DNA of 64,000 nt from Hymenobacter sp. YIM 151858-1. GTDB lineage: Bacteria > Bacteroidota > Bacteroidia > Cytophagales > Hymenobacteraceae. The stretch's first letter is position 1; each line of letters starts with the position of its first letter. A model generated the notes under the pieces. The model did no database searches, was not told the DNA's origin, and was given only the letters and a program-made list of their open reading frames with translations. The DNA is taken from assembly GCF_025979705.1 (NCBI RefSeq), contig NZ_CP110136.1, positions 2,294,001-2,358,000 on the forward strand. The letters are read 5' to 3'. Shown in pieces: positions 1 to 64,000 of the stretch. The translations under genes and the position numbers were made by a program.

Positions 1-78
1 TATGCGCCAATTCTCGGCCGCTTTCTCGGCGACGCCCATCATCCCGTAGGCAAGACTACAACAGTGGCTCGGAACCAT
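1..78 (-). CDS. partial CDS, N-terminus of unknown protein
   Basis: The minus strand stays open from an ATG at 78 to the window edge and encodes 26 residues beginning MVPSHCC, followed by a plausible helix (VAEKAAENW). An in-frame CTG at 87 would give a slightly longer start. It lies 51 bp downstream of the GT61 gene in the same direction, so it is probably the next gene of the polysaccharide locus. There is too little sequence to name a family. Confidence 0.4.
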   Translation of the reverse strand, partial: MVPSHCCSLAYGMMGVAEKAAENWRI

Positions 79-129
79 AATGCGCAGCCCCGCTGCCGAG
101 CATTATGATACCTTCAGTAGATTAACAAA

Positions 130-1269
130 CTAGTTGAGTTGGGTAAGGCCGTACACGCGTCCGCTATGCGTGTTCTGGAGCATGCGCGTTACGGACGCTT
201 CGAGCCTTGGTACATCAACCCAGTACTCCTTGCCCTCACGCATGTCCCCTCCTACAACCACATCGTAATACCGCATACCTGCAGCATATGCTTGCCAATA
301 ATAAAGCGGCTGCAGGTAATTGCTGGGCATTATCTCGATGATGTGTCCATGATCATAATTCATAAAGAATTGCTGGATCAAGCCGGCCCCGTGCAAAGCA
401 ACTAAGTACTCCGTTTCTTGGAACAGCTGTACCTGCTCCTCCATCGTGAGGTGTTCGGCGTAGACCACCTCAAACCCGTGCTTCTGCATAACAGCAATTG
501 CTTCGGCTTCATTGGCTAGGTAGCGACCGTATTTCTGCTTATCCCGGCTCAAAAAGACTTTACGCCACGGTTTGGTAACTGGCAGTTCGTACATCTTACG
601 CATGGCCCGCCAAGTATCCGGACTGAAGTGCGCCGATTGCAGCTTGTACAGTTTGCCTACATGCACCCATTCTTCGTTTCCTACCACGTACCAGTTCAGC
701 CCCTGCAAAAAAGCGCTGCGCTTGTATAGATACTGAAAGAATGATTGCTCAAACATTTTGCGGGTGATGAGCAAGGGCGTGCTTTTCGGCAAGTCACTCC
801 GATCCAACTGTTGGAGGCTGCTTAATGCATCTACGAAGTGATGGTAGTAATTACGAGTAGCAGAGCCATCGTACCAAATAGCTACCGGCAACTCCGTTGG
901 CTGCTTAGGACGCATTAAATGATTCAGGATATAAGGGTATTGCCGATCACCCTTATAAACCACTGTTTGCTCAACTAACTCGCGGTTGGGCCGTGTACCT
1001 AATAAACGCTCGGGCTCAAGAAGCACATCATCGATTTCAAGAACGTACTCTTCTTGGAACCGCCATCTTTCGCTATCCGCTTTGATGAATTTGCTATACA
1101 ACTCATCTTCAAAGCGTACGGGAATACCACTAAATACGTCAATTTTTTGACGATGAATATACTTGAAGCCTCTACCCTCTTCCTTATTCTGCCAATACTT
1201 TGCAGCAATCTTCCGGCCCAAGCCACTGTGCCACAAAAAAGAGCGAACAAGTTGATTTGCGTTTGGCAT
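130..1269 (-). CDS. GT61 family glycosyltransferase (DUF563)
   Basis: A 379-residue protein with the layout of glycosyltransferase family 61. A variable N-terminal half is followed by KVFLSRDK (about 238-245), a helical stretch, then the hallmark ALHGAGL segment at about 292-297 and the IIEIMP strand. GT61 enzymes transfer a sugar from a nucleotide donor; here the target is presumably the repeat unit of the exported polysaccharide. No signal peptide or membrane segment is seen, so it should act at the cytoplasmic face. It is 34 bp downstream of the next glycosyltransferase gene and reads as part of the same unit. Donor and acceptor cannot be told from sequence. Confidence 0.8.
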   Translation of the reverse strand: MPNANQLVRSFLWHSGLGRKIAAKYWQNKEEGRGFKYIHRQKIDVFSGIPVRFEDELYSKFIKADSERWRFQEEYVLEIDDVLLEPERLLGTRPNRELVEQTVVYKGDRQYPYILNHLMRPKQPTELPVAIWYDGSATRNYYHHFVDALSSLQQLDRSDLPKSTPLLITRKMFEQSFFQYLYKRSAFLQGLNWYVVGNEEWVHVGKLYKLQSAHFSPDTWRAMRKMYELPVTKPWRKVFLSRDKQKYGRYLANEAEAIAVMQKHGFEVVYAEHLTMEEQVQLFQETEYLVALHGAGLIQQFFMNYDHGHIIEIMPSNYLQPLYYWQAYAAGMRYYDVVVGGDMREGKEYWVDVPRLEASVTRMLQNTHSGRVYGLTQLN

Positions 1270-1303
1270 AAAATTACGACCAGTTTTTCTTTAGACTTCC
1301 TAC

Positions 1304-2305
1304 TTATTCTACTTCACATCCAACAGCACGATACTGGTGCTTAAATCGCTCAATCCATTTCAGCCATTGCGCAAAGAAATCATCTGCACTTTGGCTTGTA
1401 CCAATAAATTGCCGGAAGTATTCAGGAGCGAAATCCTTAGGAAAATCATGCATCGCGTCTAGCTCGCCTGCTATCCATGCTTGATTCATGATATAATTAA
1501 AACGAACCATATCAAAATCGATTTCCCTAAACCCATTCGTAGTAGACGTGATGTAAGAAGTCTGCGTGCTCTCCTTTACTAGCTTGCCGTACCGACTATG
1601 CGTTTGGTCGTACCAGGTAGATGCCTTTTTTAATTGATCTTCCTCAAGCACTATATTTCGCGCATCCTTCCACAAATACAACCAGTATTTTTTATCAAAA
1701 CACGCAGAAGCAACAGCATACAGCACATAAAACGGCAACTGATACTTCATTATCGATTGAAAGAAACCTAATCGATAAAACACAGATCTAAATTTGTACT
1801 TATTCATAAATACAAATTCATCCCAGCTACTTATCTCCGGCGTAATCTCCTCAATATTATCAGAAATACCCACTTTACGCCCAGCGACTAATGTTGCATT
1901 TCCTTGCCAGGCTAAACGCAGCATCACCATGTGCTGCTCATTCATAATGGTATTAACCTCGGCTAAGTCAACAGGCTGAGTAATCCAGATGTCATCTTCG
2001 ATAAGCAGGAAAATATCACTGCTGTCCTCAACCGTTTTGTACCAAAAACCAGCTGGTATCTGAAATTTTTTATAAGTCTCTTGACCTGCTAAGTGCAATT
2101 GCAACGCTTCTACTTTTTCCTGATAATTAGGAGAGTATACTATCTCCACTTCCGGAAACAAAGAGGCTATTTTCCGCAGGTATTCTGGAGGAGTGCCGTC
2201 GTCCATCACCTTAATCTTACTTACCCCTGATACGTACTTGTAAACGCTTTTAATGCAGCGTTCCAGGTAATAAGGCCGGTTGCAAGATTTGATCAGGACG
2301 TCCAT
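1304..2305 (-). CDS. GT2-like glycosyltransferase
   Basis: A 333-residue protein opening with MDVLIKSCNRPYYLERCI, the first strand and helix of a GT-A fold, followed by VMDDG at about 33-37. LIEDDIW (about 101-107) supplies the acidic metal-binding DxD-type motif. The C-terminal half is rich in aromatic residues and matches no domain I can name, so the family assignment rests on the N-terminal nucleotide-binding part. The gene is AT-rich compared with the rest of the window, like its upstream flippase neighbour, and it contains no CCTAGG site. Both facts fit acquisition as part of a horizontally exchanged polysaccharide block. Confidence 0.7.
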   Translation of the reverse strand: MDVLIKSCNRPYYLERCIKSVYKYVSGVSKIKVMDDGTPPEYLRKIASLFPEVEIVYSPNYQEKVEALQLHLAGQETYKKFQIPAGFWYKTVEDSSDIFLLIEDDIWITQPVDLAEVNTIMNEQHMVMLRLAWQGNATLVAGRKVGISDNIEEITPEISSWDEFVFMNKYKFRSVFYRLGFFQSIMKYQLPFYVLYAVASACFDKKYWLYLWKDARNIVLEEDQLKKASTWYDQTHSRYGKLVKESTQTSYITSTTNGFREIDFDMVRFNYIMNQAWIAGELDAMHDFPKDFAPEYFRQFIGTSQSADDFFAQWLKWIERFKHQYRAVGCEVE

Positions 2306-2365
2306 TTTGAGGAAAACAAGCGCAAAAGAAAAATTTAAAACACTAGAACTTCATGGAGTGAAGCA

Positions 2366-3931
2366 CTAACCCACAACGGGCACTGAAAGGGGTGGCAATA
2401 ACAAATACCTGCGCAATCGGGCCGGAACATATTGCCCCATCGAGTGTCTTAAATACACAATCCATACAACCGCCGCCATTAGCAAACCAGCACAGGCAGC
2501 GACGAAAAAGAACGGAATCCAGCCGCTCAAGGCTGGACGATGCAGCCAATTTACTAGCCAATATACCGCAGCTCCCAGTACGCTAATTCCTATCACAGGC
2601 TTCAGCAATGACTCGAAAACAAACTCATAGATAGGTATTCCTAAGTGTTTTTTTAAAAGAAAAGGAGTATACCAAAACGAAGTCAGCAACGCGGCAATTA
2701 TAGTACCCCAAAGGATGCCACTCATTCCGAACATCTTACCTAGTGTGATGGATATAGCCAAATTTAAGCCGGCTTCGACCAAGGCTACCACACTCGAACC
2801 TCTTACTACACCCTTTGCATCTAAGAAAAAGCTACCTGTGCGCGTTATGGTTTGCTGAACCATAATAACGAGTGCTAATAGCAGAATATAGTTGCCGGCA
2901 AAAAAATCATTACCTACCCACAAATCAATAAACCACTGATCCAAACTTAACATTAGCCAGAAAGCCATCATGCTTAGGCTAACCATTAAGATCATCATTC
3001 TTTTGAAATGCTTTTTGGCACTTTCTGGGCCTTCATGCACTACAATTTCAGCAACAGCTGGCAGAGCATTGCCCGTGATACTTGACAACAGAGTCATGCC
3101 AACTTCTGGAATCCGTACTGTAATAGAAAATATTGTCACTAAACTCAAGGACAATACTTTACCAATAACCAACCGATCAGTAAACAATATTATTTGGGTT
3201 GCTATGCCATGCAGGAACATAAATATTCCATATGACATCATAGATTTCATCAATACTTGGTCGTATAAGCTCAGCTTGACTCGCAGATCAGGATAATAGC
3301 GACGCAACAGCCATACTTGTACCAATAAATTGGCCAAGAATTGAAAAGCATTTACATAAGCAAAAGCCCACAGCCCCACGCCCCTTGACAACAAAAGAAT
3401 AGTAAGGCCGGTACCAACGTTTCCGATGATAAAATATGGGGTACCAACCAGCGGCTGCCGGTGATGAGCATAAAATATTCCTGCAAAGCCACGTTGCGCA
3501 AGCTGCCCTCCCACCAACAAGCTTAAAGTAATGACAATTGGAACCGTTGGCGCTGCTAAATCGGAGCGCAGATTAAATAATTCAGGAACAAACGGAGCAA
3601 AAATACTTCCACCAATGGTAACTAGCAGACCGAAAAATGCGCCCGTAAACACGCCTGTAGACACGATGCGGTTAACCATTCCCCGGTTGTAATCATCATC
3701 GCCTCTATGCAAAGCAAGAGCCCGGTTAACTGCCGTGGACAAACCAAAATCAAAAAGTGACAGGTAATTAATTATCTGAAAAAATATAATTGATAAACCA
3801 TAAGCCTCCTTATCCAGAAAGCGCACCATTAGCGGAGTGCTAACGATAGCAACCAACATGGTGATTATGGTAAATACTTGCGAGGAAACGGTACCCCAGA
3901 ATGCGGAACGAGAACGTGAAATGCTGCTCAT
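2366..3931 (-). CDS. wzx: Wzx-type polysaccharide flippase (MOP superfamily)
   Basis: A 521-residue protein made almost wholly of hydrophobic segments (about 12-14 membrane helices), starting with the AFWGTVSSQVFTIITM helix and the LDKEAYGL and LFDFGLSTAVNRAL loops typical of PST/MOP flippases. Such proteins flip undecaprenyl-linked oligosaccharide units across the inner membrane. It lies between glycosyltransferase genes with short gaps (56 and 60 bp). No Wzy polymerase is recognisable in the window, so whether this protein feeds a Wzy-dependent route or flips single units is unclear. A Wzm/Wzt exporter 12 kb away is a second export route in the same locus. The family call is firm; the symbol is by analogy. 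Confidence 0.85.
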   Translation of the reverse strand: MSSISRSRSAFWGTVSSQVFTIITMLVAIVSTPLMVRFLDKEAYGLSIIFFQIINYLSLFDFGLSTAVNRALALHRGDDDYNRGMVNRIVSTGVFTGAFFGLLVTIGGSIFAPFVPELFNLRSDLAAPTVPIVITLSLLVGGQLAQRGFAGIFYAHHRQPLVGTPYFIIGNVGTGLTILLLSRGVGLWAFAYVNAFQFLANLLVQVWLLRRYYPDLRVKLSLYDQVLMKSMMSYGIFMFLHGIATQIILFTDRLVIGKVLSLSLVTIFSITVRIPEVGMTLLSSITGNALPAVAEIVVHEGPESAKKHFKRMMILMVSLSMMAFWLMLSLDQWFIDLWVGNDFFAGNYILLLALVIMVQQTITRTGSFFLDAKGVVRGSSVVALVEAGLNLAISITLGKMFGMSGILWGTIIAALLTSFWYTPFLLKKHLGIPIYEFVFESLLKPVIGISVLGAAVYWLVNWLHRPALSGWIPFFFVAACAGLLMAAVVWIVYLRHSMGQYVPARLRRYLLLPPLSVPVVG

Positions 3932-3987
3932 CTATTTTACTTCCAACCCAAAGCTTCTCCAACAACTCAGTTGAAGCAATCCAAACG

Positions 3988-4914
3988 TTAGCGCTTCAAA
4001 ATCCTTTTAAAAAAAGGGTATTTCAACCCCAAAACGGCCATGCAAAGGAACACTATCAGCTTTGGCTGCTTCGATTCGAGAAGTGCATACCACAGCATGC
4101 GTGTCGCCTCAGGTCCGTTGCCCGCATAATAGTGCTCAGCATGTTCGGCCAATCGCTTCTTGGCCGCTACCCACTCAGCATCTCCCCGAAAATAGGCCTT
4201 GCGATAGATCCGGAAATACGTTTCGTTAAGGGAAAGCTTGTGGCTGTGAACAGCTGATTTGTTGTGTACCCTGTAGGCCCCTAGGTTCAGCGGCAAGTAG
4301 ACAAAACGAAAACTACGCGACAACCTTAACCAGATGTCTAGGTCTTCCGAGAACAAGGACTCGTCAGGCTCCCCAATTTCATCCAAAGCAGCGCGCCGCG
4401 TTGTTACAGTTACGGTTGGCACATAAAACCCTTCCAACAGCGGAACGATGATGTTTCCTTGCGGAGGGTTATCCGCAAAAGAAGGGTTGAAGTAACGAAT
4501 GAAGCTAGGGCTTAGCTCAGCACCTGCGCTGTCAATTACTTTGCAATCGGTGTAAACAGCACCACAGGTTGGCCCCTGTCTATCAAATTCTGCTACCGTC
4601 TCTTCAATCAACGTAGGAGCCAGAATATCGTCGGATCCCACCAACGACAAATATTCGCCTGTAGCATATTTGCGACAATCACCAAAGGTGCGAACTACTC
4701 CTTGGTTGCGCTCGTGCTGAACGAAAATGGTAGGGAAGCCCGTCTTTGCTATCCAAGAAGTGATAACCTCGGCCGAGTTATCCGTGGAGCAGTCGTCAAC
4801 CACGATTAGCTCGATGGCAGGATACGTTTGAGCCCGGACGCTTTCAAGCAGTTGCTCTATGTATGCAGCATTGTTGTAAGAGCCAATGCCAATACTCACC
4901 AAAGGTGCATTCAT
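3988..4914 (-). CDS. family 2 glycosyltransferase
   Basis: A 308-residue GT-A fold enzyme. The N-terminus VSIGIGSYNNAAYIEQLLES and VVDDCSTDNS (about 38-47) form the nucleotide-binding part, and LVGSDDIL (about 91-98) is the metal-binding DD motif. W188-L-R-L-S is in the usual acceptor-side position. It is followed by the flippase gene after 56 bp. A 246-bp gap with a hairpin terminator separates it from the aminotransferase gene upstream, so it probably starts a transcription unit running to the left edge of the window. Substrate unknown. Confidence 0.85.
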   Translation of the reverse strand: MNAPLVSIGIGSYNNAAYIEQLLESVRAQTYPAIELIVVDDCSTDNSAEVITSWIAKTGFPTIFVQHERNQGVVRTFGDCRKYATGEYLSLVGSDDILAPTLIEETVAEFDRQGPTCGAVYTDCKVIDSAGAELSPSFIRYFNPSFADNPPQGNIIVPLLEGFYVPTVTVTTRRAALDEIGEPDESLFSEDLDIWLRLSRSFRFVYLPLNLGAYRVHNKSAVHSHKLSLNETYFRIYRKAYFRGDAEWVAAKKRLAEHAEHYYAGNGPEATRMLWYALLESKQPKLIVFLCMAVLGLKYPFFKRILKR

Positions 4915-5160
4915 AGGTCAGGGTATCAAGGCTTGCGCTCTTGAGTAGGAGCCATTAAAATCTGAGGCAATGAACAAGCTTTGCCCCATGATAAAGCCAT
5001 ACATATTTTGATGTAGTTATGCTTTACCATTTGCGCGTTCTTTTTTCAAAGCTATGTATCTCAGACAGGAGCTTGGAAAAATGACAAGCCACGGAGAGGC
5101 ATACATATGAAAGGCGTTGGTTTGCCGTCAAACCAACGCCTACCGTTAAATCATTCCTAC
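4915..5160. other. intergenic gap between polysaccharide transcription units
   Basis: This 246-bp gap holds the aminotransferase terminator hairpin near its right end. The rest is AT-rich and should contain the promoter of the glycosyltransferase-flippase unit to the left, but I see no exact CAAAnnTA (minus-strand TAnnTTTG) element in it. Confidence 0.4.
5112..5141 (-). terminator. hairpin terminator after the aminotransferase gene
   Basis: A perfect 13-bp stem (AGGCGTTGGTTTG and its complement) with a CCGT loop lies 20 bp past the aminotransferase stop codon on the minus strand. The U-tract is weak. Confidence 0.6.
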
Positions 5161-6264
5161 CTAGGCGAAATAATTACGTACGGCATTAGCCACTATGTTT
5201 ACCTCTTTCTCTCCCATGCCAGGCCACATGGGTAAGCTGAGGGAAGATTTGGCTAGCTCTTCAGCAATGGGAAACTGGCCCGGTTTCATGTCCAGATGCG
5301 CATATGCCTGCTGCAGGTGTGGCGGCACCGGATAGTGGATCAGGGTACCAATACCAGCGTCGGCAAGATGCTTTTGCAGCGCATCGCGTTCGTTCGTCCG
5401 CACAACGTACAGGTGATATACGTGCGTGCTACCCTCAGCAATGGCAGGCAGTACAACATCACCAATCCCAGCCAAATGCTGGTTATACAACTCAGCAGCA
5501 TGCTGACGCTGTTGCGTCCAGTCGGTGAGATACTTCAACTTCACTGACAATACCGCCGCTTGCATTTCATCAAGGCGGGAGTTATAGCCAATGATTTCGT
5601 TGTAATACTTCTTCTGCGAACCGTAGTTACGAAGCGTGCGCAACTTATGATCTAACTCTTCGCTGTTGGTAGTAATACCGCCGGCGTCACCTAGGGCGCC
5701 TAGGTTTTTGCCAGGATAAAAGCTTGTTGCATTGGCATCACCAAAGCTGCCGACCAATTTGCCATCGGCCATGGCGCCCTGCGACTGTGCATTGTCTTCA
5801 ACTACGGCAAGATTATGACGGCGAGCAATGTCCATTATGGCAGACATCTCGCACGCCTGACCATAAAGGTGAACCGGCATAATTGCCCGGGTGCGAGGGG
5901 TAATTGCAGCCTCGATTCTTGCCGGATCCAAATTGTACGTAATAGGGCTGGGTTCGACCGGGACCGGAACCGCGCCTACGAACGAAACCGATAACCAGCT
6001 AGCTATGTACGTGTTGGAAGGGACGATTACCTCATCCCCTTCCCCGATGTTCAATGCTCTAAGGGCAAGATGCAGAGCGTCCAGACCATTGGCCACTCCT
6101 ATGCAATACTTCGTGTTGTTGAATGCAGCGTAAGCAGTTTCGAAATCTGCTACGGCCTGCCCCAATACATACCACTGACCATCGTACACGCGGCTCATAG
6201 CCGAAATTACTTCTTCCCGAATTGGCTGATGTTGCGGTGAGAAGGAGAGAAAAGGAACTTGCAT
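5161..6264 (-). CDS. DegT/DnrJ/EryC1/StrS sugar aminotransferase (FdtB-like)
   Basis: A 367-residue PLP-dependent aminotransferase of the nucleotide-sugar type. Visible features are [20 protein letters not shown] (cofactor phosphate site), [11 protein letters not shown] (D157 contacts the pyridine nitrogen) and [15 protein letters not shown], with K186 as the Schiff-base lysine. [11 protein letters not shown] and the C-terminal HYPVPPHLQ are also family marks. It amino-transfers to a 3- or 4-keto-6-deoxy sugar nucleotide. The presence of an FdtA-type 3,4-ketoisomerase gene at 20.6-21.0 kb makes dTDP-3-keto-6-deoxygalactose (product dTDP-Fuc3N) the best guess. It has its own TATCTTTG promoter element and a terminator, so it may be transcribed separately. 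Confidence 0.88.
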
Positions 6265-6284
6265 ACGGGTTTCTGAATGGAGCG

Positions 6285-6292
6285 CAAAGATA
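6285..6292 (-). promoter_or_regulatory. Bacteroidota -7 promoter element (TATCTTTG)
   Basis: The minus strand reads TATCTTTG, an exact match to TAnnTTTG, 20 bp before the aminotransferase start. A TTTG (-33) box at the usual 19-bp spacing is not visible. Confidence 0.5.
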
Positions 6293-6431
6293 CGCAGAAT
6301 CCTACGGGCGAGTTAACGAACAAAATAGAGAGCAGGTGTTACGCCACTGACCGCTACACCAAGCATCGGCCTTTTGAAGTTGTTTCAACTCACGTATGCA
6401 GCTACCGCACCATTCCATCCGCAGCATGTAG

Positions 6432-7646
6432 CTAGGTGCTAGTCGATGCACAAAACTGATCGGGTTGTTTAATAATACTGCGCTTAGCAAGCTCCGTTAG
6501 CAGCCCTTGTGCCCACTTGTCCCAGTTCAAGGTAGTTTCATAGCGCGACCTAGCGCCTATGCGCATGCGGGCATAGCGTTGCTTGTCGTTGAATATCTCG
6601 AATATAGCCGTGGCAAAATCGCTCCCGGTTGCTGACAAAGGCAGCATAACGCCGCTTTCGCCTTCTACCACAAAACTGCTGATGCCTCCAACATCAGTTG
6701 TGACCACGGGCAAACCAAATGCATTTGCATCGGCAAAGGCAATTGCAGCGCATTCAGCTCGTGAGGGCAGCAAAAAGAAATGAGCCGAGCGGAATAAGTC
6801 ATCTAACCGTTGCAAGTCCCCAGGGCTGTCCATATTTAGATACGGCAGCGTGGCAAAACCAGGGTGTTGATACAAGTGGGCTTCTTCGGCTGGGGGGCGG
6901 CAACCCACTACCGTTAGGGTAGTTTTCAATCCCATGGCATTGAGTGTAACCATGGTGTCGTAAGCTATTTTACCGCCTTTTCGTTTCCACTCGCCGCCCA
7001 AGAAAAAAAGCCGACAGGTTTCAGTAGGTATATCCACTTTTACATCCGCACCCGTTGCAGGGGGATTGGGGTAGTTGGAGCCGAAAGGGATAACCGCAAT
7101 TTTGCTTGTATCAATGCCGTAATCCTCATAAGCAGAACGAGCTGCCCACGCTGAGGAGTAACAAACCAAAGCTGCCTTGTTTAAAGCGCGCTTTTCGATA
7201 TAGTTAAGCTCTTTTTTAGATATATCAAGTAGTTCTGATAGACCTGGGTAAAAATCAATTAACTGCGAAAGAGTAGAATCCTCACAGTATACAATAGGTG
7301 TATTAACATCCAGATAGGCTATTTCAGTGAATGCAGCAGGAGCAACAAGTAAATCAAACTGCTCATGCTTCAACCGTTGTTCAAACTTCCGTTTGTACAG
7401 ATGAGAAAGAATTATTCCCCAAGAATAATGGTAACGCTTACCTGTTAGCGGCTTTATTACACGACGATTAATATTATCACCGATGCGTAGTGGCCATACC
7501 ATCGGTACCGGACCTAGGGCTGTTACATCTCCAAACGTTCGCTCTAAAGCACGAAACATGGAGTAATGAACACCCGACCAAGAGCGTCGATCAAGTGGGT
7601 CAGTGCTGGTCAGAAAACCAATCCGCAGTTTAGGTAAGCTAAGCAT
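6432..7646 (-). CDS. GT4 family glycosyltransferase
   Basis: A GT-B fold enzyme of about 404 residues. The N-terminal Rossmann half starts at LRIGFLTSTDP; the C-terminal half has IPFGSNYP and FFLGGEWKRKGG, and HFFLLPSRAECAAIAFADA carries the acidic pair typical of GT4. I placed the start at the ATG at 7646, directly before the first strand. An upstream ATG at 7679 would add 11 residues and overlap the epimerase gene by 23 bp. It presumably adds one sugar of the polysaccharide from a nucleotide donor. Specificity cannot be read. Confidence 0.82.
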   Translation of the reverse strand: MLSLPKLRIGFLTSTDPLDRRSWSGVHYSMFRALERTFGDVTALGPVPMVWPLRIGDNINRRVIKPLTGKRYHYSWGIILSHLYKRKFEQRLKHEQFDLLVAPAAFTEIAYLDVNTPIVYCEDSTLSQLIDFYPGLSELLDISKKELNYIEKRALNKAALVCYSSAWAARSAYEDYGIDTSKIAVIPFGSNYPNPPATGADVKVDIPTETCRLFFLGGEWKRKGGKIAYDTMVTLNAMGLKTTLTVVGCRPPAEEAHLYQHPGFATLPYLNMDSPGDLQRLDDLFRSAHFFLLPSRAECAAIAFADANAFGLPVVTTDVGGISSFVVEGESGVMLPLSATGSDFATAIFEIFNDKQRYARMRIGARSRYETTLNWDKWAQGLLTELAKRSIIKQPDQFCASTST

Positions 7647-7656
7647 TGGGGGTTGG

Positions 7657-8646
7657 CTAATACGAAATGGCCGTAGCATGGCGGGCTACAAACCATTCCC
7701 AAGTTCGAGCAATCCCTTCAGCAAAAGATACTTGAGGTTGCCAGCCAGTATCTAGGTGAAGCTTTTGCCAGTCGAGCACATTAGCGGGTACATCAAACGC
7801 ACGCGGAGGCTGCACCCGTAAATTCAACTCAAATCCGGCATCGTTGGCTAACGGAGTTAACCACTCAATCACTTCGCGATTTGTTAAACCTATGCCGCTG
7901 CCTAGGTTGTATACCTCGCCGGGGGCACCTTTAAGCAAGGCTCCTACAATACCAGACGCTACATCCGATACATGAACATAGTCGCGAATGGTCCCATGTT
8001 CGCCAAAAAGCGTGAGTTCGCGTCCATCCAGGATAGAAGCTATTGCTGTAGCTACAAAACCCTGCCCAACATATGGCCGCTGCCATTCGCCATAAGCGTT
8101 GGCAGGCCTTACGCATACAATCGGCAGCTGCTTGGTTTCGAAATACATGCGGGCATACTTTTCGATGGCCAACTTTGTAATGCCATAGGGGGAGATTGGC
8201 ATTGTTGAATGCTGTTCGCTAATCGAAGGAACTGCTGTTCGCCCGTAAACCGTACCGCCCGATGAAATCCATACAAATTTCCGGATATGCGTCATACTTG
8301 CAGCTAATCCAAAGATTTGGACTGCTTCCGGCAGGTTTACCAGAATGTCGTTTACAGGATCCTGAAAACTGGTTTGTGGACTGGTGGCGTAAGCCAAGTC
8401 TATAACCTCTGATACACACTCGAGCACCTGCCTAATCAGAGGCGTGCTGGCTCCTCCCGGATTTGCTACATAGTATACTTCCTCGGATAGATCGGCCGGT
8501 CTGGCATTTCGACCAACCACTACAACTTGTCGCCCTAGGGTCAGCAGTTCTGTTACAACGGCCCGACCAATAAACCCGGCGCCTCCGATAACACAAGTTG
8601 TGCGAGTCAGATCAGTGGGGAGGAGCATAGGTATTGAAAAAGACAA
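7657..8646 (-). CDS. NAD-dependent epimerase/dehydratase (extended SDR)
   Basis: A 329-residue extended short-chain dehydrogenase. The cofactor motif GGAGFIG is at 21-27, WISSGGTVYG supplies the catalytic serine region, and Y154-G-I-T-K158 is the catalytic pair. The C-terminal VYNLGSGIGLTNREV is the usual sugar-nucleotide-binding segment. It resembles UDP-glucose 4-epimerase and dTDP-sugar reductase relatives, but substrate is not predictable. It lies within the glycosyltransferase run, 10 bp before the downstream gene, so it likely makes a donor for a neighbouring transferase. A second ATG six codons in is an alternative start. Confidence 0.82.
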   Translation of the reverse strand: MSFSIPMLLPTDLTRTTCVIGGAGFIGRAVVTELLTLGRQVVVVGRNARPADLSEEVYYVANPGGASTPLIRQVLECVSEVIDLAYATSPQTSFQDPVNDILVNLPEAVQIFGLAASMTHIRKFVWISSGGTVYGRTAVPSISEQHSTMPISPYGITKLAIEKYARMYFETKQLPIVCVRPANAYGEWQRPYVGQGFVATAIASILDGRELTLFGEHGTIRDYVHVSDVASGIVGALLKGAPGEVYNLGSGIGLTNREVIEWLTPLANDAGFELNLRVQPPRAFDVPANVLDWQKLHLDTGWQPQVSFAEGIARTWEWFVARHATAISY

Positions 8647-8732
8647 GGATTGATTCGTAAAGAACCAAATTAAGTGCGAAAAGCCGATTAATGTACGTCT
8701 ACTTTGCCAAGAGCTTGCCGAATAAGGATTAG

Positions 8733-9896
8733 TTAAACCTCAACAAAGGGCCCCGAAACAACCTTAATCAAATCCGCTAATAACGCCGAGGATGGGTTAG
8801 TCTCTAGGCGCTCATTGGTGCGCTTGTAGCCTAGGTTACCCATAGTTTGCCATTTGTCTCTGCAAGCCCAAGCCCGCTCTAAAGCAGTATTCAACGAAGT
8901 TGCAGTCGAAGCATCGGCGATAATACCAGTTTCACCATCATCAAGCCACATGCGCACCAAACCTACATCGGCCGCAACTACTGCTCGCCCGCACAGTAGT
9001 GCTTCTTGCAATACCATAGGCCCAGATTCGATTCGCGAAGGAAGCACAAGTATGTGATTATGCGTCCAAATATGACTGCTATCAGATACATGCCCATGTA
9101 GCGTTACCTTTTCCGCCAAGCCATAGTATTTAATAAGCCGTTCGAGGTACGTTTTGTCAGGTCCTTGACCGTAAAGATTAAGATGCCACTCACGCTGGAG
9201 CCATTGGTATGCACTAAGCGTTTCCAGCAATACATCCTGTCCTTTTCTGTCTACATCGAAGCTGGCCACTACAGCCAACTGCGCTATTGGCCCGTTGGTA
9301 CTGGGTTCAGGGTAGGGAATTGGGTAAACGGTTGGTAGATTGAGCGGGTTTTGCACCACCCGTGCATTGGCCAATTCAGCAGCCAGTTGCCGCTTGATCG
9401 TTTTTAGCTGGTTGCCGGATATCATCAGCACTTCTCGAGCTTCGGCAAACATCTTAGCAAATTGCTCGCGCTGCGACTCCGCTAATCGAACCGGGTCTTG
9501 GTAATTGTGGCAAATCAGCAAATAGGGCACCTGCTGAAGCCATGCCCTTACTTGTGAATGGTAAAAAAGATCGTTCCACCCCCCTTGGCTTACGAGCACC
9601 ACATCGGGAGCAAAACGCTCTAAAGCCCGTACCTCATCCAGCTTACCCCCGTTCAGCATCCGTCTGAAACCGCTCTTCATTCGAAAGCTAACGCTGCCGT
9701 TGTAACGCGGCCGCAGGTAAAACTGTGCGCCCTTGCGTTGCAGGGCTTGCAACGGCGCTGCTAAGTTGGGCCAAGCATGCGTGCACACCAATACTTCGTG
9801 CCCCTGAGTCAATGCCTCGGCTGCCACGCGCGACCAGAGTACCTCGCTTCCCCCCCATGGGGCATCGTACATCAGGGATATGAAGGCTATTCTCAT
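8733..9896 (-). CDS. GT4 family glycosyltransferase
   Basis: A 387-residue GT-B enzyme. MRIAFISLMYDAPWGGSEVL is the acceptor-side start with the glycine-rich loop, VVASFDVDRKGQDVLLE opens the donor domain, and LVLPSRIESGPMVLQEALLC carries the GT4 E-x7-E pattern. Its start overlaps the stop of the upstream GT4 gene by 4 bp, a sign of translational coupling. An 86-bp gap follows before the epimerase gene. Sugar specificity unknown. Confidence 0.85.
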   Translation of the reverse strand: MRIAFISLMYDAPWGGSEVLWSRVAAEALTQGHEVLVCTHAWPNLAAPLQALQRKGAQFYLRPRYNGSVSFRMKSGFRRMLNGGKLDEVRALERFAPDVVLVSQGGWNDLFYHSQVRAWLQQVPYLLICHNYQDPVRLAESQREQFAKMFAEAREVLMISGNQLKTIKRQLAAELANARVVQNPLNLPTVYPIPYPEPSTNGPIAQLAVVASFDVDRKGQDVLLETLSAYQWLQREWHLNLYGQGPDKTYLERLIKYYGLAEKVTLHGHVSDSSHIWTHNHILVLPSRIESGPMVLQEALLCGRAVVAADVGLVRMWLDDGETGIIADASTATSLNTALERAWACRDKWQTMGNLGYKRTNERLETNPSSALLADLIKVVSGPFVEV

Positions 9897-11080
9897 GCGT
9901 TTAGGGCAGCGTTCAGCACACGGGTGTAACCGGCTACGCAGTCACGAATATCGAACTTATGCAACACCTCTTCGGCACGTGCTACTTGCTGCCGGTAGTA
10001 TAGCGGATCAGCAACCAGCTTTTTCATGGCCTGGTAGAGTTCCTGCACATCTACGCCCCTGCCTGCTTGCGGCAGCCTAAGTACCTCACCAGCAGTATAC
10101 CCGTCGTGGGTTTTCAGCATGTGCGGTATTTCCCCTATCTCAGAAGCAACTACAGGCAAACGGCACAGCAAGTAGTCGACAATAACATTGGGTAACGTTT
10201 CGATGGGAAAATAGCTCGGCAACAATCCAACGTTCGCTAAGGCAACAAGCTCTACGGAGTTGGGGTGCGAGCCGTAGAACACTACTCCTGGAGCCTTTCC
10301 ATAGGCCTGCTTTAGCGTTTCGAGGTACTCGCCCTCCCCTACCAGCAGCAGCACAACGTTAGGATAATCAGCCCTGAGTTGAACAAACGCCTCGATTGCT
10401 TCACGCCAACCCTTTTCCGGGATTCCGCGGGCAACCAGTATGAACACGAATGCTTCATCGCTGATTCCTAGGTCGGTGCGGGTGAGTTTCTTGGGAAGGG
10501 GCTTGTCGATGCTTGTACCCGTGTAAATCTTGTAAGCTGGTTTGGCGGTTTGATAGTAAGGTTGCGCCTTGTACCAGCTCATGTTCTTATCAGCGGCGTA
10601 GATAATTGCCTTGGCGTGCTCGTATATGAACGCGGCGCGCTCGGGCCATTCGGGCGCAGCGTACTCGTAGGTGCCGTGCATCGATATGACCACCGGTATT
10701 CCTAGAGCTGCCGCATGTTTGCAAGCCAGGTAGTCCTGATGAAATGACAAAGAGCAGATTACATCGGGGCGCTCCGCAGCAAGTGCCTTGGCAAAGTGCC
10801 TTTCGATCAACCTAGGTCTGAAATTGCGCAGCAAGCCTGTTTTGAAAAAAGCAGCGTGCAACTTCCAAACCGCCCAGTCGGCGGCGGCAGTTGGCCGAAA
10901 CGACAGCAGCCGGAAGCGCGTGGTATCAAATTGCGCTACCAAGTTCTGGTTTTGGCGCTCCGGGTTGAAATCGTATAGCAACACCTCATGACCCGCAAAT
11001 GCAAAGGCCTCCGACAGACGAAGCGCCAGCACTTCGATGCCGCCGATTGATAAGGCTTGCGTGGTGAAAAGGATCTTCAT
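9893..11080 (-). CDS. GT4 family glycosyltransferase
   Basis: A 395-residue GT-B enzyme. MKILFTTQALSIGGIEVLAL is the usual GT4 opening with the GG loop. FILVARGIPEKGWREAIEAF begins the donor-binding half, and GLLPSYFPIETLPNVIVDYL is the acidic donor-site segment. It is coupled by a 4-bp overlap to the following GT4 gene and lies 73 bp after the preceding one. It probably builds one linkage of the repeat unit at the cytoplasmic membrane face. Confidence 0.85.
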   Translation of the reverse strand: MKILFTTQALSIGGIEVLALRLSEAFAFAGHEVLLYDFNPERQNQNLVAQFDTTRFRLLSFRPTAAADWAVWKLHAAFFKTGLLRNFRPRLIERHFAKALAAERPDVICSLSFHQDYLACKHAAALGIPVVISMHGTYEYAAPEWPERAAFIYEHAKAIIYAADKNMSWYKAQPYYQTAKPAYKIYTGTSIDKPLPKKLTRTDLGISDEAFVFILVARGIPEKGWREAIEAFVQLRADYPNVVLLLVGEGEYLETLKQAYGKAPGVVFYGSHPNSVELVALANVGLLPSYFPIETLPNVIVDYLLCRLPVVASEIGEIPHMLKTHDGYTAGEVLRLPQAGRGVDVQELYQAMKKLVADPLYYRQQVARAEEVLHKFDIRDCVAGYTRVLNAALNA

Positions 11081-11153
11081 GCCGATGTGGCGATGGTGAG
11101 CTTACTGCTTCCGGATTCGGCGCTTATGACCTAGGGAAGCGTTACAGATGAAT

Positions 11154-12302
11154 TTAGGCCGGTAAGCATGCCTGGATTACTTCGTACATCTTCGGGCCGA
11201 TGGTCGCAATGGTGTGGTTCTGTAAAACCCGCTCGCGCCCCACGGCGCCCATTTGCTGCGCCTCCTCCGGATGATCCAGCAGGTACATCACTTGCTCGGC
11301 CATCATCTGAGTATCCAGGTACGGCACCTGTATGCCTGCATCGTTGCGCACGTACTCGGGCATGCCGCCCGAGTTTTCGAAGCAAATTACTGGCTTACCT
11401 GATAACCCCGCTTCCAGGCACACCAACGGGAAAGGATCCTCGCGGGAGGTCAGCAGATAGACATCAAATGCCTCGTAGTAGCCGCGCAAATCACTTTTGC
11501 CTCCAACAAACAACACCCGTTCGGTTAAAGATGTAAGCCGAACGTCGCGGGTAATTTCTTTAAAGTGGAAGGAACTTGGCTTACCTCCTACCCAAACGAA
11601 ATAAGTATCGGGCTTATGTTTGAGAACCTCCTGCGCAACCCGCAAAAACAAATCGGCCCCTTTGCGCCACTCCAGCGAAGCAATAGCCCCCACAATTTTG
11701 GCTTTCTCCGGAATGCCATGTTGAGCCCTCACTGCTACAGCTGTGGAGGTACCCGGCGGGTTGGCGTTAATGAAGTCGTAGATGACTTTGATTTTTTCGT
11801 CGGGGATTGGGCAGAACTGCTTGTAAAAGTTTCGGACTGCATTTGACCCGGGAATAAACCAATCCACATGGGCAGTATTGCGAGCAAATTCTTCGCTGGA
11901 ATAGTGATAAAACACACTTTCCAACTCGTGTACGTTGATGATCAGCTTCACACCTAGGAGCTGCTTCAGCTCAACTGCTACATCCAGGGTAATGGTGGTG
12001 TTGGCAAAGATTACAGCGGGGTTCTTCTTTTGAATGTTCCGGAAGATGTTTTTCCGTCTGTACTGCGTCATTCGATCCAGCTTGGCCAGAGCCCGTTCCT
12101 TCATGGTTACGGCTGGCTTGCCATGGTCGAGAATATGCACCTCGCCAAGCTTTTCAAACTCGGGCACCAAATCTCCGCCCCAAATGAGCAGCAACACCAC
12201 CTCATGCGGCGTGTGTTGTTTTATCCACTGCATTAAATAAAGCTGCGTGAATGGTGCGCCCGTGCGAGAAGCCTCGTGGCCAACAAAAACGATAGTCGCC
12301 AT
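11154..12302 (-). CDS. GT4 family glycosyltransferase (SRTGAP type)
   Basis: A 382-residue GT-B protein. MATIVFVGHEASRTGAPFTQ is shared almost exactly with the GT4 protein at 13759-14970 (ISHDASRTGAP), and both have LINVHELESVF/CHVHELEIAI and YLLTSREDPFPLVCLEAGL/LTSREDPYPLVCLEA. The two are paralogues or two alleles of one subfamily. The domain order is a normal GT4 one. Despite the kinship, this copy is GC-rich and the other AT-rich, which argues they did not arise by recent duplication in place. Confidence 0.85.
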   Translation of the reverse strand: MATIVFVGHEASRTGAPFTQLYLMQWIKQHTPHEVVLLLIWGGDLVPEFEKLGEVHILDHGKPAVTMKERALAKLDRMTQYRRKNIFRNIQKKNPAVIFANTTITLDVAVELKQLLGVKLIINVHELESVFYHYSSEEFARNTAHVDWFIPGSNAVRNFYKQFCPIPDEKIKVIYDFINANPPGTSTAVAVRAQHGIPEKAKIVGAIASLEWRKGADLFLRVAQEVLKHKPDTYFVWVGGKPSSFHFKEITRDVRLTSLTERVLFVGGKSDLRGYYEAFDVYLLTSREDPFPLVCLEAGLSGKPVICFENSGGMPEYVRNDAGIQVPYLDTQMMAEQVMYLLDHPEEAQQMGAVGRERVLQNHTIATIGPKMYEVIQACLPA

Positions 12303-12346
12303 GTGGTGGAATGTTGCGCTAGCAGATTTTTGCCAGCTGCCATGTA

Positions 12347-13648
12347 CTATTTTTTAGGCACCAGCGTCTCGTACAGCTTGCGGTACTCTTCAACCATTGT
12401 TTCGACGGTGAATAGCTCTGCAGCACGCTTCTGATTGAACGCGCCAATTTGTTCGCGCCGTGCCGGGTCATTCAGCAAGTCTACGATGATATCCGACAGG
12501 GCTTCGGCGTCGCCTCCTTCTGCCAGTACGTCAGGATTGGCCAGCATTTCCTCGAGTGCCCCAATGTTGTAGGCAACAACCGGAATGCCCATGTTCATGG
12601 CAAACGGCGTGACCTGCCCAAAACTCTCGCTGTAAACCGGCGCTACAAAAATGGCCATGCGCCGGTATAGCTCGGCCAGCTTTTCGTAAGCCACGTAGCC
12701 GGTAAAGGTAAACTGGCTTTGCAGGCCTGCTTCGGCCACCTTCTGCTGGTACAACTCCAGGTACAAACCACCGCCCACGATCAAAACCTTGGTGGCAGGG
12801 CGTTTTTGCACCGCCCGTATAAAGGGTTCGATTGCGCGCTCGTTGATTTTATCGTGGTCGAGCCGATACACCATTCCAATGGTATCCGGATCGGGCTGGG
12901 TTCCGGCACGCTGGAAGAAGGAAAAGTTAGAACCCGGATAGATTACCTGGTTTGGCATTTCCCTAATGCCGTAAGTATCCTGCGCGTACTCGCTTACATA
13001 CACATACCGGCTAATGGCCGGATGGAAGTAAGGCATGTATGGAATGTTGCAGTTTTCGATAATTGGGCACCCATACTCCACAGCTCCCTGGAATACCACA
13101 TGATACCACTTCCAGAACGAATACGGCCAGCGACCATAATAATGCACATGCACCAGATCCGGCCCGACACGCTGTAGCAGCTCAGTAAACGCTTCCGCAG
13201 TATGAATACCCGAGCAATCGTGCACCGTAACGCCTACGTACCCTTGCTCGGCATGCACTTTTAATAAGGCTACCTCGTGCGTGTACACATTGCTTAGCCC
13301 CTCAATAATATCGACAACGAGTTGCTGCGACCCCCCAGTTACGAAATAAGGAATGACGTGCAGGATCTTGGGACAATGGGTCCTAGATACGGGTGGTTTA
13401 AGCTGGATGTTGTAAGGCTTAAAATCGGGATTTTGAGCAAAGAAGTCAGACGAAGATTTTGTCATCTGCTCTGCAGGAGTATTGCTGGTTACCTTAGCAA
13501 TTTTTTGCTGAATACCAGATACCACAGAGCGAAAAAAGGCTCTACCAAGCTTTCTGGCGCCAAGTAACTCCTCCATCTGCTGTTGCAGTTGGTTGAGATG
13601 TAAACGCGTCTGCTCTATATCATCAACGTTCCACTTGCGGTGAGGCAT
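12347..13648 (-). CDS. GT4 family glycosyltransferase with helical N-terminal extension
   Basis: A 433-residue protein. About 90 residues of charged, helical sequence (heptad-like TRLHLNQLQQQMEELLGARK) precede the GT-B core, which begins CPKILHVIPYFVTGGSQQLV. IGMVYRLDHDKINERAIEPF opens the donor domain and FVAPVYSESFGQVTPFAMNM supplies the E-x7-E-like segment. The N-terminal coiled-coil-like part could mediate oligomerisation or contact with other assembly proteins; this is inference. 44 bp separate it from the next gene. Confidence 0.83.
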   Translation of the reverse strand: MPHRKWNVDDIEQTRLHLNQLQQQMEELLGARKLGRAFFRSVVSGIQQKIAKVTSNTPAEQMTKSSSDFFAQNPDFKPYNIQLKPPVSRTHCPKILHVIPYFVTGGSQQLVVDIIEGLSNVYTHEVALLKVHAEQGYVGVTVHDCSGIHTAEAFTELLQRVGPDLVHVHYYGRWPYSFWKWYHVVFQGAVEYGCPIIENCNIPYMPYFHPAISRYVYVSEYAQDTYGIREMPNQVIYPGSNFSFFQRAGTQPDPDTIGMVYRLDHDKINERAIEPFIRAVQKRPATKVLIVGGGLYLELYQQKVAEAGLQSQFTFTGYVAYEKLAELYRRMAIFVAPVYSESFGQVTPFAMNMGIPVVAYNIGALEEMLANPDVLAEGGDAEALSDIIVDLLNDPARREQIGAFNQKRAAELFTVETMVEEYRKLYETLVPKK

Positions 13649-13758
13649 TATTAATCAGTTGGAGTTTCGGAAAGTTTCGATGCGATGTTTGAAATATATA
13701 GTTAACATAAATGTGCAGAAAATAAATAGGCTATCATTTTTTTCCACGCAATTCATGT

Positions 13759-14970
13759 TTATGTAATATTAGCTAACTCACATAATATATAAAATATCTG
13801 CTTACCTGCCTTTTCAACTCCATGTTCCTCTGTAACCTTCTGCCGAGCATTACGGCCTAACTGCTTACATCTTTCAGGATCAGCCAGCAATGAGATTATG
13901 GCCTCTCCCATCAAATCAAAGCGCAGGTAAGGCACTACCACACCATTTTGATTCTCTACAAACTCTGGCATTCCGCCTGATTGATCAAAACACAATACTG
14001 GTTTGCCTAACGTAGCTGCTTCTAAACAAACGAGCGGATAAGGATCTTCGCGAGAGGTCAAAAGAAAAAGATCGGCCGCCCTAATATAGTCTAAAGCATT
14101 ACTACGCTTCCCAATAAATTGAACATGCCCTTCGAGCTTAAATCTAGCAATATCATATTGTAGTTTTTTCCACTCAATAGATTCAAGATCACCCCCCACC
14201 CAGACAAAGTAGGGCATAGCGTGCTCGTGATTGATTTTGATGTAATTAGCAATTTGAACAAAGACATCAGGCGATTTTCGCCACTCGTAAGTACCAGATC
14301 CTATTACAATACTACTGTCTCTAGGTATTGAAAGCGAATCTAAGACATCATCAACAACCTGCACAATAGGTTGCTCTTCTTCCTTTGGAACGAATTCGTA
14401 TACTTTTTTAATTCTGCCTTGAGGCAATTTAAACTTTTTCTCAAGATTATAAGTAACAGCATCAGATGCAGAGATTATCAAATCAATATCAGGCAAGGTT
14501 TTAGCAAATTTTTCCTCACCAAAATAATCTTCAATTGCTATTTCAAGCTCATGAACATGGCAAACAGATTTGCAATTCAATTCGCTTTTCAATCGAACAA
14601 CTACTTCAGATGTAACCACCGTGTTTCCATAAATAATTTGAGGATTATTTTTTTGCAAATGGTCAATTATTCTATTCTGATGATCAATAGCATAATCTAT
14701 AACAGGTGCTGATTGATGAAATTCAAGCTTTAACCTTTTAAGAACCCTCTTGATAAACGGTTCTGCTGGCACAGGAACATAAGGCCTCACCGGTGGTTCC
14801 CAAACATATGTTGAAGCTAGTTGCTCAAATTGAGGGAATAGCTCACCACCTTTCAGCAGCAAAACTGAAAAGCTGCATACACCTTGTTGTTTCAGCCATC
14901 GAAGTAAATGCAACAATACAATTGGAGCACCTGTCCTTGAAGCATCGTGGCTAATGAAAACAATATGCAT
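13759..14970 (-). CDS. GT4 family glycosyltransferase (SRTGAP type), AT-rich
   Basis: A 403-residue GT-B enzyme related to the protein at 11154-12302 (shared SRTGAP loop, HELE motif and LTSREDPYPLVCLEA donor site). SSIVIGSGTYEWRKSPDVFV opens the C-terminal domain. Its base composition is far lower in GC than the genes on either flank, many codons end in A or T, and it has no CCTAGG. It forms an AT-rich block with the methyltransferase and the Wzt C-terminal domain, consistent with a transferred serotype-specific cassette. Confidence 0.85.
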   Translation of the reverse strand: MHIVFISHDASRTGAPIVLLHLLRWLKQQGVCSFSVLLLKGGELFPQFEQLASTYVWEPPVRPYVPVPAEPFIKRVLKRLKLEFHQSAPVIDYAIDHQNRIIDHLQKNNPQIIYGNTVVTSEVVVRLKSELNCKSVCHVHELEIAIEDYFGEEKFAKTLPDIDLIISASDAVTYNLEKKFKLPQGRIKKVYEFVPKEEEQPIVQVVDDVLDSLSIPRDSSIVIGSGTYEWRKSPDVFVQIANYIKINHEHAMPYFVWVGGDLESIEWKKLQYDIARFKLEGHVQFIGKRSNALDYIRAADLFLLTSREDPYPLVCLEAATLGKPVLCFDQSGGMPEFVENQNGVVVPYLRFDLMGEAIISLLADPERCKQLGRNARQKVTEEHGVEKAGKQIFYILCELANIT

Positions 14971-15011
14971 TTTTTAAAAGAGGTTAAAGAACATCAAATA
15001 CAAGGAATACA

Positions 15012-15929
15012 CTATATTTTCTCAAACGTAACATAAATTGTATGCCCCTTAATTTTCTGCCTCCATTTGGATTGCAGAAACTTATGTATAACCGGTATAG
15101 TAATTCTATTAAATAGCAATTTACCATACCATTTATTAACCCTAAAATAATTTTTATTAGCGTTAAACCAGGATTCAGTATGCCAATGATTTAATGGCTC
15201 ATACTTAGCCGATATTAATTTAACAGGGAATATCGACTCCAATTTTTTGAATACGGAGTAAGACCACCTAGTTTGATGATGTGGCGGCATATCTAATACA
15301 TTATTATCATATTTATAAAAACTATCTGCATTCGGAACGCAAATGACCAAGCGACCCTTAGGCGCTAATGAATCTATCATCATTTTGATAAACTCATATG
15401 GCTCGGCTATATGCTCGAGCACTTGGAACGCCAATACATAATCAGGTCTATTGTTCAATTTTACTATAGCATCTTCAACACTACCCAAATATATTGGTAA
15501 ACCTGCTTTTTGCGCTTTAAATACTGCGTCTGAATTTGTTTCCAGACCCACAATGTTAATGCCTTTTTGTATAGCTTTCTTTATAAATGCACCGGAACCA
15601 CAACCTATCTCTAAACAATATTTATCTTTTTCAATCTCACTAATAGCTATATCATACTCCCATTTATCCTCAACGTAATACCATTCAAATCCATCATGGA
15701 GTGACTTGTATATATATTCAGAACCTTCAAACTTTGGATCAAAAAATAAAAGATCAGTATCATTGCATCTGTATAAGCCAAAAGAATCAATATCAACCCC
15801 ACTAAACTCAGAAGATATATCTATTTGTAACTGATCACGCCACGCCTCAACAATATCTTTGACATGATAACGCTTAATAAAATCAACATTACCTTTTCCG
15901 GTAAGAGGACTAACAACTGTACTATTCAT
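15012..15929 (-). CDS. class I SAM-dependent methyltransferase
   Basis: About 305 residues from an ATG at 15929 (MNSTVVSPLTGKGNVDFI). LEIGCGSGAFIKKAI is SAM motif I, VGLETNSDAVFKA the acidic loop, YVLAFQVLEHIAEPYEF motif II/III (HxxEP type), and RLVICVPNADSF post III. The first residues contain no zinc-type cysteine cluster. The start overlaps the end of wzt by 8 bp, implying coupled translation. In known ABC-dependent O-antigen systems a chain-terminating methyltransferase caps the glycan and the Wzt C-terminal domain recognises the cap. The gene order here fits that role, but this is inference. AT-rich. Confidence 0.82.
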   Translation of the reverse strand: MNSTVVSPLTGKGNVDFIKRYHVKDIVEAWRDQLQIDISSEFSGVDIDSFGLYRCNDTDLLFFDPKFEGSEYIYKSLHDGFEWYYVEDKWEYDIAISEIEKDKYCLEIGCGSGAFIKKAIQKGINIVGLETNSDAVFKAQKAGLPIYLGSVEDAIVKLNNRPDYVLAFQVLEHIAEPYEFIKMMIDSLAPKGRLVICVPNADSFYKYDNNVLDMPPHHQTRWSYSVFKKLESIFPVKLISAKYEPLNHWHTESWFNANKNYFRVNKWYGKLLFNRITIPVIHKFLQSKWRQKIKGHTIYVTFEKI

Positions 15930-17163
15930 GGTAAGACCAATGTGCGATTTTGTCAACAGGACCAATTAGCAACGCATCAGGCTTAGACGCGTATATTACA
16001 TTAGACAAATACTCAAATACTATTATTTCAGTTTTTACATCGTAGTCTCTTGATGCATCACCGAGCCAAACCGAAATTTTATAAGTACCTGAATGCAATT
16101 CTATATTGTTCACAACAGCCCTTAACACGCCTGATTTACTAGAGATGTTTTGGCCCTCAAAATGATGGTAACGAGCATTAGAACCTAATATAGGTGTGTC
16201 CAATGCGTTGTAAAGCACAAAGCCGGCGATGGGTGGTTGTAAGTCAAAAGGAGATTCAAATTCAACTGTCAGATCTATAGTGGCGTGATTTAAAGCCTCA
16301 GCATTCAGACTTATTGCCTTTATTGAAGGGGCATCTGCACTAATCTTAAACTGTGATTTAAGATTAATACTAACGTTTTGATAATAATTAGCTACAACTT
16401 CTGATATTTCTCCTGAGGAATGTAGCCCCCCATTTTGCATATAGACGCCTCTTGTGCATAAGCTTCGTACAGCGTCCATGTTGTGGCTAACGAAAAGCAC
16501 TGTACGCCCTCCATTTACACTCACGTCCTTCATACGGCCGAGGCATTTCTTTTGAAACTCGGCATCACCTACGGCCAGCACCTCATCAACAATTAAGATT
16601 TCGGGCTCCAGAAATGCGGCCACCGCGAAAGCTAAGCGCACATACATACCGCTGCTGTAGCGTTTAACAGGCGTATCGATGTAGCGCTCTACACCGGAGA
16701 AATCAACTATTTCGTCGAACTTCTTCCGGATTTCTGACTTGTTCATCCCCAGGATAGCGCCATTCAGGAAGATGTTTTCCCGCCCGGTAAGCTCGGGGTG
16801 AAAGCCCGTTCCAACTTCGAGCAAAGAGGCAATGCGGCCCTGAATTTTTACTCGCCCAGTGGTTGGCGCCGTCACCTTGGAAAGGATCTTCAGCAGGGTT
16901 GACTTGCCGGCGCCGTTGCGGCCGATAATACCTAGGACTTCACCCTGCTTTACCTCGAAGCTTACATCCTTGAGCGACCATACAAAGTCGCTTTGTCCGC
17001 GAACAGTACGGTCGTTTGTTTCGCCTACTAGAGCAAACGGGTCTTCTTTACCCCTTACACGAGCCCACCACCGGCTTAAGTCCTGGCTAAGGGTACCCGT
17101 GCCAATTTCACCTAGGCGATAGAGCTTACCTAGGTTTTCAACTTGAATTGCAATATCGCTCAT
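15922..17163 (-). CDS. wzt: polysaccharide ABC exporter ATPase with C-terminal glycan-recognition domain (Wzt)
   Basis: A 413-residue ATPase. Walker A GRNGAGKST is at 81-89, signature YSSGMYVRLAF at about 169-179, Walker B ILIVDEVLAVGD at 189-200 and switch H at about 227. After residue 250 a beta-rich domain of about 160 residues follows, as in Wzt proteins that bind the finished, capped glycan. It pairs with the permease gene 30 bp upstream. Odd feature: the ATPase half (right of about 16440) has normal GC and carries three CCTAGG sites, whereas the C-terminal domain is AT-rich with none. The break falls near residue 240, at the domain boundary. Confidence 0.9.
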   Translation of the reverse strand: MSDIAIQVENLGKLYRLGEIGTGTLSQDLSRWWARVRGKEDPFALVGETNDRTVRGQSDFVWSLKDVSFEVKQGEVLGIIGRNGAGKSTLLKILSKVTAPTTGRVKIQGRIASLLEVGTGFHPELTGRENIFLNGAILGMNKSEIRKKFDEIVDFSGVERYIDTPVKRYSSGMYVRLAFAVAAFLEPEILIVDEVLAVGDAEFQKKCLGRMKDVSVNGGRTVLFVSHNMDAVRSLCTRGVYMQNGGLHSSGEISEVVANYYQNVSINLKSQFKISADAPSIKAISLNAEALNHATIDLTVEFESPFDLQPPIAGFVLYNALDTPILGSNARYHHFEGQNISSKSGVLRAVVNNIELHSGTYKISVWLGDASRDYDVKTEIIVFEYLSNVIYASKPDALLIGPVDKIAHWSYHE

Positions 17164-17193
17164 GCGCTGCTTGACGGAGTATTGGCCTGAGGG

Positions 17194-18093
17194 CTACACC
17201 GTATCGGTAAAGCTTTTCTCAACTTTATTAAATACCACCGTTCCCACCAGCAGAATTAGCACAGTTACGGCAGCGCTGTAAGCCAGGTGCACCCAGCTAA
17301 ACGTACCGGCACCTAGAAAACCGTACCGGAAGGTTTCCACGATGGCACTTACAGGATTGGCCATGATGACCCACTGGTACTTGGCTGGCACCCGAGAAAG
17401 CGGGTAGATTACGGGCGTGGCATACATGAACAACTGCACCCCGAAGCCTAACAACATGCTAAGGTCTCGGTATTTGGTGGTCATGGCACTGAATACCATA
17501 CCCATTCCCAATGAAAGCAGGCCCATTAGCACAACCAATATCGGGGTGAGCAGTAGCAGCGCGTTGGGCCGAACCACATCGGAAGTGAGGAGGTAGTATA
17601 CCCAAAAGCCCAGAAACAAGGCCAACTGGATGGCAAAACGCACCAAGTTGGATACCACGATGGACAGCGGCATGGTAAGGCGCGGAAAGTATACCTTACC
17701 GAAGATGTGGGCGTTGGCGGTGAATACCGTGGAGGTGGTAGTTAGGGTCTGGGCAAAGTAGTTCCAAATAGTCACCCCTGCCATATAGAACAACAGCATG
17801 GGCATGCCATCGGTAGAGAGTTGGGCTACGTTGCCAAAAATGATGACGTAGGTGACCGTGGTTAGCAGGGGCTGAATGAAAAACCAGATCGGCCCGAGAA
17901 TGGTCTGCTTGTAGGTAGATACAAAGTCGCGACGCACAAATAGCATCACCAAATCGCGGTAACGCCATACCTCACCCAGGCGCAGATCCAGCAATCCACC
18001 GCGCGGCTCGATTACTTCAGTCCAGCCGGCCTGAGGAGCATTATCGCTGTGTACCGAAGGCGAGTTTCTTGTCTGAGCTTCTACTGTCTGCAC
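17194..18093 (-). CDS. wzm: polysaccharide ABC exporter permease (Wzm)
   Basis: A 299-residue ABC-2 family permease. The soluble N-terminus has WTEVIEPRGGLLDLRLGEVW, the interface helix seen in Wzm/TagG/RfbA proteins, followed by RRDFVSTYKQTILGPIWFFI and six hydrophobic segments. RDLSMLLGFGVQLFMYATPV and VSAIVETFRYGFLG are conserved in the family. With Wzt it forms the pump that exports a completed, lipid-linked polysaccharide. It is the first gene of a minus-strand run. The 184-bp upstream gap has no exact TAnnTTTG element. Confidence 0.9.
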   Translation of the reverse strand: MQTVEAQTRNSPSVHSDNAPQAGWTEVIEPRGGLLDLRLGEVWRYRDLVMLFVRRDFVSTYKQTILGPIWFFIQPLLTTVTYVIIFGNVAQLSTDGMPMLLFYMAGVTIWNYFAQTLTTTSTVFTANAHIFGKVYFPRLTMPLSIVVSNLVRFAIQLALFLGFWVYYLLTSDVVRPNALLLLTPILVVLMGLLSLGMGMVFSAMTTKYRDLSMLLGFGVQLFMYATPVIYPLSRVPAKYQWVIMANPVSAIVETFRYGFLGAGTFSWVHLAYSAAVTVLILLVGTVVFNKVEKSFTDTV

Positions 18094-18277
18094 TTGTTTC
18101 TTGAAGAAAAAAACCGCTTTTCAACGGAGCTAGCTTAGAAAGCAATCAACTAAGCCGCGTGAAGGCATTAGCCTGTTTATGCACTTGAGCGTCTAAAGAT
18201 AACCAAAAGCCTTGGTCGGCTAAGGAAGACGCGCCTTGGCTCGTTGTTACAGCCGAGGCTGGCTACGCCTCGGTCTT

Positions 18278-19264
18278 CTATAGCGAGGCACTGCCAGAGT
18301 CTTTTCTTAGCCCTGAAAAATCTTGCTTTGCTTGATAAGGCAGCACTTGGTCCACTACGTACAAGGGTCTACTGCGCGCAGCATCCAAGCCACGCCACAC
18401 GTACTCGCCTATTACACCTAGGGCAATCATCTGGAAGGATGACACGAACAGCACCACAAGCATAAGCGCAGTCCAGCCGCTCGGGTTGTGGATACCTATC
18501 AACTTAAGCGCGAGCACCACCAACGCATAGAGCAAAGCGCCGAAGCCAAGCAAGAAGCCAAGCACGGAAATCAACCGAATGGGAAAAAATGAGAAGGATA
18601 GAATGGAGTCTACCAGCAGCTTTACCTTTTTGCTGAGGGTCCAGCGCGACTTACCAATCTCGCGTTTACGCCGCGTGTAAGGGATATTTACAAACGGGTA
18701 GCCCAACCACACCAGCAGATAAAAGACATTGCTATTACGCTCCTTCATCTGCAGCACCTGCTCATTTAACTGCTTATCAAAGAACACCATATCAAAGCCC
18801 CCTGAGGGAACATTTGATAATGCAATGCTCTTCATCAGCGCATGGAAGGTATTGGAAAAGAAGCGCTGCATGCCCGTTTCTTCACGAGCTGCGCGGTTAG
18901 CGAGTACCAGCTTAAACCCTTGCTGCCAATAGCGGTACATATCCGCCAAAAGCTCAGGAGGGTCCTGCAAGTCAGCTGTTGTTACGGCTATGCAGTCACC
19001 GGTAGCATAAGCCATACCGGCCACAATGGCGTTGTATGACCCAACGTTGCCCGCCAGCTTCACAAGGATTACCCGCTCGGGCATCAAGCGTTGAAAATCA
19101 ACCAGTGCTTGCCAAGTGTTATCACGCGACCCATCATCAACAAAAACATACTCTATAGTAACATCAGCAGGAAAATTGCGCTCATTGGCAATGAGCTCCT
19201 GACCTGTAACTGCAATGTTGTTCTCGTTATAGTAGCAGGGTATTACTACCGTAAGCTTTGGCAT
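18278..19264 (-). CDS. GT2 polyprenyl-phosphate glycosyltransferase (GtrB/ArnC-like)
   Basis: A 328-residue enzyme. LTVVIPCYYNENNI, FVDDGSRDNTW (about 41-51) and TTADLQDPPELL (metal site) form the GT-A core, and RRKREIGKSRWTLSKKVKL precedes two membrane helices at about 228-290. This is the architecture of enzymes that move a sugar from a nucleotide onto undecaprenyl phosphate for later periplasmic use, such as glycan side-branching. A clear promoter (TTTG-17 bp-TAACTTTG) sits just upstream, so it is transcribed alone. A short GC hairpin (about 18253-18273) immediately follows the stop. Confidence 0.87.
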   Translation of the reverse strand: MPKLTVVIPCYYNENNIAVTGQELIANERNFPADVTIEYVFVDDGSRDNTWQALVDFQRLMPERVILVKLAGNVGSYNAIVAGMAYATGDCIAVTTADLQDPPELLADMYRYWQQGFKLVLANRAAREETGMQRFFSNTFHALMKSIALSNVPSGGFDMVFFDKQLNEQVLQMKERNSNVFYLLVWLGYPFVNIPYTRRKREIGKSRWTLSKKVKLLVDSILSFSFFPIRLISVLGFLLGFGALLYALVVLALKLIGIHNPSGWTALMLVVLFVSSFQMIALGVIGEYVWRGLDAARSRPLYVVDQVLPYQAKQDFSGLRKDSGSASL

Positions 19265-19280
19265 AAATAGACATTTAAAG

Positions 19281-19309
19281 CAAAGTTAAATGTATTTGGT
19301 CTTGCCAAA
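19281..19309 (-). promoter_or_regulatory. Bacteroidota promoter (-33 TTTG, -7 TAACTTTG)
   Basis: The minus strand has TTTG at 19309-19306 and TAACTTTG at 19288-19281, spacing 17 bp (usual about 19). The start codon of the polyprenyl glycosyltransferase follows 16 bp after, giving a very short leader. Confidence 0.6.
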
Positions 19310-19505
19310 GGAGTTCGGTGCTACTACAGATAGCTAAGCCGGTGACTCGTGACACACTGTGGTATTCTGTGGTTCTCCTTCCCAGGATTACCGAAGGGTT
19401 CGTGTAGTGATCCAAGGCATGGAGCTGGTTATACCTTATGCACACAAAAAAGCACAAGAAACGCGAATTGCATCTTATCTTGCGATTCATTTTGCATGAA
19501 AATAA

Positions 19506-20486
19506 ATGCAACATCGTAACTACTCAATCGACGTTTTCAGGCTATTAGGGGCTTTTTCTGTAGTAACGCTTCACGTCAAATACGGCGACTTGTATAACCC
19601 GGCTGTACTGGCTATCCGCGGGTTAGGGCGCTATGCCGTTCCTTTCTTTTTTATACTAAGCGGCTATTTATTTTTCAATAATCTTACTAATCGAGGAGAT
19701 AAGTAGTTTTCTCTGACCTTACGCAACCTGCTTTCTATTCTGTTAGCAGCGGACTTAATGTATTTTCTTGTAGGACTATTCGTCGATAGCCCGCTGTTGG
19801 ATGAACCGCCGTTATCATTCCCTACAATAGCCAACGGCTTATCGGGCCACCTTTGGTTTATGGGCTCGATGATATTTGGCTACGTAGTTCTGAATTACTT
19901 ATTCAACAAGCTAGATGATAGGCTCCTTTTGGTTGCAGCTATTGGAATTTATGCTTTTGTTTTAGCTAATGATGCTTACACAAGCTTATTCCATATATCC
20001 CCAACCAAAGAAGCATCTCGTTTTTTTGTGTCGATTTCCTTTCTGACGATTGGGTATTTGTTAAACAAGCATAATATAACTGACAAAGTACCGCTTTGGC
20101 TAGCTGTACTAGTAACGGTATTTGGCTTTGTTTTACAGACCACCGAAATTATCTTGCTTTACAAGTACACTGGCGCTTCTCCTCATAATCAAGAGTTTTT
20201 GTTTGGAACTGCTTTATTTGCTGTAGGGTTAACCCTGGTCGCTACTAAGCTTCAATTGTCTACAGATAACGTATTCGCTCGCATAGGAAGAAAATACTCC
20301 TTGCTAATTTATCTATATCATCCACTGTTTATTCTAGCCATATTTAGCTTTGTCGACATAGCAGATTGGGGTGGTGGATGGCTATACTTAGTTGCGCCTT
20401 TGCTAACCTTCGTTGTTTGTTTAGGAACCCTGATATTGATTGAGAAGCTTAGCCCTAAGGTGTTTAAACTACTTAATGGTTTGTAA
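19506..20486 (+). pseudogene. acyltransferase 3 family, interrupted by in-frame TAG
   Basis: Reading from the ATG at 19506, one frame encodes a membrane acyltransferase (family 3, O-acyl transfer to surface sugars) of about 325 residues. YSIDVFRLLGAFSVVTLHV carries the family R and H, and VPFFFILSGYLFF follows. The frame is broken by a TAG at 19704-19706 (after NRGDK) and continues in the same frame with FSLTLRNLLSILL to a stop at 20486, with further membrane helices. There is no frameshift or deletion, so a single base change explains the break. An internal ATG at 19758 could only yield a fragment lacking the catalytic H. It is the only plus-strand gene in the polysaccharide locus. Alternatives are a sequencing error or amber readthrough. 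Confidence 0.82.
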
Positions 20487-20508
20487 CCTATGGTCACTAA
20501 TTTAAACC

Positions 20509-20579
20509 ATGCAAGCGTTTCTAAAGGAAAGAGGCAAGCAGTTATACTGCTTGCCTCTTTCCTTTAGAAACGCTTGCAT
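20509..20579. terminator. bidirectional terminator, perfect 33-bp inverted repeat
   Basis: Two arms of 33 bp (20509-20541 and 20547-20579) are exact reverse complements around a TTATA loop. The repeat lies between the convergent ends of the acyltransferase pseudogene and fdtA, 6 bp from the fdtA stop. It can serve as a terminator for both strands, although the stem is far longer than needed and lacks a classic U-tract. Confidence 0.75.
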
Positions 20580-20585
20580 TTGTGC

Positions 20586-20999
20586 TTATGCGTTAGTATT
20601 ACCCCACACTCGATGAAAATCATCGTAGTTGCGGATATAATCCGCTTCGCTGTAATGAGTTGAAGCAAACACCAACTGCATAGCATTGTGTGAGTACTGC
20701 ATGGTGTGCCAAGCATGAGGTGGCACATACAAACCTATATTGGGTTCTTCCAAGCGAAACACATCCACAGTACCATCGGGCATTTCCGTTGTAACGATGA
20801 TGCGCCCAGCAGCCGCAACAAGCACTTGTTGGGTAGCGTGATGCGCATGCCGCCCACGAACAATGCTCTCGGGTGTGTAGTACGTCCAGAAAACACGCTC
20901 AACTTTAAACGGAATGTGCTTCTCCTGTTCAGTTACAGAGATGTAGCCAATTTCAGGAGTTCCCAGTTTAGGAAACGTAATTAGGTACGGTTTTTCCAC
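20586..20999 (-). CDS. fdtA: dTDP-sugar 3,4-ketoisomerase (FdtA/WxcM-like cupin)
   Basis: A 137-residue cupin of the WxcM C-terminal/FdtA type. RGRHAHHATQQVLVAAAG (H51, H53) and YVPPHAWHTMQ (H95, H98) are the active-site strands. These enzymes convert dTDP-4-keto-6-deoxyglucose to the 3-keto form, which a DegT aminotransferase then aminates; a candidate partner is at 5161-6264. Start is GTG (20997-20999), one base after the stop of the upstream decarboxylase gene, indicating coupled translation at the end of the asnB operon. FdtA (galacto product) versus QdtA (gluco product) cannot be separated by eye. Confidence 0.85.
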   Translation of the reverse strand: MEKPYLITFPKLGTPEIGYISVTEQEKHIPFKVERVFWTYYTPESIVRGRHAHHATQQVLVAAAGRIIVTTEMPDGTVDVFRLEEPNIGLYVPPHAWHTMQYSHNAMQLVFASTHYSEADYIRNYDDFHRVWGNTNA

Positions 21000-21000
21000 G

Positions 21001-21945
21001 TTAGGCAGTAACAGCTTCCTGGAAATACTCGAGCGTACGACGCAATCCTTCGGCGCGGTCTACTTTGGGCTCCCAACCTAGGATCTCCTTTGCCTTGGTG
21101 ATGTCCGGCCGACGCTTCAAGGGGTCGTTCTGTGGCAAAGGGTGAAAAGTTGGCTTGAACTCCACCCCTGCCAGCTTGGCTATTTCTTCGCCAAACTCTT
21201 TAATGGTGATTTCGGCCGGGTTGCCAATGTTCACGGGCATGTGGTAATCCGACATCAGCAAACGGTAAATGCCGTCTACCAGGTCGTCGACGTAGCAGAA
21301 GGAGCGGGTTTGCGAACCGTCGCCAAATACCGTGAGGGGTTCCCCTTTCAGCGCCTGGCTCAGGAAAGCCGGTAGCACACGGCCGTCATCGAGGCGCATG
21401 CGCGGGCCGTAAGTGTTGAAGATGCGTACGATGCGCGTCTCAACGCCGTGTACGTTGTGGTAGGCCATGGTAATGGCTTCCTGGAAGCGCTTGGCTTCGT
21501 CGTAGCAACCACGTGGGCCTACCGGGTTTACATTACCGTGGTACTCTTCAACTTGTGGGTGGATGTCGGGGTCGCCGTACACCTCGCTGGTGCTGGCAAT
21601 AATGATCCGCGCTTTTTTGGCCCGAGCCAGCCCTAGGAGGTTATGCGTGCCTAACGAACCTACCTTCAGCGTCTGGATTGGAATCTTCAGGTAATCGATG
21701 GGCGAAGCCGGTGAAGCGAAATGCAGGATGTAGTCCAGCTCACCCGGCACGTGCACAAACTTCGACACGTCGTGGTGGTAGAACTCGAAGTCCTTCTTGC
21801 CAAACAAGTGCTCAATGTTGGCGAGGTTGCCCGTCACTAGGTTGTCCATGGCGATAACATGGTAACCTTCGGCCAAAAACCTGTCGCAGAGGTGGGAGCC
21901 CAGGAAGCCTGCTCCACCCGTAATTAGTACGCGTTTCTTTTCCAT
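21001..21945 (-). CDS. UDP-glucuronic acid decarboxylase (UDP-xylose synthase)
   Basis: 314 residues from the ATG at 21945 ([19 protein letters not shown]). The frame is open further upstream, but that part overlaps ugd. GGAGFLG (10-16) binds [12 protein letters not shown], then [15 protein letters not shown] with the catalytic Y and K, and [12 protein letters not shown] are characteristic of UXS enzymes. It converts UDP-glucuronate, made by the neighbouring Ugd, to UDP-xylose. It lies 7 bp after ugd and 1 bp before fdtA, so the genes are cotranscribed. Very confident family call. Confidence 0.93.
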
Positions 21946-21952
21946 CTGGAGA

Positions 21953-23305
21953 TTATGCGGTTTGGTGAGCGGCTGGTTCGCGATGTTTCGTACGAATGCC
22001 AATGCAGTGGTAAGCAAAACCTGCTTTCTCCATTTCCTCGGCATCGTAGATGTTGCGCCCGTCGAACACCACACGCTGTTTCAGTAATCGGCCCACCACA
22101 TCAAAGTTGGGCGAGCGGAATTCTGGCCACTCGGTTACTACCAGCAAGGCATCGGCATCGATGAGAGCCGATAGCTGGTCTTTGGCGTAGTTGATGCGGT
22201 TCCCAAGTGTGTGCTGAGCTTCCTTCATGGCTACGGGGTCGTAGGCAGTTACGGTGCAGCCAGCTTCGAGCAGTTTTTCGATAATCACCAACGAGGGAGC
22301 TTCGCGCATGTCGTCGGTTTTGGGCTTGAACGACAGGCCCCACACGGCAAGGTGCTTACCGGCCAGGTTGCTACCAAAATGCTGCTGCACCTTGGTAAAT
22401 AGCACCGACTTCTGGCCTTCGTTTACGCTTTCAACCGCTTTAAGCACCTGCATCTGGTAGCCGTTTTCGGCAGCCGTCTTTATCAGGGCTTTAACGTCCT
22501 TGGGAAAGCAAGAGCCGCCGTAACCTATGCCGGGGTAGATGAACTTGTTGCCGATGCGGGCATCGGAGCCGATACCCAGGCGAACCTTGTTTACATCGGC
22601 ACCCATGATTTCGCATAGGTTGGCAATGTCGTTCATAAACGAAATCTTGGTTGCCAGCATGGAGTTGGCAGCGTATTTCGTCATTTCGGCCGACGGAATA
22701 TCCATGAAGATAATCGGGTGGCCATTGAGCAGGAAGGGCTTGTAGAGCTTGCGCATTACCTCCTCGGCCCGCTCCGAAGCTACACCGATGACAATGCGGT
22801 CGGGCTTCAGGAAGTCGTCGATAGCTGCGCCTTCCTTCAGGAACTCCGGGTTCGAAGCTACATCGAACTCGATATCGGAACTGCGCTTATCAAGTGCCAG
22901 CTCAATTTCTTTTCGCACTTTGGCAGCCGTACCAACCGGAACCGTGCTCTTGGTTACTACCACGCAATGGCGGTTGAGGTTTTCGCCGATGCCACGGGCT
23001 ACGGCCAGCACGTACTTCAAATCGGCCGATCCATCTTCGCCGGGCGGTGTGCCCACAGCAATAAATGCCACATCGGCATCCTGAATGCTTTCGGCTAGCG
23101 AAGTAGAAAAATGCAAACGGCCAGCCGCCACATTACGATTCACCATCTCTTCGAGGCCTGGCTCGTAGATGGGCAGAATGCCCTGTTTCAGGTTATCGAT
23201 TTTACGTTGATCGATGTCGATGCACGTAACATCTATGCCTACCTCGGCAAAGCAAGTGCCGGTGACCAGGCCGACGTAGCCAGTGCCTACTACTGCAATT
23301 TTCAT
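21953..23305 (-). CDS. ugd: UDP-glucose 6-dehydrogenase
   Basis: 450 residues from the ATG at 23305 ([19 protein letters not shown], the Rossmann start). Earlier in-frame codons precede the fold and are ignored. [14 protein letters not shown] is an NAD-site motif, [20 protein letters not shown] a family hallmark, and [12 protein letters not shown] holds the catalytic cysteine. [20 protein letters not shown] is the C-terminal UDP-binding domain. It oxidises UDP-glucose to UDP-glucuronate, the substrate of the next gene. 29 bp follow asnB. A precursor supply role for the adjacent polysaccharide is clear from context. Confidence 0.94.
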
Positions 23306-23334
23306 AAGGGGGCGGAAGTAACTGCTTTCAGAGC

Positions 23335-25296
23335 TTAGGATTGCGAAGCGGAAGATATCAGGGAAGGGCGGACGCCAGCAGTAGTTGCTGGCGTCATGTA
23401 ACGCTTCCACCAGTGCTGAAACACGATGAGCGCCCAGATACGAGCGTGCACGTCGCCAGGGTTACGTGAAAATAGCTGCTGCTTGAGTTCGCGTACGGCG
23501 TCGACTGAAAACAATCCTTGCGCTTCAACGAACTCGTCTTTCAGCAGGTCATCTTCGATTAGGGGACGCAGTTCGTTGCGGAACCACTTGAGCAGCGGTA
23601 CCTCGAAGCCGTGCTTGGGACGCTTGTACAGCTCTTCGGGCAGCATAGGCCGGAAAGCATCCTGCACGATTTTCTTCTTCATGCGCGCGTCGATTTTGCT
23701 TTCGACGGGGAGCGAGAAGGCGAAGTTGACCACTTTGTAATCGAGGAACGGGCTGCGCACCTCCAGCGAGTTGGCCATGCTCATCAGGTCGACCTTGGTG
23801 TTCATGTCGTACGGCAGCACCAGGTTCATGTCGGTGAGCAGCACCTCGTTCAGGTCGCCATCGGCGTGGATGTGCTCCAGGATGTCGCGGCGGCGCTTAT
23901 CGGCCAGCTTCTTGCTGACTTTGCGGCGCGAGGCTGCGCTTAGCAGGTTGCGCGCGTCTTTCTCGTTCACGAACGTGGCCCAATCCCAGTACCGGTCTTT
24001 GGGGCCGGCGAGCATGCCGCGCGAAAAGCGCTGAAACTGCCGCACCTTGTTGCCCAGGTACGAGTTGCGCGATTTGGGCAAGGCATCCCACAGCAGGTTG
24101 AGACCGGTTACGGCTTCGGCCTTCCAGTCGGGGTTGCGCACTTGCCACTCGCCCATGTGCTTGTTGTAGCCGGCAAACATCTCGTCGGCGCCGTCGCCCG
24201 AAAGTGCTACCGTAACCTTTTCGCGGGTGCGCTGGCTCAGGATGGACACGGCCAGCGCCGAAGAGTCGGCGAAAGGCTCGTCGATGTAGTCGAGCACGTG
24301 GTAAAGGTGCTCGTACATATCGTTGTTGGTGAGCGAAAAGACCGTGTGGTTGGTCTTGTGCATTTTCGCCACCAGGTTGGCGTACTTGGTTTCGTCGAAG
24401 AAGGGCTCGTCGGCAAAGCCTACGCTGAACGTATTGAGGTGCGGCGTGTGCCGGGCGGCCAGCGCCGTTACCACCGACGAGTCGATGCCGCCGCTCAGGA
24501 AAGCACCTAGGGGCACGTCGGCTACGAGGCGGCGCGCCACGGCCGCGTCGAGCAGCTCCACCAGCTTGGCTTGCTGCTGCTCGTAGCTGAGGCGGTTTTT
24601 GGCGACTTTCTTCGGGTCGTACGGAATCTTGTACCAGCGCTTGCGCACCACCTTGCCATCGGGCCGGATGAACATATAGTGGCCAGGCAGCAGCTTCTTC
24701 ACGCCCTTAAAAATGGTAGCCGGGCCCGGAATGTAGTTCAGCTGCAGGTAATGCGACAGGGCCACATAGTCGAGCTTGCGCGGTACACCCAGGGCCAGCA
24801 GCGACTTCATTTCGGAGGCGAACATGAGCTTGTCCTCGTCGCGGTACACGAGCAAGGGCTTCACCCCCATCCGGTCGCGCGCTATGAACAAGGTATTTTC
24901 CTCTTTATCGTAAATGGCGAGGCCAAAAAAGCCGTTCAGCTTCTTCAAAAAGCCGCGGCCTTCGGTGATGTACAACTTCAGGATTACCTCCGTATCGGTG
25001 TGCGACTTAAAGGTGTAGCCTTTGCGCTGCAGCTTGGCGCGCAGCTCGCGGAAGTTGAAAATCTCGCCGTTGAAGACGATGGTATAACGCCCCGACTCAT
25101 CCGTCATGGGCTGGTTGCCGCAGGGCGAGAGGTCGAGGATAGCGAGGCGGCGGAAACCCAGCCCCACGGCATCGTACACGTAGTGGCCCTGCGAGTCGGG
25201 GCCGCGGCTCACGATGGCATCGGTAGCGGCCTGCAGGCCAGCCAACGACGACCGACCGGAGTCAGTAAAGGCGAAAAGTCCGGTAATTCCACACAT
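23335..25296 (-). CDS. asnB: asparagine synthase (glutamine-hydrolysing)
   Basis: A 653-residue two-domain enzyme. Cys2 in MCGITGLFAF is the glutaminase nucleophile, with RGPDSQG and NGEIFNF completing the N-terminal Ntn domain (1-about 200). FLSGGIDSS (267-274) is the ATP-pyrophosphatase loop and VALSGDGADEMFAGY the second substrate loop. It makes asparagine from aspartate, or, as in many polysaccharide loci, amidates a related acid. It is the first gene of the operon with ugd, the decarboxylase and fdtA, which makes a role in sugar-acid amidation possible but unproven. A TACCTTTG element lies 10 bp before the start. Confidence 0.92.
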   Translation of the reverse strand: MCGITGLFAFTDSGRSSLAGLQAATDAIVSRGPDSQGHYVYDAVGLGFRRLAILDLSPCGNQPMTDESGRYTIVFNGEIFNFRELRAKLQRKGYTFKSHTDTEVILKLYITEGRGFLKKLNGFFGLAIYDKEENTLFIARDRMGVKPLLVYRDEDKLMFASEMKSLLALGVPRKLDYVALSHYLQLNYIPGPATIFKGVKKLLPGHYMFIRPDGKVVRKRWYKIPYDPKKVAKNRLSYEQQQAKLVELLDAAVARRLVADVPLGAFLSGGIDSSVVTALAARHTPHLNTFSVGFADEPFFDETKYANLVAKMHKTNHTVFSLTNNDMYEHLYHVLDYIDEPFADSSALAVSILSQRTREKVTVALSGDGADEMFAGYNKHMGEWQVRNPDWKAEAVTGLNLLWDALPKSRNSYLGNKVRQFQRFSRGMLAGPKDRYWDWATFVNEKDARNLLSAASRRKVSKKLADKRRRDILEHIHADGDLNEVLLTDMNLVLPYDMNTKVDLMSMANSLEVRSPFLDYKVVNFAFSLPVESKIDARMKKKIVQDAFRPMLPEELYKRPKHGFEVPLLKWFRNELRPLIEDDLLKDEFVEAQGLFSVDAVRELKQQLFSRNPGDVHARIWALIVFQHWWKRYMTPATTAGVRPSLISSASQS

Positions 25297-25306
25297 ATCT
25301 AGTGGG

Positions 25307-25314
25307 CAAAGGTA
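25307..25314 (-). promoter_or_regulatory. Bacteroidota -7 promoter element (TACCTTTG)
   Basis: The minus strand reads TACCTTTG 10 bp upstream of the asnB ATG, implying a transcript with almost no leader. No -33 TTTG at the expected distance. Confidence 0.6.
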
Positions 25315-25443
25315 CGAAGCTTCAGGATTTGGGGCGCGCTTTTACACCCCGCCGCTATACGTAACCAAACCCAAGCGGCAACAGTACATCCAAAGCCGCA
25401 TGTTTTTTTGAGGCGGCGCATCAACTGCCAAACACCGCTACCC

Positions 25444-25971
25444 ATGAATCTGCAAAATCAAATGGACCTGCAGCAGCAATTTGAAGCTGCCGTTTCGCAA
25501 GTGAATAATTTGCCCGGCGACCAGGCCGCGGCCCACATGACGGAGCTATACGGCTTGTATAAGCAAGCCACCGAAGGCGACCACGACACCGAGAAAGACG
25601 TGGTGGGCGACGATACCCCCGCCAACCCCGATGGGCCCCAGGGCATGTCGCAAGGCCAGTGGGAGGCCTGGAGCAAGTTTAAAGGCATGAGCGAAGACGA
25701 CGCCAAGCGCCAATACGTACAGCGCGTGCAGGAAATTGCCGGCCCCGCGGGCGAAGCGGCAACCGCCATTACCGGCATTGGGCAGCCCGCCACGGCTTCG
25801 CAGCTCGAAGCTGGCAGCCGCCCGGCCTCGAACCCCAACGAGGCCGGCGCCCCGGGCACGGCTAAAGCGCCCTTCGAGAACGAGGGCGGCGTATCGGCCG
25901 GTGGCCTGCGCGGCGACATCAACGACGGTGCTCCTTACGGCGGCGAAGACCGCCTGAAAACCCAGCAGTAG
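25444..25971 (+). CDS. acyl-CoA-binding protein with disordered tail
   Basis: 175 residues from the ATG at 25444 (MNLQNQMDLQQQFEAAVSQV). ELYGLYKQATEGD, WEAWSKFKGMSEDDAKRQYV match the helices and acyl-CoA-contacting Tyr/Lys/Trp of ACBP (residues about 10-90). The remaining 85 residues are rich in Gly, Ala, Pro and acidic residues, with no predicted fold. ACBPs bind long-chain acyl-CoA in the cytoplasm and are small (about 90 residues), so this protein is twice the usual size. It is followed by a strong terminator and appears monocistronic. Confidence 0.85.
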   Translation: MNLQNQMDLQQQFEAAVSQVNNLPGDQAAAHMTELYGLYKQATEGDHDTEKDVVGDDTPANPDGPQGMSQGQWEAWSKFKGMSEDDAKRQYVQRVQEIAGPAGEAATAITGIGQPATASQLEAGSRPASNPNEAGAPGTAKAPFENEGGVSAGGLRGDINDGAPYGGEDRLKTQQ

Positions 25972-26003
25972 TTGCCCCAGCTAAGCGTGAGCCGATAGGC
26001 ATT

Positions 26004-26043
26004 AACGAAAAGACCGCCCCAGGTTGGGGGCGGTCTTTTCGTT
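26004..26043. terminator. bidirectional hairpin terminator
   Basis: A perfect 17-bp stem (AACGAAAAGACCGCCCC and complement) around a short loop, with A-tract on one side and T-tract on the other. It lies between the convergent ACBP and FAD-oxidase genes and serves both. Confidence 0.88.
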
Positions 26044-26088
26044 GGTACCACCTAGGGCCTGAGTGAACAAGTGCCTCACGCGCAGCGC

Positions 26089-27519
26089 CTAAAAAATTTT
26101 GCCGGGGTTCATGATGCCGTGCGGGTCGAACACCTGCTTAATGCCCCGCATCAGATTTAGCTGCACCTCACCGAGGGCAATGCCGATGTAGGGCCGCTGC
26201 ACCAGCCCGATGCCGTGCTCCCCGCTGATGGTGCCGCCGAGGCGCACGCACAGCTGAAACAACTCGCGGATGGGCTGCTGCAACCCGTGGTGCCACATTT
26301 CGTCCGACAGCTCGCCGCGGATAATGTTCACGTGCAGGTTGCCGTCGCCGGCATGGCCGTAGCACACGCTCTTGAAACCGTACTGCGCGCCTAGGTCCTT
26401 CACGCCCTTCAGCAAAGTGGGCAGCTCGGCGCGGGGCACCACGGTGTCTTCTTCCTTGTACACCGAGTTGTAGCGCACGGCGTTACCGATGTTGCGCCGA
26501 ATCTTCCAGAGCTCGTCTTTTTGGGCGGCGGTATCGGCCAGCAGGATTTCGCCCACGTCGTAGTGCTCGAGCACGGCGTACACCTGCTCGGCCTCTTTGT
26601 ACAGCTGATCCAGATCCTGGCCATCGAGCTCGATGAGCAAGTGGGCGCGCACGTCGTCGGGCAGGGCCAGCGGAATCTGCAGGTACTCCGACGACCACAC
26701 GATGGCCTCGCGCTCCATAAACTCCATGCCCGACGGGATGATGCCCGCCCGGAACACCGCCGACACGGCCTCGGCTGCCTGCTCCTCCTGCCGAAAAGGC
26801 ACCAGCATCAGGATGTTTTGCTGCGGGTAGGGCAACAGCCGGAACACCACTTTGGTGATAATGCCCAGCGTGCCTTCCGAGCCGATCATGAGCTGCGTGA
26901 GGTTGTAGCCGGTGGAGTTTTTGAGGGTGTTGGCGGCCGTCCAGATGATGTCGCCGGTGGGCAGCACCACTTCCAGGTTCAGCACGTAGTCACGGGTGGT
27001 GCCGTATTTCACGGCCTTGGGCCCCCCGCTGCTGTGGGCCAGGTTGCCACCTAGGGAGCAGCTGCCCTTGCTGGCCGGGTCGGGCGGGTAAAACAGGCCT
27101 ACTTCCTTCACGGCGTTCTGAAACACCTCGTTGATTACACCCGGCTCGACGGTGGCCTGCAGGTTGCGCTCATCGATGTGCAGAATCTGGTTCAGGCGCT
27201 CGGTACTCAGCACCACTCCTTGGTGCGTGGGCAGCGCCCCACCGCTCAGGCCCGTGCCCGCCCCGCGCGGCGTCACCGGAATGCGGTGCTCGTGGCACAA
27301 GCGCATAATACGGCTAAGCTCATCAGCGTTTGCAGGCCGCAGCACCACATCGGGCCGAAACGCGAGGTCTTCGGTGTGGTCGCGGCCGTAGCGGGCATAC
27401 TCCTCCTCTTCGAGGCGTGCCGGAGTCAGCACATGGCTGGCACCCACAATCTCCTCGAAAGCGCTGATTAAAGTTGGAGTTAACTGCCCAAACTGTATTT
27501 CTTCAAGTAACTGAGCCAT
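26089..27519 (-). CDS. FAD-linked 2-hydroxyacid oxidase/dehydrogenase (GlcD/D-LDH type)
   Basis: 476 residues from the ATG at 27519 (MAQLLEEIQFGQL). An FAD-binding type 4 domain is shown by VVLRPANADELSRIMRLC, VTPRGAGTGLSGGALP and TVEPGVINEVF (about 55-130) and GGNLAHSSGGPKAVKYGTT. The C-terminal cap has CYGHAGDGNLHVNI and ISGEHGIGL, which carry the catalytic histidines. The enzyme oxidises glycolate or D-lactate with FAD; which one cannot be told. It stands alone, divergent from the NlpC/P60 gene with only 18 bp between start codons. Confidence 0.88.
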   Translation of the reverse strand: MAQLLEEIQFGQLTPTLISAFEEIVGASHVLTPARLEEEEYARYGRDHTEDLAFRPDVVLRPANADELSRIMRLCHEHRIPVTPRGAGTGLSGGALPTHQGVVLSTERLNQILHIDERNLQATVEPGVINEVFQNAVKEVGLFYPPDPASKGSCSLGGNLAHSSGGPKAVKYGTTRDYVLNLEVVLPTGDIIWTAANTLKNSTGYNLTQLMIGSEGTLGIITKVVFRLLPYPQQNILMLVPFRQEEQAAEAVSAVFRAGIIPSGMEFMEREAIVWSSEYLQIPLALPDDVRAHLLIELDGQDLDQLYKEAEQVYAVLEHYDVGEILLADTAAQKDELWKIRRNIGNAVRYNSVYKEEDTVVPRAELPTLLKGVKDLGAQYGFKSVCYGHAGDGNLHVNIIRGELSDEMWHHGLQQPIRELFQLCVRLGGTISGEHGIGLVQRPYIGIALGEVQLNLMRGIKQVFDPHGIMNPGKIF

Positions 27520-27524
27520 TCGCG

Positions 27525-27532
27525 TATCTTTG
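27525..27532 (+). promoter_or_regulatory. Bacteroidota -7 promoter element (TATCTTTG) abutting start codon
   Basis: TATCTTTG ends 5 bp before the ATG of the NlpC/P60 gene. With usual spacing transcription would begin at or next to the ATG, suggesting a leaderless mRNA. No clear -33 box. Confidence 0.5.
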
Positions 27533-27537
27533 TCTCG

Positions 27538-28227
27538 ATGCGGAAAACGTTCCCAAAGGTACGGCATTCATCCTGGCCTATCGGCCGGTTGTCGTCCCTG
27601 CTCCTGCCCATCCTTCTGCTTCTTGCCAGTTGCCAAGGTACCAAGAAGTTAAACTACCGCAACGGCCGCTACTACTCGGCTCAGGAGATTGCGCGCATGA
27701 AAGCCGCCGAGCGGCGCGGCCGCCCCGTGGCTGGCTCAGTCAGCAAGACCAAAATCAAGACCAGCTCGCGCATGAGCAGCGGAGGGCGCAAAATCGTAAC
27801 CCACGGCCCCAAGCGCACGAGCAGCCCGGCATCCGTCGATCGGCAGTTGGGCACCGTCATCGAAACGGCCCGCTCTTACCGGGGCACCCCCTACAAGTTT
27901 GGTGGCACCACCCGCCTAGGGCTCGATTGCTCGGGCTTGCTGAACGTATCGTTTGGCGCGGCAGGCATCCAGATACCCCGCTCCTCCAACGAACAAGCCG
28001 CCTGGGGCGACCCTATCCGGCCGCAGGATTTGCAAGCCGGCGATTTGGTATTTTTTGGAGGTTCACCTGGCAGCAACAGCATAACGCATGTCGGCCTGAT
28101 TACTGAAGTTAGCGAAGACGGCGTTCAGTTCATCCACTCTTCCACGTCGTTAGGTGTTGTCGAGAATGCTCTTGAAAGCGACTATTATTTGAGCCGCTTT
28201 ATTAAAGCAGTAAGACCAAAGTTGTGA
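27538..28227 (+). CDS. NlpC/P60 peptidoglycan hydrolase lipoprotein
   Basis: 229 residues. A basic N-terminus, hydrophobic core and lipobox LLAS-C32 make it a lipoprotein. A basic, Ser-rich linker (about 60-98) leads to an NlpC/P60 domain: YRGTPYKFGGTTRLGLDCSG with catalytic C131, DLVFFGG, SITHVGLI with H184 and FIHSS with H200. These enzymes cut peptide stems of the cell wall (gamma-D-Glu-diaminopimelate bonds). The first Met is used; no other Met precedes residue 54. Single gene. Confidence 0.9.
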   Translation: MRKTFPKVRHSSWPIGRLSSLLLPILLLLASCQGTKKLNYRNGRYYSAQEIARMKAAERRGRPVAGSVSKTKIKTSSRMSSGGRKIVTHGPKRTSSPASVDRQLGTVIETARSYRGTPYKFGGTTRLGLDCSGLLNVSFGAAGIQIPRSSNEQAAWGDPIRPQDLQAGDLVFFGGSPGSNSITHVGLITEVSEDGVQFIHSSTSLGVVENALESDYYLSRFIKAVRPKL

Positions 28228-28462
28228 AATTCCATCGTAGCTTTGCGCCGAATTACGCCCCGTGCATGAAGTCTCAACTAACCGCTTACCCTGCGCTGCT
28301 AGTTCTCAGACACCCCGCTGTCTCCGCGCAGCACCCGTACGCCCATGCGTGCCCATAATGCCAGGCCCGCCTCCCCTCCGATGTTCTGCTGTGGTAATCT
28401 GCTGATTTCCCGGCGTTGCCCTTCCCAACAATAGCTTAGCTCACCGTTTCTCACACCCACAC
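28228..28462. other. leader region upstream of first Oar-like receptor
   Basis: A 235-bp gap. It starts with a TAGCTTTG element (28238-28245), giving a leader of about 210 nt before the receptor. A 30-codon open frame at 28266-28358 lies within it. No hairpin strong enough to call a riboswitch is evident. Confidence 0.4.
28238..28245 (+). promoter_or_regulatory. Bacteroidota -7 promoter element (TAGCTTTG)
   Basis: An exact TAnnTTTG match 217 bp before the receptor start codon. It sits 10 bp after the NlpC stop and is the only such element in the gap. Confidence 0.45.
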
Positions 28463-31400
28463 ATGACAAACAAATTTATTCACCATCTCTTGGCTCCCAC
28501 TCTGGTTGTTGTGGCCGCTGTTCCCAGCTGGGGGCAAGGCGCTACAACGTCGGCAATGGGAGGTACAATTACTGACAAAGCTGGTGAAGGGCTACCTGGC
28601 GCAACGGTAATTGCCGTGCACACCCCCACCGGCACGCAGTACGTAGCGCCGACCAACTCGGAGGGCCGCTACAACATCCAAAACATGCGCGTGGGTGGCC
28701 CCTACACCATCCGCGTAACCTTCGTGGGCTACCAGGAAGCTGTTCGGGAAGGCATCTTCCTGACGCTGGGCCAAACCCAGCGCCTCGACGTAAACCTGAG
28801 CGAGCAGACGCAAACGCTGCAAGGCGTAGAAATTGCCGGCCGCCGCGACCCGGTTATCAACGCCGGCCGTACCGGTGCTGCTACGGCTGTACAGCGCGAG
28901 CAACTTGAGCGTCTGCCCACCCTGAACCGTAACCTGCAGGACTTCATCCGTGTGTCGCCGCAAGCTAACGGTGGTGGCAGCAGCTCGATCGGCGGTGCGA
29001 ACAACCGCTACAACAACATTACCATCGACGGTGCTGTAAACAACGACGTATTCGGACTGTCGGGCAGCGGCACTCCCGGTGGCAACGCCGGCACGCAGCC
29101 CATCTCGCTCGACGCCGTACAAGAACTGCAAATCGTAGTTGCGCCTTACGATGTTACCCTCGGTAACTTCACCGGTGGCGGCATCAACGCTGTAACGCGC
29201 TCGGGCACCAACGACCTGTCGGCTTCAATCTACGGTTTTGCCCGTAACCAGGAAATCGTTGGTAAGAGTGTAACCGAGCCCCGCACCAAGGCGGCCGAGT
29301 TCTACAACTACCAGACGGGCGCCCGCGTTGGCGGCGCCATCGTGAAGAACAAAGTATTCTTCTTCCTGAACGGCGAAATCAGCCGCCGTAAGGAGCCCCT
29401 GGGTTTCGTTCCCGGCAACTCAGACTCGCGCCTCGACCTAGGAGTAATCAATCAAATTGCTGAGCGTGCTGCTTCGCGTTACGGCTATAACGTTGGTGAA
29501 TTCCGGAACATCGACCGCCGTACCGAAAACAACCGTATTTTCGGTCGCCTCGACTTCAACCTGTCGGAAAATCACCAGTTAACCGTACGCCACAACTACG
29601 TAGAGGCGTTTGACGACAACATCTCGCGCGGCTCGACGACCCTGCGTTTTGGCAACAACGTTTTCCAGAACAACAACACTACCAACAGCTCGGTAGCTGA
29701 ATTGAACAGCCGCCTAGGTGGTTTCTCGAACAAGTTGCTGGTGAGCTACACGCGCATCCGCGACAACCGCACCACGCCGGAGCGTCTGTTCCCGACTTTC
29801 GAAATTAACCAAGGGGGCAACCGCTACACCTTCGGCACGGAGCGCAGCTCGGGCTTCAACGAACTTGATCAGGACATCTTCGAATTCACCGACAACGTAA
29901 CGCGCGCCGTTGGCAAGCACACCTTCACGCTCGGTACGCACAATGAGTTCTTCAAGTTCCGCAACCTGTTCATCAACAACGGTGTCGGTTTTTACCAGTT
30001 CAACACACTGGAGGACTTCCTGAACGAGCGTCCCAACCGCTTGCAAGCTGCTTACCCAACCGCCAACAACGGCGAGGCTACGTTCAGCGCAATGCAGGCA
30101 GGCGTATATGCTCAGGATGAATACTCGCCCATCGAGAACCTGCGCCTGACGCTGGGTGTACGTTTGGACGTGCCCTTCTTCTTCGACAAGCCAGGCTTTA
30201 ACGCACCGGTTACCGAGCGTTTCGGCAGCAACATCAACACCCAGAATACGCCTAACGGCCAGCTGCTGTGGGCTCCGCGCCTGGGCTTCAACTGGGACGT
30301 AAACAACGATGCCAAAGTGCAGGTGCGTGGTGGTACGGGTGTGTTCACCGGCCGTGTTCCGTTCGTGTGGATTTCGAACGGCTTCACTAACAGCGGTCTG
30401 ATCCAAGGCGCTATCGACGTTCGTCCGACCGGCACGGGTGCTAACACCCAATACCCCGCCATCGTAACCGATCCGGCGCTGTTCCCAACGACTTTCCGCT
30501 CGACGGGCACTTCCGAAATCAACGTCATCGACAAGAATTTCAAGCTGCCGCAAGTTTGGCGCACGAACCTTGCCGTTGACTTCCGCCTGCCCGGCGACAT
30601 CGTAGCCACCGTTGAAGGTATCTACTCGAAGACCCTAAATGACATCTACTACAAGAACATCAACCTTGTAGAACCGATCGGCCGCCTGGCTGGACCCGAC
30701 AACCGTCCGGTTTATCCTTCGGCTCGTCAGCGCTTCTCGAACTACACCAACGTTCTGCAGCTCGACAACACCAACAAAGGCTACCGTTACAATGCTACTG
30801 CCCAGTTGCAGAAGTCGTTCACGAATGGCCTGAACACGAGCGTAGCTTACACCTACGGCATGTCGAAAGAAGTGAACAGCGGCGCAAGCAGCACGGCTCT
30901 TTCGAACTGGCAGTTCAACCAGGTGCAAAGCAATCCGAACAACCCCGAGTTGGGCTTCTCGGCTAACGACCGTCGCCACCGCGTGCTGGCAACGGGTGGT
31001 TACACCCTGCGCTACGCTGGCGACAAGCTGGCCACCAACTTCTCAGTTATTTACGAAGGTTTGTCGGGTTCGCCCATCGCCTACGTGTATGGCCAAGGTG
31101 GTCGTGACCTAAACAACGACGGTGCTTTCTCGAACGACTTGATTTACATCCCGCGTGATGCGCGTGATGCCAACGAAATTGACATCGTAAAATCGGGCAC
31201 GACCGACACGCGCTCGATCGACGAAATCCGCAACCAGCTGGAGACGTTTATCCAGAAGGATCCGTACCTGCGCAGCCGCCGCGGTCAGTACGCTGAGCGT
31301 TTCGCCGGCCGTACTCCTTGGTCGCACCAGGTTGATATCCGCGTTGCCCAGGACTTTAATTTCATGGCTGGTGGTAAGCGCAACACCCTCCAGGTTACCT

Positions 31401-31630
31401 TCGACATCCAGAACGTAGGCAATCTGATCAACAATGAGTGGGGTCGTCAGTACTTCGTAGCTAACAATGCTGTTGAACTGCTGCGCGCCGAAACTACCGG
31501 CGCACCTAACGTTCGTCCGCAGTTCTCGTTCCCGGCTACGTTCGCTAACAATGGCTACCGTCCTTACGACTTCTCGGCCTTCGCTTCGCGCTGGCAGGGT
31601 CAGTTGGGCGTACGCTACACGTTCAACTAA
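28463..31630 (+). CDS. Oar-like TonB-dependent outer-membrane receptor
   Basis: 1055 residues. A signal peptide (1-about 25, ending PSWGQG) is followed by a carboxypeptidase-regulatory-like beta-sandwich (GGTITDKAGEGLPGATV to LGQTQRLDVNLSE, about 30-115), a plug with INAGRTGAATAVQREQLERL and NNITIDGAVNND, then a barrel ending in LGVRYTFN with the expected C-terminal aromatic/Asn. Oar-type proteins are large TonB-linked channels in Bacteroidota and myxobacteria; some serve peptide uptake or T9SS-related export. Its codons use more CGT, GGT and GCT than the neighbouring paralogue, suggesting higher expression. A terminator follows directly. Confidence 0.9.
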   Translation: MTNKFIHHLLAPTLVVVAAVPSWGQGATTSAMGGTITDKAGEGLPGATVIAVHTPTGTQYVAPTNSEGRYNIQNMRVGGPYTIRVTFVGYQEAVREGIFLTLGQTQRLDVNLSEQTQTLQGVEIAGRRDPVINAGRTGAATAVQREQLERLPTLNRNLQDFIRVSPQANGGGSSSIGGANNRYNNITIDGAVNNDVFGLSGSGTPGGNAGTQPISLDAVQELQIVVAPYDVTLGNFTGGGINAVTRSGTNDLSASIYGFARNQEIVGKSVTEPRTKAAEFYNYQTGARVGGAIVKNKVFFFLNGEISRRKEPLGFVPGNSDSRLDLGVINQIAERAASRYGYNVGEFRNIDRRTENNRIFGRLDFNLSENHQLTVRHNYVEAFDDNISRGSTTLRFGNNVFQNNNTTNSSVAELNSRLGGFSNKLLVSYTRIRDNRTTPERLFPTFEINQGGNRYTFGTERSSGFNELDQDIFEFTDNVTRAVGKHTFTLGTHNEFFKFRNLFINNGVGFYQFNTLEDFLNERPNRLQAAYPTANNGEATFSAMQAGVYAQDEYSPIENLRLTLGVRLDVPFFFDKPGFNAPVTERFGSNINTQNTPNGQLLWAPRLGFNWDVNNDAKVQVRGGTGVFTGRVPFVWISNGFTNSGLIQGAIDVRPTGTGANTQYPAIVTDPALFPTTFRSTGTSEINVIDKNFKLPQVWRTNLAVDFRLPGDIVATVEGIYSKTLNDIYYKNINLVEPIGRLAGPDNRPVYPSARQRFSNYTNVLQLDNTNKGYRYNATAQLQKSFTNGLNTSVAYTYGMSKEVNSGASSTALSNWQFNQVQSNPNNPELGFSANDRRHRVLATGGYTLRYAGDKLATNFSVIYEGLSGSPIAYVYGQGGRDLNNDGAFSNDLIYIPRDARDANEIDIVKSGTTDTRSIDEIRNQLETFIQKDPYLRSRRGQYAERFAGRTPWSHQVDIRVAQDFNFMAGGKRNTLQVTFDIQNVGNLINNEWGRQYFVANNAVELLRAETTGAPNVRPQFSFPATFANNGYRPYDFSAFASRWQGQLGVRYTFN

Positions 31631-31653
31631 GCCAACCGAGCTTTACAATTGCC

Positions 31654-31690
31654 AAAAGGGCGGAGAGTTTTCTCCGCCCTTTTTGTTTTT
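31654..31690 (+). terminator. intrinsic terminator of first Oar gene
   Basis: AAAAGGGCGGAGA pairs with its complement around GTTT and is followed by a T-rich tract. Confidence 0.9.
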
Positions 31691-31837
31691 TGCGGGCCCA
31701 GATTCACACCCTTTTTGTTTCTTACGGATACATATTTATATATAAATTATTCAATTACATACATAGCTGAACGCTGCGTTTTCTTGATGCGTCCCGTTAA
31801 TTAACAATTCGGTAAAGTTGCGCCGATGGCGGGGAGC

Positions 31838-31845
31838 TAATTTTG
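31838..31845 (+). promoter_or_regulatory. Bacteroidota -7 promoter element (TAATTTTG)
   Basis: An exact TAnnTTTG match 24 bp before the ATG of the second Oar gene. A degenerate -33 candidate (GTTG, 31817-31820) lies 17 bp upstream. Confidence 0.55.
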
Positions 31846-31869
31846 TGGCCGGTTTCCACAATAGCTCTT

Positions 31870-34800
31870 ATGAAACACAGATTTGTTCACCACCTACTGG
31901 CCCCCACGCTGTTGGTGGCTACTGCTTCGCAAGGTTGGGGGCAAGGCGTAACCACCTCCGCCATGAGCGGGGTAATCACCGATAAATCGGGACAAGGTTT
32001 GCCAGGCGCAACGGTAATTGCCGTGCACACCCCCACCGGCACGCAGTACGTGGCGCCGACCAACTCGGAAGGCCGCTACAACCTGCAGAACATGCGCGTG
32101 GGTGGCCCCTACACCATCCGCATCACCTTCGTGGGGTATCAGGAAACCACACGCGAAGGCATCTTCCTGACGCTGGGCCAAACCCAGCGCCTCGACGTGA
32201 ACCTGAGCGAGGCCACCACCGAATTGGCCGGCGTAACCGTAACGGGTACCCAAAACCCCGTAATCAACGCGGGCCGCACGGGCGCAGCTACCACCATCCA
32301 GCGCGAGCAGATCGAGCGGCTGCCTACCCTTAACCGCTCGTTCAACGACATGACGCGCCTGACGCCGCAGGCGAACGGCCAGAACTTTGCCGGTCGTAAT
32401 GGTGGCTACAACAACATCACCATCGACGGCGCTATTTTCAACAACTCGTTCGGCTTGTCGTCGACGGTTGGCGGACAGGCTGGTGCTCAACCCATCTCGC
32501 TCGATGCCATCGACCAGATTCAGGTGAGCATTGCACCTTACGATGTGCGCCAGGGCTCGTTTACGGGGGCGGGCATCAACGCCGTAACGCGCTCGGGCAC
32601 CAACAAGGTGCAGGCTTCGGTGTACGGCTTTTACCGCGACCAGAAGTTTGTGGGCGACAAAGTGGGCGACGTAACCCAGCAGTACCCCAACTTCAACCTG
32701 AAAAACTACGGCTTCCGGGTTGGCGGGCCGGTTATCAAGGACAAGCTGTTCTTCTTCCTGAACGCCGAATCGGAGCGCCGCAACGATCCGCCGTCGGGCA
32801 ACTTTGTGGCCAACCGCCCCGGCCAAACGCCGGCACCCGGCGGCAACTCGCAAACTTCGCGGGCCCTGGCTTCGGACCTCGATGTGCTGAGCAACTTTTT
32901 GCAGCAGAAGTACGGCTACAACCCCGGCGCCTACGAAAACTTCGAGCAGCGCTCGAACAGCGACAAGGCTACCGCGCGCCTCGACTGGAACATTTCGGAT
33001 GCGCACCGCCTGAACGTGAAGTACAATTACCTGCGTTCGTACGCCGATATTTCGCCCAGCAGCTCGAACGCCATCGGCAACAGCCGCTCGCAAACGCAGT
33101 TTGGCCTGCCGTTCTTCTCGTCGTACTACACGATCAACAACAACCTGGATTCGTGGATTGCGGAGCTGAACAGCACTTTCGGCAGCCGCTTCTCCAACAA
33201 CTTTACGGCGGGTTACTCGCGCTTCCGCGACTTCCGCGAAAGCCCGGCGGGCACCATCTTCCCGCTGGTTGATATCGGCAACTCGACGGGCCTGAGCACC
33301 GGCGCGAACCTGAACAACATCACGGCTACCAACACGCTCACCACGTTTGGTTACGAGCCGTTCTCGGCTTTCAACATCCTCGATTCGGATGTGTACCAGT
33401 TGGGCGACAACTTTACGGCGTACCTGGGCAAGCACAACGTAACCCTAGGTACCTACAACGAGGCCTACCGCTTCCGCAACGGCTTCGCGCCCAACTACTA
33501 CGGCTCTTACCAGTACAACTCGCTCGACGACTTCTACGCTTCGGCTGTAACCCAGGAAGCGCCGTACGGCTACGTGCGCGATGCCAACGGGGTACCGCAA
33601 ATCAACAGCAACCCGGCGCTGGTGCGCGGTGCGCAGCGCTACCAACTGCAGTACTCGGCCCTGCCCGACGGCTCCTTCCCCTACGCCGAAACCAAAGCCG
33701 CGCAGTTTGGCCTGTACCTGCAGGACGAGTTCTCGGTGCGCAACAACCTGAAGGTAACCTACGGGGTGCGCGGCGACTTGCCGATTATCTACTCGGACAT
33801 TGCACGCAACACCAATGCGGCCAACCTCACCTTCCGCGACGGCGTGAAGCTGGAAACCGACCAGCTGCCCAAAAGCCGCGTGCTGCTCTCGCCGCGCGTG
33901 GGCGTGAACTGGGATGTGTTCGACAACAAGAAAACCCAGGTGCGCGGCGGTACCGGCATCTTCACGGGGCGCGTGCCGTTCGTGTGGATTTCAAACCAGG
34001 CCAGCAACAACGGCGTGCAGTTCGGCTCGTACGATTTGCGCGGTGCCAACGCCATCAACCCCACTACCCGCCCGGCGGGCCAGACCACGGGTGGTACGCC
34101 TTCGTTCTTCAACGCCGACGTGAACAAGTACCGCCCGGTGGGCGCGGCGGCTAACACCCAGTACAACCTGGCCGTGACGGACCGCGAGTTCAAGTTCCCG
34201 CAGGTGTGGCGCACCAACGCCGCCATCGACCAGGAGCTGCCCGGTGGCATCATCGGTACGCTGGAAGGTATCTACACCCAGGATTTGAACGCGGTGTACC
34301 ACCAGAACGTGAACCTGCCGCAACCGGTGCGTAATGCCAACGGTGCCGACAATCGCCCGATTTTCTACAACCTAGGCACCACCGAAACCAACGGTGTGGT
34401 AACGACTACGCCCGTTAACCGCATCTACGGCGGCCAGGGCGGCGCTACGCCCACGAACCCCAACATCACGGATGCCATCCTGATGAAGAACACCAACAAG
34501 GGGTACTCGTACGCCGTAACCGGCCAGCTGCAAAAAACCTTCAGCAACGGCTTCTACGCCAGCGCGGCTTACACCTACTCCGATTCGAAGTCGGTGAACG
34601 ACGGTGGTTCGATTGCACAGTCGATCTGGCGTGACCGCGCTATCTCGGGCGACCCGAACGCCAACGTACTGGCGTACTCCAACTACCTGCAGCAGCACCG
34701 CGTGGTGGCCTCGGCCTCGTACCGCCGCGAGTACCTAGGGCACCTGGGCACTACCATCTCGCTGTTCTACGAAGCTGCGCCGGCCGGCCGCTTCTCGTAC

Positions 34801-35391
34801 ACCTACGCCGGCGACATGAACGGCGACGGAGCTGGTGGCAACAACGACCTGATGTACGTGCCGCGCAGCCGCGACGAGATTGTGCTGCGCAACATCACCT
34901 TCTTCTCGGGCACGCCCCAGCAGCAAGTGTACACGGCCGACCAGCAGTGGGCTGACCTGGATGCCTACATCAAGCAAGACAAGTACCTGAGCACCCGTCG
35001 CGGCCAGTTTGCCGAGCGTAACGGCGCCGTACGCCCCTGGCAGAACCGCCTCGACTTCCGCCTACTCCAGGACGTGTTCACGAACCTGGGCGACAACAAG
35101 AACACGCTGCAGCTGAGTGTCGACGTGTTCAACATCGGCAACATGATCAACTCGAACTGGGGGGTGTTCCAGACGACGAACCGCAACACCCCGCTCACCT
35201 GGGTAGGCTACAATGCCCAGGCTCAGCCGGTGTTCGAGTACCGTTACCTCACCAACCCCACCCGCACGGTATCGGGCAGCGACGTAACCGTTACGCCGGG
35301 CCAGGCGCTGAATACCACCTTCCGCAACGATACGGGCGGCATTGGTTCGCGCTGGCAGATGCAGATTGGCTTGCGCTACATCTTCAACTAA
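31870..35391 (+). CDS. Oar-like TonB-dependent outer-membrane receptor (tandem paralogue)
   Basis: 1173 residues from the ATG at 31870 (MKHRFVHHLLAPTLLVATAS); earlier in-frame codons precede the signal peptide. It has the same layout as the upstream receptor: signal peptide, regulatory-like domain, plug with INAGRTGAATTIQREQIERL, and a barrel ending in QIGLRYIFN. The first 130 residues nearly match the neighbour even at DNA level, while the barrels diverge, with insertions totalling about 120 residues. This suggests a shared periplasmic partner with different outer substrates. It has its own promoter and terminator. Confidence 0.9.
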   Translation: MKHRFVHHLLAPTLLVATASQGWGQGVTTSAMSGVITDKSGQGLPGATVIAVHTPTGTQYVAPTNSEGRYNLQNMRVGGPYTIRITFVGYQETTREGIFLTLGQTQRLDVNLSEATTELAGVTVTGTQNPVINAGRTGAATTIQREQIERLPTLNRSFNDMTRLTPQANGQNFAGRNGGYNNITIDGAIFNNSFGLSSTVGGQAGAQPISLDAIDQIQVSIAPYDVRQGSFTGAGINAVTRSGTNKVQASVYGFYRDQKFVGDKVGDVTQQYPNFNLKNYGFRVGGPVIKDKLFFFLNAESERRNDPPSGNFVANRPGQTPAPGGNSQTSRALASDLDVLSNFLQQKYGYNPGAYENFEQRSNSDKATARLDWNISDAHRLNVKYNYLRSYADISPSSSNAIGNSRSQTQFGLPFFSSYYTINNNLDSWIAELNSTFGSRFSNNFTAGYSRFRDFRESPAGTIFPLVDIGNSTGLSTGANLNNITATNTLTTFGYEPFSAFNILDSDVYQLGDNFTAYLGKHNVTLGTYNEAYRFRNGFAPNYYGSYQYNSLDDFYASAVTQEAPYGYVRDANGVPQINSNPALVRGAQRYQLQYSALPDGSFPYAETKAAQFGLYLQDEFSVRNNLKVTYGVRGDLPIIYSDIARNTNAANLTFRDGVKLETDQLPKSRVLLSPRVGVNWDVFDNKKTQVRGGTGIFTGRVPFVWISNQASNNGVQFGSYDLRGANAINPTTRPAGQTTGGTPSFFNADVNKYRPVGAAANTQYNLAVTDREFKFPQVWRTNAAIDQELPGGIIGTLEGIYTQDLNAVYHQNVNLPQPVRNANGADNRPIFYNLGTTETNGVVTTTPVNRIYGGQGGATPTNPNITDAILMKNTNKGYSYAVTGQLQKTFSNGFYASAAYTYSDSKSVNDGGSIAQSIWRDRAISGDPNANVLAYSNYLQQHRVVASASYRREYLGHLGTTISLFYEAAPAGRFSYTYAGDMNGDGAGGNNDLMYVPRSRDEIVLRNITFFSGTPQQQVYTADQQWADLDAYIKQDKYLSTRRGQFAERNGAVRPWQNRLDFRLLQDVFTNLGDNKNTLQLSVDVFNIGNMINSNWGVFQTTNRNTPLTWVGYNAQAQPVFEYRYLTNPTRTVSGSDVTVTPGQALNTTFRNDTGGIGSRWQMQIGLRYIFN

Positions 35392-35410
35392 CAATCAGTA
35401 GGTTAGCCTT

Positions 35411-35447
35411 AAAAACCCGGTCTGGAGCTTTCCAGGCCGGGTTTTTT
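35411..35447 (+). terminator. intrinsic terminator of second Oar gene
   Basis: A 16-bp stem with one G-T pair (AAAAACCCGGTCTGGA arm), loop GCTT, then TTTTTT. Confidence 0.9.
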
Positions 35448-35480
35448 CTTTGCGAAAAGCAGATTTTTTTTCGGCAGACG

Positions 35481-35511
35481 CTTGCGTTTACGAAAACGGG
35501 GTATACCTTTG
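35481..35511 (+). promoter_or_regulatory. tRNA promoter (-33 CTTG, -7 TACCTTTG)
   Basis: CTTG at 35481-35484 and TACCTTTG at 35504-35511 are exactly 19 bp apart, the standard Bacteroidota spacing. The tRNA begins 38 bp later, leaving a short 5' leader to be processed. Confidence 0.7.
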
Positions 35512-35549
35512 CACCACAATTCCACGGTAGATGACTGCGGAAAAAACAA

Positions 35550-35623
<74 letters not shown>

Positions 35624-35651
35624 CTCCTGTTTTTATTTAAGCCCCAAGAAG

Positions 35652-35677
35652 CCCAGCCCCCAAAGCTGGGTTTTTTG
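35652..35677 (+). terminator. intrinsic terminator of tRNA-Ala
   Basis: CCCAGC/GCTGGG stem followed by TTTTTT, 29 bp after the tRNA. Confidence 0.8.
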
Positions 35678-35751
35678 TTTTTGGGCAAACCAATCCCAGC
35701 GCGCTTGGGCTGCATGTTACGGATTTCGGCCTACCCCCTAGGTGCTTAAAA

Positions 35752-35788
35752 CACGGAGGCCCCGGCTGCAGCAGCCGGGGCCTCCGTG
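35752..35788 (-). terminator. terminator of cysK
   Basis: A perfect 18-bp GC-rich inverted repeat (arms 35752-35769 and 35771-35788) lies 41 bp beyond the cysK stop. On the minus strand it is followed by TTTT. Confidence 0.8.
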
Positions 35789-35828
35789 GCAGGTGCCAGA
35801 ATGCACGCAATGGTGCGGCACCTAGGGC

Positions 35829-36752
35829 TTACACAAACAAGCCATCAACGGAAAGGTAACGCTCGCCCGTGTCGTAGCAGAACGTGAGCACGCGGCCGCC
35901 CTGCGGCACCTCGGCCAGCTTTTTGGCCACGGCCGCCAGCGAAGCTCCCGACGAAACCCCGACAAACAGGCCTTCTTCGCGGGCGGCGCGGCGCGCCATT
36001 TCAAACGCCTCGGCCTGGCTGATTTGCACGGTACCATCGAGCACGTTGGTGTGCAGGTTGTTCGGGATGAAACCCGCGCCGATGCCCTGGATGGGGTGCG
36101 GGCCGGGCTGACCGCCGCTGATTACCGGCGAGAGTTCGGGCTCCACGGCGAATACCTTCATCTGCGGAAACCGGGGCTTGAGCACCTCGGCCACGGCCGT
36201 GATGTGGCCACCCGTGCCCACGCCCGTGATGTAAAAGTCGAAGCCCTCGGGGGCGTCGCGCAGGATTTCCTGGGCCGTGGTGTCGGCGTGCACCTGAATG
36301 TTGGCCGGGTTGTCGAACTGCATCGGAATCCAGGCGCCGGGCGTGTCGCGCACGATTTCGTGGGCCCGCTCGATGGCGCCTTTCATGCCTTTCTCGCGCG
36401 GCGTCAGCTCGAGCTGCGCTCCGTAGGCGGCCATCAGGCGGCGGCGTTCGATGGACATCGACTCGGGCATAACGAGCGTGAGGCGGTAGCCTTTGACGGC
36501 GGCCACCATGGCCAGGCCCACGCCGGTGTTGCCCGAGGTAGGCTCCACAATCAGGCTATCGGGCGTGAGGATGCCGTCTTTTTCGGCCTGCTCGATCATC
36601 GAGAGGGCAATGCGGTCTTTGATGCTGCCGCCGGGGTTGGCGCGCTCCAGCTTCATCCACACCTCCACATCGGGGCGAATGTCCTTGAACAGGCGGTTGA
36701 TACGCAACAAGGGCGTGTTGCCAATGGTATCGAGAATGGTTTGAGCTTTCAT
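35829..36752 (-). CDS. cysK: cysteine synthase A (O-acetylserine sulfhydrylase)
   Basis: 307 residues, the normal CysK length. [22 protein letters not shown] with PLP lysine K45, [13 protein letters not shown] (73-77 loop binding the substrate carboxylate), [16 protein letters not shown] (PLP phosphate loop) and [10 protein letters not shown] (S contacting the pyridine nitrogen) are all present. It makes cysteine from O-acetylserine and sulfide. The serine acetyltransferase gene lies 107 bp upstream on the same strand, so the two steps of cysteine synthesis are encoded together. Confidence 0.95.
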
Positions 36753-36859
36753 GAGGTCAGATGCGAACAGAGCAAATCCAGAAACCGGTGAACCGGCAAA
36801 TTGTTAGGCAAGCGTCATAAATCATAACGCGCGGGCAAAAAGAACTTGGTGGCGGCGCC

Positions 36860-37693
36860 TTAAATGGAGAAGGTGAAGTCGGCGGTAGGGTCTTCGGTGC
36901 GCGTAACGTACAGCTGGGCCCGGTGATAAACCCGTGAGTGCGACGGCACGCTTTCGGTAAGCCACACATTGCCCCCGATGATGCTGTGCCGCCCCACCAC
37001 GGTACTGCCACCCAGGATGGTAGCGCCGGCGTAAATCACCACGTTGTCTTCGATGGTGGGGTGGCGCTTTTGGTTGGCCAGGTCTTTGGCCACGCTGAGC
37101 GCACCTAGGGTTACCCCCTGAAACAGGCGCACGTGGTCGCCGAGCACGGCCGTTTCGCCGATGACGATGCCCGTGCCATGATCGATGCTGCACGAGCGGC
37201 CGATACGCGCGCCGGGGTGAATGTCGATGCCGGTGCGCTGGTGGGCATACTCGCTGAGCAGGCGCGGCAGCAACGGCACGCGGCGCTGGTAAAACGCATG
37301 CGCCAGCCGGTGCAGGGCCAGGGCATAAAAGCCCGGGTACGTGCTGATGACCTCGGCCATATCCTGCGCGGCGGGGTCGGCGGCCAGGATAGCGCGTGCA
37401 TCGAGCACCAGCAGCTCGTGCAGCAGGGGCAGCTGGCCAAACAAATCGGCCGCCAACGCCGCCGGGGCCAACGGCAGTCCCGACACCGATTCGAGCACCT
37501 GCGCGACGCGGGCCTGCAGGTCGTGGAGGACGCTGCTTACCGCGTCGGGGCTGGCGAGGCGCTGCTCGGTGCGCTCCGGGAACAGCAGCGCCAGCAGGCC
37601 ATCGGCCAACTGGCACAGCTGGGGCCCGGGCAGCGGCGGCGGCGCAGCACGGTGAGTATTGGCTAAAGCCGCTGCGAAGGCGTCGCTTATCAT
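36860..37693 (-). CDS. cysE: serine O-acetyltransferase
   Basis: 277 residues from the ATG at 37693 (MISDAFAAALANTHRAA); the open frame extends upstream but that part looks non-coding. A helical N-terminal domain (1-about 150) precedes a left-handed beta-helix with hexapeptide repeats: GIDIHPGARIGRSCSIDHGT, IVIGETAVLGDHVRLFQGVT, KRHPTIEDNVVIYAGATILG. The Asp/His pair DHG and the IHPGA histidine are catalytic in the family. It acetylates serine for CysK. Of the long EpsC-like type common in Bacteroidota. Confidence 0.92.
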   Translation of the reverse strand: MISDAFAAALANTHRAAPPPLPGPQLCQLADGLLALLFPERTEQRLASPDAVSSVLHDLQARVAQVLESVSGLPLAPAALAADLFGQLPLLHELLVLDARAILAADPAAQDMAEVISTYPGFYALALHRLAHAFYQRRVPLLPRLLSEYAHQRTGIDIHPGARIGRSCSIDHGTGIVIGETAVLGDHVRLFQGVTLGALSVAKDLANQKRHPTIEDNVVIYAGATILGGSTVVGRHSIIGGNVWLTESVPSHSRVYHRAQLYVTRTEDPTADFTFSI

Positions 37694-37876
37694 GAGAATA
37701 CGAAGAAAAATCGGTTGCTGGAGGTGCACCTTGCCCCTGCCTGGGGTAGCGGCCGGCCTGCATAACCAGCACCTAGGGGCAAAGGTTGGCGGGCTAATAT
37801 TAGGCAACCGCTGGGGTTTTGCCTGCGTTACCTGAGCTTACATCCCAATCTATTCAACCTCCAAAACACCCCTGAC

Positions 37877-38215
37877 ATGCAGGATACCACTGTCACCAAA
37901 ATTGATTCGCGCCACTCGCCCAAAGGCCCCGAGGGGCAGAAATACCTGGCTTCCGGCATCAATGTATCGATGCGCCTGTGGGAAAACGAGCAACCCGGCG
38001 ACGCCAAGGAACCGGTAAGCCGCGAGTACGAAACCGTTGGCTTCGTAATAGAGGGCCGCGCCGAGCTGCACCTCGAAGGCCAGATGGTGCTGCTGGAGCC
38101 CGGCAACTCGTGGGTGGTGCCGAAGGGCGCGCAGCACACCTACCGCATTCTGGAGCCGTTTACGGCCGTGGAGGCCACCACCCCGCCGGCACAGGCCCAC
38201 AACCGCGATTCGTAA
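37877..38215 (+). CDS. small cupin-domain protein
   Basis: 112 residues with one cupin barrel: ETVGFVIEGRAELHLEGQMV (motif 1 region, lacking the usual double His) and GNSWVVPKGAQHTYRILEPF (motif 2, with P and H). Single-domain cupins bind a metal or small ligand; function unknown. It stands alone and is divergent from cysE, with a strong terminator after it. Confidence 0.8.
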   Translation: MQDTTVTKIDSRHSPKGPEGQKYLASGINVSMRLWENEQPGDAKEPVSREYETVGFVIEGRAELHLEGQMVLLEPGNSWVVPKGAQHTYRILEPFTAVEATTPPAQAHNRDS

Positions 38216-38223
38216 CCAAGACC

Positions 38224-38256
38224 AGCTGCCAGAACGAAAGTTCTGGCAGCTTTTTT
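38224..38256 (+). terminator. intrinsic terminator of cupin gene
   Basis: A 12-bp stem (AGCTGCCAGAAC and complement) with GAAA tetraloop and TTTTTT tail. Confidence 0.92.
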
Positions 38257-38446
38257 ACTGCGCTTTCGATAATAGCAACTATATTACTATACTTTCATTA
38301 TAAAATACCAATGGAGTTTCACAATTCCATTGCCGCTCCTTGTTGCTCGCCAAGCCAAAGGCGAGCGGGCAGCTACGGCACCTAGGGTGCCGGCTGCAGT
38401 GCCAGGCTGCGTTCCGCGACTTTCAGAAGACCTTTCCACCTGCTCC

Positions 38447-41392
38447 ATGAAAACAATCTTACGCTCGGCTTCAGTGGTTTTGCTTATGGGTGCGGCTCCG
38501 GCAGCCGCCTGGGCGCAAACCACCGTGTACGTAAACGACGCCGTAACCCTAGGCGACGTGTACACCTCGGCCCCCGGCAGCGACGCCACAGGTACCGGCA
38601 CGGCCGCTGCGCCCTACCGCACCATTGCGCGGGCACTGCAGGAGTTGCCCGACGGCAGCACCGTGCGCGTGGATGCCGGCACCTACCCCGAGCAAGTGCT
38701 GCTCAGCCGCAACGTATCGGTGCGGGGCGCGGGCACGGCGGCGGGGGGCACGGCCTCGGCCACCATTCTGGAGGGGCAGCTGCTGACTGCACCAGACGGC
38801 AATGGCACCTCGGGTATTTTGATTACGACCGGCGGCGGCACGCCCGAGGCCCCGGTAACCATTGCCAACCTCACGCTGCGCAACTACGATTTCGGGATTC
38901 AGACGAACAACGGCAACGGCAAGCACGACTTTCTCATCGAGGACGTGGAAGTGGCCAACAACCGCCGCCAGGGCGTGTTTTGGAACGCGGTGGGCAACAA
39001 CCCGGTGGGCTCGGAGCGCATTACGTTCCGGCGCTTGCGGGCCACGGGCACGGCTTTTTCGGGTGGTTCGGGCGGCGGCGCGGGCGGCGCCGGGCGCGGC
39101 TTGCTTATCCAGAGCGGGCACAAACATGCGTTCCTGATTGAGAACAGCGTGTTCGAGCAAAACCGCCGGGCGGGCATTGATGTGAACGACGGCAGCGTGA
39201 GCGGCCTCGTCATCCGGAACTGCCAGTTTGGGCTAAACGGCGGCGCGGCCATGTCGATCCTAGGTGCTACGGGGCGGCTCGCGGAAGGGGGGCCGAACGT
39301 AACGTTTGCGGCCCTGATCGAGAACAACGTTATCCGCAACAACGCCTCCAACGGGCTGGAGCTGAAGTCGTGCACGGGCACAGGGCGCGGCGCAGGGCCG
39401 GGCAGCTTCGTGATTCGCAACAATTTTATTCTACGGGCTATTCAAGCTTTGCCCGCCGAACCGCAGTTCGATAACGCCGGCATTGCGTTTATCGACCGCG
39501 ACCGGAACGCCACGGTACTCGACCCAACCGGCGGCTTTGCCGGCAACCAAACCACCGGCGGCGCCTGGATTGAGGGCAACGTAATACGCGGCTACTTGCC
39601 GGGTGCCGGTGCTGTTCTTGGCGTCAATGCTTTTGGCATGGTGCTCGAAGGCGCCAACAACAAGGTGCTGCGCAACGTGGTGTCGCAGTGTGAGTACGGC
39701 ATTCAAATACAAGACCGCCCCACCGGCAGCAGCAGCGCCCTAGGTGCGTATTACGGGGCGAGCGGCAACAACCTGCTCGTTTCGGCCGGCGACAGCATCA
39801 ACCAAAACCGCATCGATAGCTGCCAGGTGTTTCCGCTGCGGGCCATTAACCTGACCAACGTGGTGAATGCCAGCCTGAACTGGCTGGGCGGCACCGATGC
39901 CGTGGCCATGATGGGCGCCAGCGGTACCGGCGGGCTGGTGAGTACGCTCAACGGCAGTTTTAATACGCAAAACTCCACCGGCACCACGGGCCGCCTCGAC
40001 ATCAGCCCGTACCTGAACAGCGGCACCGATACCTCGCCGGCACCCGGGTTTCAGCCCGACTTCAGCTACCTGAACGTGGCAGCCAGCAGCCCATCGGCCG
40101 CGGGTACCCTGGGCAACCTGCAGGAGGCCGTGCTAATGCTCACCGACGGCGGCACCATTGATGCGGCACCGGGCAGCTACGACGAAAGCGTGGTGGTAAA
40201 CAAAAACGTGTTTTTGCCGCAGGAGGGCGCGCCCGTGAGTGTGCGCGACCTGACCATGAACGGCGCCGGCAAAACCCTTACGCTGCGCGCCCCGCTCACC
40301 ATCAGCAACAGCCTCACGCTCACCAACGGCATCATCAGCAGCACCAGCACCGACCTGCTTACGGTGGCCGATAACGCCACGGCCAGCGGCGGCAATGCCG
40401 GCAGCTACGTGCAGGGCCCGTTGCGCAAGCTCGGCAACGAGGCCTTTGTGTTTCCGGTGGGCCAGAATGGCGTGTTGGGCCGCCTAGGTATATCGGCACC
40501 CAATAACCCAAGCAGCGCCTTCACGGCTGAGTACCGCGCCCAGGGCGTGGGCGTTACGGCCGTGCAGCCGCCCCTCACCAACGCCAGCCGCGTGGAGCAC
40601 TGGCTGCTGGAGCGCACCGCGGGCAACGCCAACGTGGCCGTGCAGCTGTTTTGGGAAGACGGCACCCGCAGCGGGGTGGTGTCGCTGCCCGAGTTGCGCG
40701 TGGCCCGGCTTAGCGGCGGCGCGTGGGTGAGCGAGGGCAACACGGGCACCAGCGGTTCGGCGGCCAGCGGCTCGGTTACGTCGGGCACCGTCAACAGCTT
40801 TGGCACATTCAGCCTGGCCTCTGTGAACCCCATCAACCCTTTACCCGTCGAGCTGACGGCTTTTCGGGCCGAAGCAGCCGGTGAGGGCAAAGCGCGCCTG
40901 CACTGGACCACGGCCCAGGAGAAAAACAACCGCGGCTTTGAGGTGGAACGCGCCCGCAACGGCGAAAAATGGCAGTACGTGGGCTTTGTGCGGGGGGCGG
41001 GCCACAGCTCGCAGCCGAAGCATTATACCCTGCTCGACGCCTCGGGGCTGACGGACGTGGTGTACTACCGCCTCAAGCAGCTCGACACCGACGGCAAAGC
41101 CACTTACTCGCCTATTGCTGCCGTGCGGTTGCCCGCAGCCCTAGGTAAGCTGGCCCTGTTCCCGAACCCGGCAACCCGCGAGCTGAACCTGCGGTTGCCC
41201 AATCCGGCTACCGGAGCCGTAACCGTGCAGATCGTTGATGCAGCAGGCCGCACAGTTTGGAGCACCCAAATACCCGCCAACGGCCAAACCCTGCAACTCG
41301 ATCTGGAGCACCGTGTGAAACCAGGCTTGTACCTGGTGCGCGTGAGCGGCAAAGGCTTATATGATGCGGCTCAACAGCTGGTGGTGCGGTAG
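38447..41392 (+). CDS. secreted parallel beta-helix protein with T9SS sorting domain
   Basis: 981 residues from the ATG at 38447. A signal peptide MKTILRSASVVLL...AWA-Q (1-23) is followed by pectate-lyase-like repeats: VRVDAGTYPEQVLLSRNVSV and many LIENxxxxxN coils through about 400. A second, shorter copy of the motif (GTIDAAPGSYDESVVVNKNV) sits near 580. From about 800 come a beta-rich domain typical of T9SS cargo (LPVELTAFRAEAAGEGKARL) and the C-terminal sorting domain LALFPNPATRELNLRLP to the end. It is thus exported through the outer membrane by the type IX system. Polysaccharide lyase activity is possible but no catalytic set is evident. Confidence 0.85.
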   Translation: MKTILRSASVVLLMGAAPAAAWAQTTVYVNDAVTLGDVYTSAPGSDATGTGTAAAPYRTIARALQELPDGSTVRVDAGTYPEQVLLSRNVSVRGAGTAAGGTASATILEGQLLTAPDGNGTSGILITTGGGTPEAPVTIANLTLRNYDFGIQTNNGNGKHDFLIEDVEVANNRRQGVFWNAVGNNPVGSERITFRRLRATGTAFSGGSGGGAGGAGRGLLIQSGHKHAFLIENSVFEQNRRAGIDVNDGSVSGLVIRNCQFGLNGGAAMSILGATGRLAEGGPNVTFAALIENNVIRNNASNGLELKSCTGTGRGAGPGSFVIRNNFILRAIQALPAEPQFDNAGIAFIDRDRNATVLDPTGGFAGNQTTGGAWIEGNVIRGYLPGAGAVLGVNAFGMVLEGANNKVLRNVVSQCEYGIQIQDRPTGSSSALGAYYGASGNNLLVSAGDSINQNRIDSCQVFPLRAINLTNVVNASLNWLGGTDAVAMMGASGTGGLVSTLNGSFNTQNSTGTTGRLDISPYLNSGTDTSPAPGFQPDFSYLNVAASSPSAAGTLGNLQEAVLMLTDGGTIDAAPGSYDESVVVNKNVFLPQEGAPVSVRDLTMNGAGKTLTLRAPLTISNSLTLTNGIISSTSTDLLTVADNATASGGNAGSYVQGPLRKLGNEAFVFPVGQNGVLGRLGISAPNNPSSAFTAEYRAQGVGVTAVQPPLTNASRVEHWLLERTAGNANVAVQLFWEDGTRSGVVSLPELRVARLSGGAWVSEGNTGTSGSAASGSVTSGTVNSFGTFSLASVNPINPLPVELTAFRAEAAGEGKARLHWTTAQEKNNRGFEVERARNGEKWQYVGFVRGAGHSSQPKHYTLLDASGLTDVVYYRLKQLDTDGKATYSPIAAVRLPAALGKLALFPNPATRELNLRLPNPATGAVTVQIVDAAGRTVWSTQIPANGQTLQLDLEHRVKPGLYLVRVSGKGLYDAAQQLVVR

Positions 41393-41409
41393 GGATTTCA
41401 CGAGCCCCC

Positions 41410-41701
41410 CACGGGGCACGGCCCCCTACCTCGCTCCAGGCGCGACATCGCGGAGAGGGGGAACAACGGCGGCGCGGCCGTCAGCAACGATTGCGGCGGC
41501 TGCGGCTCGCGCCTCCGCCGCCGCCCCGGTGTAGCCAACGGATTTCCGCGCTACAAGTCCTAGGTGCTTATGCTGACCAAAAGCAAGCGGGGCCGCCGAA
41601 CTTAGGTTCGGCGGCCCCGCAATCGTTGCTGAGGTTGCTGACGGCTGAATACCCCACTCCATGATGTCGCGCCTGGAGCGAGGTAGGAGCTGTGCCCCGT
41701 G
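41410..41701. repeat. nested palindromic repeat element (MITE/REP-like), family A
   Basis: Outer arms 41410-41449 and 41663-41701 are inverted copies (CTACCTCGCTCCAGGCGCG is exact). Inside is a second inverted pair around CGTCAGCAACGATTG (41479-41493) and a perfect 15-bp hairpin at 41587-41620 (GCGGGGCCGCCGAAC arm, TTAG loop). No coding frame is credible. It fills the gap between convergent genes, where the inner hairpin may act as terminator. The 15-nt core recurs in the element at 47214-47403. Confidence 0.75.
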
Positions 41702-41716
41702 GGGCCCGGGAGGCCC

Positions 41717-43684
41717 CTACTGCAACTCCACGCTCCGGATTTGGTCGCCTATATCGATGCGGTGCACTACCTCCATGCCGCGCTCCACCACGGCAAAAAT
41801 GGTGTAGCGGCCATCGAGGTGCGGTGTGGGGCTGTGCGTGATAAACCACTGGCAGCTCTCGGTGTCTTTGCCGGCCGAGGCCAGCCCAACGGCGCCTTCG
41901 GTGTACTGGCGGTCGGCAAATTCCGAGCGCAGGGTGTAATCGGTGCCGCCCCAGCCGTCGCCCCGCGGGCAGCCGCCTTGCGCTACAAAGTTGGGTACTA
42001 CGCGGTGGAAGTTTTTGCCGTTGTAGAAACCCTGCTGCACCAGCTGCACAAAGCTGGCCACCGAGCCGGGCGCTTCCTCAACCAGCAGGCGCAGTACTAC
42101 ATCGCCCTTGGAGGTGTGCACCACCACGCGCTGCCCGGCGGGTATGGCAGCCACGCGCTTCCAGTCGATGGGGTGCTGAGCGGCGGCACTGGGCGTAGGC
42201 GTGGGGGTGGGCTTGCTCTGGAGGTAATCGAGGGCTTGCTGCAGGGCCTGCCAGGCTTCAACATCGCGCGGCAAGGCAATGCGTTGCTGGGCCTGCCGCA
42301 GCAAATCGAGGTTGCGAAACTCGCCGCGCAGGTTGAGCTTGGCATCGTGCAGGGCACCGGCGGCAGTACCGATCAGGGCCACATCGTTGCTGCCGATGGC
42401 TTTTTCCAGGGTTTGCAGGAAGAGCGGCTGCTGCCCCGACGGAAACGCGGGGTTGTTGCGCAAGGCCACCAGGGCCTCGATGCCGTAGGTACTTACCACG
42501 GCCGGCTGGTTGGGCGCAAACGTGGCCTGCTCGATGAAGGCGTACGCCGCGGGGTCTTCGGCCAGCGCCTTCAGCAGAAAAGCCTGCTCGTAGGGGTTGG
42601 CCGTGCTGCTGGCATAGCGCTGCTGAATGGCCTTCCGGATGGGTTCTTTTTCCTCAGCAGAGGCGTGCTTCAGGGCAGCGGCAAACAGCACCGAGCGCGC
42701 CCGCCACGAGCTCATGCGCTCGGCTTTATCCTTGAACAGCTGGCCCGTTTCGCCGGAAGCATGGTTGAGGAAAAACTCGGCCGCTGTAACGGCAACCTGG
42801 CCATTGGCGTCGTCGAGAGCAGCCCAGGCGGCTTCTTTCACCGGCACGTACATGCTCGCGTTCATAGCACGCAAAGCCGATACGCGCACGCGGTAGTCGG
42901 TGTCGCGGCGCAGGATGCCGGCCAGCGTAGTGGCCAGGCCCGGGGCTTTGGCCTTACCTAGGGCAGTAGTAGCTCCGGCGCGCACGGCGTAGCTGGGGTC
43001 GGTGGTGGCAGCGGCGGCAATGGGCGCTTCGTAGGCTGTCAGGTCGAGGCGGGGGGTGCGGGCCAGCGTTTGGGCGGCGGCCAGGCGGGCCTCCAGCGGC
43101 TGCTGGCGCGCCAGTAGGCTCACGGCCCGCCGCACGATGGTTTCGGAGGTGATGCCGCGCAGCCCGGCCCGGTACAGGCCCCAAGCCTGCCCAATGGCAG
43201 CCAGCGTGTCGGAGCCCGGGTTGGCAGGCACCCGCAGCAGCAGCGCCACCGAGCCCTTGCCCACGCATTTACCTAGGGCCTCCAACTGGGTGCGCCGCAC
43301 GCGCGCATCGGCCTCGGCATTGATTTGGTTGGCCAGCGGAGCTGCGGCCGCGCTATCGGCCGTTTGCCCCAGGGCAAACGCGGCTGCCTGGCGTACCTCG
43401 GGCGCCGCATCCGACAAAGCACTCAGCAAATCGGGCAGCGCCGCTTTGTCCTGCACCGAGCCGAAGGCCATGGCCGCGGCTTGCCGGTAGCGCACCTTGG
43501 GGCTTTGCAGAAACGGCCGCAACGCCGCGGTTTGGCGCTGATCCTGCGCGGTGGCAATGCGGCGCAGGGTGGTGTCGGCGGCAAACTGGTTGAGGGCAGC
43601 CGCGCTTTGCGGCGGGCGGGCGGTGGTGCACGCTGCCAGCAACACGGGCAGGGCAAGCGGAAGGAGGGCGAAGGGGCGCATCAT
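41717..43684 (-). CDS. HEAT-repeat lipoprotein fused to cyclophilin-type peptidyl-prolyl isomerase
   Basis: 655 residues from the ATG at 43684; the frame runs on upstream but opposite a real gene. The lipoprotein signal is LPVLLAAC. Residues about 30-480 are HEAT/PBS-lyase-like helical repeats (YRQAAAMAFGSVQDKAALPD, APEVRQAAAFALGQTADSAA). The C-terminus (about 519-655) is a cyclophilin: NFHRVVPNFVAQGG with catalytic R561, then CQWFITHSPTPHLDGRYTIF. It should be lipid-anchored in the periplasmic or outer membrane face and catalyse proline isomerisation, the repeats acting as a docking platform. The fusion is uncommon but coherent, with no frameshift. Confidence 0.87.
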   Translation of the reverse strand: MMRPFALLPLALPVLLAACTTARPPQSAAALNQFAADTTLRRIATAQDQRQTAALRPFLQSPKVRYRQAAAMAFGSVQDKAALPDLLSALSDAAPEVRQAAAFALGQTADSAAAAPLANQINAEADARVRRTQLEALGKCVGKGSVALLLRVPANPGSDTLAAIGQAWGLYRAGLRGITSETIVRRAVSLLARQQPLEARLAAAQTLARTPRLDLTAYEAPIAAAATTDPSYAVRAGATTALGKAKAPGLATTLAGILRRDTDYRVRVSALRAMNASMYVPVKEAAWAALDDANGQVAVTAAEFFLNHASGETGQLFKDKAERMSSWRARSVLFAAALKHASAEEKEPIRKAIQQRYASSTANPYEQAFLLKALAEDPAAYAFIEQATFAPNQPAVVSTYGIEALVALRNNPAFPSGQQPLFLQTLEKAIGSNDVALIGTAAGALHDAKLNLRGEFRNLDLLRQAQQRIALPRDVEAWQALQQALDYLQSKPTPTPTPSAAAQHPIDWKRVAAIPAGQRVVVHTSKGDVVLRLLVEEAPGSVASFVQLVQQGFYNGKNFHRVVPNFVAQGGCPRGDGWGGTDYTLRSEFADRQYTEGAVGLASAGKDTESCQWFITHSPTPHLDGRYTIFAVVERGMEVVHRIDIGDQIRSVELQ

Positions 43685-44038
43685 GGCGCCGGAAATTAGG
43701 AAAAGCCTGGCGCATAGGCTACGCCGCTTCAAGTTCGGCCGCACAGGCCGGGGGCGCCCCGCCTCTAACCTATGCCTCTTTCTTAGGGGCCACGCCGAAG
43801 CACATAGGCGCAACGGCCGGCGACCTTCGCCACAGCTAAACTTGCCGCAAAGCCGTAAGCAAGGCCTGATTGGCGCGCTGCTTAGGTGTGGCACCTGTGC
43901 GGCGCGGCAATTAGGGCGTACCGAATTCGTAAACCGTGGCGGCGCATTGCCCACGGCGCACCAACCCGCAAGGCGGCCCGATTTTTGGAAGCTGCCCGCT
44001 AGTACCCACACTTTTGCTCTTCTCAAAGCCGAAGCCCG
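43685..44038. other. divergent promoter region, 354 bp
   Basis: The gap between the divergent HEAT-cyclophilin and lipoprotein genes. GC-rich, without a clear TAnnTTTG element on either strand, strong hairpin or credible small gene. Confidence 0.4.
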
Positions 44039-44959
44039 ATGCTGCACCTCTCCCCTACCCGCCTGCTGCCCGTACTGCTCCTGGGTGCCGCCGCCTGCAG
44101 CGCGCCGCGGTCTGTTATCCACTCGGGCAAAGTCACGCCCAAGGGCGAGTTTAAAGTTGGCGGCGACTTCGTGATGAACGTCGGCAACGAGGCCATTAGC
44201 CAGGCTACCGGCGCCGTGAAGGACCTGGCCGAGCAGGCCGCCAAGCAGGACACCGTAAACTACCGCCCGGCCATCGACCGGGTGCAGGCCGCGGCCCTGG
44301 CCTACGTACTCGATCCGGTACAGCTCGCGCCCGATTTGTACCTGCGCTACGGCGTGGCCAACCGGGTTGACGTGGGCTATAAGTTTTCGTTCGGGGCGCA
44401 CAGCCTCGATGCCATGTACCAGTTTTTGGGGCCAACGGGCACGCCCGAGCGCCCCGGCGGGCAGGCCGGCGCCACCTACGCCAGCATTGGGCTGCAGCTA
44501 TCGGCGCAGCGGGCCAAGCTGCCCAGCATCCCGTTTCTCGACGATGCCGAGCAGCTGCTGGGTTTTCGGGCACGGCGCTACGATATCATGGTGCCGCTGG
44601 TATTCAGCCAATCCCTAGGTGCCGAGGAGGAAATCGGCCACATTGCCTACGGCCTGGCCTACAGCCGCTCGTTCCTGACGTACCGCTTCGAGCCCGGGCG
44701 CTTGTACACGGGGCCGGGCAGCGGGCAGGTGAGCGAACGAATTCCGGCCATTAAAGCCAGCCAGAGCTACGGAGCCCTGGGCGGTTTTGTGAATGCCAAA
44801 TTTGGTTACCGCTACGCCTACGTGCTGCCGGCACTGGCCGTGTACTACCAGAACTATGGCACGTACCAGCTGCTCAACAACCGCACGGCCAAGCTCAAGG
44901 GATTTACGTTTATCCCGTCGCTGGGCCTCCAGATTCGCATACCCGGCAGCGGGCGGTAA
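44039..44959 (+). CDS. hypothetical lipoprotein, probable outer-membrane barrel
   Basis: 306 residues. The N-terminus MLHLSPTRLLPVLLLGAAAC is a lipoprotein signal with C20. The rest has alternating hydrophobic strands (LYLRYGVANRVDVGYKFSFG, YASIGLQLSAQ, IAYGLAYSRSFLTYRF, FGYRYAYVLPALAVYYQNYG) and ends in PSLGLQIRIPG, as in small outer-membrane beta-barrels. No named family is recognised. It ends 15 bp from the convergent DUF4136 gene. Confidence 0.7.
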   Translation: MLHLSPTRLLPVLLLGAAACSAPRSVIHSGKVTPKGEFKVGGDFVMNVGNEAISQATGAVKDLAEQAAKQDTVNYRPAIDRVQAAALAYVLDPVQLAPDLYLRYGVANRVDVGYKFSFGAHSLDAMYQFLGPTGTPERPGGQAGATYASIGLQLSAQRAKLPSIPFLDDAEQLLGFRARRYDIMVPLVFSQSLGAEEEIGHIAYGLAYSRSFLTYRFEPGRLYTGPGSGQVSERIPAIKASQSYGALGGFVNAKFGYRYAYVLPALAVYYQNYGTYQLLNNRTAKLKGFTFIPSLGLQIRIPGSGR

Positions 44960-44974
44960 CCGCCGCCTTGGGTG

Positions 44975-45577
44975 CTAGTGCTGGGCGGCGTTTTGCTGCA
45001 TGTAATCTTCGGATAGCACGCGGTAGCGGTCGAAAATGGAGCGCACCGCCCGCCGCATTACCATGGAGGCTTGGGCCGTGTTGGGAGCGGTTACGTTGGA
45101 TGCGTAGCCCTGCCACACGGCCCGGCCGTTTCGGTGGTCGATGAGGGTGATGAGCAAGGTGCCGTCGCTGAGCAGGTACCGCACGCGGTCGTAGCCCTGG
45201 CGCTGGTCGGCGGGCAGGTCTTCGGTTTCCACCACGTCCTGCTTCAGCCAGTGCATCAGGTCGGGCTGATCGTAGCCGGTAAAGCGCATGGCCCCGTCGT
45301 ACACCCGAAACGACACCAGCAGATCGGGCCGGCGCTGGTTGAGGCGGTAACCCTGCGAGCGAAGGTGCGTCTGGATGGCCTCGCGCACGGCCTCGTCGAC
45401 CGCCACGGCCGTATCGGCCTGCAGCTTGCTCATGCTTTGCAGAAAACCAAAGGTGCGGTAGTGGCGGAAGTTGCCGGCGTAGCTGTAATCCGACTCGATG
45501 CGGCTTTCGCGGGCTGTGAAACAGCCACTGAGTAACAGGCTTAGCAACGCGGCGGAAGCGGTAGCGGTGGGTTTCAT
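44975..45577 (-). CDS. DUF4136-type lipoprotein
   Basis: 200 residues from the ATG at 45577 (MKPTATASAALLSLLLSGC, a lipoprotein signal). SDYSYAGNFRHYRTFGFLQ, AVREAIQTHLRSQGYRLNQR and LLVSFRVYDGAM followed by GTLLITLIDHRNGRAVWQGY are the layout of DUF4136 proteins, periplasmic lipoproteins of unknown role common in Bacteroidota and Proteobacteria. Small, monocistronic, convergent with the barrel-like lipoprotein gene. Confidence 0.82.
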   Translation of the reverse strand: MKPTATASAALLSLLLSGCFTARESRIESDYSYAGNFRHYRTFGFLQSMSKLQADTAVAVDEAVREAIQTHLRSQGYRLNQRRPDLLVSFRVYDGAMRFTGYDQPDLMHWLKQDVVETEDLPADQRQGYDRVRYLLSDGTLLITLIDHRNGRAVWQGYASNVTAPNTAQASMVMRRAVRSIFDRYRVLSEDYMQQNAAQH

Positions 45578-45736
45578 AGGCTCGGAACGAAACGTTGGCG
45601 GTGAATCCAGAAGGTACTCAAAAATTCCGCTACGCAAAAACCCTATACATTGATACTCAAATTGTAGGCTCGACAACCGAGCAAAGGCTCGCAGAATTGC
45701 TATATTGCTTTTCCGGCCTTGTGCAGGGCTTTGCTT

Positions 45737-47200
45737 ATGCTCGAATTTTACCTCAACGACCAGCTGGTACGCCCCGCCCAACCCGCTGGCAGCACCCTCC
45801 TCGATTTCGTTCGTTATCAGCAGCACCTTACCGGCACCAAAATAGGTTGCCGCGAAGGCGACTGCGGCGCCTGCACCGTGCTGGTAGGCGAGCTGCAGCC
45901 CGACGACCAAACCGTGCGCTACCAAAGCATGACCAGCTGCCTCACGCCGCTGGGCAATGCCCACGGCCGCCACATTGTAACCGTTGAGGGCATTAGCCCC
46001 GCCGAAGGCCGCGCGCTTACGCCGGTGCAGCAAACCGTGGTGGCCGAGGGCGGCACGCAGTGCGGCTTTTGCACGCCGGGGTTCGTGATGTCGCTGACCG
46101 GGCATTGCCTGGGCGGTGCGGCTACCCCCGAGGCCACGCGCGCCGCCATGGATGGCAACATTTGCCGCTGCACGGGCTACAAGTCGCTGGAGCGCGCGGC
46201 TGATAAGCTGGCCGCCCACCTGCTGGAGCGCGACGCCGCCCCGGCCCGACTGGAGTGGCTGATTACGCAGGGCTTCGTGCCAGCGTACTTTGCCCACATG
46301 CCCGCCAAGCTGGCCCAGCTGCGCGCCGCCACTGCTGCCGATGTTGCCGCCCAAACCGGCGGGCGCACGCCCGCTGCGGCCGAGCTGCCGGCCAGCTGGC
46401 TGTTGGGCGGCGGCACCGATTTGCTGGTGCAGCGCCCCGACGAAGTGCTGGCCGCCGAGGTAAACCTGCTCTACGGCCACGCCACGCGCTGCTACGTGCG
46501 CGAGCTGCCCAACGGGCAAGTGGCCCTAGGTGGCGCCACTACCGTGGACGACCTGCGCCGCTCCGAGCTAATGCAGCGCCACTTTCCGCAGCTGGCGCGG
46601 CACCTCAAGCTGGTATCGAGCACGCCCATCCGCAACATGGCCACCGTGGCGGGCAACTTCGTGAATGCCTCGCCCATCGGCGACCTCACCATTTTCTTCC
46701 TGGCCCTAGGTGCCGAGCTGACGTTGCAGGACGCGGCCGGCCAGCAGCGCACTTTGCCGCTGCGCCAGCTGTACCGCGGCTACAAGCAGCTCGACCGCCG
46801 CCCCGACGAGCAGATTGTGGAAATCCGTTTCAGTCCGCCAGCTGCGGGCGAGGTGTTCAACTTCGAGAAAGTCAGCAAACGCACGCACCTCGATATTGCC
46901 AGCGTAAACTCGGCCGCCCGGCTGCACGTGGCCGAGGGCGTGGTGCAAGCGGCGCACCTGTCGGCTGGTGGCGTGGGGCCCACGCCGCTGTACTTGGGGC
47001 AGGCCTCAGCTTACCTCATCGGCAAACCACTTACGCCCGACACACTGCGCGGCCTGAACGAGGTGGCGCAGCACGAAATCAGCCCCATCAGCGATGCGCG
47101 CGGCGCGGCTGAATACAAGCGACTGCTCTTGCGCCAGCTGTTGTACGCGCATTTTCTGGAGCACTTTCCGCAGCATATAAGCTTGGCGGCGCTGGTGTAG
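45737..47200 (+). CDS. xdhA: xanthine dehydrogenase small subunit (2Fe-2S and FAD)
   Basis: 487 residues from the ATG at 45737 (an in-frame TTG at 45719 is less likely). The first [2Fe-2S] site has C38, C43, C46 (GCREGDCGACTVLVG) and C68. The second has C109, C112 (GTQCGFCTPGFVMSL), C143 and C145 (CRCTGYKS). The FAD domain begins near 215 with LLGGGTDLLVQRP and contains NMATVAGNFVNASPIGD. Electrons from the molybdenum subunit pass through these to FAD and NAD. Purine breakdown: hypoxanthine to xanthine to urate. xdhB follows, separated by a repeat element. Confidence 0.93.
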   Translation: MLEFYLNDQLVRPAQPAGSTLLDFVRYQQHLTGTKIGCREGDCGACTVLVGELQPDDQTVRYQSMTSCLTPLGNAHGRHIVTVEGISPAEGRALTPVQQTVVAEGGTQCGFCTPGFVMSLTGHCLGGAATPEATRAAMDGNICRCTGYKSLERAADKLAAHLLERDAAPARLEWLITQGFVPAYFAHMPAKLAQLRAATAADVAAQTGGRTPAAAELPASWLLGGGTDLLVQRPDEVLAAEVNLLYGHATRCYVRELPNGQVALGGATTVDDLRRSELMQRHFPQLARHLKLVSSTPIRNMATVAGNFVNASPIGDLTIFFLALGAELTLQDAAGQQRTLPLRQLYRGYKQLDRRPDEQIVEIRFSPPAAGEVFNFEKVSKRTHLDIASVNSAARLHVAEGVVQAAHLSAGGVGPTPLYLGQASAYLIGKPLTPDTLRGLNEVAQHEISPISDARGAAEYKRLLLRQLLYAHFLEHFPQHISLAALV

Positions 47201-47213
47201 CCGAAGGCCAAAA

Positions 47214-47403
47214 CTCCCCTCCTTCTTCAAGGAGGGGACGCCGTGCCGAAGGCGCGGCTGGGGTGGTTCCGTCGTTGCTGATGTTAGGTAGCGACTTCAA
47301 TCACCCACCCCAAACAAGCCCTAGGTCAACAACGTCAGCAACGATTGTCAACCACCCCAGCATCAGCAAGCTGATGCGTCCCCTCCTCATCTGAGGAGGG
47401 GAG
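47214..47403. repeat. long imperfect palindromic repeat element, family A
   Basis: Arms 47214-47268 and 47350-47403 are inverted copies (CTCCCCTCCT, GGAGGGGACGC and GCTGGGGTGGTT conserved; the centres of the arms differ). Inside, CCGTCGTTGCTGATGTT faces AACGTCAGCAACGATTG. The core CGTCAGCAACGATTG (47333-47347) is identical to that in the element at 41.4 kb. It occupies the whole xdhA-xdhB gap and, when transcribed, would fold into one long hairpin. Confidence 0.78.
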
Positions 47404-47429
47404 CTTTTTTCTCTCGCTTCGCTTCTCCC

Positions 47430-49745
47430 ATGCACAACCTCGACGCTGCCGGCCACGTGCGCGGCGAATCGCAATACCTCGACGATATTCCGGTGCAGCG
47501 CGGCACGCTGCACGCGGCCGTGTACGCCTCGCCGCTGGCCCACGGTAAGCTGAACGGCTTGCGACTGGAGGCCGCGCTAGCGGCGCCCGGCGTGGTGCAC
47601 ATCCTCACGGCGGCCGACATCCCCGGCGAAAACCAAATCGGTGGCATTGTACCCGACGAGCCGCTGCTGGCCGAAGGGCACGTGCATTTCAGGGGGCAGC
47701 CGGTGGCGCTGGTGCTGGCCGAAACCGAACCGCAGGCCCGCGCTGCCGCCAAGCTGATCGAGGCCGACATCGAGCCCTTGCCCGTAATTACCGATCCGAG
47801 GGTGGCCCACGCGCAAGGCGAGCTGATTGTGCCGCCCCGCACCTTCCGCCTCGGCGACCCCAGTGCAGCGTGGGCCCAGTGCGCGCACATCATCGAGGGC
47901 ACGGCCGAAAGCGGCGGGCAGGAGCACTTGTACATCGAAACGCAGGGCGCCTACGCTTACCCTACTGAGCAGGGCGGTGTGCGGGTGCACTCCTCCACGC
48001 AAGGCCCTACCGCGGCCCAACGTCACGGGGCGCGCGTGTTGGGCATTGGCATGCACCGCATCGAGGTAGATGTGGTGCGCCTGGGCGGCGGCTTCGGCGG
48101 CAAGGAAGACCAGGCTACTCCATGGGCTGTGCTGGCGGCCCTAGGTGCCTACCTGCTGAAAAAGCCCGTGAAGCTGGTGCTGCCCCGCCACGACGACCTG
48201 CGCATGACGGGCAAGCGCCACCCCTACTCCTCCGACTACAAGCTGGGGCTTTCGGCCGATCTGAAGCTGCTGGCCTACGAAGTTACCTTCTACCAAAACG
48301 CCGGTGCCGCGGCCGATTTGTCGCCGGCGGTGCTCGAGCGTACGCTGTTCCACAGCACCAATACCTACTTCATCCCGAATGTGCAGGCCACGGCTTACAG
48401 CTGCCGCACCAACCTGCCGCCCAACACGGCCTTCCGTGGGTTTGGTGGGCCGCAGGGCATGTTCGTGATTGAGTCGGCCATTGCCAAAGCGGCCGAGCAG
48501 CTGGGCGTGCCGGCGGCCGAAATTCAGCGCCGCAACCTGCTGCAGGAGGGCGACAAGTTTCCGTTCGGCCAGCCGGCCGAGCTGTGCAATGCCCACGCCT
48601 GCTGGCAGCGTGCCGAGCAGGCTTTCGACCTAGGCAACTGGCAGCAAGAAGTGGATGCCTTCAACCAAAGCAATGCACTGCACAAGCGCGGCTTGGCCAT
48701 CATGCCCATCTGCTTCGGCATTTCCTTCACCAAAACGGCCATGAACCAGGCCCGCGCCCTGGTGCACATTTACACCGATGGCTCGGTAGGCATCAGCACC
48801 GGCGCCGTGGAAATGGGCCAGGGCGTGAACACGAAAATGGTGGAAGTGGCGGCGCGCACCCTAGGTATCCGGAGCAACCGCATCCGCATCGAAACCACCA
48901 ACACTACGCGCGTAGCTAATACCTCGCCTTCGGCCGCTTCGGCCACCGCCGACCTCAACGGCAAAGCCGTGCAGCTGGCCTGCGAGCAGCTGCGCAAGCG
49001 TCTGCTGGCCTTGGCTGCCGAAGAGCTGTGCGTAGCCGAAGAAGGCCTGGAGATTTGCGACGAGCGGGTGCTCACGGCCGGCCACCCCGTCGAGTCGGAC
49101 TGGGAAAAGCTGGTGGCGTCCGCGTACTGGAAGCGCGTCAGCCTCTCCGAAAACGCGCACTACGCCACGCCCGATTTGTGGTTTGATCAGAAAACCGAAA
49201 GCGGCTACCCCTTTGCCTACCACGTGTACGGCACCGCCGCCGTGCAAGCCACCGTGGATGTGCTGCGCGGCACCTACGTGCTCGATGCCGTGCGCCTCGT
49301 GCACGATTTCGGCCAAAGCATGGCCCCGGGCATCGACCGCGGACAGGTAGAAGGCGGCCTGGTGCAGGGCCTGGGTTGGATGACCATGGAAGAATTGCTC
49401 TACGACGAGCAAGGCCGGCTGCTCAGCAATACCCTCAGCACCTACAAAGTGCCCGATTTGTACTCGGTGCCCGCCGATGTGCAGATCGAGTTCCTGGAAA
49501 CCGAAGGCCACCCGCGTGCCATTTTGCGCTCCAAAGCCGTGGGCGAGCCGCCGCTGATGTACGGCATTGGCGGCTACTTTGCCGTGCGCAATGCCATCCG
49601 AGCTGCTCGGCCCGATGTAGCGCCGGCGTTTTCGGCGCCCATCACGCCCGAAAAGGTGCTGATGGCTCTGTACGCACCTAGGGCCGAGGCAGCACCGAAT
49701 GCCGTATCGCAGGCGTCTGCAGCCCAAAGTGCCACCAGCGCCTAA
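47430..49745 (+). CDS. xdhB: xanthine dehydrogenase large (molybdopterin) subunit
   Basis: 771 residues, with the normal length and start (MHNLDAAGHVRGESQYLDDI). GGGFGGKEDQATPW, TNLPPNTAFRGFGGPQGMF (substrate-side Arg), GAVEMGQGVNTKMVEVAART and NTSPSAASATADLNG bind the molybdenum cofactor. KAVGEPPLMYG near the C-terminus holds the catalytic base, about E706. It hydroxylates hypoxanthine and xanthine. It is read in the same direction as xdhA and xdhC; the palindromic element immediately upstream may lower its translation or separate its expression from xdhA. Confidence 0.94.
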   Translation: MHNLDAAGHVRGESQYLDDIPVQRGTLHAAVYASPLAHGKLNGLRLEAALAAPGVVHILTAADIPGENQIGGIVPDEPLLAEGHVHFRGQPVALVLAETEPQARAAAKLIEADIEPLPVITDPRVAHAQGELIVPPRTFRLGDPSAAWAQCAHIIEGTAESGGQEHLYIETQGAYAYPTEQGGVRVHSSTQGPTAAQRHGARVLGIGMHRIEVDVVRLGGGFGGKEDQATPWAVLAALGAYLLKKPVKLVLPRHDDLRMTGKRHPYSSDYKLGLSADLKLLAYEVTFYQNAGAAADLSPAVLERTLFHSTNTYFIPNVQATAYSCRTNLPPNTAFRGFGGPQGMFVIESAIAKAAEQLGVPAAEIQRRNLLQEGDKFPFGQPAELCNAHACWQRAEQAFDLGNWQQEVDAFNQSNALHKRGLAIMPICFGISFTKTAMNQARALVHIYTDGSVGISTGAVEMGQGVNTKMVEVAARTLGIRSNRIRIETTNTTRVANTSPSAASATADLNGKAVQLACEQLRKRLLALAAEELCVAEEGLEICDERVLTAGHPVESDWEKLVASAYWKRVSLSENAHYATPDLWFDQKTESGYPFAYHVYGTAAVQATVDVLRGTYVLDAVRLVHDFGQSMAPGIDRGQVEGGLVQGLGWMTMEELLYDEQGRLLSNTLSTYKVPDLYSVPADVQIEFLETEGHPRAILRSKAVGEPPLMYGIGGYFAVRNAIRAARPDVAPAFSAPITPEKVLMALYAPRAEAAPNAVSQASAAQSATSA

Positions 49746-49778
49746 GTCGGATTTAAGTTATCTGGAGTTGCTTTTGCC

Positions 49779-50792
49779 TTGAGCTTGCTTACCGCTTCCC
49801 CTTCCGTTCCGCGCGATTTGCCGGTGTGGCAGCACGCCTGTGCGTGCCTGCGCGCCGGCACGCCCGCTACGCTGTTGCTGGTGGTAAGCAGCAGTGGCTC
49901 GAGCCCCGGCCGGCAGGGTTTTAAAATGACGGTTGCGCCGGGCAGCATGGCGGGCTCGGTGGGCGGCGGCATCATGGAGCACAAGTTTGTGGAGCTAGCG
50001 CGCAGCCGCATGGCCGAGGGCAACCACGAGCTGCTGCTGCGCCCGCAAATACACCGCAGCGAAGCGCCGCACCACCGCTCCGGCATGATTTGCTCGGGCG
50101 AGCAAACCTTGCTGCTGCTGCCGTTGCGGCCCGCGCACCTGGCTGCACTCGATGCGATTGTGGAAGTGCAGCAACGCGCCGGCAACGGCTGGTTTGAAGT
50201 GCGGGCCGATGGCTCTTTGCACGTGGGCACCGGCCCGGCACCTAGGCCGCTGGGCTACGCCCCCTACACCGCCCTAGGTGCCCACGATTGGCGCTACACC
50301 GAGCACCTGGGCTTCCGCGACCAGCTTACCATTATCGGGGCCGGACACGTGGCGCTGGCGTTGTCGCGCATCGTGGCCACGCTCGATTTTCACCTCACGG
50401 TAATTGACGACCGGCCGGGGCTGAACACCCTGCTCGACAATCCCTACGCCCACCAAAAGCACTGCGTACCCTACCACGAGCTGGCCGGCACCGTGCCTGC
50501 CGGCCCGCACCACTACGTGGTCATCATGACGTTTGGCTACCGCTCCGATGCTGTTGCCTTGCGCCAGCTCATCAACCACCCGTTGGCTTACCTAGGGCTG
50601 ATGGGCAGCGAAGCCAAAATTGCTCAGCTGTTTGCCGAGCTGCGCCACGAGGGCTACACCGAAGCCCAGCTGAGCCGGGTGCACGCGCCCGTAGGCGTGC
50701 CCATTAGCAGCCGCACGCCCGAGGAAATTGCCATCAGCGTGGCCGCGCAGCTTATTCAGCAGCGCAACGCCCCGCCGGCGGCGCGCACCTAG
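49779..50792 (+). CDS. xdhC: xanthine dehydrogenase maturation factor XdhC
   Basis: 337 residues. The N-terminal XdhC/CoxI domain shows ATLLLVVSSSGSSPGRQGFK, MAGSVGGGIMEHKFVELA and GMICSGEQTLLLLPL. The C-terminal Rossmann domain shows LTIIGAGHVALALSRIVATL, PHHYVVIMTFGYRSD and YLGLMGSEAKI. XdhC inserts the sulfurated molybdenum cofactor into XdhB. No ATG fits: translation appears to start at TTG 49779 (a GGAG lies 11 bp upstream) or TTG 49785. Gap to xdhB 33 bp. Confidence 0.9.
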   Translation: MSLLTASPSVPRDLPVWQHACACLRAGTPATLLLVVSSSGSSPGRQGFKMTVAPGSMAGSVGGGIMEHKFVELARSRMAEGNHELLLRPQIHRSEAPHHRSGMICSGEQTLLLLPLRPAHLAALDAIVEVQQRAGNGWFEVRADGSLHVGTGPAPRPLGYAPYTALGAHDWRYTEHLGFRDQLTIIGAGHVALALSRIVATLDFHLTVIDDRPGLNTLLDNPYAHQKHCVPYHELAGTVPAGPHHYVVIMTFGYRSDAVALRQLINHPLAYLGLMGSEAKIAQLFAELRHEGYTEAQLSRVHAPVGVPISSRTPEEIAISVAAQLIQQRNAPPAART

Positions 50793-50864
50793 GGCACGGC
50801 CACCAGCGGGGCGTTGCGGTTGGGCGGCCGTTGTTATTCCGAGGAAGTTGCCATGCCGGGTAAG

Positions 50865-50964
50865 TTGTCATTCCGAGCAGAAGCGAGGAATCTGGTGGGA
50901 GCATCAAGACGAACGCGTGGCCAAAACTCTTGTCCAGATTCCTCGCTTCCGCTCGGAATGGCAA
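50865..50964. repeat. inverted repeat element, TCATTCCGAGC/GAGGAATCT type (family B)
   Basis: Arms 50865-50893 and 50936-50964 are 29 bp each and match at 27 positions when inverted; the intervening 42 bp is unrelated. A partial copy (TTATTCCGAGG) lies just upstream at about 50833. The motif is of a kind I recall as frequent between genes in Bacteroidota. It sits between convergent genes and could act as a terminator or mobile miniature element. Confidence 0.75.
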
Positions 50965-50993
50965 GCCAGATAAACCCGCTGCCGATGCACGAC

Positions 50994-51575
50994 CTAGCGC
51001 TTTGCCGCTATGGCTCGTTGCGCTGCGGCAGTGGCCGGGCCATAGGTCGGCTGAATCATGGCTAGCTCATCGATAGCAAAGCCCGACGACTTAACCCAGC
51101 GCAGGAACTCCGGCGTGCGGATATCCTCGATGCGGTCGTACTGGTGCCGGGCGTTGATTTGCTCGGCCAGCTCGCGGCCGGCGGTTTGCTCGATCAGGTA
51201 CGCCACGGCACAGGGGCGGCCGGTGCGGTCGATAAAGCACGGGCGGCGCTCGTGCGGAAAATCGTAGTTGGCGGGGTATTGTCCTGCCATCCAGTAATTG
51301 CGCAACAGCTTAAGGGCGTGGTAGCGGTTGCGGCGCTGGCGGTTGGTAAGGGCGCGGGTGCCTTTGCGCTGCAAAAAAGCCTCTACGTACTGAAAATGGG
51401 CCGTTATGCGTAGGTGTTCGTTGGTGGTAGCAGTGGGCTCGGTGCCAAACTTGCGGACGTAGCTTACGTCGCCGATAACCGCATTAACGGCCTCGGCGGA
51501 GGACGGTTTGCGCTGGCAGCACACGCACAGCAGCGCGCCCAGCAACAGGTGGGTGAGGATAAGGGGCAGTTTCAC
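50994..51575 (-). CDS. uncharacterised secreted protein, conserved in Bacteroidota
   Basis: 193 residues from a GTG at 51575. The N-terminus MKLPLILTHLLLGALLCVCC looks like a lipoprotein or secretion signal. The core HERRPCFIDRTGRPCAVAYLIEQTAGRELAEQI, then IRTPEFLRWVKSSGFAIDEL, matches a pattern I recall in unnamed Bacteroidota proteins (RRPxFIDxxGxxCAVxxLI). Cysteines in the core are conserved in that pattern. Function unknown. No operon partner. Confidence 0.7.
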   Translation of the reverse strand: MKLPLILTHLLLGALLCVCCQRKPSSAEAVNAVIGDVSYVRKFGTEPTATTNEHLRITAHFQYVEAFLQRKGTRALTNRQRRNRYHALKLLRNYWMAGQYPANYDFPHERRPCFIDRTGRPCAVAYLIEQTAGRELAEQINARHQYDRIEDIRTPEFLRWVKSSGFAIDELAMIQPTYGPATAAAQRAIAAKR

Positions 51576-51695
51576 GGTGGAGAGCAGTAGTTGTATTCAA
51601 TAAGCTGTACTTAAAGATGATCGTATTGCCTTTGCCCCGGCAAGTTATATACACGATCCTACAAAACATAAAATAGTTTCAACAAAATAAAAATA

Positions 51696-53576
51696 CTATT
51701 GGTAACCCGCAGCCTGCAGCCTGAACAGCTCGGCGTAGCGCCCGCCGCGGGCCAGCAGCTCCTGGTGCGAGCCGATTTCGACGAACTGCCCGTGCTCGAT
51801 AACGAGGATGCGGTCGGCCATGCGCACGGTGCTGAAGCGGTGCGAAATGAGCACGGCGGTTTTGCCCTTGGTCAGCTCCGCGAAGCGCAGAAACACCTCG
51901 TGCTCGGCGCGGGCATCGAGGGCGGCGGTGGGCTCGTCGAGGATGAGCAGCTGGGCGTCGCGCATGTAGGCGCGGCCCAGGGCAATTTTCTGCCACTCGC
52001 CGCCGCTTAGGTCCACGCCGCCGGCAAATCGCCGGCCAATCATCTGCTCGTAGCCGCCGGGCAGCTTGCCAATTACCGTATCGGCGAGGCTGCGGCTGGC
52101 CGCGTCCGCGATGCGCGGCTGGTTCTGGCGCTCATCAATGCGACCCACGGCAATGTTTTGGCCCGCCGGCAGCTGAAAGCGCACGAAGTCCTGGAATATC
52201 ACCCCGATTTCCTGGCGCAGCTCGGCCGGGTCGTAGGCGCGCAAATCGTGGCCGTCGAGCAAAATGCGGCCTTCGGTGGGGTCGTAGAGGCGGGCCAGCA
52301 GCTTTACCAGCGTGGTTTTGCCGGCGCCGTTTTCGCCCACCAAAGCCAGCTTTTCGCCGGCGCGCAGCTCGAAGCTGAGGTGACGCAAGGCCCATTTTTC
52401 GGCGTTGCGGTACTTAAAGCCTACCTCCTCGAACCGGAAGCCTTGCCGGATGGGCCTGGGGAACGGCAGGTAGGGCTGGCTGGCATCGCGCACAATGCGC
52501 GGCTGCATCTCGAAAAAGTCGAAGAAATCTTGCAGGTACAGCGCGCCGTCGGCCAAGGAGCTAAAGCGGCTTAGCACGCCTTCGAGCAAGCCGCGCAGGC
52601 GCCCAAACGAGCCGGCCAGAAACGTGAGCTGGCCCACCGTCATGCGGCCGTTCACGGCCTGCACAATCAGGTACAAGTAGGCGGCGTAGTAGCCCATGGT
52701 GCCAATGGCGGCAAACACGGTGCCCCAGCCGGCGCGGCGCAGGGCCAGCGTGCGGTTTTTCAGAAAGAATTCGGAGGAAAGCGTCCGGAACCGCTCGATC
52801 AGAAACCCCGACAACCCGAAGATTTTTACCTCCTTGGCCGTGTCGTCGGAGGCGCCGGTTTGGCGCAGGTAGTCCAGCTCGCGGCGTTCGGGCGTCCAGC
52901 TGTGCACCAGCGAGTAGCTGCGCTCGTTAAAGTGCGATTCGCCCAGAAAAGCCGGCACCACGGCCACGCCCAGGAGCAGCAGCAGCCAGGGGTTGTAGGC
53001 CACCAAACCCGCCGCCAGGAAGCCCATGCTCAGGATATCCTGCGCCTGCCCCAGGAGCTGCGACATAAGCATGGTGCGCGACAACGTTTGCCGGCGGGCG
53101 CGCTCCAGCTTGTCGTAGAACGTGGCGTCTTCGAACTGATCGAGGTCGAGCTGGGCGGCGTGCTCCATCAGCTTTACCGAGGAGTAGTTGGCCAGCAAAT
53201 CGCCCAGCAGCGAATCGAGCAAAGCCACGGCCCGACCTAGGGCATCGGAGAGCACCGCCAGGCCAAACTCGATGGCTACCAGCGTGAGGATGGGCATGAG
53301 TGGAGCGTTGCCGGCGTTTGGCGCCTGGTTTAGCGCTACTACTTCGTCAATAATAAGCCGACCGATGTACAACACGGCCAGCGGCAGCCCGGCACGCACC
53401 AAACGCAGCAGCGCGTTGATGATGAATAACCTAGGGCTGGTTTGCCACACCAGCCGCATAAAGGCCGGGATGTTGCGCAAGGCCGACACCCGCTCGCGGA
53501 AGGTAAGCGCCGGCTTGCCATCGGTGCGGGGCCGCTTGGCCGAAATGCGGCGGAAGAAGGTTGTCCAGAAGCTCAT
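51696..53576 (-). CDS. ABC exporter (fused permease and ATPase)
   Basis: 626 residues from the ATG at 53576 (MSFWTTFFRRISAK); the upstream open part is GC-rich noise. A six-helix membrane domain (about 30-330) contains ATFYDKLERARRQTLSRT, the intracellular loop of exporters. The ATPase has Walker A GENGAGKTTLVKLLA (about 413), VIFQDFVRF (Q loop), LSGGEWQKIALGRAYMRDA (signature), LLILDEPTAALDARAE (Walker B) and LISHRFSTV. It works as a homodimer or with a partner. Substrate is unknown; lipid, peptide or drug export are typical. Monocistronic. Confidence 0.9.
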   Translation of the reverse strand: MSFWTTFFRRISAKRPRTDGKPALTFRERVSALRNIPAFMRLVWQTSPRLFIINALLRLVRAGLPLAVLYIGRLIIDEVVALNQAPNAGNAPLMPILTLVAIEFGLAVLSDALGRAVALLDSLLGDLLANYSSVKLMEHAAQLDLDQFEDATFYDKLERARRQTLSRTMLMSQLLGQAQDILSMGFLAAGLVAYNPWLLLLLGVAVVPAFLGESHFNERSYSLVHSWTPERRELDYLRQTGASDDTAKEVKIFGLSGFLIERFRTLSSEFFLKNRTLALRRAGWGTVFAAIGTMGYYAAYLYLIVQAVNGRMTVGQLTFLAGSFGRLRGLLEGVLSRFSSLADGALYLQDFFDFFEMQPRIVRDASQPYLPFPRPIRQGFRFEEVGFKYRNAEKWALRHLSFELRAGEKLALVGENGAGKTTLVKLLARLYDPTEGRILLDGHDLRAYDPAELRQEIGVIFQDFVRFQLPAGQNIAVGRIDERQNQPRIADAASRSLADTVIGKLPGGYEQMIGRRFAGGVDLSGGEWQKIALGRAYMRDAQLLILDEPTAALDARAEHEVFLRFAELTKGKTAVLISHRFSTVRMADRILVIEHGQFVEIGSHQELLARGGRYAELFRLQAAGYQ

Positions 53577-53742
53577 AAGTCGTACGGGTGCATACGCGAA
53601 GGTGCAACAAGCGGCTACGCGCAATGGGCCGGCCAATGCCCTAGGTGGCCGGCGCGGCCTGCGGCCGTGGCAGCAACCGGTAGCCACCTAGGGCGTTGCA
53701 GTTCGGCATGGGCCGCCCGCTGCTAATTGCTCCGAAATTACC

Positions 53743-53964
53743 GTGGCTTCGACTGCCCTGCAAAAACGCGTGTTGCGGGAATTTATCGCCGGGTGCCATC
53801 GGGAAAGGCATTTTTTCGAAGACAAAAGAATCGTGCAACTAACCACCTACCAAGATGCCCGCGGGCAATTGAATTGGGTGGTTAGCGCTCTGATTGACGA
53901 CCGGTTCAAGGACAATCCAACTATCACTTACAGCTTAATTGACGACACACTGATTCTGGATTAG
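53743..53964 (+). CDS. small hypothetical protein
   Basis: 73 residues from a GTG at 53743. It is mixed alpha/beta (REFIAGCHRERHFFEDKRIV; LNWVVSALIDDRF; TYSLIDDTLILD) and soluble. Residue composition and codon use look like real coding sequence, but no family is recognised. It lies between the divergent ABC exporter and the MFS gene, 198 bp before the latter. Confidence 0.5.
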   Translation: MASTALQKRVLREFIAGCHRERHFFEDKRIVQLTTYQDARGQLNWVVSALIDDRFKDNPTITYSLIDDTLILD

Positions 53965-54128
53965 TACCTGGCGAAGCGGGAGAGATGCTTGGCTGACGCC
54001 TTCCTGCGGTTCGGCAAGCTCAGCATGACGGGCTGGGCAAGCATGTTGCCCCAAAACGAAACCCGCCCTAGGTGCCCGGCGGCACCGCAGGTCGGCGGAA
54101 CCCGCGGATACCTGGCTCCCGCGCGGCT

Positions 54129-54136
54129 TACCTTTG
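54129..54136 (+). promoter_or_regulatory. Bacteroidota -7 promoter element (TACCTTTG)
   Basis: TACCTTTG 26 bp before the ATG of the MFS gene; no TTTG box at 19 bp. It supports the ATG at 54163 rather than the longer open frame. Confidence 0.55.
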
Positions 54137-54162
54137 CCGCGCCACCCGCGTACTACCTCCTC

Positions 54163-55344
54163 ATGCCTACTGCCCCCGCCCGGGTTTACACAGCCGGTTT
54201 CTGGCTGATGTGCCTTAGCTCGTTTCTGTTTTTCCTCTCCTTCAACCTGCTGATTCCGGAGCTGCCCGACCACCTCACGCGCCTGGGCGGCGGCGAGTAC
54301 AAGGGCTTTATCATTGCCTTGTTCACGCTCACGGCCGGGCTGTCGCGCCCGTTCAGCGGCAAGCTGGCCGATACGGTGGGGCGCATTCCGGTGATGGTGG
54401 TGGGCTCGTTGGTGTGCTTTATTTGCGGGTTCTTTTACGTGTGGGCCACCACGGTTTTCAGCTTTTTGCTGCTGCGCCTGCTCCACGGTTTCAGCACGGG
54501 GTTTAAGCCCACGGGCACGGCCGCGTTCATCGCCGATATTGTGCCCCTGGAGCGCCGCGGCGAGGCCATGGGCTACCTGGGCGTGGCGGGCTCGTTGGGC
54601 ATGGCGGCCGGGCCGGCGCTGGGCGGCTACCTCACCACGTACTTCCCCCTGAACACCTTGTTCTACCTGTCGTCGGGGGCGGCGCTGCTCTCGGTGCTGG
54701 TGCAGGGCACCATGACGGAAACCCTCCCCCGGGCCCAGCGGCAGCGGTTTCACCTAGGGCTGCTGAAGCTGCAGTGGCACGAGGTGCTCGACGGGCAAGT
54801 GCTGGCCCCGGCCGTGGTTACGCTCCTGTGCCTGTTTCCGTACGGCGTGATGCTCACCGTCATCCCCGACCAAAGCCGCACCCTCGGCATCGACAACAAA
54901 GGCCTGTTTTTCACCTGCTACACGTTGGCCTCGCTGGTTATTCGCCTGGTGGCCGGCCGCGCCTCCGACCGCTACGGCCGCGTGCCGGTGCTGCGCATTT
55001 CCAGCCTCATGCTGCTGGTGGCGCTGGTGGTGCTGGCCCTGGCCCAAAGCAAGCTGGTGTTCCTGGGTGCCGGGGTGCTGTTCGGGCTGGCCGCCGGCCT
55101 CAACTCCCCCACCCTGTACGCCTGGACGGTAGACCTGAGCGACCCGGAGCGCCGCGGCCGCGCCGTGGCTACCATGTACATTTTTCTGGAGGTGGGTATT
55201 GGCCTGGGTGCCTTGCTGGCCGGCTGGCTCTACAGCAACGAGCCCACCCGCTTGCCGTGGGTGCACGGGCTTAGCGTGGCATGCGTGGTGGCCGCGCTGG
55301 TGTACCTGTACCGGCAGCCTACCCAGCAGCTTATTCGCGGATAA
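54163..55344 (+). CDS. MFS transporter
   Basis: 393 residues from the ATG at 54163 (MPTAPARVYTAGFWLMCLSS), 12 hydrophobic helices. GLSRPFSGKLADTVGRIPVM between helices 2 and 3 is the MFS signature loop, and RLVAGRASDRYGRVPVLRIS is its counterpart in the second half, showing the internal repeat. DIVPLERRGEAMGYLGVAGS is motif-like in helix 4-5. It resembles efflux-type members, but substrate cannot be read. Promoter TACCTTTG upstream. Confidence 0.87.
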   Translation: MPTAPARVYTAGFWLMCLSSFLFFLSFNLLIPELPDHLTRLGGGEYKGFIIALFTLTAGLSRPFSGKLADTVGRIPVMVVGSLVCFICGFFYVWATTVFSFLLLRLLHGFSTGFKPTGTAAFIADIVPLERRGEAMGYLGVAGSLGMAAGPALGGYLTTYFPLNTLFYLSSGAALLSVLVQGTMTETLPRAQRQRFHLGLLKLQWHEVLDGQVLAPAVVTLLCLFPYGVMLTVIPDQSRTLGIDNKGLFFTCYTLASLVIRLVAGRASDRYGRVPVLRISSLMLLVALVVLALAQSKLVFLGAGVLFGLAAGLNSPTLYAWTVDLSDPERRGRAVATMYIFLEVGIGLGALLAGWLYSNEPTRLPWVHGLSVACVVAALVYLYRQPTQQLIRG

Positions 55345-55477
55345 GCCAGGCACTAAAAATATTCATACAATCTTCATTTCGATATAGCGTTGGCGTGTAC
55401 TTTTAGGCTACCAAACCTGCGTATCCTCTGCACTTAGCCGCGGCCATCCAGTTTTGGAGTGGTTTTTATCGCGCTAT

Positions 55478-57520
55478 ATGCTTTCATTTTTACGCCGAAT
55501 TGGCCTGGCAGCTGCGCTGGGCGTCATTACGCACTCGCTATCCGCTCAGGACGACCCTATCAAATTTGGCAAGATTGAGGCCACGGCTTTTGAGGCCTCG
55601 CAGTACAAGGGCAGCAAAGAGGCTTCGGCCATCGTGCTCTGCGATTTTGGCACCTCGCGCATTGTAGGGGCTCAAGACGGATTCAAGGTCGTGTTCGATC
55701 GGGTTACGCGCGTGCTGGTGCTCAACAAAGCCGGCTACGAGCAAGCCACCGTAGCCGTGCCGCTGTACCACCACGAGGGCAACAAGGAAGAGCTGCTGAA
55801 CCTGCGCGGCTTTACCTACAACCTGGCGGGCGATAAAATTGAGAAACTGAAGCTCGACGGCAAGGCTACGTTTGAGGAAAAGCTCGACGAGCGCCGCAGC
55901 CTGCGCAAGTTTACCATGCCCGCCGTGCGCGAGGGTTCCATCATCGAGTACGCCTACACCATCAAATCTGACTTCCTGTTCAACCTGCAGGACTGGCAGT
56001 TTCAGCGCGATGTGCCGGTGGCCTGGAGCGAGTACCGCACCATTATTCCGGGCTACTTTCAGTACAAGGAAATTCCGCACGGCCACCTGCCCTACGCCGC
56101 GCAGGGCCGCGACATTGTGGGCTACTCCACGGGCTACACCCAATCCACCTCCGACCACTACGGCGTGCACAGCGCCGCCACGGGCTCGGGCCACCAATTG
56201 CTGCTTTCGGGCAAGGCCGTGCGCAGCGTGTGGGTGATGAAAAACGTGCCGGCGTTTCGGGAGGAGCCCTTCATGACCACCCGCAACGACTACCTGGCGG
56301 CCATCGACTTCGAGCTCGACAAGGTAGTGTTCGACCCCCAACGGCCGCAACAGGTCAGCTCTACCTGGGAAAAGATTGCCACCGACCTGCTGCAAGACGA
56401 AAAATTTGGTGTGCGCCTGCAAGGCCGCTCGCCGCTGCACAGCGCTGCCGAGGCCCTGAAAACCCAACACGCCGACCCAGGCGCGCGGGCTGCTGCTGCG
56501 GTGGCTTTGGTGCAGGGCAAAGTGCGCTACAACAGCCAGGAGCGCCTGTATGCCACCAACGCCCTGCGCCGCGTGGCCGACCTAGGCCAGGGCTCGGCGG
56601 CCGAAATAAACCTGCTGCTGGTGCAAACCCTGCGCGACGCCGGCCTGGAGGCGCAGCCCGTGCTGCTGAGCACGCGCCGCAACGGCACCATCCAAACGGA
56701 GGTGCCGGTGCTCAGCCAGTTTAACTACGTGGTGGCCGCCGTGGCCATACCCGGCCAGCCCGAGCTGCTGCTCGATGCCACCGAGCCCCTGGTGGCCCCC
56801 GGCACCCTGCCCGCGCGCTGCCTCGGCGGCCAGGGCCGCCTGATTACGCCCGGGGGTGGCAAGTGGGTATCGTTGGCGCCCAAGCAGCGCCACCTGCGCC
56901 TTACCAGCGCCCGCCTTACCCTCGACGCCCAAGGCGGCCTGCAGGGCAGCCTGCGCGAGGAGTACAACGGCTACGCTGGCCTGGCCGAGCGCAACGAAGT
57001 GGCCGCCCAGGGCGAGCCAGCCTACCTGAAAGCCCTGGCCCAGCAGCACCCCGATTGGAAGCTGACCGACGCCAAACTGCTGAATCTGGACAAACCCGAC
57101 CAGTCGTTGTTGCTCGAAACCAATTTGGCGGTAGCCACGCCTGCCAACGGCGCCGGGCAGCAGCTCTACTTGCCGGTAATGCAGCTCGTTACCAACCTGA
57201 AAAACCCCTTCGAGCACGCCGAGCGCACGTACCCCGTCGATTTTGGCACCCAGCACGAGGCCATTGCCACGGTGCAGCTGGTACTGCCCGCCAGCCTGGC
57301 CGTGGAGGAGCTGCCCAAACCCCTGCAGCTGGAGCTGCCCAACGGCGCAGGCCGCTACATCTACGAGGTGAAACAAATGGACAACACGCTGCACCTCACC
57401 AGCCGCCTGCAGCTGCGCAAAACGCAGTATCTGCCCCACGAGTACGCCGCCCTGCGCGAGCTGTTTACCCGCTCGGTAGCCAAACACGCCGAGCCGCTGG
57501 TGCTGCGCCGCGCCCAATAG
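55478..57520 (+). CDS. DUF3857 protein with degenerate transglutaminase domain (copy 1)
   Basis: 680 residues from the ATG at 55478. The signal peptide ends SLSAQ (24). DUF3857 spans about 50-260 (LRKFTMPAVREGSIIEYAYT, SDFLFNLQDWQFQ). The transglutaminase-like part follows (about 335-440), but its catalytic Cys is absent (GQGSAAEINLLLV, 370-382) and His is replaced by Tyr (QFNY417). The Asp (LLLDAT, D433) remains. It is thus probably a non-enzymatic periplasmic or outer-surface protein. It is a clear paralogue of the next gene and 90 bp separate them. Confidence 0.85.
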   Translation: MLSFLRRIGLAAALGVITHSLSAQDDPIKFGKIEATAFEASQYKGSKEASAIVLCDFGTSRIVGAQDGFKVVFDRVTRVLVLNKAGYEQATVAVPLYHHEGNKEELLNLRGFTYNLAGDKIEKLKLDGKATFEEKLDERRSLRKFTMPAVREGSIIEYAYTIKSDFLFNLQDWQFQRDVPVAWSEYRTIIPGYFQYKEIPHGHLPYAAQGRDIVGYSTGYTQSTSDHYGVHSAATGSGHQLLLSGKAVRSVWVMKNVPAFREEPFMTTRNDYLAAIDFELDKVVFDPQRPQQVSSTWEKIATDLLQDEKFGVRLQGRSPLHSAAEALKTQHADPGARAAAAVALVQGKVRYNSQERLYATNALRRVADLGQGSAAEINLLLVQTLRDAGLEAQPVLLSTRRNGTIQTEVPVLSQFNYVVAAVAIPGQPELLLDATEPLVAPGTLPARCLGGQGRLITPGGGKWVSLAPKQRHLRLTSARLTLDAQGGLQGSLREEYNGYAGLAERNEVAAQGEPAYLKALAQQHPDWKLTDAKLLNLDKPDQSLLLETNLAVATPANGAGQQLYLPVMQLVTNLKNPFEHAERTYPVDFGTQHEAIATVQLVLPASLAVEELPKPLQLELPNGAGRYIYEVKQMDNTLHLTSRLQLRKTQYLPHEYAALRELFTRSVAKHAEPLVLRRAQ

Positions 57521-57610
57521 CCTGCCGCCGCCGCGTTGGTGCCGGGCTACCTAGGGCTGGCTGAGCAGGCTTACTTCTTCTCCCCGATTCATCTCGCTAA
57601 CCAATTATTT

Positions 57611-59662
57611 ATGAAGCACTGTTTACCCCTGTTGCTAACCTTGGCTGGTGCTCTGGGCAGCGCCGCTTTCCTGCCGGCCCTAGGTCAGGCCGACCCCATC
57701 AAGTTTGGCAAGATCGAGGCAAAGGAGTTTGATGCGGCCGCCTTCAAGGCCGATAGCGCCGCCAATGCCGTTATCCTGTGCGACTTTGGCCGCACCCGCT
57801 TCAACGTGGGCCCCAAAGGCAATTTTCAGTACGTGTTTGAGCGCACCACGCGCATCAAAATCCTGAAGAAGGGCGGCTACGAGTGGGCCGATGTGCAAGT
57901 GCCGCTCTACCACAAAGCCAGCGACGAAGAAAAGGTCAGCGGCCTGCACGGCTATACCTACAACATGGGCGCCAATGGCCAGATTGAGAAGGTGAAGCTG
58001 GAAACCAGCAGCGCCTTTACCGAAAAGGCTTCCGAGAACATTACGCTGCGCAAGTTTACCATGCCCGCCGTGCGCGAGGGCTCCGTAATCGAGTACACCT
58101 ACACGCTTACCTCCGACTTCCTGTTCAACTTCCAGGACTGGCAGTTTCAGCACAGCATCCCGGTGCGCTGGAGCGAGTACCGGGCCGCCATTCCGGAGTA
58201 CTTCGACTACAAGCAGCTGTGGCAGGGCTACGAGCCGCTGGCCGTGCAGGAGCGCAACGAGGGCAACGGGCAGTACACCATCCGGTGGTCGTCGGAGATT
58301 ACGCCGGGCCTCGATGGCGGCCGCACCTCGGGCGGCAGCGTTACGGTTACACCTAGGGTGACGCACCACCGCTGGGCCATGCAAAACGTGCCCGCCCTGC
58401 ACGAAGAGCCCTACATGACCACCACGCGCGACTACGTGTCGCGGCTCGATTTTGAGCTGTCCGGCGTGAAGTGGCCCGACGAGCCATACCGCGACATGAG
58501 CAGCTCGTGGCCCAAAATGCAGCAAGAGCTGCTCGAAAGCGAAAACTTTGGGATGCAGCTGCGCAAGGGCGGTTTTCTGAAGGCTGAAATCGACGCCATC
58601 GTACAAAAGCACGCCAACCCGCTGGAGCGCGCCGCGGCCGTGCACGACTTGGTGCGCCGCAACGTGAAAGCCAGCGGCACGGGCCTCTACGCCACGGGCT
58701 CCATCCGCAAAACCTGGGAGCAGCACCGCGGCACGGCCGCCGATGCCAACCTGCTGCTGATTACCCTGCTGCGCGACGCCGGCCTGAAAGCCAACCCCCT
58801 GATTTTGAGCACGCGCGAGCACGGCTACGTCAACACCACGTTCCCGCTGCTCTCGCGCTTCAACTACGTGGTGGCGCACGTGCAATTGCCCGACAGCCAA
58901 CAGGTGCTGGCCGACGCCACCGAGGAGCTGGCCCCCTTCGGGATGCTGCCGGCTGCGTGCCTCAACGGCCAGGGCCGCCTGATTACCAGCGTGAAAGAGG
59001 GCACCTGGGTGCCGCTGCAGTCGAAGCACCGGTTTGTGCATTTCCGCTCGGCCCAGCTCACGCTCGATGAACGCGGCAGCCTTACCGGCAAAATACGCGA
59101 CGAAGGCGCCGGCTACCTGGGCTTAGTGCAGCGCAACAAGCTGCGCGAGCACGGCGAGAAGAAATACGTGGAAGGCCTGCTGAAAAACCACGGCGGCTGG
59201 AAGATCGACAAGTTTGCCTTCCAGAACGTGGATGCCTTGGGCAAGCCCCTGGCGCTCGACCTGGAGGTGCGCGCCCCCGGCGAGTCGGAGCAGCCCCTAG
59301 GTACCATTTACCTCAACGTGCTGCAAACCCTCAACCAGGCCAGCAACCCTTTCCTGCTCACGGAGCGCCGCTTTCCGGTTGATTTCGGTACGCTGCTGGA
59401 AGAAACCAACATGGTAACCCTAACCATTCCCGACAACTACACCGTGGAGGAAATGCCTGCCAGCGCCGCCGTGGAGTTGCCCGATGGAGGCGGCCGGTTC
59501 CTGTTCAGCATTACGCCCATGGGCAACAAGCTGCAGATTACCAGCCGCATGGTACTGAGCCGGGCCCTGTACCTGAGCGAAGAATACCCCTCGCTGCGCG
59601 AGTTTTATGCGCGCATGCTGGCCAAGCAGTCCGAAAAAATCGTGCTCAAGCGTAAATCATGA
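57611..59662 (+). CDS. DUF3857 protein with degenerate transglutaminase domain (copy 2)
   Basis: 683 residues from the ATG at 57611 (MKHCLPLLLTLAGALGSAAF). Signal peptide about 1-26, then DPIKFGKIEAKEFDAAAF shared with copy 1. It has the same DUF3857 segment (LRKFTMPAVREGSVIEYTYT) and the same loss of catalytic Cys (HRGTAADANLLLI) and His (RFNY419), with the Asp kept (VLADATEE, D435). A tandem duplication is clear. Its stop overlaps the start of the third gene by 4 bp (ATGA), so translation is coupled. Confidence 0.85.
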   Translation: MKHCLPLLLTLAGALGSAAFLPALGQADPIKFGKIEAKEFDAAAFKADSAANAVILCDFGRTRFNVGPKGNFQYVFERTTRIKILKKGGYEWADVQVPLYHKASDEEKVSGLHGYTYNMGANGQIEKVKLETSSAFTEKASENITLRKFTMPAVREGSVIEYTYTLTSDFLFNFQDWQFQHSIPVRWSEYRAAIPEYFDYKQLWQGYEPLAVQERNEGNGQYTIRWSSEITPGLDGGRTSGGSVTVTPRVTHHRWAMQNVPALHEEPYMTTTRDYVSRLDFELSGVKWPDEPYRDMSSSWPKMQQELLESENFGMQLRKGGFLKAEIDAIVQKHANPLERAAAVHDLVRRNVKASGTGLYATGSIRKTWEQHRGTAADANLLLITLLRDAGLKANPLILSTREHGYVNTTFPLLSRFNYVVAHVQLPDSQQVLADATEELAPFGMLPAACLNGQGRLITSVKEGTWVPLQSKHRFVHFRSAQLTLDERGSLTGKIRDEGAGYLGLVQRNKLREHGEKKYVEGLLKNHGGWKIDKFAFQNVDALGKPLALDLEVRAPGESEQPLGTIYLNVLQTLNQASNPFLLTERRFPVDFGTLLEETNMVTLTIPDNYTVEEMPASAAVELPDGGGRFLFSITPMGNKLQITSRMVLSRALYLSEEYPSLREFYARMLAKQSEKIVLKRKS

Positions 59663-61611
59663 GCCTAGGTTGGTTTTCCTTTTCGCAGCTGCGTGCGGCA
59701 GTGGCCGCTGCCTTGTGCCTGGGGCCGCTACCCGGCCGCGCTGGGCAGGCCCCGCAGTGGCCGGTAAGCAGCATTGCGGCACCGCTGCGCCAGAATGCGC
59801 ACGCCGTAATTCGGCAGCAGGATGATATCCTGACGGTAAAGTCGGCGGGGCGCATGGTATACACCGTACACCGCGTGGTAACCGTGCTCGATGAGCAGGG
59901 CGACAACTGGGGCGTGGCCGCCGTGCCCTACGACAAGCTGACCCAGATAAGCTACCTGCGTGGCACCGTGTACGACGCCCAGGGCCAGGTGGTGCGTACC
60001 CTGCGTGCGGCCGACATCAAGGACTACAGCAACGTAAGCGGCGCCAGCCTTTTCGAGGACAACCGCATGCGCGTGGCCGACCTGCGCCAGCCCCGCTACC
60101 CCTACACCGCCGATTTCACCTACGAGTACAGCTCCGACAATACGCTGAACTTCCCGACCTGGAGCCCCCAAGACGAGGAGCACGTAAGCCTGGAGCATGC
60201 CACCCTGCGCGTAACCACCCCGCCCGAGTTGCCGCTGCGCTACCTCGAGGAACGGCTACCCCAAGGCGGCGCGGTCGTCAAAAGCCAGCAAGGCAGTCAG
60301 TTGGTGTATGCCTGGCAACTTACCAACCTGCCGGCCCTGGAGCGCGAGCCGTACAGCCCCCCCGTAGCCGAGCAGGTACCCACCGTGTACACCGCCCCTA
60401 CCGCTTTTGAGGTGCAGGGCTACCGCGGCGACATGACCACCTGGCAAGGCCTAGGTAAGTGGGAGTACGACCTGAACCAGGACCGCGGTGAGCTAAGCCC
60501 CGAGGCCAAGGCCAAAGTGGCCGCCTTGGTGAAGGACGTAACCGACCCGCGCCAGCGCGTGCGCAAGGTGTACGAGTACCTGCAGAACTCCACGCGCTAC
60601 GTGTCGGTGCAGCTGGGCATTGGCGGTTGGCAGGCGTTTCCGGCCAGCACCGTGGCCAGCACCGGCTACGGCGACTGCAAAGCGTTGTCGAACTACTGCA
60701 TGGCACTGCTGCGCGCCGCCGGCGTGGAAAGCTACTGCGCCATTATTGGGGCCGGCGACCAGCGGGCGGCCATCCGCACGTCGTTTCCGAGCAACCAGTT
60801 CAACCACATGATTTTGTGCGTGCCCATGGCCAAGGATACGGTGTGGCTGGAGTGCACCTCGCAGAGCGAGGCCTTTGGGTACCTAGGCTCGTTTACGGGC
60901 GGGCGCCACGCCCTGCTGCTTACGCCGCAAGGGGGCAAGCTGGTGCGCACGCCGGCCTACGCTGCCGCCGCCAACGGCCAGTTCCGGAGCGCCAGCGTAA
61001 CGATCGACGCCCAAGGTTACGGCCGCGCCACGGTGCGCACGGTTTCCTCGGGCCGGCAGCAGGATGAGCTGGCGCAGATGATAGCGGCGCTGCCGCCCGA
61101 CGAGCAGCGCAAACGCGCCTACGCCCGCCTCGATTTGGCCGCGGTTACCATCGAGCAAAGCAGCTGGCAGCCCAACCACCAGGGCGTGCTGCCCACCGTT
61201 ACCGAGCGCCTCACGCTGGCCCTGCCCAGCTACGCCTCGCTTACCGGACGGCGGCTGTTTTTGGTGCCCAACCTGCTGAACCGCCTGCCGCCGCCTGCGC
61301 CCAGCGTGGGGGCGCGGCAAACGCCGCTGGAGTTGCACCTGCCCTTTAACGATGCCGATACCGTGCGCTTTGCGGTGCCGGCCGGCTACAAGCCCGAGTC
61401 GGTGCCGGCGCCGGTGCAGCTGCGCACGGCGTTTGGCAGCTACGATGCCCAGGTACAGGTGCTGCCCGATGGCACTATCCAGTACATCCGGCGGCTGCAA
61501 ATGCCCAGCGGCCGTTTCGGGGCGGCGCAGTACGAGGCCTACGAAGGCTTCCGGCAGCGCATCAGCAAAGCCGACCGCATGCAGCTGGTGCTGGTGCGGC
61601 CCGAGTCCTGA
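59659..61611 (+). CDS. DUF3857 protein with intact transglutaminase-like site (copy 3)
   Basis: 650 residues. It starts at ATG 59659, overlapping the previous stop. Signal-like N-terminus (1-about 29), DUF3857 (about 60-230), then a transglutaminase core: GYGDCKALSNYCMALL with C340, SNQFNHMILCV with H383 and VWLECTS with E398 where Asp is usual. So copy 3 may be catalytic, unlike its two partners. The three form one operon, and the pairing of one potentially active with two inactive members suggests a complex. Role unknown. Confidence 0.85.
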   Translation: MSLGWFSFSQLRAAVAAALCLGPLPGRAGQAPQWPVSSIAAPLRQNAHAVIRQQDDILTVKSAGRMVYTVHRVVTVLDEQGDNWGVAAVPYDKLTQISYLRGTVYDAQGQVVRTLRAADIKDYSNVSGASLFEDNRMRVADLRQPRYPYTADFTYEYSSDNTLNFPTWSPQDEEHVSLEHATLRVTTPPELPLRYLEERLPQGGAVVKSQQGSQLVYAWQLTNLPALEREPYSPPVAEQVPTVYTAPTAFEVQGYRGDMTTWQGLGKWEYDLNQDRGELSPEAKAKVAALVKDVTDPRQRVRKVYEYLQNSTRYVSVQLGIGGWQAFPASTVASTGYGDCKALSNYCMALLRAAGVESYCAIIGAGDQRAAIRTSFPSNQFNHMILCVPMAKDTVWLECTSQSEAFGYLGSFTGGRHALLLTPQGGKLVRTPAYAAAANGQFRSASVTIDAQGYGRATVRTVSSGRQQDELAQMIAALPPDEQRKRAYARLDLAAVTIEQSSWQPNHQGVLPTVTERLTLALPSYASLTGRRLFLVPNLLNRLPPPAPSVGARQTPLELHLPFNDADTVRFAVPAGYKPESVPAPVQLRTAFGSYDAQVQVLPDGTIQYIRRLQMPSGRFGAAQYEAYEGFRQRISKADRMQLVLVRPES

Positions 61612-61634
61612 TATTGGGCCACCAGTAGGTTTGC

Positions 61635-61673
61635 AACAACCGCCACCCGGGCCCGGGTGGCGGTTGTTTTTTT
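61635..61673 (+). terminator. intrinsic terminator of the DUF3857 operon
   Basis: AACAACCGCCACCC pairs with its complement around GGGC, then a run of seven T. 24 bp after the stop of the third gene. Confidence 0.9.
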
Positions 61674-61878
61674 GCGGGCTCTATCTTTTGCCTTCGGCCG
61701 CAACGGTTTGGCAACTATTTTTCGGCCCGCAGACATTACAGCAGAACACCCCGGCGTGTCCGTAGGCGTGCCCGCCAAGGTGCCAAGGCCGCTTGCCCGC
61801 CCGCCTACCTAGGCCGTTGGGTGGCGGCAAAAGCCGTAAATTGATTTTTCAACTCTCGAAGCCGCATTCGAAACGGAA
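61674..61878. other. intergenic region before metallopeptidase
   Basis: About 205 bp with no recognised promoter element or gene. Confidence 0.35.
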
Positions 61879-64000
61879 ATGCCTATGCGCACATTGTTTA
61901 CCCTGCCTGGTTGGGCGTTGCGCCGCGCCGTGCTCCGCGGCCTGCTTGTAGCGGGCATTGGGTTGCCCTTTTCGGCCACGGCGCAGCGGGTGCTGTGGGC
62001 CGATGCCAAACCCGCGCAGCTGCCGGCCGCTGCCCGCAGCACGGCTCAGGCCCTAGGTCGGTACCGGGTGGTAACGGTGCAAATGGCCAACGTGCGCGCT
62101 GCGCTGGCCCCGGCGGCCGGCGGCAGCAACGCCCGCGGGGCCGCCCCGGTAGTATCGTTGCCGTTGCCCGATGGCAGCTCGGGCCGCTTTCGGGTAACCG
62201 AAAACCAGGTGATGGCGCCCGCGCTGGCGGCTCGTTATCCCGCCATCAAAACCTACACCGCACAGGGCATCGACGACCCCACGGCCACGGCCTACCTCGA
62301 TGTTTCGCAGGCCGGGCTGCACGCCATGATTTTGTCGGCGGGCAACACGGTGTACGTCGACCCGACCCCGGGCGGGCCCGAGCACCTGGTGTTTTACAAG
62401 CGCGACATCACCGATGCGGCGCTGGCCCGGCGCGTGTGCCTAACCCAAACGCCCTCGGTGCTCAACCAGCGCCTGAGCCCGCTGCAAGGCGGCACGGCGG
62501 CCCGCAGCAACGGCACCCAGCTGCGTACCTACCGCCTGGCCATGGCCTGCACGGGCGAGTACGCGGCCAAAAAAGGCGGCACCACCGAAGGCGCCCTGGC
62601 CGGCATTGTGGCCTCGGTAAACCGCGTGAGCGGGGTGTACGAAAAGGAGCTGTCGATTCGGTTGCAGCTGATTGGCAACACCGATCAGCTTATCTTCCTC
62701 GACCCTGCTACCGACCCCTACACCAACGAAAGCTCCGAGGCTACCCTCAACACTAATCAGCAGATTACCGACCAGCGCATCGGGCCGGCCAACTACGATA
62801 TCGGCCACGTGTTCACGACCGATGGCGGCGGCCTGGCGGGCCTGGGGGTGGTGTGCGTGGGCAACAACAAGGCCCGGGCCACCACCGGCCTGCCCAACCC
62901 CGTGGGCGACGCTTTCGATATTGATTTTGTGGCGCACGAAATGGGCCACCAGTTTGGCGCCAGCCACACCTTCAACAGCAACGAGGCGGGTAACTGCAAC
63001 CCGGGTACCCGCTCGGGCTCGGCCGCTTACGAGCCGGGTTCGGGCTCCACCATCATGTCGTACGCGGGCATTTGCTCGCCGCAAAACCTGCAGGCCAACT
63101 CCGATGCGTATTTCCATACCCGCAGCTACGACGAAATCCTGGACCACGTAACCAACCGGGGCGCCTGCGCGGCCACCGCCAACACCGGCAACCGCCCGCC
63201 GGTGGCGAATGCGGGGGCTGATTACACCATCCCGAAAGGCACGCCCTTCGAGCTGACGGGCACTGCCTCCGACGCCGACGGCGACGCCCTCACCTACTGC
63301 TGGGAGGAATTTGACCTAGGGCCGGCCGGCAACCCCAACCAGCCGCAGGGCGACGCGCCGATTTTCCGCTCGTTTCCGCCTACCGCCAACCCCACGCGCG
63401 TTTTCCCGCGCCTGGGTGCCTTGCTGGGCAACCTCAGCACCATTGGCGAGGTGCTGCCGCAGTACGGCCGTATGCTCAACTTCCGGCTTACCGTGCGCGA
63501 CAACCGCGCGGGCGGGGGCGGCGTGAACTACGACGCCGTGCGGGTGCCCGTGGCCGACAACGCCGGGCCGTTTATCGTTACGTCGCCCAACGCCAACGTT
63601 ACCTGGCGCACCACTGTGCCGCAGCAGGTAACCTGGGACGTGGCCAATACCACGGCGGCGCCCGTAAGCGCGGCGCGGGTCGATATTCTGCTTTCGGTTG
63701 ACGGCGGCCTGACCTACCCCTACACGCTGGCCGCCGGCACCTCCAACGACGGGGCCGAGCAGGTAACCGTACCGGCCGGCGTGCCCGCCTCGGGGCAGGT
63801 GCGCCTGAAGGTGAAAGGCACCGGCAACATCTTCTTCGACATATCCGACCAGAATTTTACGCTGCAAACGCCCACCGGGCCGGGGTTCTTCCTGAGCAGC
63901 GACTGCGCCAACAGCACGCAGGCGCTTTGCCCCGGCAACTCGGTTAGCTGCAGCCTGAGCGTGGGCCAGGTGCTGGGCTTTGCGGGGCAGGTAAGCTTGT
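61879..64000 (+). CDS. secreted reprolysin-like zinc metallopeptidase, 3' end beyond window
   Basis: At least 707 residues, from the ATG at 61879 or the in-frame ATG at 61885. A signal peptide ends SATAQ (about 36), followed by a propeptide-like region to about 200. The metzincin zinc site HEMGHQFGASH is at 353-363 and the Met-turn STIMSYAGIC at about 391-400. A PKD/cadherin-like beta-domain begins PPVANAGADYTI (about 440). Further beta-sandwich segments (ITSPNANVTWRT is not repeated) run to the edge. A C-terminal T9SS sorting domain is likely but out of view. It would be an exported protease. No neighbour is cotranscribed. Confidence 0.87.
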   Translation, partial: MPMRTLFTLPGWALRRAVLRGLLVAGIGLPFSATAQRVLWADAKPAQLPAAARSTAQALGRYRVVTVQMANVRAALAPAAGGSNARGAAPVVSLPLPDGSSGRFRVTENQVMAPALAARYPAIKTYTAQGIDDPTATAYLDVSQAGLHAMILSAGNTVYVDPTPGGPEHLVFYKRDITDAALARRVCLTQTPSVLNQRLSPLQGGTAARSNGTQLRTYRLAMACTGEYAAKKGGTTEGALAGIVASVNRVSGVYEKELSIRLQLIGNTDQLIFLDPATDPYTNESSEATLNTNQQITDQRIGPANYDIGHVFTTDGGGLAGLGVVCVGNNKARATTGLPNPVGDAFDIDFVAHEMGHQFGASHTFNSNEAGNCNPGTRSGSAAYEPGSGSTIMSYAGICSPQNLQANSDAYFHTRSYDEILDHVTNRGACAATANTGNRPPVANAGADYTIPKGTPFELTGTASDADGDALTYCWEEFDLGPAGNPNQPQGDAPIFRSFPPTANPTRVFPRLGALLGNLSTIGEVLPQYGRMLNFRLTVRDNRAGGGGVNYDAVRVPVADNAGPFIVTSPNANVTWRTTVPQQVTWDVANTTAAPVSAARVDILLSVDGGLTYPYTLAAGTSNDGAEQVTVPAGVPASGQVRLKVKGTGNIFFDISDQNFTLQTPTGPGFFLSSDCANSTQALCPGNSVSCSLSVGQVLGFAGQVSL

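Follow-up and report, generated by a model that had tools for sequence, protein, structure and literature searches.

The gap between xdhA and xdhB in Hymenobacter sp. YIM 151858-1 holds a near-palindrome that we regard, with high confidence, as a copy of a dispersed, non-coding repeat of the REP/BIME-like kind, here named F1. The overall explanation that we favor, and consider probable, is that an F1 copy has settled in a permissive xdhA–xdhB gap; tolerated repeat traffic is likewise the likely account of why F1 is present there. Other palindromes occupy this gap in related species, so that it looks like a spot of repeat traffic, not a conserved switch. Positions are those of the window (the whole stretch of DNA that was analysed, 64,000 nucleotides), except for seven-digit positions, which are those of the genome.

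The xdhA–xdhB junction

The small subunit gene, xdhA, encodes the Pfam domains Fer2, Fer2_2, FAD_binding_5 and CO_deh_flav_C, and the large subunit gene, xdhB, encodes Ald_Xan_dh_C, MoCoBD_1 and MoCoBD_2 (Table 1). The TAG stop codon of xdhA (47198-47200) and the ATG of xdhB leave a gap of 229 nt, occupied by a near-palindrome of ~198 bp whose stem begins 14 nt past the xdhA stop and has its last base 27 nt ahead of the xdhB ATG. The RNA fold of positions 47190-47440 has a predicted energy of -121.4 kcal/mol (z -8.4), and 0 of 200 dinucleotide shuffles are equally stable; the initial annotation, which had described a gap-filling near-palindrome of about 190 bp, is borne out on this point. An inverted-repeat search finds outer arms of 32 nt that are 78% complementary and two inner blocks, one of 12 nt with 100% and one of 14 nt with 93% complementarity. 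The palindrome is imperfect because each arm has a side hairpin of its own, the two not being copies of one another; the mutual difference of its two hairpins 2 is thus one reason why this copy is only "near"-palindromic. The GGGGTGGTT/AACCACCCC motif occurs once in each half of the element, and a further match, at 60213 in the window, is solitary; a BLAST search of the strain's own genome finds no second F1 copy within the window.

Table 1. Features of the xdhA–xdhB junction (window coordinates).
Feature	Position	Strand	Evidence
xdhA, small subunit (2Fe-2S + FAD domains)	45719..47200	+	ORF, Pfam
F1 element: near-palindrome, BIME/REP-pair-like	47210..47407	.	inverted repeats, fold, ~41 places in own genome
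Left arm hairpin 1, CCCCTCC..GGAGGGG type, near-invariant within F1	47215..47238	+	inverted repeats, arm survey
Left arm hairpin 2, sequence variable among copies, pairing kept	47240..47258	+	sequence, fold, covariation
F1 motif GGGGTGGTT, left	47260..47268	+	motif search
Left inner arm TCGTTGCTGATGTT	47272..47285	+	inverted repeats
F1 core; differs or holds another palindrome in other copies	47286..47330	.	copy comparison
Right inner arm AACGTCAGCAACGA	47331..47344	+	inverted repeats
F1 motif, right (AACCACCCC on +)	47350..47358	-	motif search
Right arm hairpin 2, GCATCAGCAAGCTGATGC	47360..47377	+	sequence, fold, arm survey
Right arm hairpin 1, terminator-like, 10 pairs	47379..47402	+	terminator-site search
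T6 run past right hairpin	47405..47410	+	sequence, terminator-site search
xdhB, large molybdopterin subunit	47430..49745	+	ORF, Pfam

F1 is a dispersed family of double-hairpin arms

The xdh element, used as a BLAST query, returns 129 pieces in its own genome, which we grouped manually into ~41 places including xdh, a few of them single arms or hairpin 1 alone; the earlier view that the palindrome belongs to a repeat family therefore stands. The other 40 places all lie between genes called with a simple purpose-made gene caller (tolerating overlaps of at most 45 nt), 26 of them in tandem, 9 in convergent and 5 in divergent gaps. Many F1 arms come as inverted pairs, and several places have one recognizable arm only. 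An F1 arm is present in 90 of 200 family genomes (E 1e-5).

The 62 arms of the own genome comprise 35 long and 27 short ones. The long arm runs in the order inner block, AACCACCCC, hairpin 2 and CCCCTCC..GGAGGGG, while the short form measures ~125 bp, is devoid of hairpin 2 and mostly reads AACCACCCCTAGCCCCTCC.... Several long copies enclose a second palindrome in their core (GTCATGCTGAGC...GAAGCATCTC), which is that of another family, F3.

The two hairpins of the long arm are conserved in different ways, the sequence of hairpin 1 being almost invariant among copies and hairpin 2 varying in sequence with its pairing retained. Across 25 distinct hairpin-2 sequences of the own genome, 158 of 175 pairs are standard ones, against a mean of 116.6 and a maximum of 131 in 1000 shuffles, in a test that ignores kinship and excludes 8 short GCCCTTCGGGCA hairpins and duplicate sequences; several positions carry 3 or 4 pair types. 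Six F1 arms from other Hymenobacter loci give 39 of 42 pairs, which is not above the shuffle maximum of 39. The pair-based test supersedes a cruder, bulge-free stem score, by which stems of at least 5 occur in 16 of 35 arms (shuffled mean 3.7, maximum 9).

At the foot of hairpin 1, the 35 long arms carry CGTC (17), GCAC (8), CATC (7), CATT (2) or GCGC (1). A T-run of at least 3 follows just 23 of the 35 long and 4 of the 27 short arms, so a terminator is not general to F1. Elsewhere in the genome (2170132-2170897; L044), direct F1 right arms at 2170132 and 2170803 flank ~590 nt that appear ORF-like by eye, and the relative G004 lacks this stretch, with one F1 arm left in its place; F1 arms may thus act as recombination sites.

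The same gap in relatives

We compared 34 Hymenobacter-group xdh gaps, made up of 30 named loci, the own locus and those of G003, G004 and G007. The gap measures 58-921 nt and is closed in none of the 34, which makes an open gap a trait of the group and not of the strain. Outside Hymenobacter, xdhA and xdhB lie within 10 nt of each other in 26 of 46 measurable loci and overlap in 20, some of the start codons being derived from alignment; 4 further loci have no xdhA match upstream. The initial annotation had taken adjacent or overlapping xdhA and xdhB to be the norm, and this holds for many loci outside Hymenobacter, although not within the group (0 of the 30 named loci).

The gap contents differ among these loci. 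We looked for one conserved sequence at every xdh locus, which the initial annotation had set against its reading of an inserted element, and found none: F1 is full at 4 of the 34 loci, halved at 1 and a remnant at 1. Among the 8 genus members, the full element occurs in the own genome, G004 and G003. The gap of Solirubrum (G005, L100) combines a right F1 half (99% identity, 78 bp) with a different palindrome that replaces the left half, and that of H. busanensis (G001, L099) retains a 25-nt F1 remnant. This remnant scores z 10.2, with 23 of 25 letters matching and 0 of 200 shuffles as good, when both arms of the own and G003 elements serve as the query; with the own right arm alone, nothing in the H. 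busanensis gap exceeds z 4. The same four-arm test gives z 5.2, 4.4 and 3.8 in the C-rich F2 gaps L105, L114 and L106 and 3.5 in L101, none of which we count as F1. H. edaphi (G002) and G007 share one sequence other than F1, and Hymenobacter sp. CRA2 (G006) has still other hairpins.

Across species, the gap palindromes sort into families F1-F8, whose separateness rests on motifs and eye, apart from the four-arm remnant test for F1; F3, F4 and F5 have a common GTCATNCYGAGC-like outer stem. Thirty of the 34 gaps are no longer than 450 nt, and 21 of these fold with z <= -4 (19 with z <= -6). Three loci have short, plain gaps (L115, L117 and L112, of 58, 59 and 88 nt), and six further gaps fold with z > -2 (L098, L099, L108, L116, L119 and G007). 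Four gaps contain ORFs, of 154, 158, 167 and 169 aa in L109, L111, L118 and L130, respectively; the L109 ORF has a DUF433 match below threshold (20.5 bits, cut-off 23.6), and that of L118 has no Pfam match. As a side observation, the ORFs of L109 and L111 look alike, as do those of L118 and L130, and L109 and L111 stand far apart in the tree.

On a maximum-likelihood tree of the 34 loci, built from XdhA and the N-terminal 300 residues of XdhB, the gap type, which takes 14 labels, must change 20 times or more (minimum 13), and the 22 loci labelled F1-F8 need 10 changes (minimum 7). The labels were assigned from motifs and by eye (F3 in L113, where the motif script gave none, is a visual call), and L134 fills less than half of the alignment columns. 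One fully supported clade of 4 near relatives contains F2, F3 and two cargo versions in its gaps. G003, which carries F1, nests next to two F8 loci, and its F1 could therefore be a second arrival. Separately, the xdhAB genes of Hymenobacter sp. BT188 (L169) group with Spirosoma in the tree and have an F3 palindrome in their gap.

Is the hairpin, or the position, under selection?

Palindromes are frequent in other gaps of these genomes, so the xdh gap is enriched and not unique. In 443 kb round xdh in the 8 genus genomes, the gaps of 50-400 nt that reach z <= -4 number 26/33 if convergent, 24/117 if tandem and 1/40 if divergent. Genes were called here with a simple codon-score caller, which misses genes in the opening 20.5 kb of the window, and that part was excluded. 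For the xdh gap of the genus, the count is 5/8 against 20/109 other tandem gaps (Fisher p 0.011), or 4/8 when the gap borders are set differently, the G006 gap scoring z -7.0 or -3.9 depending on its edges. At other Hymenobacter loci, 16/21 xdh gaps are palindromic against 14/38 other tandem gaps (p 0.006, phylogeny ignored); this test took 21 of 26 xdh gaps, four of the excluded ones exceeding its 400-nt limit.

This last excess counts against pure tolerance, with the caveat that the loci are not independent, and both comparisons fit selection at the level of structure. According to that explanation, a spacer hairpin is needed for 3'-end protection, translation decoupling or partial termination; any palindrome serves and the families swap. 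The prevalence of stable folds in the shorter xdh gaps speaks for it, as does the gap palindrome at the Spirosoma-grouping locus. Against it stand the plain, weakly folding and ORF-holding gaps described above, which indicate that xdh loci can do without a strong hairpin, together with the frequency of palindromes in many other gaps and the expectation that the subunits of XDH are made in equal amounts. We consider structure-level selection unlikely.

A bolder proposal is that unlike palindrome families are interchangeable at fixed intercistronic positions in the Hymenobacter group, each keeping a large transcribed hairpin, with arms that dock swapped small cargo genes; position, and not sequence, would then be what is selected. 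Read in this way, Solirubrum would be a replacement caught midway. At the sites orthologous to the own F1 copy at 3122171 (L222, L223), the sister genomes G004 and G005 carry F3 arms that bracket cargo, different in each, and one ORF of the G004 cargo has a GIY-YIG domain (57.8 bits, cut-off 22.6). We rate interchangeability at fixed positions as distinctly unlikely.

Of 80 family genomes, 31 contain the F3 pattern, namely 8/8 of the own genus (g1), 23/23 of g5 (presumably the rest of Hymenobacter) and 0/49 others, one genome having as many as 309 + 291 matches; an F2 pattern is likewise found in 31 of 80, in g1, g5 and g6.

Other palindromes of the window are recorded here as observations in their own right. 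The convergent gap at 41393-41716 holds a 324-bp composite palindrome; the orthologous gap is 67-97 nt long in seven other genus members, where it mostly contains a long GC-rich palindrome with outer arms that vary by species (entirely so between G004 and G005) yet stay paired. At 50793-50993, the own genome has a palindrome of the GTCATTCCGAGC/GAGGAATCT family, and six other genus members have 21-102 nt without it. A 34-bp perfect palindrome with a 3-nt loop lies at 20509-20579. Across the 7 genus members compared, the convergent gap at 25972-26088 has strong palindromes (z -4.6 to -14.7) whose sequences differ, and this turnover resembles that at xdh.

Mobility and overwriting

The dispersal of F1, its inverted hairpin pairs and the 4 Y1_Tnp (RAYT-type) genes of the own genome would all suit a REPIN moved in trans by a RAYT, a Y1 HuH transposase. 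The genus has 13 Y1_Tnp matches in 6 of its 8 genomes. F1 arms lie within 1.5 kb of none of these 13 loci, 10 of which have another REP-like palindrome nearby, and one (L181) has an F3 half-motif ~1.1 kb from the Y1_Tnp gene. The GTAG tag is absent from the hairpin foot of all 35 long F1 arms, and G006 has F1 arms and no Y1_Tnp match. By these tests, F1 is REP-like but not a RAYT-linked REPIN; a RAYT as its mover is unsupported, and we judge such mobilisation improbable.

The Solirubrum gap does contain a RAYT-linked type. The palindrome in place of the left F1 half can be aligned along ~105 nt to a REP pair that both the own genome and G004 have next to a RAYT-type gene, and the TAG of this repeat's GTAG doubles as the xdhA stop codon. 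Such provision of a stop codon is described for GTAG REPs in an earlier survey (PMC3733652). The Solirubrum gap shows one repeat overwriting another and is a mosaic of two families.

Comparison of four own copies with G004 and G005 yields no clean empty/filled pair, excision or target duplication. The short copy at 2430026 is common to both relatives; that at 3113755 is also in G005, where its right end is altered, and has no flank match in the G004 stretch; the copy at 2444299 shares its left arm with them and differs in the remainder; the fourth comparison is the cargo-bearing site at 3122171.

The initial annotation had also raised a recent insertion at xdh, which, as a strain-specific event in a once-intact operon, would agree with the touching or overlapping xdh genes of many loci outside Hymenobacter. 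F1 stands at this position in G004 and G003 as well, and the Solirubrum half and H. busanensis remnant mark it there too. The empty site that the annotation suggested looking for is found in none of the 8 genus members, and the gap is open at 30/30 named Hymenobacter-group loci. Recent insertion is contradicted by these shared sites, and we give it very little credence.

Least credible is an ordinary conserved xdhB leader or riboswitch: a stable RNA fold does lie immediately ahead of xdhB, but related sequence stands at ~40 other places in the genome, and the explanation is contradicted by a gap sequence that is unconserved among xdh loci and lacks any Rfam match, the scan of the window at gathering thresholds returning only a tRNA.

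Possible effects on xdhB expression

The segment 47379-47410, a GC-rich hairpin of 10 pairs followed by T6, looks like an intrinsic terminator. Ten terminator-like sites lie in 45500-51100, and this one is the richest in pairs; shuffles of the region yield 5.6 such sites on average, so a match alone is weak. Its likeness to a terminator makes a damping of xdhB by F1 plausible, and the tuning of the xdh subunit ratio that the initial annotation had suggested is possible. A measurable effect of F1 on xdhB is conceivable to us, though we lean somewhat against it.

The TTTG...TANNTTTG arrangement is a Bacteroidetes promoter motif. Neither it nor a sigma-70-like promoter was found in the xdhA–xdhB gap, in what is a weak test for both, and there is thus no evidence of a private xdhB promoter. 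Relatives with plain gaps of 58-59 nt show that the hairpin is not indispensable.

For enterobacterial REPs, one report (PMC12306157) lists attenuation, protection of mRNA 3' ends and ribosome stalling when the REP is within 15 nt of a stop codon. With its 14-nt spacing, stable hairpin and T6, the xdh copy of F1 has the right predicted geometry for all three.

Comparison with known systems

Enterobacterial REPs and BIMEs are dispersed palindromes that can sit in operons between cistrons. F1 resembles them as a set of dispersed, inverted-pair palindromes that are mostly intergenic, close to the 3' end of the gene before them and sometimes inside operons, and it displays their many extragenic copies, kept self-pairing hairpin and inverted pairs. 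F1 departs from them in an arm of ~75 nt with two hairpins and a GGGGTGGTT block, in the lack of a GTAG foot and in the other palindromes that some copies hold in their core.

MITEs are short, non-coding, multicopy elements with terminal inverted repeats. F1 is like them in each of these respects and unlike them in that neither a target duplication (in four own copies compared with G004/G005) nor a parent transposase (at 13 Y1_Tnp loci) was found. The likeness to REPIN-RAYT systems lies in the genus genomes, which have RAYT-type genes beside REP-like pairs, one such type being that of the Solirubrum gap, whereas none of the 13 Y1_Tnp genes has F1 beside it. The right hairpin with its T6 resembles an intrinsic terminator, and F1 differs from a plain one in belonging to a dispersed repeat of which only some copies have the T-run.

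CGTC-tagged palindromic repeats, a class with four family consensuses, are reported by Di Nocera et al. (2013, PMC3733652) from Bacteroidetes among other phyla and without a dedicated transposase. The likeness to F1 seen here is in the tag, CGTC standing at the foot of hairpin 1 in 17/35 long arms; hairpin 2 and the long arm are additional features of F1. Bacteroidetes TnpA_REP genes of subclass 2.6 are described with atypical flanking structures (PMC6006769). In the open-access papers searched, we found no study of such repeats in Hymenobacter, the two that mention this genus among those listed being on other subjects by title.

Proposed history and significance

The settlement of an F1 copy in a permissive gap may be outlined as follows:

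(i) F1 would have arisen or spread as a single-strand (hairpin) element, and may now be renewed through recombination or conversion between its dispersed copies.

(ii) A copy entered the permissive xdhA–xdhB gap, probably before the close relatives split. The gap may be hit often because insertion 3' of a stop codon, far from the promoter, would be tolerated.

(iii) In RNA, the element would shield the 3' end of xdhA, while the right hairpin and T6 could cause partial termination, with xdhB possibly made in lower amounts than xdhA.

The REP/BIME-like kind of repeat is already known, and the notable part is the turnover of palindromes at one junction. F1 adds a family of double-hairpin repeats for which no mover is known. 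The junction offers ready alleles (no palindrome, F1, F2, F3, a REP pair and a cargo ORF) for measuring the effect of an intercistronic hairpin on the downstream gene. Followed across 34 loci, it is a natural experiment in which palindromes arrive, overwrite each other and open an operon.
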